From the NCBI GenBank assembly GCA_009839835.1, contig VXOY01000020.1:1-33637 (forward strand): a DNA stretch of 33,637 nucleotides, in the 5' to 3' direction. The notes beneath the pieces were generated by a model. It had not been told where the DNA came from, did no database searches, and was given only the letters and a program-made list of their open reading frames with translations. Made by a program: the position numbers and the translations under genes. Positions 1 to 33,637 of the stretch are shown piece after piece. Within the stretch, counting starts at the first letter, position 1. Each line of letters begins with the position of its first letter. Origin of the DNA: Candidatus Spechtbacteria bacterium SB0662_bin_43. GTDB lineage: Bacteria > Patescibacteriota > Minisyncoccia > Spechtbacterales > 2-12-FULL-38-22.

Positions 1-57
1 AGATTCCATGATCATATCAATCCACAAGCAACTGGTACTGTTGTTGTTTTGGAGTGA
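1..57 (+). CDS. C-terminal fragment of a cupredoxin-like protein (5' truncated by window edge)
   Basis: Frame 1 reads RFHDHINPQATGTVVVLE*, closely resembling the C-terminus of the cupredoxin-like protein at 15547-16038 ([18 protein letters not shown]). Confidence 0.7.
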   Translation, partial: RFHDHINPQATGTVVVLE

Positions 58-229
58 AACATTTCTATGGCTGTGTTGAAGAACTATAGATACCTGCTAC
101 CATACACGCTTCTCTTTTTCTTTCTTCTTTCATATATATAACCCGTCTGTTTTTGCTCACGGCGATCAGGTACACACATTTATTGACTCTGCAGGAGAAC
201 AAAAAGAGAAGATTCAAGAGTGTCTTGTA

Positions 230-1468
230 ATGCCAGAAGGAGAAGATTCGTGCTATTTTGCTGTTTGTGAAGAACAAAACTCCTACCTATGCGCCCAAGA
301 CATACTTGATGCTGTAGTATTTCTTGCAGGCCCTGAAGAAGCAACAGGGATTCTTGAGGATATTATGGCAAGCACCTTGTTCGCCATACAGACAGATGGA
401 CACCAGTTGTCGCACGTCATAGGAAGAGCAACATCGCACCACTTCGGGTTGTCTGGTAAGTCATTTTTACGATGTCCTGCCGACTTTAATTACGGTTGTC
501 AGCATGGCTTTTTTGAGGATGCGCTCATACAACATGCCACGCCCGTGAAAGCAGCAACTGAAATTTGTGAACATATACCAGACCGTCCCTATAAAAATAA
601 GTTTTATTGCTACCACGGCGTTGGGCATGGGTTTATGTTCCACGAGTCATATCACCTGAAAAATGCACTTGATCTTTGCGATGCACTGCCATCATTTACT
701 GCACAGGAAGGGTGCTACCAGGGCGTTTTTATGGAAAATGTGAATGGTTTTTTCAGCGACGCTGAAGGAGAGAAAGGGTTCACTGATAACGACACTCTTG
801 CGCCCTGTAACCGCATTAAAGATACATACCGCCATCAATGTTATGAAAATCACGCAAGCTATATACTATTCCATCATAACAATTCAATAAGAGATGCTTC
901 GCACGCCTGCCTGGGTGCAGGAGACTATATTTCCAGCTGCATCAACTCCCTCGGACTTATGGTCACAAACCCTGGTTGGCAGCAAACACTTCGCGGGTCG
1001 TTCAACGGAACATTCACTGAAATTGCTGCACACTTATGCAATCAATTCCCAGCTGACCATATTGAAACCTGTCAGTTAGCCGCTATCTCAAATCTTTCCA
1101 ATTTTGACACGACTGATATCAGACGACAGGTTGAACTTTGCCTATTCTTTGAAGGCAATACAGATCGCTGTTTTGAGACAATTGGCACTCTCCTTATCAA
1201 TGTTGCTGCAAGCCAAGACGAGGTAATGAAAAGCTGCGAGGCTGCACCAGAAGAATTTCGAGACGAGTGCTACTACCCCAACCTCAACCAACAGCAACAA
1301 AACGCTACAAACGAACAAGATAAGACCACAACAGGGCTATCATCCTTTCAGCTGCCCTATCCACTACTGATAGTCGGATGTGCCATACCTGCTATATTTT
1401 TGATATATTATTTCTATCGGTCAAAAAAGAAGCGCGAAAGATTTATCAACAAACAGATAACACAATAA
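230..1468 (+). CDS. Cys/His-rich extracellular protein with C-terminal TM anchor; unknown function; N-terminus probably lies upstream in another frame (67-139)
   Basis: Long ORF with repeated Cys pairs, motif FYCYHGVGHGF, and C-terminal hydrophobic segment followed by KKKRER. Frame stays open upstream to nt 80 (NPSVFAHGDQVHTFIDSAGEQKEKIQECLV). Confidence 0.8.
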   Translation: MPEGEDSCYFAVCEEQNSYLCAQDILDAVVFLAGPEEATGILEDIMASTLFAIQTDGHQLSHVIGRATSHHFGLSGKSFLRCPADFNYGCQHGFFEDALIQHATPVKAATEICEHIPDRPYKNKFYCYHGVGHGFMFHESYHLKNALDLCDALPSFTAQEGCYQGVFMENVNGFFSDAEGEKGFTDNDTLAPCNRIKDTYRHQCYENHASYILFHHNNSIRDASHACLGAGDYISSCINSLGLMVTNPGWQQTLRGSFNGTFTEIAAHLCNQFPADHIETCQLAAISNLSNFDTTDIRRQVELCLFFEGNTDRCFETIGTLLINVAASQDEVMKSCEAAPEEFRDECYYPNLNQQQQNATNEQDKTTTGLSSFQLPYPLLIVGCAIPAIFLIYYFYRSKKKRERFINKQITQ

Positions 1469-1472
1469 GAGG

Positions 1473-1544
1473 AGCGGGTGAAGGGAATCGAACCCTCGTT
1501 TCTACCATGGCAAGGTAGTGTAATAGCCACTATACGACACCCGC
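1473..1544 (-). tRNA. tRNA-Gly (GCC)
   Basis: Cloverleaf GCGGGTG...CACCCGC; anticodon arm CTACC-TTGCCAT-GGTAG; no encoded CCA. Confidence 0.93.
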
Positions 1545-1550
1545 TTGTTG

Positions 1551-1622
1551 TGCCGCGAGAGCGAATCGAACGCTCGACACGATGCTCTTCAAGCATCTGC
1601 TCTACCACTGAGCTACCGCGGC
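1551..1622 (-). tRNA. tRNA-Phe (GAA)
   Basis: Cloverleaf; anticodon arm GATGC-TTGAAGA-GCATC; no encoded CCA. Confidence 0.93.
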
Positions 1623-1742
1623 ATCACCAAATACCTTTTTATGGTATAGAAATTTTACTCGTATGACAAGAGAACACATTGCGCCATCGCTCGCAAAGAA
1701 CACGGAAATTACTCCCCCTTCCTCCCTCTTAGTGCGCTTACT

Positions 1743-2159
1743 CTAAGCAAACTTTATAATAGCAGTAATGATAAGAATACAGACAACTTCGTAGCCTGAA
1801 ATGATACCCCATACGTGCAGTGCTTTCTTGTTGTTACCATACTGAAAGAGGAATCCAGCCAAAGACATCAAGAGTACCACGGCAACCAGCCCAAGCATTG
1901 AAACAAGAGACAGAGGCGCCTCTGCAAGCGAGAAAATACCAATAAGGATAGCGAGGCTCAATAACCCAAGAAGCTGTACTCCCATCGCAAGCCAATTATC
2001 TTTCTCGTCCTCCTTCTTGCCCATCAATTTCATATACTGATCCCGAAATAACACACCGTACCACACCCAACCAACAAGAAAAACAATAACAGCACTCACA
2101 ACAACGTGGAGCCAGGGTAAATCCCCTAATGTTGAAAGAATATCATTTATCATAGTCAA
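1743..2159 (-). CDS. DUF1761-like small membrane protein
   Basis: LHVVVSAVIVFLVGWVWYGVLFRDQYMKLMGK pattern; four predicted TM segments. Confidence 0.7.
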   Translation of the reverse strand: MTMINDILSTLGDLPWLHVVVSAVIVFLVGWVWYGVLFRDQYMKLMGKKEDEKDNWLAMGVQLLGLLSLAILIGIFSLAEAPLSLVSMLGLVAVVLLMSLAGFLFQYGNNKKALHVWGIISGYEVVCILIITAIIKFA

Positions 2160-2260
2160 ATATAATAAGTAATTACTCTGTAGTATAAGAAAGGATAGCG
2201 ATTAAAACAAGGTTTTGTCGCAGAAAACAGCGTACTGCGCCCGAATACAATAGAAAATAT

Positions 2261-2755
2261 CTACCATAGAATGAGTGCGATGGCTAACGTCATCATTCCC
2301 ATATTCTCTACCAAGGTTACATACGTCAGTGGGACATTGAGGGCACTACCAAGACAGACACATTGTATATCGTTTTGCTTTCTTATAGCAAAAAGTACAC
2401 CAATACCACTAAACAACATGAGTGCCGCTTCTACCAACAACAACCAATCTGGGTGAAATCCTGACAACATACTAAAGCCAAATGCAATCTCAATAAACGG
2501 ATAGACGTACCCGTATCCACGCCAACGAGCAGCAAGCAGGTCATATAAGGCGTATCCATCAACAAATTCCCTCAAGCTCAGAAGTTTGAGTCCACCGAAG
2601 ACAAGAAAAAAGCCTGCCATAAAATGCACCACAAATGCATATACACCCTGATCAATGCTGGTCACTGCAGCAGTAGCAGTAATCAGGACAATAACAACAA
2701 TGAGCGGGAGATAGTTGTTCTGCGTGTAGCTATGTTTTGCGTGGTTGTGTTCCAT
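2261..2755 (-). CDS. DoxX/MauE-like redox-associated membrane protein
   Basis: Multi-TM protein with GGLKLLSLREFVDGYALYDLLAARWRGYGYVYPFIEIAFG and CVCLGSALNVPLTYVTLVEN. Start likely at MEHNHAKHS rather than the upstream Met. Confidence 0.65.
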   Translation of the reverse strand: MEHNHAKHSYTQNNYLPLIVVIVLITATAAVTSIDQGVYAFVVHFMAGFFLVFGGLKLLSLREFVDGYALYDLLAARWRGYGYVYPFIEIAFGFSMLSGFHPDWLLLVEAALMLFSGIGVLFAIRKQNDIQCVCLGSALNVPLTYVTLVENMGMMTLAIALILW

Positions 2756-2759
2756 AAAA

Positions 2760-4190
2760 CTATCGCACAATAATGGATGTTGTCATTCCAGCATCTGCAT
2801 GTTCTGCAATATGACAATGATTTAACCATTTCCCTTTATCAAGAGGAACAAGTCCAACCTCCACTGTCTCTTGTGCCCCAACAAGGACTGTATCTCGAAA
2901 GTATGGTTCTTTGACAGACCGCCCGTTGCGAGCGATGACCTTGAAAAATTGCCCGTGTAAATGCATGGGGTGGAGACGAAATGACTTATTTTCAAAAGCA
3001 ATCTTATTAAATTCCCCACTCTGAAGTACAAGGGGGGTGTGTTCTGAAAATGTTTCTCCGTTGATCGTCCACTCAAGACCAGTGCCAGAATTGCGTGCAT
3101 CAAGCACATACCTCTTGTCCACTGGAACATCTACAGCATCAGTCCAATCAGGAACTTGTTCGTTTTGTGGGTAAGGAAATGATGGTGTTACAACAGAGTT
3201 CCCCTCAACAACAATTGTTCCTAATATATTCCTATGCCTTGTAAACTCGTCGTACACATCAAAAGACTTGCCAGCTGCGTTTTTAGGAATTGTTATATCA
3301 ACATCTATACGATTGCCAGGTGCGAGCACAAAACCATTTACATGAAATGCTTCCTTGACATACATACCATCAACAGCGATAACTTTTGCGTCCAAAGAAC
3401 CAAAATTCGTTGTGTAAACACGACCATTTGAAACATTGATTACGCGAAGGCGAATTCTCTCTCCTGGCTGTGCTCGCAACACCTCTTGCAATGAGCTGTT
3501 GACCGTAATAACATTGCCCCACCTGCCATCGTGCGCTAAGTCGTGTTGCGTTACAAAGTAAGGATCTATTTGATACGTATCTTCTAACAACCAATCATCA
3601 ATGACCCAAACCCTATCTTGAGAATACTGTTCGCTGTACTCATCTTCTACAATAAGCACTCCATACAGCCCTCTCTCTAACTGCTCGCTTGAGTTTTCGT
3701 GTGGGTGAAACCAAAACGTGCCTGCGTCTTTAGGGGTAAATTCATAGACAAACGACTCACCCCTCCGAACGGTGAGTTGCGTAATGTCTGGCACACCATC
3801 CATTCTGTTTGGTACGCGGATACCGTGAAAATGTATTGTGCTTGGTTGCCAAAGGTTATTTGTAAAATTGATTCGTACTGTATCCCCTTTACGCACCCGT
3901 ATCTCTGGACCTGGAACAGTACCATTGTAGCTCCACACACTTGTTGAATGTCCTTTGACTATCTCAAGTTGCCCCATACTAGCTACAATGTCCACTTCTA
4001 CAACCCTACCATCTTGTTTATGCTCTTTAGGATATGCTCCTGAAAACTCTTCTGCGAGCGCTTCTTTAGCGTTCGAGAACGGTGAAGAGTCGTTATCAAG
4101 GACAGAAAATACAAGCAGGAAAGAAACAATAACTCCGAGAATAACTATTGACACGGCAATGAGTATTGTACTATTTTTAGATTTTTTCAT
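2760..4190 (-). CDS. Multicopper oxidase (laccase/CueO-like), N-terminally membrane-anchored
   Basis: Copper-binding motifs TIHFHGI, FWFHPHE, HPMHLHGQFF and NHCHIAEHADAGM; N-terminal TM in MKKSKNSTILIAVSIVILGVIVSFLLVF. Confidence 0.92.
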   Translation of the reverse strand: MKKSKNSTILIAVSIVILGVIVSFLLVFSVLDNDSSPFSNAKEALAEEFSGAYPKEHKQDGRVVEVDIVASMGQLEIVKGHSTSVWSYNGTVPGPEIRVRKGDTVRINFTNNLWQPSTIHFHGIRVPNRMDGVPDITQLTVRRGESFVYEFTPKDAGTFWFHPHENSSEQLERGLYGVLIVEDEYSEQYSQDRVWVIDDWLLEDTYQIDPYFVTQHDLAHDGRWGNVITVNSSLQEVLRAQPGERIRLRVINVSNGRVYTTNFGSLDAKVIAVDGMYVKEAFHVNGFVLAPGNRIDVDITIPKNAAGKSFDVYDEFTRHRNILGTIVVEGNSVVTPSFPYPQNEQVPDWTDAVDVPVDKRYVLDARNSGTGLEWTINGETFSEHTPLVLQSGEFNKIAFENKSFRLHPMHLHGQFFKVIARNGRSVKEPYFRDTVLVGAQETVEVGLVPLDKGKWLNHCHIAEHADAGMTTSIIVR

Positions 4191-4339
4191 ATCAGTACTG
4201 CACCACAAACAAAAAAGCGGGAATAGATATAGTATCCCTTTCATTTTAATCTATGGAGCGCGTTATGTACAGACAAACATTGATACACATAACCATATAT
4301 GATATTAAAAACATACCAACTCCTTGAAAGGAGGAGGAA

Positions 4340-4525
4340 ATGGAAACCAAAGAGCACGCCTGCATCTTTTTCATAGAATCCCCGCAAGGCGAATTCTCAG
4401 TAGGCGTTTGTCGTATCTGTGGCGCAAAGAAAGAGTTTGCCAACGCAGCAGAAAACGCTCCTCTCCACAAAACCCACAAAGAACGGTGGAATCAAAAAGG
4501 ATTTAAGCGCACACCCAAGAAATAA
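4340..4525 (+). CDS. Small zinc-ribbon-like protein (CRICGAKKEF)
   Basis: Strong Shine-Dalgarno AAAGGAGGAGG immediately upstream of ATG; CxxC motif; followed by a terminator hairpin. Confidence 0.65.
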   Translation: METKEHACIFFIESPQGEFSVGVCRICGAKKEFANAAENAPLHKTHKERWNQKGFKRTPKK

Positions 4526-4542
4526 CATCCACCCGCACCCCA

Positions 4543-4574
4543 AGAGAACAAAAACAACATTGTTCTCTTTTTTT
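4543..4574 (+). terminator. Rho-independent terminator
   Basis: AGAGAACAA...TTGTTCTCT stem followed by TTTTTT. Confidence 0.75.
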
Positions 4575-4644
4575 GTCGTGAGGCAGCAATGCCCTCAAAA
4601 CATCACTCTGTTTCTCAACACCCATCTCTACGAAAAGATGGGTT

Positions 4645-5106
4645 TTAGAACGAAGCAATAAACTCAAGGACGTTTCGTGCATGTCCTTCTGGTTGTACGT
4701 CTTTCCAATGTCTCCGTACAGTACCGTTTTCGTCTATGAAAACAGTGCTTCGAACAATTCCTGCGGATTTTTTGCCGTTATCTTTTTGTTCACGCAGTGC
4801 ATCGTACGCCCTGAGCACATCTCCGCTTCCATCGCTCAAAAGGCGAATACTCAACTCGTGCTTGTTGCAGAAATCCTTGTGTGACTCTACGGTGTCTTTT
4901 GAAATACCAAGGATTACTGTGTTGTGATTAGAGAACTCTTCTTTCAGTCGCGAAAACTCCACTCCTTCTATTGTGCATCCTGGAGTATCATCTTTCGGAT
5001 AAAAATACAGCACCACTCGCTTTCCTGCATAATCAGAAAGCGAAACCATCGTGCCATCTTGATCTCTCAATACAAAACCCTCTGCTTTTTGTCCTTCTGT
5101 AATCAT
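4645..5106 (-). CDS. bcp: Thioredoxin-dependent peroxiredoxin (Bcp/PrxQ family)
   Basis: LYFYPKDDTPGCTIEGVEFSRL, ILGISKDTVESHKDFCNKHEL, STVFIDENGTVRRHW. Confidence 0.92.
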   Translation of the reverse strand: MITEGQKAEGFVLRDQDGTMVSLSDYAGKRVVLYFYPKDDTPGCTIEGVEFSRLKEEFSNHNTVILGISKDTVESHKDFCNKHELSIRLLSDGSGDVLRAYDALREQKDNGKKSAGIVRSTVFIDENGTVRRHWKDVQPEGHARNVLEFIASF

Positions 5107-5307
5107 ATAAAGAGTATATCACCCTCCATTATAAAAAGAAACTATGCCAAAGTGTCCATATGCACTTTTACGATGGGGGGGGTATTCAAACCATCCCCAT
5201 CTTCCAACTCAACAACGCAATAATCACCGCTAAAAATCAATCGTGGAAATATATACTGTTTCTTCACCATCCTATGCTGATGAGAGGATGGGACGATATA
5301 CGATAAA

Positions 5308-5709
5308 TTATGTCAAATCCATATAGGGATTATATGCCACTTCCCAGAGGTGTCCATCTAAGTCCTGAAAATAGCCAGAGTAGCCACCCCAAAAAACATC
5401 ACGCGATTCTTTGACGATGGTGGCGCCAGCGGCGCGTGCTTCCTCTATCATCTCATCCACCTTCTCTTTGCTGGGTTCGTTGTGCGCGATAGTAACACCC
5501 GAGAAACCGCTTCCCTGCTGCGAGATGGTCACATCTTCAGCCAATGCGTCCTTCGGATACAGCGAGAGAACGACGCCATTCATATCATAAAAAGCGATGG
5601 ATTCAGAAGAGTAAGACATAGGAACAAGCCCCAATCCCTCTTCATAAAACTTTCTCGCCCGCGTCAAATCCTCAACACCCAGAGTGATAATGGAAATTTT
5701 CGGTTTCAT
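5308..5709 (-). CDS. VOC (glyoxalase/bleomycin resistance) family protein
   Basis: ITLGVEDLTRARKFYEEGLGL and GGYSGYFQDLDGHLWEVAYNP. Confidence 0.9.
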   Translation of the reverse strand: MKPKISIITLGVEDLTRARKFYEEGLGLVPMSYSSESIAFYDMNGVVLSLYPKDALAEDVTISQQGSGFSGVTIAHNEPSKEKVDEMIEEARAAGATIVKESRDVFWGGYSGYFQDLDGHLWEVAYNPYMDLT

Positions 5710-5863
5710 ACACGCAATATAGCACAATCGGCAATAGATTCATCCATGAGGGCAAACAGCCCAACAAGAAGAAGTGAGAAATTTGTATAAATCAGCGGGC
5801 ACTGTATGCATCACATCAGTTGCGGTTGCTTTTTTCATAGTAACGTGCTGTAAACCTAATGTG

Positions 5864-5955
5864 TGGCGGAGGGGGTGGGATTCGAACCCACGAGGACCTG
5901 TAAAGACCCTACTTCTTTTCGAGAGAAGCCCATTCAACCACTCTGGCACCCCTCC
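5864..5955 (-). tRNA. tRNA-Ser (CGA), 3' CCA encoded
   Basis: Long variable arm; anticodon arm CTTCT-CTCGAAA-AGAAG; discriminator G followed by CCA. Confidence 0.9.
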
Positions 5956-6163
5956 TGATGCTTGTTATACGCGCTCTGCGCACCATAAAGATGACAAAGC
6001 ATTCCTTTCTCTATCGTATGCCTTTTTTGCGTCATTCGCAAGAAAAGATATTGTGTCGTACACGACAACATGAAATGAGAGGTGTGCCCGAACAGATGAG
6101 GGTGGAACAAAACGCTTCTCGCGTACAATACAGCAAGAGATGGAGGTTTCTTTCCCCTATCCG

Positions 6164-6196
6164 CCCACACAGCGCGCATATTGCGCGCTGTGTGGG
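6164..6196. repeat. Perfect inverted repeat between tRNA genes
   Basis: CCCACACAGCGCGC-ATATT-GCGCGCTGTGTGGG, 14-bp perfect GC-rich arms. Confidence 0.9.
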
Positions 6197-6206
6197 TGCA
6201 AACAAG

Positions 6207-6280
6207 CGCCCCTGGCAGGACTCGAACCTGCAACCCTTTCCTTAGGACGGAACCGCTCTATCCAATTGAGCTACAGAGGC
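6207..6280 (-). tRNA. tRNA-Arg (CCT)
   Basis: Cloverleaf; anticodon loop GTCCTAA; acceptor GCCTCTG/CAGGGGC; no encoded CCA. Confidence 0.9.
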
Positions 6281-6334
6281 AATACTTCTGCGTTTGTTAT
6301 ACCGCACATTCTCATAATGTGCTACTATACAAAT

Positions 6335-7363
6335 ATGTTAAAATATCGTCCTATCACCACGATTGCGAATAAAGCATCGAAGGCAGTTGTTAGCATTATA
6401 GCGACAAAAAACCTCCCAAAAATAGATGGATTCTACCCTGTGACAGTAGAGAATAAAAAATTCATCATCCCAAAATTTCAAAAAGAGGAGCGGACAGATG
6501 TGGATCTTGGGGGTGGAAGCGGATTTATCGTTCACCAAGACGGCATTGTTCTCACCAATAGCCACGTTGTTGAGGATCCAAACGCAGACTACACTGCTGT
6601 ACTGAGCAATGGAACCAGCAAGACGATGAAAATCATTGCTCGGGACCCGATTCACGACATCGCTATTTGCAGTATTGAGGGTTCAAACCACCCCAGCCTA
6701 TCGCTTGGCGACTCTTCTGCGCTCCAGCTGGGCGAGTATGTGCTTGCTGTTGGCAATGCGCTGGGTGAGTTCTCAAACACAGTGAGTTTGGGCATCATAT
6801 CGGGATTGAGTCGCTTTATACAAGCACAGGGGCAAAATCGCACAATGGAACATCTACGAGGGCTCATTCAAACTGACGCAGCTATCAACCCTGGCAATTC
6901 GGGTGGGCCCCTCATCAATATGCAAGGCAAAGTCATTGGTATCAACACTGCTGTCATTTCTGGGGCACAAAATCTTGGTTTTAGTATTCCTATCCACCAA
7001 GCAAAAGAGGACCTGAAGCAGATAGAGCAGTACGGGAGAATCCGTATTCCTTTCCTGGGCATTCGCTACCTTATTCTTGACCAAGAGCAGAGTAGGAAGC
7101 AAAAACTACCGTTTGAGTATGGGGCGTTGATAACGCGACCTGAAGCAGGCACTCCTGCGATCCTCAAGGGGTCAAGCGCAGAAAAAGCAGGACTTCAAGA
7201 GTACGACATCATCCTTGAGGCAAATGAGAGGAAAATCACCCCTTCTTTTACTCTACAAGACATCCTACAAAATCACTCTATTGGAGATAAAATACCACTC
7301 AAGGTGTGGCGTCAAGGCAAGGAACGTACAGTAACGATTGAGTTAGAGGAAAAAAAACAATAA
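6335..7363 (+). CDS. HtrA/DegP-like trypsin-family serine protease with PDZ domain
   Basis: Triad motifs LTNSHVVE, DPIHDIAI, NPGNSGGPL; C-terminal PDZ (SAEKAGLQEYDIILEANERKI). The longer annotated ORF start (6140) lies before the tRNA and is rejected. Confidence 0.9.
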   Translation: MLKYRPITTIANKASKAVVSIIATKNLPKIDGFYPVTVENKKFIIPKFQKEERTDVDLGGGSGFIVHQDGIVLTNSHVVEDPNADYTAVLSNGTSKTMKIIARDPIHDIAICSIEGSNHPSLSLGDSSALQLGEYVLAVGNALGEFSNTVSLGIISGLSRFIQAQGQNRTMEHLRGLIQTDAAINPGNSGGPLINMQGKVIGINTAVISGAQNLGFSIPIHQAKEDLKQIEQYGRIRIPFLGIRYLILDQEQSRKQKLPFEYGALITRPEAGTPAILKGSSAEKAGLQEYDIILEANERKITPSFTLQDILQNHSIGDKIPLKVWRQGKERTVTIELEEKKQ

Positions 7364-7521
7364 CGCGCGGCAGGAATTGGTGTGGCTGGGTTGGAGGAAG
7401 CGTTGGGATTGCATGAGGAGAATTCCGACCAAATAACCAACCAGGATTCTACCCCATAATGAGTAAGGTTATAGAAACAGTGAAGTGCGAGGAGTATGCC
7501 CTACAACCATGTTCCGTCTGT

Positions 7522-7556
7522 ACCAAAAAAGCAACACTTTGTGTTGCTTTTTTGGT
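7522..7556. terminator. Bidirectional rho-independent terminator between htrA-like and 3D-domain genes
   Basis: ACCAAAAAAGCAACAC-TTT-GTGTTGCTTTTTTGGT, perfect 16-bp arms with A- and T-tracts. Confidence 0.9.
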
Positions 7557-7568
7557 AAGAAACTACGA

Positions 7569-8474
7569 TTATGCTTCTTGTAAAATTTCTAATTCCAGGT
7601 TGCGGATACCGAATTGCAACGCCTCTTGTCGTGTGTGCATCCAAATATCCACGCGATGCCAGTACCGTTTGTTCATCCTATCTTCTACTACGAATACCGT
7701 ATCTCCGTACATAGAAGGAATCCTCACCTTTGTCCCAAATGGCAAAAAGTTTGCCGCTACAATACCCCACCGAACCCGCTTATTTGAAGCAGTAATGAAC
7801 GGTGTAGAGTCAGTCTGGTCTACTGTTGAGGAATATGCTGTCATTGGAACAACCATTCTTTCCTTCACAACGTACTGTTTATTGTCTTCAATCATAGCAA
7901 CAGGAGGAGAAGGATCTACAACAGTTTGTATTGCTACAGGTTCGTTCTCTGCCTCAATCCTCTCTACTTCTGCCTTTACTGACGATTTAACCTGTGTATT
8001 TGACATGTCTGAGAGTGCTATCTGGATAGGCAGTTCTGAGGGGTGCAAAATAGTGTGCTCCTGTATTGAATGAGGAGGAGATTGTTCAGGTGCTCGTTCT
8101 TGGACACGCGCAACAGATGTAAGAGCAATACTGTATTGCCAGTTTTTCTGTGCTATCGCCTGATTCAATGGTACAATGATGTGTTCTTGGTACTGATTTG
8201 GTTTTTTGTCGTTTGTTGTTTCTACGCCATCTACTGATGTATGTGCATAGGCACCATAAGAGTCGCTATTCTGATTCATATATGTCCCTATGATGAACAT
8301 AATGAGAATCAATCCAATAACGACCGCTCCCGAAAACTTATCTATATCTTTTGTTAGAAATGTACGATGCGCAGTATCCTGTACGTGAGATGAATAGTGC
8401 GCGTTATCAATTTGAGTACCTCCTGCCGCTTCCTTATCGCCTATATGCAACAAGAGGGATCGCAAGCTATACAT
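7569..8474 (-). CDS. 3D-domain (Asp-Asp-Asp) cell-wall protein with N-terminal TM
   Basis: MTAYSSTVDQTDSTPFITASNKRVRWGIVAANFLPFGTKVRIPSMYGDTVFVVEDRM...RVDIWM is a typical 3D domain; single TM at GAVVIGLILIMFIIGTYM. Confidence 0.85.
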   Translation of the reverse strand: MYSLRSLLLHIGDKEAAGGTQIDNAHYSSHVQDTAHRTFLTKDIDKFSGAVVIGLILIMFIIGTYMNQNSDSYGAYAHTSVDGVETTNDKKPNQYQEHIIVPLNQAIAQKNWQYSIALTSVARVQERAPEQSPPHSIQEHTILHPSELPIQIALSDMSNTQVKSSVKAEVERIEAENEPVAIQTVVDPSPPVAMIEDNKQYVVKERMVVPMTAYSSTVDQTDSTPFITASNKRVRWGIVAANFLPFGTKVRIPSMYGDTVFVVEDRMNKRYWHRVDIWMHTRQEALQFGIRNLELEILQEA

Positions 8475-8671
8475 AGTTCAACAGTCAATATAACCTCATT
8501 ACGCTTTATCTAAAAAGGTGATGAGTTGTTTTCTCCATCGTTTTCTTCCGTATGAGGAGAATACAACAGTATAACATATTTATGATAAAAATCAATGAAA
8601 AATGCGTATTTTCACCTAAGAAACGACACGATGAGATTGAGGGGAAAGAAAAAACAATAAAACAAGGTGGG

Positions 8672-8743
8672 TAGCGACCGTAAAACGTTTTTTGGCGGTT
8701 AGCGATAATCGGTTTAGCCCAGAAAAAACGTTTGGAGGCGCTA
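8672..8743. repeat. Short dispersed element with terminal inverted repeats, copy 1
   Basis: TAGCGACCGTAAAACGTTTTTTGGCGGTTAGCGATAATCGGTTTAGCCCAGAAAAAACGTTTGGAGGCGCTA; a homologous copy in opposite orientation is at 32906-32982. Confidence 0.8.
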
Positions 8744-8770
8744 TGTTAATCTAAAGAAAATATAGGCACA

Positions 8771-9853
8771 CTACGCACCGTGCAACACCAAGAGTACGTC
8801 ACCGTCTTGCACTCTATACTCCTTTCCCTCTGTTCGCACCAAACCTTTTGTCTTTGCAGAATTCCAGCCACCGCACTCAACTAAAACGTCCCATTGAACA
8901 ACCTGGGCGCGGATAAATTTTTCTTGAAAATCGGAGTGAATAGCACCTGCTGCCTGAGGCGCTGTTGCGTTATACTCTGTTGTCCATGCTCTGGTCTCTT
9001 TTTCTCCTGTTGTAAAAAACGAGATGCGATTCAATGCTTTGTACGCAACACGGGCAAACATAGGTAGCGCGCTCTCCCCTATGCCTAACTCGGTACGCTC
9101 CTGATCGCTCATTGTCGCGCTCTCCAACTCGGCTTGTGCGTCCAGCGCAATGCACTCGTACCCTAACTCCTGAACATAGTTCTGAAACGCAACAGGTATA
9201 TCGTTATTATGCGTATTCACAACATAAAATCCGTGCTTTGCAGTGAGCAACGAGGCAGCGCGCGCCAGCGACACCACAAACGAATCGTCGTACGTTGCGT
9301 TTGCCTGTATCCACTGAAAAATATGGTTGCCCTTATCCAACACATCACACCATACGTTCAACAGATCCACCTCCTTTTGTGCATCCTTATTGCCACCACG
9401 AGCCTCTTTTTGCGCGTTATGGAGATACGTTTCAATGCTTGCCCTATCCTTGAGCGCGAGTTCTGTGCGGATAATTTCACTGTCTCGCACAGGGTCAACT
9501 GAAGACTCTACATGCTGAATGTCTTCCCCTTCAAACGCGCGCACCATATAGACAATTGCATCTACACCAGCAATGTGTGAAAGAAACTGGTTGCCAAGAC
9601 CCTCTCCTTTGTGAGCACCCTTTACCAAGCCTGCGATATCGTACACCTCAACAACGCCTGGAATCGTATTCTGCGACCGTGAAACCTGTGCTAACTCAAA
9701 AAGCCGTGAGTCTGGAACTTCTATAATACCCACGGACGGATCTATTGTTGCAAAAGGATAGTTTGCAATCTCAACATCTTTTTGTGTGAGAGCCTTGAAA
9801 AGAGTTGATTTCCCAACATTTGGCAATCCCACGATTCCAACAGATAGCGACAT
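8771..9853 (-). CDS. ychF: YchF-family GTP/ATP-binding translation factor
   Basis: MSLSVGIVGLPNVGKSTLFKALTQ, NYPFATIDPSVGIIEVPD, DIAGLVKGAHKGEGLGNQFLSHI. Confidence 0.95.
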   Translation of the reverse strand: MSLSVGIVGLPNVGKSTLFKALTQKDVEIANYPFATIDPSVGIIEVPDSRLFELAQVSRSQNTIPGVVEVYDIAGLVKGAHKGEGLGNQFLSHIAGVDAIVYMVRAFEGEDIQHVESSVDPVRDSEIIRTELALKDRASIETYLHNAQKEARGGNKDAQKEVDLLNVWCDVLDKGNHIFQWIQANATYDDSFVVSLARAASLLTAKHGFYVVNTHNNDIPVAFQNYVQELGYECIALDAQAELESATMSDQERTELGIGESALPMFARVAYKALNRISFFTTGEKETRAWTTEYNATAPQAAGAIHSDFQEKFIRAQVVQWDVLVECGGWNSAKTKGLVRTEGKEYRVQDGDVLLVLHGA

Positions 9854-9900
9854 ATTTTATTACCAATACAAACGTACAATCATACCTCACATTCTTGTTG

Positions 9901-9974
9901 GGTGGACGACCGGACTTGAACCGGCAACCGCCAGGACCACAACCTGGAGCTCTACCTATTGAGCTACGCCCACC
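9901..9974 (-). tRNA. tRNA-His (GTG) with encoded G-1
   Basis: Cloverleaf; anticodon arm CCAGG-TTGTGGT-CCTGG; G-1:C73. Confidence 0.93.
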
Positions 9975-10010
9975 ATCATTGCGACACGATACTACTCGCT
10001 ATCACACAAG

Positions 10011-10084
10011 ACCCCTCGGGAGGACTCGAACCTCCAACCTGCAGGGTAGAAACCTGTTGCTCTGTCCAGTTGAGCTACGAGGGG
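10011..10084 (-). tRNA. tRNA-Arg (TCT)
   Basis: Cloverleaf; anticodon loop TTTCTAC; acceptor CCCCTCG/CGAGGGG. Confidence 0.92.
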
Positions 10085-10324
10085 AACACCATTATTATAC
10101 CAAAAAATACGCAGAAAGCAATGATACAACGGCTGTATGAGCACCCTACCTTCACCCCTCTTGTTTTATAGATGACCATAGCAAAAAGCATACCTCCTCC
10201 TTGTAAGATTGAATATAGTGCAAGACATAAAAGTGTCGCACATCAAAGGATAATCGCCTCATTCTTATTCTTTACAAAAATGGTAGTAGTGGTATAGAGA
10301 GTATAAACCAGAAAGGAGTACAAA

Positions 10325-10585
10325 GTGGCAGACGAGGAACGAGACGTCTACGGGGTGATTGCTGCTTTCACGCTTTCACAAGCACCCTGCCCTTTATGCA
10401 ATAACACAAGATTTGCGTGGCTTAGAGGAAAACTGTTTGTGTGCCTTATCTGCTACCAGATATATGAAACAGTGGGCACGTTCTCTTTAAACCTCAAAAC
10501 AAGAGGGGGTCCAGGGGACATGTTTTTCAACGGTGTAATTGGGGCAAGTGCACCGTCAACACCACACCATTTGCGACACAACTAA
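10325..10585 (+). CDS. Small zinc-ribbon-like protein (CPLC...CLIC)
   Basis: GTG start preceded by AAAGGAG; two CxxC motifs. Confidence 0.6.
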   Translation: MADEERDVYGVIAAFTLSQAPCPLCNNTRFAWLRGKLFVCLICYQIYETVGTFSLNLKTRGGPGDMFFNGVIGASAPSTPHHLRHN

Positions 10586-10728
10586 TAGAGGATACACCCC
10601 ATCGTATAGCGGAAGCGATGTAAAACAATCTCCGCTTTTGTTTTATGATAAGAGGAGAGGATTACGCCATAACACCACTTGTTCTCTGCTTGATTTTTGC
10701 AGGGTTTGTTGTACTATAAAGAAGGAAA

Positions 10729-10799
10729 CGGGCTGTAGTATAGTGGTAGTACACATGGTTTGGGACCATGCGGTCTGGGTTCGATTCCCAGCAGCCCGA
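10729..10799 (+). tRNA. tRNA-Pro (TGG)
   Basis: Cloverleaf with bacterial tRNA-Pro C1:G72 pair; anticodon arm CATGG-TTTGGGA-CCATG. Confidence 0.92.
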
Positions 10800-10893
10800 C
10801 ACAAAACATTTCGTGCTTTTTCGTATTGCGCCATTGCCCGTTATAAAAACCGAATGAATGAAGAGCGGGAGTTCGCCACCCAACATACCCCTC

Positions 10894-10914
10894 CCCCGAC
10901 TCATTCGGGGTTTT
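10894..10914. terminator. Terminator hairpin copy 1
   Basis: CCCCGACTCATTCGGGGTTTT. Confidence 0.7.
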
Positions 10915-10947
10915 ATGATGTAAATAGGAAGCAGGGGGTGAGGAGGT

Positions 10948-10982
10948 ATCATAAAACCCCGACTCATTCGGGGTTTTATGAT
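10948..10982. terminator. Bidirectional terminator hairpin copy 2
   Basis: ATCATAAAACCCCGA-CTCAT-TCGGGGTTTTATGAT, perfect 15-bp arms. Confidence 0.85.
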
Positions 10983-10999
10983 GATGCCCATCAGTATGC

Positions 11000-11299
11000 T
11001 TACTTGACTGCATCTTTCAATGCCTTTCCAGCCTTAAACTTAGCGTTGTATCTCGCTGGAATCTGTATTTTTTCTCCCGGTCTTTGCGGGTTTGGTCCTG
11101 TTCGTGCATCACTATGAGAGGTATAGAACGTACCAAGACCTGGAAGCGGTACTCTCTTTTTGCTCTTCAATGCCTTCGTGACAACATCAGTCAATGTTCC
11201 TAAAGCATCGTTCGCTTGTCTCTTTGTAATGCCTGCGCCTTTTGCAAGTTCGTCCACCAGCGCATCTTTTTTCATTTTTTCTCCATCTACTTTTGCCAT
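11000..11299 (-). CDS. hup: HU-family DNA-binding protein
   Basis: MKKDALVDELAKGAGITKRQANDALGTLTDVV...PLPGLGTFYTSHSDARTGPNPQRPGEKIQIPA. Confidence 0.95.
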   Translation of the reverse strand: MAKVDGEKMKKDALVDELAKGAGITKRQANDALGTLTDVVTKALKSKKRVPLPGLGTFYTSHSDARTGPNPQRPGEKIQIPARYNAKFKAGKALKDAVK

Positions 11300-11438
11300 A
11301 GTATCTCAATATGAATTTACAAAATTATATAACACCGACCTTTACTATGCTCTCATTTTGCAATCAAAACATCACACCACAATACCAAAAAAGAACATAT
11401 ATCGCATTATACTGGTAAATACCTGTCCACACAAGCAA

Positions 11439-12260
11439 TTACGACTTATTCACAACAAGACGAATGTGTTGAATATGGTCAGAAAGCCCATTTTCCTTGA
11501 CTTTTATCAGTACTGCCCCTATTTCCACAAGGGATTCGTCGCTCACATCCCGCTTTGTTCGCTGTTCTTGCACCATTTCTTCCACAATGGAATCTTTATC
11601 CAGTCCCAGACTTGAGTGAAAGGGACCAACCATCCCCACATCACTGATGTACGCAGTTCCACCACGCAATATCTGTTCATCACGGGTCGGCACATGGGTG
11701 TGAGTACCAACAACAGCCGACACTCTACCGTCCAAATGAAATCCCATTGCTCTCTTTTCAGCAGTTGTCTCTGCATGGATATCTACAAAGATACCATCCA
11801 CGCGTTCTTTGCCGTCCTCGTGAGGGTCTATGGTGTACTTTTGCAGAATATCGTTCATTGCAAGGAATGGGTTTGATAACGACGTGTCTTTCATAAAAAT
11901 CCTCCCCATAACGTTCACGACGAGCAATCGCCGTGCCCCAGACTCAACAACACGCGCTCCTACGCCTGCTGCATCTTGATAATTCAATGGCCGTACCAAC
12001 GGAATAGCAGGATGCGAGATAACATCGTATACGCCTTGATTTGCAAAATGATGATTACCAGAAGTAAACGCGTGAAAGAGCGCGCCACGTTTTCCCAACT
12101 CCTCTATCGCGGTCAATGTTATTCCCATTCCGTGTGCTATGTTCTCTACATTGGCAATAACAAAATCAGGATTGTGTTCTTTGCACAAAATGTCGTACTG
12201 TTCACACAATACTTCCCTGCCAGGACGCCCGAACACATCTCCAAAAAAAAGTATCTTCAT
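11439..12260 (-). CDS. ymdB: YmdB-family metallophosphoesterase
   Basis: MKILFFGDVFGRPGREVL, NVENIAHGMGIT, GNHHFANQGVYD, VVGTHTHVPTRDEQIL. Confidence 0.95.
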   Translation of the reverse strand: MKILFFGDVFGRPGREVLCEQYDILCKEHNPDFVIANVENIAHGMGITLTAIEELGKRGALFHAFTSGNHHFANQGVYDVISHPAIPLVRPLNYQDAAGVGARVVESGARRLLVVNVMGRIFMKDTSLSNPFLAMNDILQKYTIDPHEDGKERVDGIFVDIHAETTAEKRAMGFHLDGRVSAVVGTHTHVPTRDEQILRGGTAYISDVGMVGPFHSSLGLDKDSIVEEMVQEQRTKRDVSDESLVEIGAVLIKVKENGLSDHIQHIRLVVNKS

Positions 12261-12267
12261 ATACCTC

Positions 12268-13797
12268 TTAGCGTGCGTACTCTATGATACGCGTCTCGCG
12301 AATCAAGGTAACTTTAATTTCTCCTGGATATTTCAAGTCTTCTTGGATACGATTCGCAATGTCGCGCGCTAATTTCTGTGCGTTAACATCGTCAATCTCC
12401 TCTGGTTTGACAAAGATACGAACCTCTCTTCCTGCAGAAATTGCGTACACTTTTCCAACTCCCTCAAATGACGAGGCAACATCCTCTAATTCGTTCAAGC
12501 GATGGAGGTAATTTTCGACTGTGTCGCGCCGTGCTCCAGGTCGGGACGCAGATATTGCGTCTGCTGCTTGTACTATCCGCGCTTCTAACGACTCGTATGG
12601 ATACTCTTCGTGGTGCGACTTCATTGCATCAATCACTGCCTGTGATACGCCGTACTTTTCCAAGAGTCGCATCCCAATTTCAACGTGCGAACCCTCTACC
12701 TCGTGATCTATGGCTTTTCCAATGTCGTGAAACAATCCTCCCTTTTTCGTGACCGCAACATCAGCACCCAGCTCTGCTGCAAGCATACCTCCAATATGGC
12801 ACACCTCTAACGAGTGCATTAGCACGTTCTGCCCGTAACTCGTACGGAACCGAAGTCGCCCCAAAAGCCACACCAATTTTGGATCAATGCCTACAATACC
12901 AGCGTCGTATAACGCTGCGTCGCCTGCTTCTTTAATTTTTGTGTTCGTCTCTTCTTGGGCGTTCAGCACTGCCTCTTCAATTTTTGCAGGTTGTATCCTT
13001 CCATCTTTTATCAAATTTTCAAGAGATAACTTTGCGATAAATCGACGAACAGCGTCAAAGGAAGAGAGCACTAATGACTCGGGTGTATCGTCAATAATAA
13101 CATCAACCCCTGTTAATCGTTCTATGGTTTTGATGTTCCTCCCTTCTTTCCCGATAATTCGTCCCTTTATTTCATCGCTTGGCAACGTCACAACGCTTGT
13201 GGTTGCCTCTTGTACTTGGGGTACAGCGTATCGCTGGATAGCGTTCACGAGAATACCCTTTGCCTTCGTATCTAACTCTGTTTGTCCAATCTGTTCTAAC
13301 TTTCGCAACCTATCTTGCAACTCTTTTTGGAACTCATCTTCAATGTTTTTAAAAATCATTGCCCGCGCCTCTTCGCGAGTGAAAGATGCTGTTTTTTCAA
13401 GTTCGGAGAAGGCCTTTTTCTTCAGAGAATCAACCTCTGCCTTTTCTATCGTAAGGTTCTGTACTTTTTGTTGTATGGCGTCTTTTTCCGCTTGTATGTC
13501 CTCTAATTGTTTTTCTAACCCTTCCTCTTTCCTTAATATCTGTCCTTCTCGTTTTAAAAAAAGAGTATTTTTTTCCTTTTCTTCGGCACGAATTTCGCGT
13601 CTCATCTCCTCTATATCCTTCCGTGCGCGAGCAACAGTACTTTCTGCTTTTTCCCGCGCCTCACTCATCATCGTATTAATTCTTGTTTCAATTGTTCCTT
13701 CCTGACGTTTTGCTATCAGTTGTCTTATAAAGTAGCCGAGCCCTATGCCGCATACAAGAGCGAAACCGCCCACAAGAATGAGCAGTGTAATATTCAT
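12268..13797 (-). CDS. rny: Ribonuclease Y
   Basis: N-terminal TM and coiled coil; KH GRIIGKEGRNIKTIERLTGVDVIIDDTPE; HD GLFHDIGKAIDHEVEGSHVEIG. Confidence 0.97.
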   Translation of the reverse strand: MNITLLILVGGFALVCGIGLGYFIRQLIAKRQEGTIETRINTMMSEAREKAESTVARARKDIEEMRREIRAEEKEKNTLFLKREGQILRKEEGLEKQLEDIQAEKDAIQQKVQNLTIEKAEVDSLKKKAFSELEKTASFTREEARAMIFKNIEDEFQKELQDRLRKLEQIGQTELDTKAKGILVNAIQRYAVPQVQEATTSVVTLPSDEIKGRIIGKEGRNIKTIERLTGVDVIIDDTPESLVLSSFDAVRRFIAKLSLENLIKDGRIQPAKIEEAVLNAQEETNTKIKEAGDAALYDAGIVGIDPKLVWLLGRLRFRTSYGQNVLMHSLEVCHIGGMLAAELGADVAVTKKGGLFHDIGKAIDHEVEGSHVEIGMRLLEKYGVSQAVIDAMKSHHEEYPYESLEARIVQAADAISASRPGARRDTVENYLHRLNELEDVASSFEGVGKVYAISAGREVRIFVKPEEIDDVNAQKLARDIANRIQEDLKYPGEIKVTLIRETRIIEYAR

Positions 13798-13896
13798 AAT
13801 TATTAAGATTGTATAGTGATCAATTCATAACATCCATTATCTTGAGCGTACCATTTTTTTGTATTCCTGTAAATAAACGAGGAAAGAAAGGTATGG

Positions 13897-13902
13897 TATA
13901 AT
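13897..13902 (+). promoter_or_regulatory. Extended -10 element of gpmI; predicts (near-)leaderless transcript
   Basis: TATGGTATAAT; the expected start site lies only a few nt before the ATG at 13912. Confidence 0.5.
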
Positions 13903-13911
13903 ATCATTTGT

Positions 13912-15510
13912 ATGACACCGAACGAGCCACAAGAACCAAAGGTTATGCTCATTATTTTGGATGGATGGGGAGTTGCTCCTCCTTCGCGGAGGAACGCGAT
14001 ATCACAGGCGCGAACCCCATTTTTTGACTCATTGGTCGCACGATATATGGCAACTACCCTTCAAGCAAGCGGCATTGGTGTTGGGTTGCCATACAACGAA
14101 GAGGGCAACAGCGAAGTAGGACATATGAATATTGGGGCAGGAAGAATTGTGTACCAATTCCTGCCAAGAATAACGCAAGATCTACGTGATGGCTCGTTTT
14201 ACAGCAATCCTGCGTTTCTCTCTGCCGCACAACACGCAAAAAAACACAACGCCAGGGTACACATACTGGGACTATTCTCAACAGGCAACATTCATGGGTC
14301 AGCAGAGCATGTTCATGGACTCTTGGACACAATGAAGAAAGCAGGCGTTACGAACACTGTTATCCATCCTTTTACTGACGGAAAGGATGGGAAAAACAAC
14401 GAAGGAGCAGAGATGATTCAACAACTCATATCTCGACTCAGCTCTTTTACCCACACCCTACCAGGAACCCTGATGGGCAGGATGTACTCGCTGGATCGCA
14501 ACAACCAGTGGGATCTTACCCAAGCAAGCTATGAGGCGCTCTGTGGCACAGGCAGCACCCCTACAACGAACGACCCTGTTGCGTATATCAAAGACTGGTA
14601 TCAGCAAGGAAAAACTGACTACGATCTCCCGCCTGTTATAATCCAGCAAAACGGTAAAACCATACCTCGCATACAAGACAATGATGCACTCATTTTTACA
14701 GATTTTAGAGAAGATTCTGTCCGACAGATAACGCGATCCTTTGCGCTTCCTGACGATTCGTTCAAGGGATTTAAGCGAAATCTCCCTAAAAATCTTCTTA
14801 TCGCAACAATGACCGAGTACGAAAAAGGTCTTCCTGCCCTTGTTGCGTACCCCCCACCCCAGACAGAAAACCCCATTGCGTCTACGTTATCCAAAGCACG
14901 AAAGAGACAACTCCACGTTGCTGAAACCGAGAAATACGCTCATGTAACGTATTTTTTCAACGGTGAAAACGAGGTTCCATTTCCTGGAGAAGACAGAATT
15001 TTCATTCGATCTACTGGAGGCCCTCACTATGAAACCAATCCAAAGATGCAAGCAGCAACGATTGCCCGTGAAACAACAACACGAATAGATCAGTACGATT
15101 TTTTCGTACTCAACTTAGCAAATGCCGATATGATGGGACACACAGGACACATTGACGCTGCAATCCAAGGCGTGGAAACAATTGATGCTATCCTTTACCA
15201 ATTGATAGAGACCGCGCTTACATTTCACGTCACGGTTGTGATAACAGCAGACCATGGCAACGCAGAGCTTATGATAGACCCAAAAACAGGTAGTATTGTG
15301 ACAAGTCACACGAATAACCCTGTCCCATTCATCCTCATTGGCAAGGGATTTGAGCAACCAAAAAACACTCGGCTATACCAAATACCTCCACAGGGTATTC
15401 TTGCCGATGTTGCTCCTACTATTCTTCATTTGATGGGCGTCCACCAGCCCATAGAAATGACCGGTGAATCCCTGTTGTATAAACTCATTCCAGACCTCCA
15501 AAAATCGTAG
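13912..15510 (+). CDS. gpmI: 2,3-bisphosphoglycerate-independent phosphoglycerate mutase
   Basis: LIILDGWGVAPPS, EEGNSEVGHMNIGAGRIVYQ, HPFTDGKDG, NLANADMMGHTGHIDAAIQGVE, TADHGNAE. Confidence 0.97.
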   Translation: MTPNEPQEPKVMLIILDGWGVAPPSRRNAISQARTPFFDSLVARYMATTLQASGIGVGLPYNEEGNSEVGHMNIGAGRIVYQFLPRITQDLRDGSFYSNPAFLSAAQHAKKHNARVHILGLFSTGNIHGSAEHVHGLLDTMKKAGVTNTVIHPFTDGKDGKNNEGAEMIQQLISRLSSFTHTLPGTLMGRMYSLDRNNQWDLTQASYEALCGTGSTPTTNDPVAYIKDWYQQGKTDYDLPPVIIQQNGKTIPRIQDNDALIFTDFREDSVRQITRSFALPDDSFKGFKRNLPKNLLIATMTEYEKGLPALVAYPPPQTENPIASTLSKARKRQLHVAETEKYAHVTYFFNGENEVPFPGEDRIFIRSTGGPHYETNPKMQAATIARETTTRIDQYDFFVLNLANADMMGHTGHIDAAIQGVETIDAILYQLIETALTFHVTVVITADHGNAELMIDPKTGSIVTSHTNNPVPFILIGKGFEQPKNTRLYQIPPQGILADVAPTILHLMGVHQPIEMTGESLLYKLIPDLQKS

Positions 15511-15546
15511 CACCGCGCAAAATCCTCCATTGATATTTACGTACGT

Positions 15547-16038
15547 TTATTCAGTGATTGTTACGTTGCCTGTGATACTCGGCTTGATGTGGTCGTGAAA
15601 GTCCCACTCTCCAGCCTTATCAAACGTAAAACTCCACGATTCACCTGGTGGAATCGGTCTTTTTGGGTCAAATTCAGGGTATATGGTGTGTGAAGGATGT
15701 ACATCAGACGCAGGCCATTTATCGCTTGACGACTCGTTTTTCCATATAATCGTTGACCCCTTCTTCATAATAAGATAAGCAGGCTCGTAGTAATCATCTC
15801 GCATCACAACTGTTGTTGTAACAATAGGAATTTCTATTGTGTCTATGTCTTGGTCTGTTGCCTCTGGTGATACGGGTTCTTGATCCTGTAAGGACTGCTG
15901 GTTGTTTTGCTCTTCAGGAGCTGCTTGCTGGGTGTCGTCTGTATCCTGCGTTGCAAGCAACACACCAACGATTACAATCCCTATGATCAAAAGTGCTCCC
16001 AGCACAAAGATGGTTTTTGGTGTTGTTTTCATATTCAC
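15547..16038 (-). CDS. Cupredoxin-like domain protein with N-terminal TM
   Basis: [74 protein letters not shown] start overlaps the clpP stop; ATG possible at 16032. Confidence 0.85.
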
Positions 16039-16631
16039 TTTACTGGTTTTGTATTGGGTTGAATAATAACGTCTATCAATCCGTACTCTTTTGCCTCCTG
16101 AGACGAAAGGTAAAAATCTCTGTCAGTATCTTTTTCTATCTTGTTCAATGCTTGACCTGTATGGTGCGCAAGAATGGAGTTGAGACGCGACTTCATATTC
16201 AAAATATGCCGCGCAGATATTTCTATTTCGGTTGCTTGCCCCTGAGCTCCTCCCATTACTTGATGCAGCATCATTTCAGAGTTCGGCAAAGCACTCCTCT
16301 TTCCCTTTGCTCCACCACCCAACAACACCGCCCCCATAGAGGCTGCCATACCAACACAAATCGTTGCTACATCGCTTTTAATATGCTGCATTGTGTCGTA
16401 AATCGCCAACCCATCTGTTACAGATCCACCTGGAGAATTGATATAAAACTGAATATCTTTTTGCGATGACTTTGAGTCAAGAAACAATAATTGCGCGATA
16501 ATGGTGTTTGCTACTGCGTCTGTTACTGCAGAGCCTAAAAATACGATTCTCTCCTCTAAAAGACGAGAATAGATGTCGTACGCTCGCTCTCCTAAGTGAG
16601 ATTTCTCAATGACTGTTGGTATGAGTTGCAT
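16035..16631 (-). CDS. clpP: ATP-dependent Clp protease proteolytic subunit
   Basis: [56 protein letters not shown]. Confidence 0.97.
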
Positions 16632-16654
16632 GGTGAGTAGTGCTGAAAAAGGTT

Positions 16655-17686
16655 TTATGTGCTATCCCCTTTCTCAAGAAAATTAAAGACCTTATCATTT
16701 CGTATCATACCACGAATGTGCGACCGAAGCACATCAGGATGAATGGAGGATTCTGCGTGTTCAGGCGAATCAAACCCACTCAGATACCTATTGGCATGCT
16801 CCTCAATTTCCTCGCTGCTCGGATTGATATCCTCAGCATCTGCAATTGCCTTGAGAATAAACGACGCCTCAACACGACCCTTTGCCTTGTCTTTCCAGTT
16901 TTCATTGAGCTGCTCTCTTGTTTGTCCTGCTTTCTTCAAATAGTCATCAAACGACATATCCAAAGATGCAACGTGACGTTCAAGGTCATCTCGCATCCTT
17001 GTTAGTTCGTTATCAATCAACAAATCCGCAACCTCCATAGAGGTCTCTTTACGAATTGCTTCAATAATTTTTAACCGTAGCGCCTCTGCTCGTTGCTGTT
17101 CTTGCTCTTTGCGTATGCCTTCACGAATACTCTCTTTTAAGTGTTCGAGCGTTTTAAACGCTCCCGTACTCTTTGCAAATTCATCGTCCAACTTCACCTC
17201 TTTGTCTTCGCCTTGTGCAGAACGGCTTTTTGCGAGCGTGTTCAACGCCTCTTCTACCTCGTGTTCATCTACAGTAATCTCTGTTTTTTTATTTTTCTTG
17301 ACAATATCGCGCGCTATCTCGCGATATTGTGGCAATTCAAACGCAGGCTCCAATGGCACCAAAACAGAAAACTCAAAGTTATTTCCTGGAACGCTTTTTG
17401 TAATATCTACTCGTGGGTTGCCCACAGGCTGCAAGTTGTGCTTCTTAAGCGCTTCGCCATACGACTGCTCTATGGCGTCAGCGCTTGCTTCGTGCCACAA
17501 CGCCTCCTTACCAATACTCTTTTCAAGAACATCATACGGAGCAGCACCTTTCCGAAACCCCTTGATAGTTATATTTTTTCCTCGTGCCTGTGCCGCGCTC
17601 TGAAGATACGGTTTCATATCTTCTGGAGAGAGCGAAATCAAAAGTTTTTTCTGGTTTTTTTCGTGATCTTGGATAGTAATATTCAT
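16655..17686 (-). CDS. tig: Trigger factor, apparently lacking the FKBP-type PPIase domain
   Basis: N-terminal ribosome-binding signature [19 protein letters not shown] and C-terminal chaperone domain; 343 aa with no FKBP segment between them. Confidence 0.9.
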
Positions 17687-17794
17687 AGTCTTGTATGTGT
17701 AAATACACAGTATTTTACCCTACACGCCATTTTTTGTAAATACACCCTTGTGAATTCCTCTCGAGGTGTTACACGCTTTATATCTATCTCAGGC

Positions 17795-17896
17795 AAGAAA
17801 AGGATTTTTACTTTTTTATACCTAAAATACCACTGCTGTACATACCATTATTTATAAAAATGAGATGGGGTATAAAAAAGTAAAAATCCTTTTCTT
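17795..17896. repeat. Long perfect inverted repeat element (28-bp arms)
   Basis: AAGAAAAGGATTTTTACTTTTTTATACC (17795-17822) and its exact reverse complement (17869-17896), 46-nt spacer. Confidence 0.9.
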
Positions 17897-17949
17897 TGAG
17901 TATGCGACACTTCAGGAGGTAGGAGGGATGTAACCTATGCACTGTGTCG

Positions 17950-19896
17950 CTACAGAACGAACGGAAGCAAGAGAAACGCGAGCGCTACCACTGTTTTCAT
18001 AAAAACACTCATCGTCTCTACAATGCCCTCCTTAAAAATATCTGTTGCAGACGCTATGTACCGTATTGTTCTCCTTTGTGATCGCGCAAGATCATTCTTG
18101 CCTGATGAAACACTATGATGCGCGCTGCTCCACGCAACACCAAGGATAAACAACGAAAAAGAGAGCAGAAAACTACACGCAATGACCCCTACAACAAACC
18201 CTGTTACTGCTTGCGCTTTTAGCGTCACTATGACCAGTGGCGTTGCTGCCAACAGGAGAAAGAGCGGATACAAAGATTCTCTCTGCACCAATCTGCTTGT
18301 CGTGTCTGTGATCCACGAAAAATCTTTTATCCTGTACTCCTCGCGTTTATCCGCTTGATATGTCTTGATTCTCTCAGTAATACGATGCGACACCTTTATT
18401 GCAAGCGACAACACTCCTGAGAGAAATAAAAACGCGGCACAACACCCCAACAAGATTCCTGACACAAAATATGGCACTGCCACGAACGATGCAATCAGGT
18501 GTTGCTCTTGTGATACAACACTGTACCCAATACTCAAAAACAGCAAAATACTTGCGATGCACGCGATAAAAAATCCATACCCTCTTGTAATTGCAAGAGA
18601 TGCCTGCTGGGCGTTCTCTAAGAACTGCGCAACGCTGTACGAAGAGCTGTCATCACTATCCAGTATGCTACTCGGAGCAAAGAGTGCAAAAAAATACAGC
18701 ACCAACAACAAAGGCATAATGAGCAAGAAACCAGCAACAACCGCTAACACACCGTACATATCTCCAATCATATATCCACCCACTAACGCGATTGAAACAG
18801 ACAATGCAGGAATAGCAACCGACTCCAACCCAACCCCAATACTGCGTATGAACGCCGATATATCGTTCTCTTTGGATGCCTGCACAATGCGCCTCATAGC
18901 ACGAAAAGTTGCTGTATAATAATAATGCGTGAACATCACAGACCCACTCATCACCAAACCTATAACCATGCACCCATACAGAATGAAAAGTTGTGTCTGC
19001 GGTATGTCTCCTCCAAACCAATACACCGCCCCTGGAACAAGCAAGGCACTCATAACCATTGAACCAATAATGACAGTGGAAATAGCACGAAATGACCCAA
19101 TAAACGAACCAGACCGCATAATCAAAACACTTATTGTCGCAGATACCATCCCCACAATACCAACAATAAGAAGCACGGTTGGTACATCAAAAAACGACAC
19201 CAAGAGCAATGACTCTAAAATGATCATACTCGTCATCACCAACACAAATGACTGAACAGCATCTATAGCACCACCGCTCCCGTTGACGCTTTTTGCAACC
19301 AAAAAAGAAACAAGAGAAAGCGCTTTTTTATGCATTGAGGTATCCTCTGTGTAGCTCTGCGACACGTTTTGCAGCACACCGCCGCCCATCTTGACAAAAA
19401 ATAACAGCATTGAGTGACCCACCACTGCTCCTACTAACACTTCTTTGTGTTCTGAAAAAATATGATACAGAGCCGCAACCTCAACTAACGACACAGCAAA
19501 AACGCCTATGCCCAAAACACCAGAAGCAGTAAACGCAGTGTGAAATCGTCTCTCTTTGCTCTCTCGCGTTCCTCCTTGCAGCCTCCCAACGATTTTACAA
19601 AAAAAGACAGCAACATAATAACTCACACAGAGCGACACCCCTGTTCCTATCAAAAAACCAGTAACACCCTGTATGCCAATAGCAAAGAACAAAAGTACAG
19701 CACCCAAAAACGAAAGGATAAAAATAGCCTGATATACTCTTCTAAAATAGGAAAACGCAACCGACTCAAGGGTTACAATAAACGATTTCACCTGCCCAAC
19801 AGCAGGCATTCTATGCAATACAACCAACGCAACAAGAACACTTCCTGCCAAAAAGGTACTGGCTATCAATGCTGACAACAAAAAAGTATCTACCAT
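17950..19896 (-). CDS. Membrane-bound pyrophosphatase (H+-PPase) homologue with degenerate active-site motifs
   Basis: Multi-TM protein whose order of segments follows H+-PPases (VAFSYFRRVYQ..., VKMGGGVLQNVSQS, FTHYYYTATFRAMRRIVQASKEND, IGVGLESVAIPALSVSIAL, ASLAITRGYGF, GVAWSSAHHSV, TDIFKEGIVETMSVFMKTVVALAFLLLP), but without canonical Asp-rich catalytic motifs. Confidence 0.75.
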   Translation of the reverse strand: MVDTFLLSALIASTFLAGSVLVALVVLHRMPAVGQVKSFIVTLESVAFSYFRRVYQAIFILSFLGAVLLFFAIGIQGVTGFLIGTGVSLCVSYYVAVFFCKIVGRLQGGTRESKERRFHTAFTASGVLGIGVFAVSLVEVAALYHIFSEHKEVLVGAVVGHSMLLFFVKMGGGVLQNVSQSYTEDTSMHKKALSLVSFLVAKSVNGSGGAIDAVQSFVLVMTSMIILESLLLVSFFDVPTVLLIVGIVGMVSATISVLIMRSGSFIGSFRAISTVIIGSMVMSALLVPGAVYWFGGDIPQTQLFILYGCMVIGLVMSGSVMFTHYYYTATFRAMRRIVQASKENDISAFIRSIGVGLESVAIPALSVSIALVGGYMIGDMYGVLAVVAGFLLIMPLLLVLYFFALFAPSSILDSDDSSSYSVAQFLENAQQASLAITRGYGFFIACIASILLFLSIGYSVVSQEQHLIASFVAVPYFVSGILLGCCAAFLFLSGVLSLAIKVSHRITERIKTYQADKREEYRIKDFSWITDTTSRLVQRESLYPLFLLLAATPLVIVTLKAQAVTGFVVGVIACSFLLSFSLFILGVAWSSAHHSVSSGKNDLARSQRRTIRYIASATDIFKEGIVETMSVFMKTVVALAFLLLPFVL

Positions 19897-19910
19897 AGAA
19901 TATACTGTTT

Positions 19911-21242
19911 TTATTCTTTTGTAGTATCCTGACCCGTATCACCTTCTCCCCCTGTCTCATCGTCTGCACCCTGTGCCTCGTCCTTGCTATCAGTATCCTG
20001 TTCTGTTTCATTGCTAACACCATCATCTTCCTGCTCTTCTGTGTCCTCGTTGGTCTCTTCTGATGATTCCTCGATCTTGCCTGTTTCTTTACTCACAATG
20101 TCTATCTTCCACCCTGTTAATTTAGCGGCAAGTCGCACATTCTGCCCATCCCTTCCAATCGCAAGAGAGAGCTGATCTTCTGCAACAACGACCTGCGCCC
20201 TCTCATCTTGTATCTCCACATCCAAGACGCGCGCAGGGCTCAATGCACTTGCAATAAAATCGTCCACGTTCTCGCTCCACCCGATAATATCTATCTTCTC
20301 GCCTCCTAACTCCTGTATAACGGCAGAGACTCGCGTTCCTCCTTGCCCCACACACGAACCGATCGGATCCACGCCTGGTTCTTTTGATACAACAGCAATT
20401 TTGCTCCTTGAACCTGCCTCTCGTGCCAATGCCTTGATTTCGAGAGACCCTGCTCCAATTTCAGGAACCTCTACTTCAAACAACTTTTCTAACATTTTTG
20501 GATGCGAACGGGAAACAATAATCTGCGGACCACGTGCTCCTTTATCAACAGCAACCAAATATAAGCGCATCCGCACGCCAACTCTGTAGTGCTCGGATGG
20601 AATCCTGTCTTTTGGTGCCATCACGCCCGTGGACTTTCCAATGTCAAAAAATATATATCCTCGTTCAACTCGTTGTACAATGCCGCTAATAATGGTATCA
20701 ACCTTCTCCATAAATTCATTATAGACAGCATTTCTCTCTGCTTCTCTAATTTTTTGGATAACGACTTGCTTTGCTGTCTGAACAGCGATTCGCCCAAATT
20801 CATCCTTGTAGTCTAAATCTATTTTCAAAATGTCCCCTGGCTGCAGCTTCTTGTTCTGTTTCTGAGCCTCATCCACCATAATGTGTCGCTCCTCGTTAAA
20901 CCACACCTTTGCTGGCTCCTCATTTTCTGTGTCCTCATCCTGGTCTTCTCTGTCATCTTCTTGCTTTTCTTCTAATTCCTGTTCAGTACGCGATTCGCCT
21001 TCCTCAATATCCTCCTCGCTCTTCAACATAGAGTCGTCAACGACTGTTTTCTCTTGCCACAAAACAAAACTGCCTGTATCTATATCCATGCGCGCTTTGA
21101 TGACTTGTCCTCTCTCGCCATACTCTTTTTTGTACGCGGTCGCAAGAGCGGTCTCGATGGTCTCTATCATCGCCTCTCTTGATATTCCCTTTTCTTCCTC
21201 TATTGACGCCATAGCAGCAACAAAGTTTTTTAAATCGATCAT
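19911..21242 (-). CDS. nusA: Transcription termination/antitermination factor NusA
   Basis: MIDLKNFVAAMASIEEEKGISREAMIETIETALATAYKKEYG; KH signatures DPIGSCVGQGGTRVSAVIQELGGEKIDII and LSLAIGRDGQNVRLAAKLTGWKIDI; acidic insert and acidic C-tail. Confidence 0.96.
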   Translation of the reverse strand: MIDLKNFVAAMASIEEEKGISREAMIETIETALATAYKKEYGERGQVIKARMDIDTGSFVLWQEKTVVDDSMLKSEEDIEEGESRTEQELEEKQEDDREDQDEDTENEEPAKVWFNEERHIMVDEAQKQNKKLQPGDILKIDLDYKDEFGRIAVQTAKQVVIQKIREAERNAVYNEFMEKVDTIISGIVQRVERGYIFFDIGKSTGVMAPKDRIPSEHYRVGVRMRLYLVAVDKGARGPQIIVSRSHPKMLEKLFEVEVPEIGAGSLEIKALAREAGSRSKIAVVSKEPGVDPIGSCVGQGGTRVSAVIQELGGEKIDIIGWSENVDDFIASALSPARVLDVEIQDERAQVVVAEDQLSLAIGRDGQNVRLAAKLTGWKIDIVSKETGKIEESSEETNEDTEEQEDDGVSNETEQDTDSKDEAQGADDETGGEGDTGQDTTKE

Positions 21243-21439
21243 ATAATACAATAGGTTTAATGTTACTATTTGAAAAAACACCCATTTCATAGTATGGATG
21301 CTCTACTATCATACTACCAATATATCAATTCTGTCGTCAAGCAATACAGCCAAAGATACCTAATACGATGTTGTTTTATTCTATGCAGACAGGGTTTGAC
21401 TTAATATATTCCTCTATATCACTACCATTTATCAACAGA

Positions 21440-22009
21440 CTAACCATAAGGACAGTTATAAATCATATCCCGTTGTTCATCTGTGAGTAATGCTCTTGTG
21501 TTTTTTGCCTTAGGCTCTAAATAATCGAGGGTTGCATCATCATATATAGCATCTTTATCCGTACTCTCCAACCCTATCTTTGTGATACGCAAATTATAAA
21601 TCATTGCTTGGTGGTACTCTTCTATCTCTTGTGGTGGTGTGTGTTTATTGTATATGTCAATCAGCTTATCTACAAACGCAAGCGCTGCCTTATTTGTAAA
21701 ATTATCCAGATAATAATCCCTTGAATGTGAGCCAATAGAAAAATCAAGAACAGTCTCTTTGCCATCTTCTGCAACAACTATCCACTCGTTATACCAAGAG
21801 CACCAGTCGCTGTAGTCTTCAAGGGTTCTTGATACTAAAACATACTTTTCTGCTATATGTGCTGGCTCTACAACAAACTTTTTACCGTAAACAGTCACAT
21901 ATATTTTTTCCTCGTCCGTTATTATAAAAAATACTAAAAGTAGTATTACAACAAGACAAATGATAACATACGCTATTCTTGCGTTTTTGATAGTAAGTAA
22001 TTTATTCAT
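21440..22009 (-). CDS. Hypothetical membrane-anchored extracytoplasmic protein
   Basis: 189-aa ORF with single N-terminal TM; no recognised family. Confidence 0.6.
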   Translation of the reverse strand: MNKLLTIKNARIAYVIICLVVILLLVFFIITDEEKIYVTVYGKKFVVEPAHIAEKYVLVSRTLEDYSDWCSWYNEWIVVAEDGKETVLDFSIGSHSRDYYLDNFTNKAALAFVDKLIDIYNKHTPPQEIEEYHQAMIYNLRITKIGLESTDKDAIYDDATLDYLEPKAKNTRALLTDEQRDMIYNCPYG

Positions 22010-22129
22010 AAACTCTTATGCGAGGTTGCACCATAATTCATTTCTGTCACCATATCCTTCCCACATTCAACGCAATTGGGATAAGCCATAAATACTACCG
22101 CACAAAGATATAGTATTATTTAATACTTT

Positions 22130-22336
22130 TTATACTTTCCCACGAATCAAGCAAGTCCTATAAAGAACGTAACTTGAAAGAAATGCCACAAAAAATACTA
22201 CTACCCCTACAACATTGTCGTATATTCCTACAATAGAAAGAATAAAAACTGAAACAACAAAAGATGTAAGAAAAAACAGCAAGAATAATATGTAGCGCAG
22301 CGTTATTTTTGTTTCTGTATCTTTGTGCTTTTCCAT
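22130..22336 (-). CDS. Hypothetical small two-TM protein
   Basis: 68-aa hydrophobic ORF next to the pilin-like gene. Confidence 0.45.
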   Translation of the reverse strand: MEKHKDTETKITLRYILFLLFFLTSFVVSVFILSIVGIYDNVVGVVVFFVAFLSSYVLYRTCLIRGKV

Positions 22337-22345
22337 AGCGGTATA

Positions 22346-23107
22346 TTAAAGTATATCCCCAACAATAGCCTTTATGACATACGCAAGACCAACGATAATA
22401 AACCCAATGACTGCGTACTTTATCACTGATACTGCTTTCTGTGTTTGTGTAGAACTACCTGCTGATGTTGTGTATAAGAATCCTGCATAGACAACCATAA
22501 GAGTAAAGATAGGAACTGAGAACAGAGTAATCCACCGAATAATTCCATTTACAAGCTCATCAAAATCCTCTGACTTTATTGGATTGCAGATTTGTTTGTT
22601 GGGGTCGCACTCCACTCTTCTCTCCCCATTGGGTGCAGTACAAGTACATTTTCTTGTCTGGTTGTTCCATTCACATGTCCAACCCCTGCTTTCATATCTT
22701 TGTCTAAAATCTGCACCACAATCTATCTTTCTGCATTTACATTGACCTTCAGCAAAGTTCCAATATGCCTCTTTATTTTCCGCTGGACAGCCGTTATCAA
22801 TTTCATCCTGGGTACAATCTGTCCTTCTGCACTCCCATCCACCCATAAGGTCTTTTTTCCAACAAGCACGTTGGTCTGGCGGTATATTCATCTCATCTGC
22901 GATTCTTTCACATTCTTGGTCTATTGACCCTCTTTCAGAACAGGACCACCCTACTTCATAGCCACACCGTGTGTCACATAGTGCCTGTGTTGGATACGAA
23001 ACATTCGGTCCTCTTGCTTCTATTATTTGTGTAAAGAAAACACCACAGAGAATGAAAAGTGCGGTTAGGGTTAGTATTCCAAATGATACTCTTTGAATGT
23101 GCACCAT
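22346..23107 (-). CDS. TrbC/VirB2-like (T4SS pilin-like) protein with Cys-rich ectodomain
   Basis: Signal peptide, about 16-Cys region, then two TM segments IIRWITLFSVPIFTLMVVYAGFLYTTSAG...AVSVIKYAVIGFIIVGLAYVIKAIV. Confidence 0.65.
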   Translation of the reverse strand: MVHIQRVSFGILTLTALFILCGVFFTQIIEARGPNVSYPTQALCDTRCGYEVGWSCSERGSIDQECERIADEMNIPPDQRACWKKDLMGGWECRRTDCTQDEIDNGCPAENKEAYWNFAEGQCKCRKIDCGADFRQRYESRGWTCEWNNQTRKCTCTAPNGERRVECDPNKQICNPIKSEDFDELVNGIIRWITLFSVPIFTLMVVYAGFLYTTSAGSSTQTQKAVSVIKYAVIGFIIVGLAYVIKAIVGDIL

Positions 23108-23134
23108 AACACTATGATAAATATTTACACCAAT

Positions 23135-23320
23135 CTATTCTTCGCTTTTTGTTGTGTTGCCCAAAACAAGATATAAGAGCAGTATCCCAAAAAGATTGAA
23201 AAAGAATCCAAGCGAAAATCCTATAAGCGCACTACGTTCATACCTCCTTGAGATTATGCTTCCCCAATAACCAAATAGGCACATTAGAAGAAACCACCCC
23301 CCTAATACTATTAAATCCAT
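23135..23320 (-). CDS. Hypothetical small membrane protein
   Basis: MDLIVLGGWFLLMCLFGYWGSIISRRYERSALIGFSLGFFFNLFGILLLYLVLG. Confidence 0.5.
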   Translation of the reverse strand: MDLIVLGGWFLLMCLFGYWGSIISRRYERSALIGFSLGFFFNLFGILLLYLVLGNTTKSEE

Positions 23321-23372
23321 AGTTAGTATATTTATGGTAATAATGTTTTTATTATTACATGGTATATATATA

Positions 23373-23405
23373 TACAAGAAAACAGCCAAAAGCGCTGTTT
23401 TCTTG
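23373..23405. terminator. Strong hairpin, candidate terminator
   Basis: ACAAGAAAACAGC...GCTGTTTTCTTGT inverted repeat between gene clusters. Coordinates approximate to a few nt. Confidence 0.55.
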
Positions 23406-23484
23406 TAGTATTATAGCTAATACTTTACATTCCTACAGAGAGAGTGGAATTATTTTTTTATGCATCAATACTACCATAAAACCC

Positions 23485-23973
23485 CTACCCTACAACATTC
23501 TTGTAGTACCGTATTTTCGCTGTTTCGCCTTGTAGTATAACCGCAGCCAAGTCAATTCTTTGTTGTCTATCTATTAAGTCGTGTTCTCTCAAGTACGCCT
23601 CAAAAACTTTTTTCACCTGTTCTGCCTTGCGGTAGTCAAAATGATGTTCGGGGACAAACCCACTCTGTGCGCCCTGCTGCGACTTCACCTCAATACACAC
23701 AATAACATCGCCCTCTTGCGCCACAATATCTATCTCTCCCCATCCATACGACACATTTCTCGCAAACACCTTCATTCCATTGCGCTCCACAAAAGACGCT
23801 ACAGAGTCTTCTGCACGTTTTCCAACAGAAATGCTGTCCTGTGATTCGTGGGACGAAATAGTTTTTGTACGTTTCTGCCACCTCAGCTTGCCCACCAACG
23901 CGCCAAACCTTTTTCCTATCCTCCTGTTCTCGTTGTATTCCTGTTTCTTAAATCCTCTCAACATAAAAAACAA
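23485..23973 (-). CDS. YraN/UPF0102 family endonuclease-like protein
   Basis: VGKRAEDSVASFVERNGMKVFARNVSYGWGEIDIVAQEGDVIVCIEVKSQ (GEIDI...EVK motif). Confidence 0.9.
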   Translation of the reverse strand: MFFMLRGFKKQEYNENRRIGKRFGALVGKLRWQKRTKTISSHESQDSISVGKRAEDSVASFVERNGMKVFARNVSYGWGEIDIVAQEGDVIVCIEVKSQQGAQSGFVPEHHFDYRKAEQVKKVFEAYLREHDLIDRQQRIDLAAVILQGETAKIRYYKNVVG

Positions 23974-24081
23974 AATGCTCCTTATCCTTACTCACCTCGC
24001 CCTCACCCTATCACTTACTTTATCTTTATGTTTATGGCGAGATGCTCCACAGAGAAAAAACATCGCCCCTGGCGATCAACT

Positions 24082-24660
24082 CTATATCCCTGCTTTTTGA
24101 ACCCTCTCAACGTACTCGCCTTTTTGTGTGTTGATGCGAATAACATCGCCTTTTTGTATAAAAAGAGGGGTTTTGACGCTCATTCCTGACGCAACTACAA
24201 CCTGCTTGGTGCCGCTTGATACAGTATTACCCTTAATACTTGGTGGTGCCTCTATCACCTCCATATCTACCTTGATCGGTATACGAACACCAATCACGGT
24301 GTTGTTAAAATATTCAACAACAACCTCTGTGTTCGGCAAAAGATAATCTGCAACATCATCAATATCTTTACGGGCAATCTTGACTCTATCACTCTTATTG
24401 CCAATACCTACAAACCAATACTCTTCCCTGTGGTGATATAAAAATACCATCTCTTTTTTATCTATCTCTGCGTATTCAAACTTATCTGAAGGGAAAAATG
24501 TCCGCGTTATATTTGTTTTACTGATAAGGTTGCGACACTTCACCTCCAACGTTGCCCCCTGTCTCGCCATTTTTTTATGGTGTACTTCAAGCACTTGATG
24601 GGGTGTCCCATCAAGTAAAAAAAGAGTATCCTTTTGTAAATCATTGATTGACAACGACAT
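24082..24660 (-). CDS. efp: Elongation factor P
   Basis: LLDGTPHQVLEVHHKKMARQGATLEVKCRNL, IKGNTVSSGTKQVVVASGMSVKTPLFIQKGDVIRINTQKGEYVERV. Confidence 0.95.
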   Translation of the reverse strand: MSLSINDLQKDTLFLLDGTPHQVLEVHHKKMARQGATLEVKCRNLISKTNITRTFFPSDKFEYAEIDKKEMVFLYHHREEYWFVGIGNKSDRVKIARKDIDDVADYLLPNTEVVVEYFNNTVIGVRIPIKVDMEVIEAPPSIKGNTVSSGTKQVVVASGMSVKTPLFIQKGDVIRINTQKGEYVERVQKAGI

Positions 24661-24737
24661 ACAACCTCTTGTCATTATACTATCAAAAAAGGAAATAATC
24701 TATACCTGCGCTATCACCACTTCCTTGCACATCATAG

Positions 24738-25669
24738 TTTCACGTGAAATGATCGTCATCCAAAAAATAGTGATTATCCTCTCACAACAAGTAAAGAGAC
24801 AGTCATTCAATGAGGATTCGCAATAAATACTTCTCCTCCCGCCCCTCAATGCACAAACCAGTATCATGCTTTCACGTGAAATGTTATACCATAATCATCA
24901 CAGAAGCATCTGGGCTTAATACACCGCACATCATCTGGTCACAGAAGCATACAGGTTCAGCACTGTGTATGTTTTCACGTGAAACCTTGTTCAGTCTTTC
25001 GTATCTGCTTTCATGTGAAACTGTACCTATCATAGAAGAGAGTACGATAGAGATGATGAGAAGTAACGTATACTTTCACATGAAACTATAGCTAACGAAC
25101 ACCTAATAAAGAAAAGGGTGGTCATAAAGTATAATGCATTTTCACGTGAAATGATTGCTGGTCAATCTACAGAGACTTCATTTTTTGACACATACAACAC
25201 AACATACTACAGCACACAAACTGATGTCGTGTTTTCACGTGAAAACAAACAAGAAAGAACCTCCACAAATAAAACACTTCATATCTTCACATGAGGTACT
25301 TTTTAACGCAAAGCACTTTCATGTGAAATAATTGTCCCTATAGAAATGTCCGCGCATAGAGCCACCCTCTGCAGTTGCGTACGATGCTTTCACGTGAAAT
25401 GAAAAAGTCAAAGATACCATAACACAACACTTTCATGTGAAATGAAGAGTACGATAATAAACACTACCACGCTTCTATCATCTGACTGATAATGACAATG
25501 GTGTTGTTAAGAATAGGAACGTTTTTGCCTGAAACTTTGTTCAGTTCTTTACACCTACTTTCATGTGAAACTTTCCTAATGTTTTTGTGGTATGAATCTA
25601 CTTTCATGTGAAACCTTGATATATCACAGAAGCATATGGATTAAATCCTGTGCGTATTTTCACGTGAAA
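24738..25669. promoter_or_regulatory. parS: Array of parS-like palindromes (13 intact plus 2 degenerate): candidate centromere / ParB-loading region
   Basis: TTTCACGTGAAA at 24738, 24870, 24973, 25140, 25233, 25388, 25658; TTTCATGTGAAA at 25009, 25317, 25431, 25559, 25602; TTTCACATGAAA at 25074; degenerate at 25285 and 25523. The core matches bacterial parS (GTTTCACGTGAAAC). Confidence 0.8.
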
Positions 25670-25763
25670 CTATACAGATCCACCTCCTATACAAAACGCA
25701 GCGCAAGACTCTCAGTCATAGTATTCCAACACCACTACTGCATCTTTTGCTGCCTAATGCATT

Positions 25764-27227
25764 CTACTCAACAAAGTATTTCTTCTTAATTTTGCGAGAT
25801 TCCTGTTCGTTGGTGTCGTGTTCTTTCTCTTTGGAATGAGTGTATAGGGCTATCAGTGCATCGTCAGAGAGTTTGTTGAGTTCCTGTGCTCTTTGTAGTA
25901 AGTGTTCTTTTGTGTTGTGTTGTGGATTATCTAACACCTCCTCAAACAAGGCTGCCAGTAAGTACCCAATCCGCGGAGAAGGGGAGAGCGACAGTGTTTT
26001 CATAATATCATTACCATTAACATCCAGCATTCCAACAGTAATAGGATCTTTCTGCACTTTTTCAACCATAAACTGGAAATGTCGCAGTCTGTATGGTTCT
26101 GGCTTTGGCACTCCAGAACCCATGCGGTCGCATATGCGCAATTTTACTAAGTCATCCATTTTTTCTTTGCCAACCTTTGAGACGAGTCTGCGGACTGATT
26201 TCTCGGTCACTTCATCAATATCGTAATAAAACATATGGTGCCGTACCAACAACGCAATATGCTCACACTCTTTACGACTCCATCGAAACCTTTCGCAGAT
26301 GGCGTACGCTACTTTTGCGCTCATAATATCGTGTCCGTGAAATGTTGCGTTTGTACCGTCTCCTTTTTTGGTCTGTGGCTTTGCAACGTCGTGCAGGAGT
26401 GCTGCAACTTTCACTGCAAAAGGGTAATTGTTTTCATCTGCCCACTTCAATGAAAAGAGATTGTGTTCGTACACATCGTAGATGTGATGCTTGTTTTGCG
26501 ATACACCAATACCTTTTGCTACTTCGGGCAAAATAATGTCCAAAAGAGACAATATCCTCATCGCCTCAATGCCTTTATGCGAGTACTGTCCTTCAAATAA
26601 TCGGCTTATCTCTGCACCAATTCTCTCATACGCTATCTTGCGTAGCAGAGAAGCATTGCTGCGTATTGCCTGTTGGGTTGTGTGCTCAATAGTAAAATCA
26701 AGAGAGGCGATAAATCGCACTGCTCGCAGTATGCGTAATGCATCTTCTGAAAATCGTGCATTCGGATCGCCAACAGCACGAATCGTCTGAGAACGTATAT
26801 CGCGAACTCCATCAAAAGGATCCACAAAAGAACCGTCCAAACGCATTGCAATTGCGTTCATTGTAAAATCTCTTCTTGCAAGATCTTTTTCTAATGAGTC
26901 GGTAAAAACCACATTATCGGGATGGCGATTATCAGAGTATTTTTCTTCGGTGCGAAACGATGTAACCTCAATAATATGGGCTGTATCACCAGACTCTGAA
27001 TCAATTTTCACGCCAACAGTACCAAACTCGTTTTCGTAAAAGCTATTTGGAAACACTGCCTGTATCTGGTGAGGTTTTGCGCTTGTTGCTACATCCCAAT
27101 CTTTTGGCTCAATGCCCATTACAATATCCCGAACACTGCCACCCACAATATACGACTCAAATCCTGAAGACATAAGACGCTCTACTGTGTTTTTCACGAA
27201 AACAGGAATACCATTGTGGTTATTCAT
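25764..27227 (-). CDS. cca: CCA tRNA nucleotidyltransferase / poly(A)-polymerase family with HD domain
   Basis: YIVGGSVRDIVMGIEPKDWDVATSAKP, RRDFTMNAIAMRLDG, DPFDGVRDI, RFSEDALRILRAVRFIASLDF, HD motif ALLHDVAKPQTK. Confidence 0.95.
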   Translation of the reverse strand: MNNHNGIPVFVKNTVERLMSSGFESYIVGGSVRDIVMGIEPKDWDVATSAKPHQIQAVFPNSFYENEFGTVGVKIDSESGDTAHIIEVTSFRTEEKYSDNRHPDNVVFTDSLEKDLARRDFTMNAIAMRLDGSFVDPFDGVRDIRSQTIRAVGDPNARFSEDALRILRAVRFIASLDFTIEHTTQQAIRSNASLLRKIAYERIGAEISRLFEGQYSHKGIEAMRILSLLDIILPEVAKGIGVSQNKHHIYDVYEHNLFSLKWADENNYPFAVKVAALLHDVAKPQTKKGDGTNATFHGHDIMSAKVAYAICERFRWSRKECEHIALLVRHHMFYYDIDEVTEKSVRRLVSKVGKEKMDDLVKLRICDRMGSGVPKPEPYRLRHFQFMVEKVQKDPITVGMLDVNGNDIMKTLSLSPSPRIGYLLAALFEEVLDNPQHNTKEHLLQRAQELNKLSDDALIALYTHSKEKEHDTNEQESRKIKKKYFVE

Positions 27228-27670
27228 ATTCTTTCACTATAAGAGAAAAGGGTACTTATTTCAATAAACCGTATCCTATCATCAAAATGAAAAAGATGTA
27301 CTCAAATAGACCTCATCTGCAATAAGATTTAAAACCAACTATTAACAAAGAACACTGTTAATCGTAGAAAAACTATTCAATTTTTGGGTACAACAAAATA
27401 ACAAATCAATAGGCGTTTTTGCTATGAAAGGTAAGGAACGAAATAAAATGATGGTAATGATGGTGCCGTACAACTCTGCAGCTACTCAATCAACTACCGC
27501 TCCGTCGAGTGTCTGTACGAATAGAGGCATATTGCTAACACAACACGCTATACAAACAACTCTATCTATGCGGTCTGTTTTCGCTGTCTACTTCTTCTCT
27601 TTTGTGTACAACAAAAGAGCGAATCGCATAAGCGACCGAGAATATCTTCACTACACAATTAAAGAACAAT

Positions 27671-27853
27671 ACATGGGTCGATACCTGCAACTGTTCGTCA
27701 TTCGAAGTAACACCCGAGGGGGAAAGAACTATAAATGAATAGATACATGCAACCAGTCGTCATTCGTAGCACTACTCGAGAAAAAAGAACTATGAATGGG
27801 TCGATACCTGCAACTGTTCGTCATTCGAAGTAACACCCGGGAAGAAAGAACAA
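27671..27853. repeat. Three imperfect tandem direct repeats, period about 61-62 bp
   Basis: ATGGGTCGATACCTGCAACTGTTCGTCATTCGAAGTAACACCCGAGG..AAAGAACTAT in copies 1 and 3; diverged copy 2 ATGAATAGATACATGCAACCAGTCGTCATTCGTAGCACTACTCGAG. Confidence 0.9.
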
Positions 27854-28525
27854 TGAAGAGAATGCCGAGTACAATGAACCGATTCTCCTTCTCATTACGT
27901 GAAGATATACCTCATTCCACTTCATACATATTATACCATAAAACAATACGTTAAACACTTGTATACCTGTGGATTACTGCCTATTATTGTACTGTGTATT
28001 TTGTTATACGGCTGTTCGTACATTCCAATTATGCCGTTATGAAAAGACAACGGATTAAAAGCGAGTGTGCGGGCGGAGTGCGTGGTATCAAGGGTAGAGG
28101 TGTAAAGGGTGTATGGATGTAGAAAGCGGAGCGTGAGGCTTGAGGTGTAATGCGTGGCGTGTGAGATGTGAAAGGTGTATAGGGTATAGGTGTGAGGTAA
28201 AAAGTGATATGTGGTGTGGGCAGATGCAATAATGAATGTGAAAGAGGGGTTTGTGAATCCCTCTTGAAATGCGACACTATGATGTTTCTTCAAAACAAAG
28301 AACTATGAGTGCGACATAGTATGTATGGCATAAAGGCACAATTTCTGCTTTTGGGTGTTGCACTTCAAAAAACGCACAATTGCGATTACTTCAATACTGA
28401 AGAGGGAGGGAGAGATGGAAGATGCAAAAACAATATAGATGGGAAGGAGATAGGGTTGAAAGGGAGGGACTGCAACACTTTATTTTTTGAAAAAAATATG
28501 ACATAATGAGCAGTGTAAGAATGCT

Positions 28526-28597
28526 GCCCCTGTGGTGAAATGGATATCACGCAGCGCTTCGGACGCTGTATTGCGGGTTCGAATCCTGCCGGGGGTA
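28526..28597 (+). tRNA. tRNA-Arg (TCG)
   Basis: Cloverleaf; anticodon arm CAGCG-CTTCGGA-CGCTG. Confidence 0.9.
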
Positions 28598-28934
28598 CTT
28601 ATATAAATGAACGACACTGTACCATACCTCTATAGTCGTGCCTGCAAACAGGTTCGGGTACAGAGATGTAATACCCTCGCTTCGCTCATAGTCGCCTGCC
28701 CACAAACAAATTCAGTTGCGGAGATTTACCTACGAACAGAGGGCTGCGAGAAGAGTGAAGGGGGCTTCCTATAAACAGATTCAGGAGTAGAAAACTGCAA
28801 TGCTATCGTCTCTCCGCTTATAAATTATGGCAAAATATCACTGTGGTATAGTAGTAATGATATGATGTGAATGAGCGAAAGGAGAGGGTGGCATAAATAT
28901 CACCATACTATAACAGCAATGACATAACACGCTT

Positions 28935-29537
28935 ATGAAATACCTATCCTCATTTTTTCTTGCACTTGGAGTGTTTTCATTGGTTCTCTCTGGTGCTGCA
29001 ACAACACTTACAGAAACGGCTTCGGGGCAAGAGGGAATTGTAAAATGCGGAACAAAAAAAGTAGATGAAGATGGTAACCCAGTATGGCTTAGATGCTTAG
29101 ATGAAGATGGAAATAGCATAAAAAGTGATAATTGTGATGCAGAAAACTATGTTTGTGCGGGGGGTAAAAAAAGTGGCAGTGGTGACGATACTACTTGCAT
29201 ACAACGTGTACAAGCAGAAAACCCTACGTGCGGATTCAGAGAGCTCGGTAGCCTGATTCTTGATATAACACAGAAAATCATTTATCAATTCACCCCTTTG
29301 CTCGTTATCGCTATGATTACTCTTGGCGGATTCACTATACTCATAGCAAGAGAGGATCCTGGTATGTATCAAAGAGGGATTCAGTTCATAAAATACGCGC
29401 TCATAGGGTATGTTATTGTTCTACTATCGTTCCTTATTGTAGAAGTATTCCTCTTCGAGATTATGGGGGTAAATGGCACGTATGGCATTAGGGGATGGGG
29501 TGACATAACAAGTATTTTCGGTGGCTCGTCTACGTAA
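28935..29537 (+). CDS. TrbC/VirB2-like pilin-family protein with short Cys-containing ectodomain
   Basis: Signal peptide, six-Cys region, two TM segments FTPLLVIAMITLGGFTILIA...GIQFIKYALIGYVIVLLSFLIVEVFLF. Confidence 0.65.
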   Translation: MKYLSSFFLALGVFSLVLSGAATTLTETASGQEGIVKCGTKKVDEDGNPVWLRCLDEDGNSIKSDNCDAENYVCAGGKKSGSGDDTTCIQRVQAENPTCGFRELGSLILDITQKIIYQFTPLLVIAMITLGGFTILIAREDPGMYQRGIQFIKYALIGYVIVLLSFLIVEVFLFEIMGVNGTYGIRGWGDITSIFGGSST

Positions 29538-29575
29538 CAACCCACTCCATAAAACAAAAACACACACCCTTATTG

Positions 29576-29581
29576 TATAAT
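29576..29581 (+). promoter_or_regulatory. -10 element upstream of tRNA-Lys
   Basis: TTGTATAATACG 31 nt before the tRNA 5' end. Confidence 0.45.
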
Positions 29582-29611
29582 ACGACAATATATGCAACAG
29601 TGTGCTTTGAA

Positions 29612-29687
29612 GCCCCGTTAGCTCAACTGGCAGAGCAGTTGCCTCTTAAGCAAACGGTTGCAGGTTCGAGTCCTGCACGGGGCACCA
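29612..29687 (+). tRNA. tRNA-Lys (CTT), CCA encoded
   Basis: GCCCCGT...ACGGGGC A CCA; anticodon loop CTCTTAA. Confidence 0.93.
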
Positions 29688-29829
29688 ACCAAAATTTGAC
29701 GTTCGGGAATTTTGATAGAATTATATAACTCCGCTGAAGAGATAAAAGTTTGAATTTTTATCCATACTATGTTATAAAGAAAACAATACGATTGTAGTGT
29801 TTCTTTTCTCAATCTGTATATCAATTTCA

Positions 29830-30096
29830 ATGCCTAAATCTACGGACAAACAAAAAATAATCATAAAGTATCAGCTCCACAAGGAAGATACAGGATCAGC
29901 AGAAATACAGATAGCGATACTCACAGACCAAATCAAACAATTGGTAAAACACCTCAAGCAGCATACAAAAGATAACCACTCTCGCCGAGGTCTTTTAAAG
30001 ATGGTTTCAAAACGCAAAAAACTGCTTGATTATTTACAGCACGAAAGCGTCCATAGGTACGAAACACTCATAGAAAAACTCAAAATAAAAAAATAG
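29830..30096 (+). CDS. rpsO: 30S ribosomal protein S15
   Basis: [53 protein letters not shown]. Confidence 0.97.
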
Positions 30097-30146
30097 TATA
30101 TCTTCTCTTTTCGTTCTTTTTTACTCAATAAACACTGTACCGCACT

Positions 30147-30746
30147 ATGCCCGTTATCAAACACCCCGCGCAACGAGTAGCAGTCCTCATAGACATTCAA
30201 AATCTGTACCATTCTGCAAAAAATCTGTATGGAAAACGGGTGAATTTCAAAGAAGTGCTCAGGGTTGCAATAGAGCAAAGACAATTAGTCCGCTCTTTTG
30301 CGTATGTTGTGTACACAGAAACAGAAGAAGAGCAGAGTTTCTTCCACGCTCTTGAAAAACTGGGAATTGAAATTCGCGTAAAGGATTTACAGGTCTTTTA
30401 TGGAGGAATGAAAAAGGCAGATTGGGACGTTGGTATTGCCATAGACGGTGTACGGCTCGCCAATTCGGTTGATGTCATTATTCTTATGAGTGGTGACGGT
30501 GACTTCATCCCTTTGGTAGAGTACTTGAAAAATGTTGGTACGCAAATTGAGGTTGTTGCGTTTGGGAAAAGCGCCTCAAGCAAGCTCCAAGAGGCATCGG
30601 ACGACTTCTTGGACCTTTCCAATGACCCTGAACAATACTTGCTGAACATTAAGAAACCAGCAAACGACAATTCAGCAGAACGATCTTCTGGATCACAAAA
30701 ACAGAAGCAAGAATCGCGCCCTCAAAAGCAATCACGAGCAAAATAA
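30147..30746 (+). CDS. NYN domain (LabA/DUF88-like) putative nuclease
   Basis: VAVLIDIQNLYHSAKNLYG, KADWDVGIAIDGVRLANSVDVIILMSGDGDFIPLVEYLKNVGTQIEVVAFG. Confidence 0.9.
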   Translation: MPVIKHPAQRVAVLIDIQNLYHSAKNLYGKRVNFKEVLRVAIEQRQLVRSFAYVVYTETEEEQSFFHALEKLGIEIRVKDLQVFYGGMKKADWDVGIAIDGVRLANSVDVIILMSGDGDFIPLVEYLKNVGTQIEVVAFGKSASSKLQEASDDFLDLSNDPEQYLLNIKKPANDNSAERSSGSQKQKQESRPQKQSRAK

Positions 30747-30754
30747 CGACCATA

Positions 30755-32887
30755 ATGACGCACCAACCGAAAAAATACACTGTATCGCTTCCAAACAATA
30801 AAGATATTATTCTCACATTCTTACCTTGGGCAGAACAAGCCGATGTATCAATTATCGCAAAGGCAGGGGAGACTACTGTACTCACAACTGTTGTTATGAG
30901 CAGGAGGGAAAACGATCCTGGCTACTTCCCGCTCACCGTTGAATATCGAGAAAACTACTACGCAGCAGGAAAAATAGGTGGTGGGCGATTTCGCAAACGG
31001 GAAGGCAGACCATCAGATGACTCAATCCTGAAGGCACGGCTCATAGATCGCGCGTTGCGACCCTTGTTTGACCACCATATGCGTCGCGAGATACAGATTG
31101 TAAACAGTGTTTTGTCGTACGATCCAGACAACTGCCCTGAAACTATAGCTCTTGTTGCATCTGCTACTGCGTTGGCAGCCTCAGACATTCCATTCAACGC
31201 ACCCCTTGCTGCAGTTCGTGTTGCAAAAAAAGGAACAGAGACTATTCTGAACCCTTCAGAAACAGAACAAAATGAAAGCTCTGTTGTTGTAACAATGGCA
31301 GGAGCGCGCGACACAATCAATATGCTTGAAATTGGAGCAAACGAAGCACAGGAGGACGAGATACAAGAACTCATCGCTTTTGGATTCCAATCCATCAACG
31401 CTATCATTGATACGCAGGAACAAATTTGCAAAGACATAGGACAAAAAAAAGCATCTGTTGCACTCAAAAAAGCGCCTCGCGACGTGCAAGAACAGGTCCG
31501 TGCTCTTGCGTTTGAAAAACTCAAAAAAACACTTTTCACAAAAGATAGAAAGGACTACGACCAAGCAATAGAAGACACCACCCAAGTAGTACAAGACGCC
31601 CTCACAGAACAATACGGAGAATCAAGCCCTGAAAACATAGAATTGGGATGCGCGTTTATTGATGACCTCACAGATGAAATCATTCACCACGCAGCACTCA
31701 ACGAGGGTCGCAGGGTTGATGGACGAGCATTTGACGAGATTCGCCCGCTATCTGGAGAAATCAATCTGTTGCCAAGAACTCATGGGTCGGGTATTTTTAT
31801 GCGCGGATTAACCCATATCCTCTCAACAGTAACGCTTGGCATACCAGGCAACGAAGAATTGCACGATGATATGACAGGGGAGTTTGAAAAGCGATTTATG
31901 CACCACTACAATTTCCCGCCCTACTCAGTAGGAGAAACAGGCCCATTCCGCGGTCCTGGGAGACGAGAAATAGGTCACGGAGCATTGGCAGAAAAAGCAC
32001 TCAAGTCCCTCATACCTCCGAGCGAATCGTTTCCATACGTTATTCGAGCAGTTTCAGAGGTGCTCTCTTCAAATGGCTCTTCGTCTATGGGATCTGTGTG
32101 CGCCTCATCGCTTGCTCTCTTTCACGCAGGTGTGCCGCTCAAATCTCATATAGCAGGAATTGCAATGGGTCTCATTATGGGAGAAAACAACGAATACAAG
32201 GTGTTAACAGATATTCAAGGTCCTGAAGATCACCACGGCGATATGGACCTCAAGGTAGCTGGGACCCGCACAGGCATAACAGCAGCACAAATGGATATCA
32301 AGGTGAGTGGTATCTCATTAGACATTCTGATGAACGCGTTTGAACAAGCAAAGAAAGCACGCCTCCGTATTCTTGATGTTTTAGAACTCATCATACCGCA
32401 ACCAAGCAAAGATCTTTCAAAGTACGTACCCCTCTTGGAAATAATCCGTGTAAATCCAGACCTTATCGGGCTTGTCATTGGTTCAGGTGGATCAACTATC
32501 AAAGAGATTCAAACAGAGACACAAACAGAGATCAATATCCAAGAAGATGGTACTATTTCTATTGGTGGAACAGACAAATCTTACGTTGAAAAGGCGATTC
32601 AATGGATACAAAACCTCACGCACGAAGTGAAGGCAGGGGATCAATACAACGCAAAAGTTATAAAGACAACGGACTTTGGAGCATTTATAGCGCTCACCAA
32701 GGAACAAGAAGCACTCGTCCATATATCAGAACTCGCAGATGGTTTTGTGAAAAATGTTACAGATGAAGTCAAGGTAGGGCAACGAATCCCTGTCCGCATT
32801 TTGAGTGTAGACCCAAATGGTAAAATCAGTGCAAGTGCAAAAAACATAGCAAAGGAACAAACAATACACGACTTTCTTACTACCTAA
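30755..32887 (+). CDS. pnp: Polyribonucleotide nucleotidyltransferase
   Basis: Two RNase PH domains (DPGYFPLTVEYRENYYAAGKIGGGRFRKREGRPSD; FPPYSVGETGPFRGPGRREIGHGALAEKAL), KH (VIGSGGSTIKEIQ), S1 domain. Confidence 0.97.
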   Translation: MTHQPKKYTVSLPNNKDIILTFLPWAEQADVSIIAKAGETTVLTTVVMSRRENDPGYFPLTVEYRENYYAAGKIGGGRFRKREGRPSDDSILKARLIDRALRPLFDHHMRREIQIVNSVLSYDPDNCPETIALVASATALAASDIPFNAPLAAVRVAKKGTETILNPSETEQNESSVVVTMAGARDTINMLEIGANEAQEDEIQELIAFGFQSINAIIDTQEQICKDIGQKKASVALKKAPRDVQEQVRALAFEKLKKTLFTKDRKDYDQAIEDTTQVVQDALTEQYGESSPENIELGCAFIDDLTDEIIHHAALNEGRRVDGRAFDEIRPLSGEINLLPRTHGSGIFMRGLTHILSTVTLGIPGNEELHDDMTGEFEKRFMHHYNFPPYSVGETGPFRGPGRREIGHGALAEKALKSLIPPSESFPYVIRAVSEVLSSNGSSSMGSVCASSLALFHAGVPLKSHIAGIAMGLIMGENNEYKVLTDIQGPEDHHGDMDLKVAGTRTGITAAQMDIKVSGISLDILMNAFEQAKKARLRILDVLELIIPQPSKDLSKYVPLLEIIRVNPDLIGLVIGSGGSTIKEIQTETQTEINIQEDGTISIGGTDKSYVEKAIQWIQNLTHEVKAGDQYNAKVIKTTDFGAFIALTKEQEALVHISELADGFVKNVTDEVKVGQRIPVRILSVDPNGKISASAKNIAKEQTIHDFLTT

Positions 32888-32905
32888 AATTTACACGAAC
32901 CCTAT

Positions 32906-32982
32906 ACAGCGACCGTAAAACGTTTTGCTGGGCTAAACCGATTACCGCTAACCGCCAGAAAAACACGTTTTACAATCGCTGT
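32906..32982. repeat. Short dispersed element with terminal inverted repeats, copy 2 (opposite orientation to 8672-8743)
   Basis: ACAGCGACCGTAAAACGTTTTGCTGGGCTAAACCGATTACCGCTAACCGCCAGAAAAACACGTTTTACAATCGCTGT. Confidence 0.8.
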
Positions 32983-33071
32983 GTTGTTTTTTCATAAATG
33001 AACGAGGTTCATTCAACAATGAGTTGTTACTTTTTTGCCATATATAAATTATAAATAATATAAAGAAAAGA

Positions 33072-33257
33072 GGGTTTATACTTTTTTGTGCATACAATAC
33101 CACTACTGTATATGAGATTGTTTTTTATCAATGAACGAGGTTTAGTAAGCAACGGGTTGTTGCTGAATCTATGATTAGATGAATGTGGTGCAAAGAAGTA
33201 TAAGCCCTGAACGATTGCTGTAATCAGTTTAGTTGAGGGGCTTATACTTCTTTGCGC
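33072..33257. repeat. Composite inverted-repeat cluster related to the 17795-17896 element
   Basis: GGGTTTATACTTTTTTGTGCATAC (33073), GTGCAAAGAAGTATAAGCCC (33188-33207) and GGGCTTATACTTCTTTGCGCATAC (33238) are related arms in alternating orientation. Confidence 0.75.
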
Positions 33258-33369
33258 ATACGCATTATATATATAAGAACGATCGGACGGAAAATGAAGT
33301 ATTGCTATTGTGGAAAACGCACCAACGGGCTATTCGTTATATAATAAGATAAAGTAGTGTGTTTTTTCT

Positions 33370-33637
33370 ATGGATCAATCCACCCGATTACAGCAAGGCA
33401 TTTTAAGGACGATGCAAGAAGACATCAAAATCGCCGAAGGAAAGGGGGATGATATTTTTGACACCATAAAAACACAGAGTATTATTCCAGAAAGACCGAA
33501 GCAGAAACAAGAGAAAGAAACCGTGATACAATCATCTTCTCTCGCAGTATCACAAAAACCAGCAGCGCCATCACAGAAAGCTCCCACAAAACCCCAACCA
33601 CTCAAGCCCAAGCAAAAAACCACACCCCCTGTACCAC
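33370..33637 (+). CDS. N-terminal part of an unknown Lys/Pro/Gln-rich protein (runs off window)
   Basis: Open frame from ATG: MDQSTRLQQGILRTMQEDIKIAEGKGDDIFDTIKTQSIIPERPKQKQEKETVIQSSSLAVSQKPAAPSQKAPTKPQPLKPKQKTTPPVP. Confidence 0.6.
   Translation, partial: MDQSTRLQQGILRTMQEDIKIAEGKGDDIFDTIKTQSIIPERPKQKQEKETVIQSSSLAVSQKPAAPSQKAPTKPQPLKPKQKTTPPVP

Follow-up and report, generated by a model that had tools for sequence, protein, structure and literature searches.

Can a membrane pump be stripped of its active site and still be kept, at full length, in a very small genome? And if so, is such a gene a dying remnant, or has its membrane body found another use? These questions are raised by an open reading frame in the window, by which we mean the whole 33,637-nt stretch of DNA analysed here, from Candidatus Spechtbacteria bacterium SB0662_bin_43, of the Patescibacteria type (genome of 755,616 bases, assembly 93% complete). 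A preliminary description, based on alignment by eye, had placed a 648-aa, apparently catalytically dead homologue of membrane pyrophosphatases (M-PPases) at 17950-19896. Position and length stand, while the strand had to be corrected to minus, the plus-strand reading having many stops. The neighbours named in that description, clpP, tig and nusA, agree with the gene matches of the window:

16035..16631, minus strand: clpP, conserved downstream neighbour of pseudo-hppA
16655..17686, minus strand: tig, trigger factor without FKBP domain, conserved downstream neighbour of pseudo-hppA
17950..19896, minus strand: pseudo-hppA, degenerate membrane pyrophosphatase, 648 aa, 16 predicted helices, ATG at 19896
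19911..21290, minus strand: nusA, conserved neighbour, 14 nt upstream of pseudo-hppA

We refer to the window genome as G000 and to the other two genomes of its family as G001 and G002. The FKBP-type prolyl isomerase domain of trigger factor is absent in all three family members (window, L033, L049) and in G004 (L039), and present in G003. Pseudo-hppA is separated from tig by 263 nt, and this gap contains a perfect 28-nt inverted repeat (17795-17822 and 17869-17896, with a 46-nt loop), for which a MITE-like element and a long hairpin are candidate readings. The repeat has no further copy in the window, and the gap itself is missing from G002. Elsewhere in the window, at 2261-5106, genes for a multicopper oxidase, a MauE-like membrane protein and an AhpC/TSA peroxiredoxin are clustered, in a genome of 0.75 Mb.

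Fold and descent of the open reading frame

The sole Pfam match of the 648-aa protein is H_PPase (PF03030; 8.2e-31, 107.8 bits, cut-off 29.7). The M-PPase equivalogs of NCBIfam cover residues 10-646 of 648, but score 114 bits against cut-offs of 546-1321. When the family alone was compared with active enzymes by hhalign, the two profiles matched with 100% probability (E 1.5e-51, 585 columns). A sequence search of the PDB with the protein alone returned no M-PPase, so that profiles and fold are needed to recognise it as one. The AlphaFold2 model, built from a five-row alignment that includes active enzymes, which helps the model, has 16 helices, a pTM of 0.73 and a mean pLDDT of 64. Submitted to Foldseek, as the preliminary description had proposed, this predicted structure recovered the M-PPase fold: all 36 PDB matches with E < 0.001 were M-PPases, the best being Thermotoga maritima PPase 8b21 (TM 0.84/0.77), with the Pyrobaculum enzyme (PaPPase) at 0.83/0.80. 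The predicted structure of a Spechtbacteria relative's homologue behaves alike, with a TM of about 0.8. Smoothed hydropathy correlates with that of active enzymes at 0.71-0.76, versus a circular-shift maximum of 0.26-0.40. Pfam, profile-profile comparison and predicted fold thus bear out the proposed full-length M-PPase homologue, confirmed by descent at the level of sequence and by fold at the level of the model.

Is the degeneration a private matter of the window genome? In each of the three family genomes, representing three genera, there is a single uninterrupted H_PPase, 612-648 aa long, whose score is degenerate. The four genomes from other families of the order encode the canonical enzyme, with 804-820 bits for complete copies; that of G005 is divided between two contigs. 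Gene order around hppA, compared at loci L033, L038, L049 and L064, is an identical clpP-tig-hppA-nusA in G000, G001, G002 and the canonical G003, and as far as the compared stretch shows the same locus, with a canonical hppA, is found in Bacterium BMS3Abin15. The canonical enzymes of the order itself are the nearest, or almost the nearest, to the pseudo copies. A recent pseudogene restricted to the window genome is ruled out by the family-wide pattern; an artefact or wrong frame is rejected because three separate assemblies each have the ORF uninterrupted.

The clade thus shares the loss, a point that the preliminary description had proposed to check by phylogeny. The tree places the three genera together (92/87), yet the branches leading to the pseudo copies are all extremely long. 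For this reason a single origin within the family, and with it one loss of the catalytic residues, is likely only, and placement against the second lineage described below is unreliable. In family f70, the M-PPases at L053 and L054 (G349, G152) are likewise on a long branch; they measure about 802 aa, score about 600 bits and retain their motifs, and may contain an inserted segment.

The second lineage, f189, belongs to another class of the phylum. Two of its genera encode degenerate M-PPase homologues of 523 and 546 aa (L088:5064-6635 and L089:4506-6146), with Pfam H_PPase matches of 1.3e-15 and 6.1e-7, the latter just under cut-off. They adjoin not nusA/tig but a gene that we take, from its sequence, to be VanW-like. 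Neither of the two genomes has matches to F-ATPase or to soluble family-I PPase. By sequence, f189 is probably a second, independent case of a degenerate M-PPase in the phylum. It suggests that loss occurred more than once. The remaining low-scoring H_PPase matches in class and phylum are contig-edge or short fragments, with one marginal case (G665).

Loss of the hydrolytic centre

In the M-PPase active site, Asp, Asn and Lys residues are described as completely conserved and as what allows Mg-PPi to be bound and hydrolysed (PMC10897367, PMC5150537). We located these positions, in Vigna radiata PPase numbering transferred by alignment, with three independent alignments: MAFFT L-INS-i with 39 relatives, a canonical HMM, and hhalign. 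K250, D253, D257, D279, D283, D287, D507, N534, D691, K694, D723, D727, K730 and D731 are essentially invariant in the 37-39 canonical relatives. In the window protein, the first eleven of these, from K250 to D723, are replaced or missing. A 'DIFK' match in helix 16 retains D727 and K730, with D731 changed to E. The affected segments are:

19279..19371, minus strand: residues 176-206, in place of the cytosolic helix 5-6 region; K250, D253, D257, D279, D283 and D287 all lost
18577..18714, minus strand: residues 395-440, helix 11/12 region; D500, D507, N534 and K541 lost
18109..18141, minus strand: residues 586-596, GVAWSSAHHSV, at the helix 15 motif GGAWDNAKK; D691, N692, K694 and K695 lost
17956..18084, minus strand: residues 605-647, helix 16; D727, K730 and K742 kept, D723 lost, D731 changed to E

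Columns 174-213 of the canonical HMM find no match at residues 176-206. Near-invariant charged or Asn residues are retained at 6 of 34 positions in G000, 8 of 34 in G001 and 10 of 34 in G002, mostly different ones in each. DxxxD motifs number 0, 0 and 1 in G000, G001 and G002, versus 5 in active enzymes, and a scan for active-enzyme motifs found KxxDxxxD in none of the three proteins.

The ion gate of M-PPases consists of D6.50, S6.54, E6.53/57, D/N16.46 and K16.50 (PMC5150537, PMC10897367). D294 (D6.50), S298 (S6.54) and K742 (K16.50) are aligned in the window protein, without the glutamate and N16.46; G001 retains D, E (E6.53), T and K, and G002 has lost the residue set. The motif replacements first spotted by eye recur in all three alignments, with the refinement that D727, K730, D294, S298 and K742 survive. 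'Catalytically dead' is supported as well: by MAFFT alignment, HMM and motif scan, the catalytic residues have disappeared and have not moved to other positions.

On these grounds we can say with high confidence that the window protein would no longer hydrolyse PPi and hence no longer pump; it is very probably not a pump. Our main reading, to which we give a probability of about 0.88, is that it represents a non-hydrolysing M-PPase descendant, a pseudoenzyme. Points against this reading are the ion-gate residues D294, S298/T and K742 still present in G000 and G001, and a structural model whose mean pLDDT is only 64. Like pseudokinases and pseudophosphatases, it retains fold and gene and loses catalytic residues. 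With K+-independent H+-PPases (Pyrobaculum aerophilum PPase, PDB 8b37, and the order's canonical hppA, whose copies have the Lys at 12.46 (537) of this type) it has length, 16-helix fold and membrane pattern in common, and with the order's hppA also the locus between tig and nusA. Unlike them, it is devoid of nearly all PPi/Mg ligands and scores far below every curated M-PPase equivalog cut-off. The K+-dependent Na+-PPase of Thermotoga maritima (PDB 8b21, 4av3) is the best structural match of the predicted structure (TM 0.84), but is 18% identical, and the window protein has neither its hydrolytic centre nor its ion-gate glutamate.

Pyrophosphate disposal in the family and class

If the membrane enzyme is inactive, what removes pyrophosphate? 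A canonical hppA, which the preliminary description had suggested looking for, was not found in the 755-kb window genome (93% complete), nor was any other H_PPase. We surveyed the 387 genomes of the class, scoring a strong PF00719 (family I) match as a soluble PPase; the 194 genomes with an M-PPase outside the family were called canonical by score, with residues inspected in about 39. A strong soluble PPase is encoded by 1 of these 194, versus 91 of the 190 genomes that have no M-PPase (Fisher 5e-33). Canonical M-PPase and soluble family-I PPase are nearly mutually exclusive in the class. The four canonical order-mates conform to this, none having a soluble PPase (0/4). G000 and G001 have the dead membrane form alongside an intact soluble family-I PPase; the two soluble enzymes are 58% identical, and the G000 gene has ordinary neighbours and surroundings of matching GC. 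In two of the three family genomes, PPi chemistry has apparently been taken over by the soluble enzyme.

G002 (93% complete) complicates this picture: it gave no match to a soluble family-I PPase or to an F-ATPase catalytic subunit, so that a hand-over to the soluble enzyme does not account for its PPi disposal, a point against our main reading. G001 likewise lacks the F-ATPase catalytic subunit, which G000 and the canonical order-mates have. Across the class, 99 of the 387 genomes have neither the membrane nor the soluble (family I) enzyme, making another route of PPi disposal likely.

Retention of the 16-helix body

Why has the gene been kept? When 10% of bases were redrawn neutrally, the probability of no stop was 0.0015-0.003, and the pseudo-hppA genes have changed far more than that. 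Since an open frame is this improbable under neutral redraw and hydropathy has been retained, selection on the frame and on the membrane architecture is well supported, as judged from sequence. The retained function proposed at the outset gains from this, in that neutral drift would have introduced stops and the frame is open in three genera. Fourfold sites of nusA are 30-34% identical between the genera, versus 26% expected at full saturation; because they are this close to saturation, dN/dS between the three genera is not computable.

What selection no longer seems to see is the core. We took helices 5, 6, 11, 12, 15 and 16 as the inner ring, as in established M-PPase structures. Among active enzymes, identity averages 69% in the inner ring and 43% in the outer. 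When the family is compared with active enzymes, inner and outer ring are 23% and 21% identical; among family members, 21% and 24.5%. By this measure, the PPi-binding, ion-conducting core has lost its special constraint. A few positions, such as W293, P299 and Q300, are conserved specifically in the family. With a within-family identity of only 18-30%, no new functional site stands out by sharp conservation, which also counts against our main reading.

Could the protein still be a pyrophosphatase whose shifted residues escaped the alignments? D727 and K730 of helix 16 remain; with no DxxxD or KxxDxxxD anywhere in the protein, shifted catalytic residues are very unlikely, and given also the soluble PPase of G000 we regard this as hardly credible. 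Neofunctionalisation, to an enzyme or transporter that uses new residues to handle a different substrate, might be read from positions such as W293, P299 and Q300. The former active site, however, has no family-wide set of conserved polar residues, and such a protein would be a long shot. Loss of the centre could also have left an uncoupled passive channel or permease, with H+ or Na+ still passing through the ion gate and exit channel. The gate residues that align in G000 and G001 (D6.50, S/T6.54 and K16.50, with E6.53 in G001) are what one would expect of it, but they are lost in G002, and conservation of the helices lining the path no longer exceeds that of the outer ring; we consider a channel quite unlikely.

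More serious is the idea of a slowly dying remnant, with a frame open only because stops in the nusA-hppA-tig operon are polar. Divergence is indeed very high (the proteins' 18-30% identity among genera compares with about 60% for NusA), and spacing is tight, hppA and tig overlapping by 4 nt in G002. On the other hand, hydropathy profile and 16 helices are retained, a streamlined genome could easily have lost the gene by deletion in frame, and f189, keeping such an ORF outside this operon, weakens the polarity explanation. A dying remnant is therefore unlikely in our view. We tentatively favour, with low confidence, a structural or partner-binding scaffold role for the 16-helix body, and prefer it to a channel because fold and hydrophobic pattern are kept while the inner catalytic and conduction core is under no special constraint.

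The course of events that we consider most probable for the non-hydrolysing descendant starts from a vertically inherited gene for an H+-pumping membrane pyrophosphatase. Its hydrolytic centre was taken apart in the ancestor that the Spechtbacteria-containing family has in common, or earlier, and PPi removal, we hold with high confidence, passed to a soluble family-I enzyme in two lineages. The 16-helix body may have been retained to serve in the membrane as a scaffold or to bind partners. For the phylum as a whole, we give even odds to the view that non-catalytic M-PPase proteins arose at least twice, and that the body, once a soluble pyrophosphatase or other means had assumed the chemistry, was kept for a new role in the membrane that has nothing to do with pyrophosphate.

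In the open literature, which mostly excludes subscription papers, we found no inactive or pseudo M-PPases and no M-PPases in these phyla; the degenerate proteins would seem to be the first 'pseudoenzyme' known among these pumps. A clade that lacks the active-site residues and keeps the protein separates what the fold needs from what catalysis needs, and provides natural mutants for asking what the M-PPase scaffold alone can do. It also shows how very small genomes trade a PPi pump that conserves energy for a soluble enzyme that wastes it. Where annotation relies on PF03030 alone, a proton pump will be wrongly attributed to these organisms. Viral contigs scanned with the family alignment yielded no relative. 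One IMG/VR contig (L078) encodes a canonical hppA at 1910-3901 (plus strand); opposite this gene, along nearly its full length, runs an open frame of 660 aa (1922-3904, minus strand).
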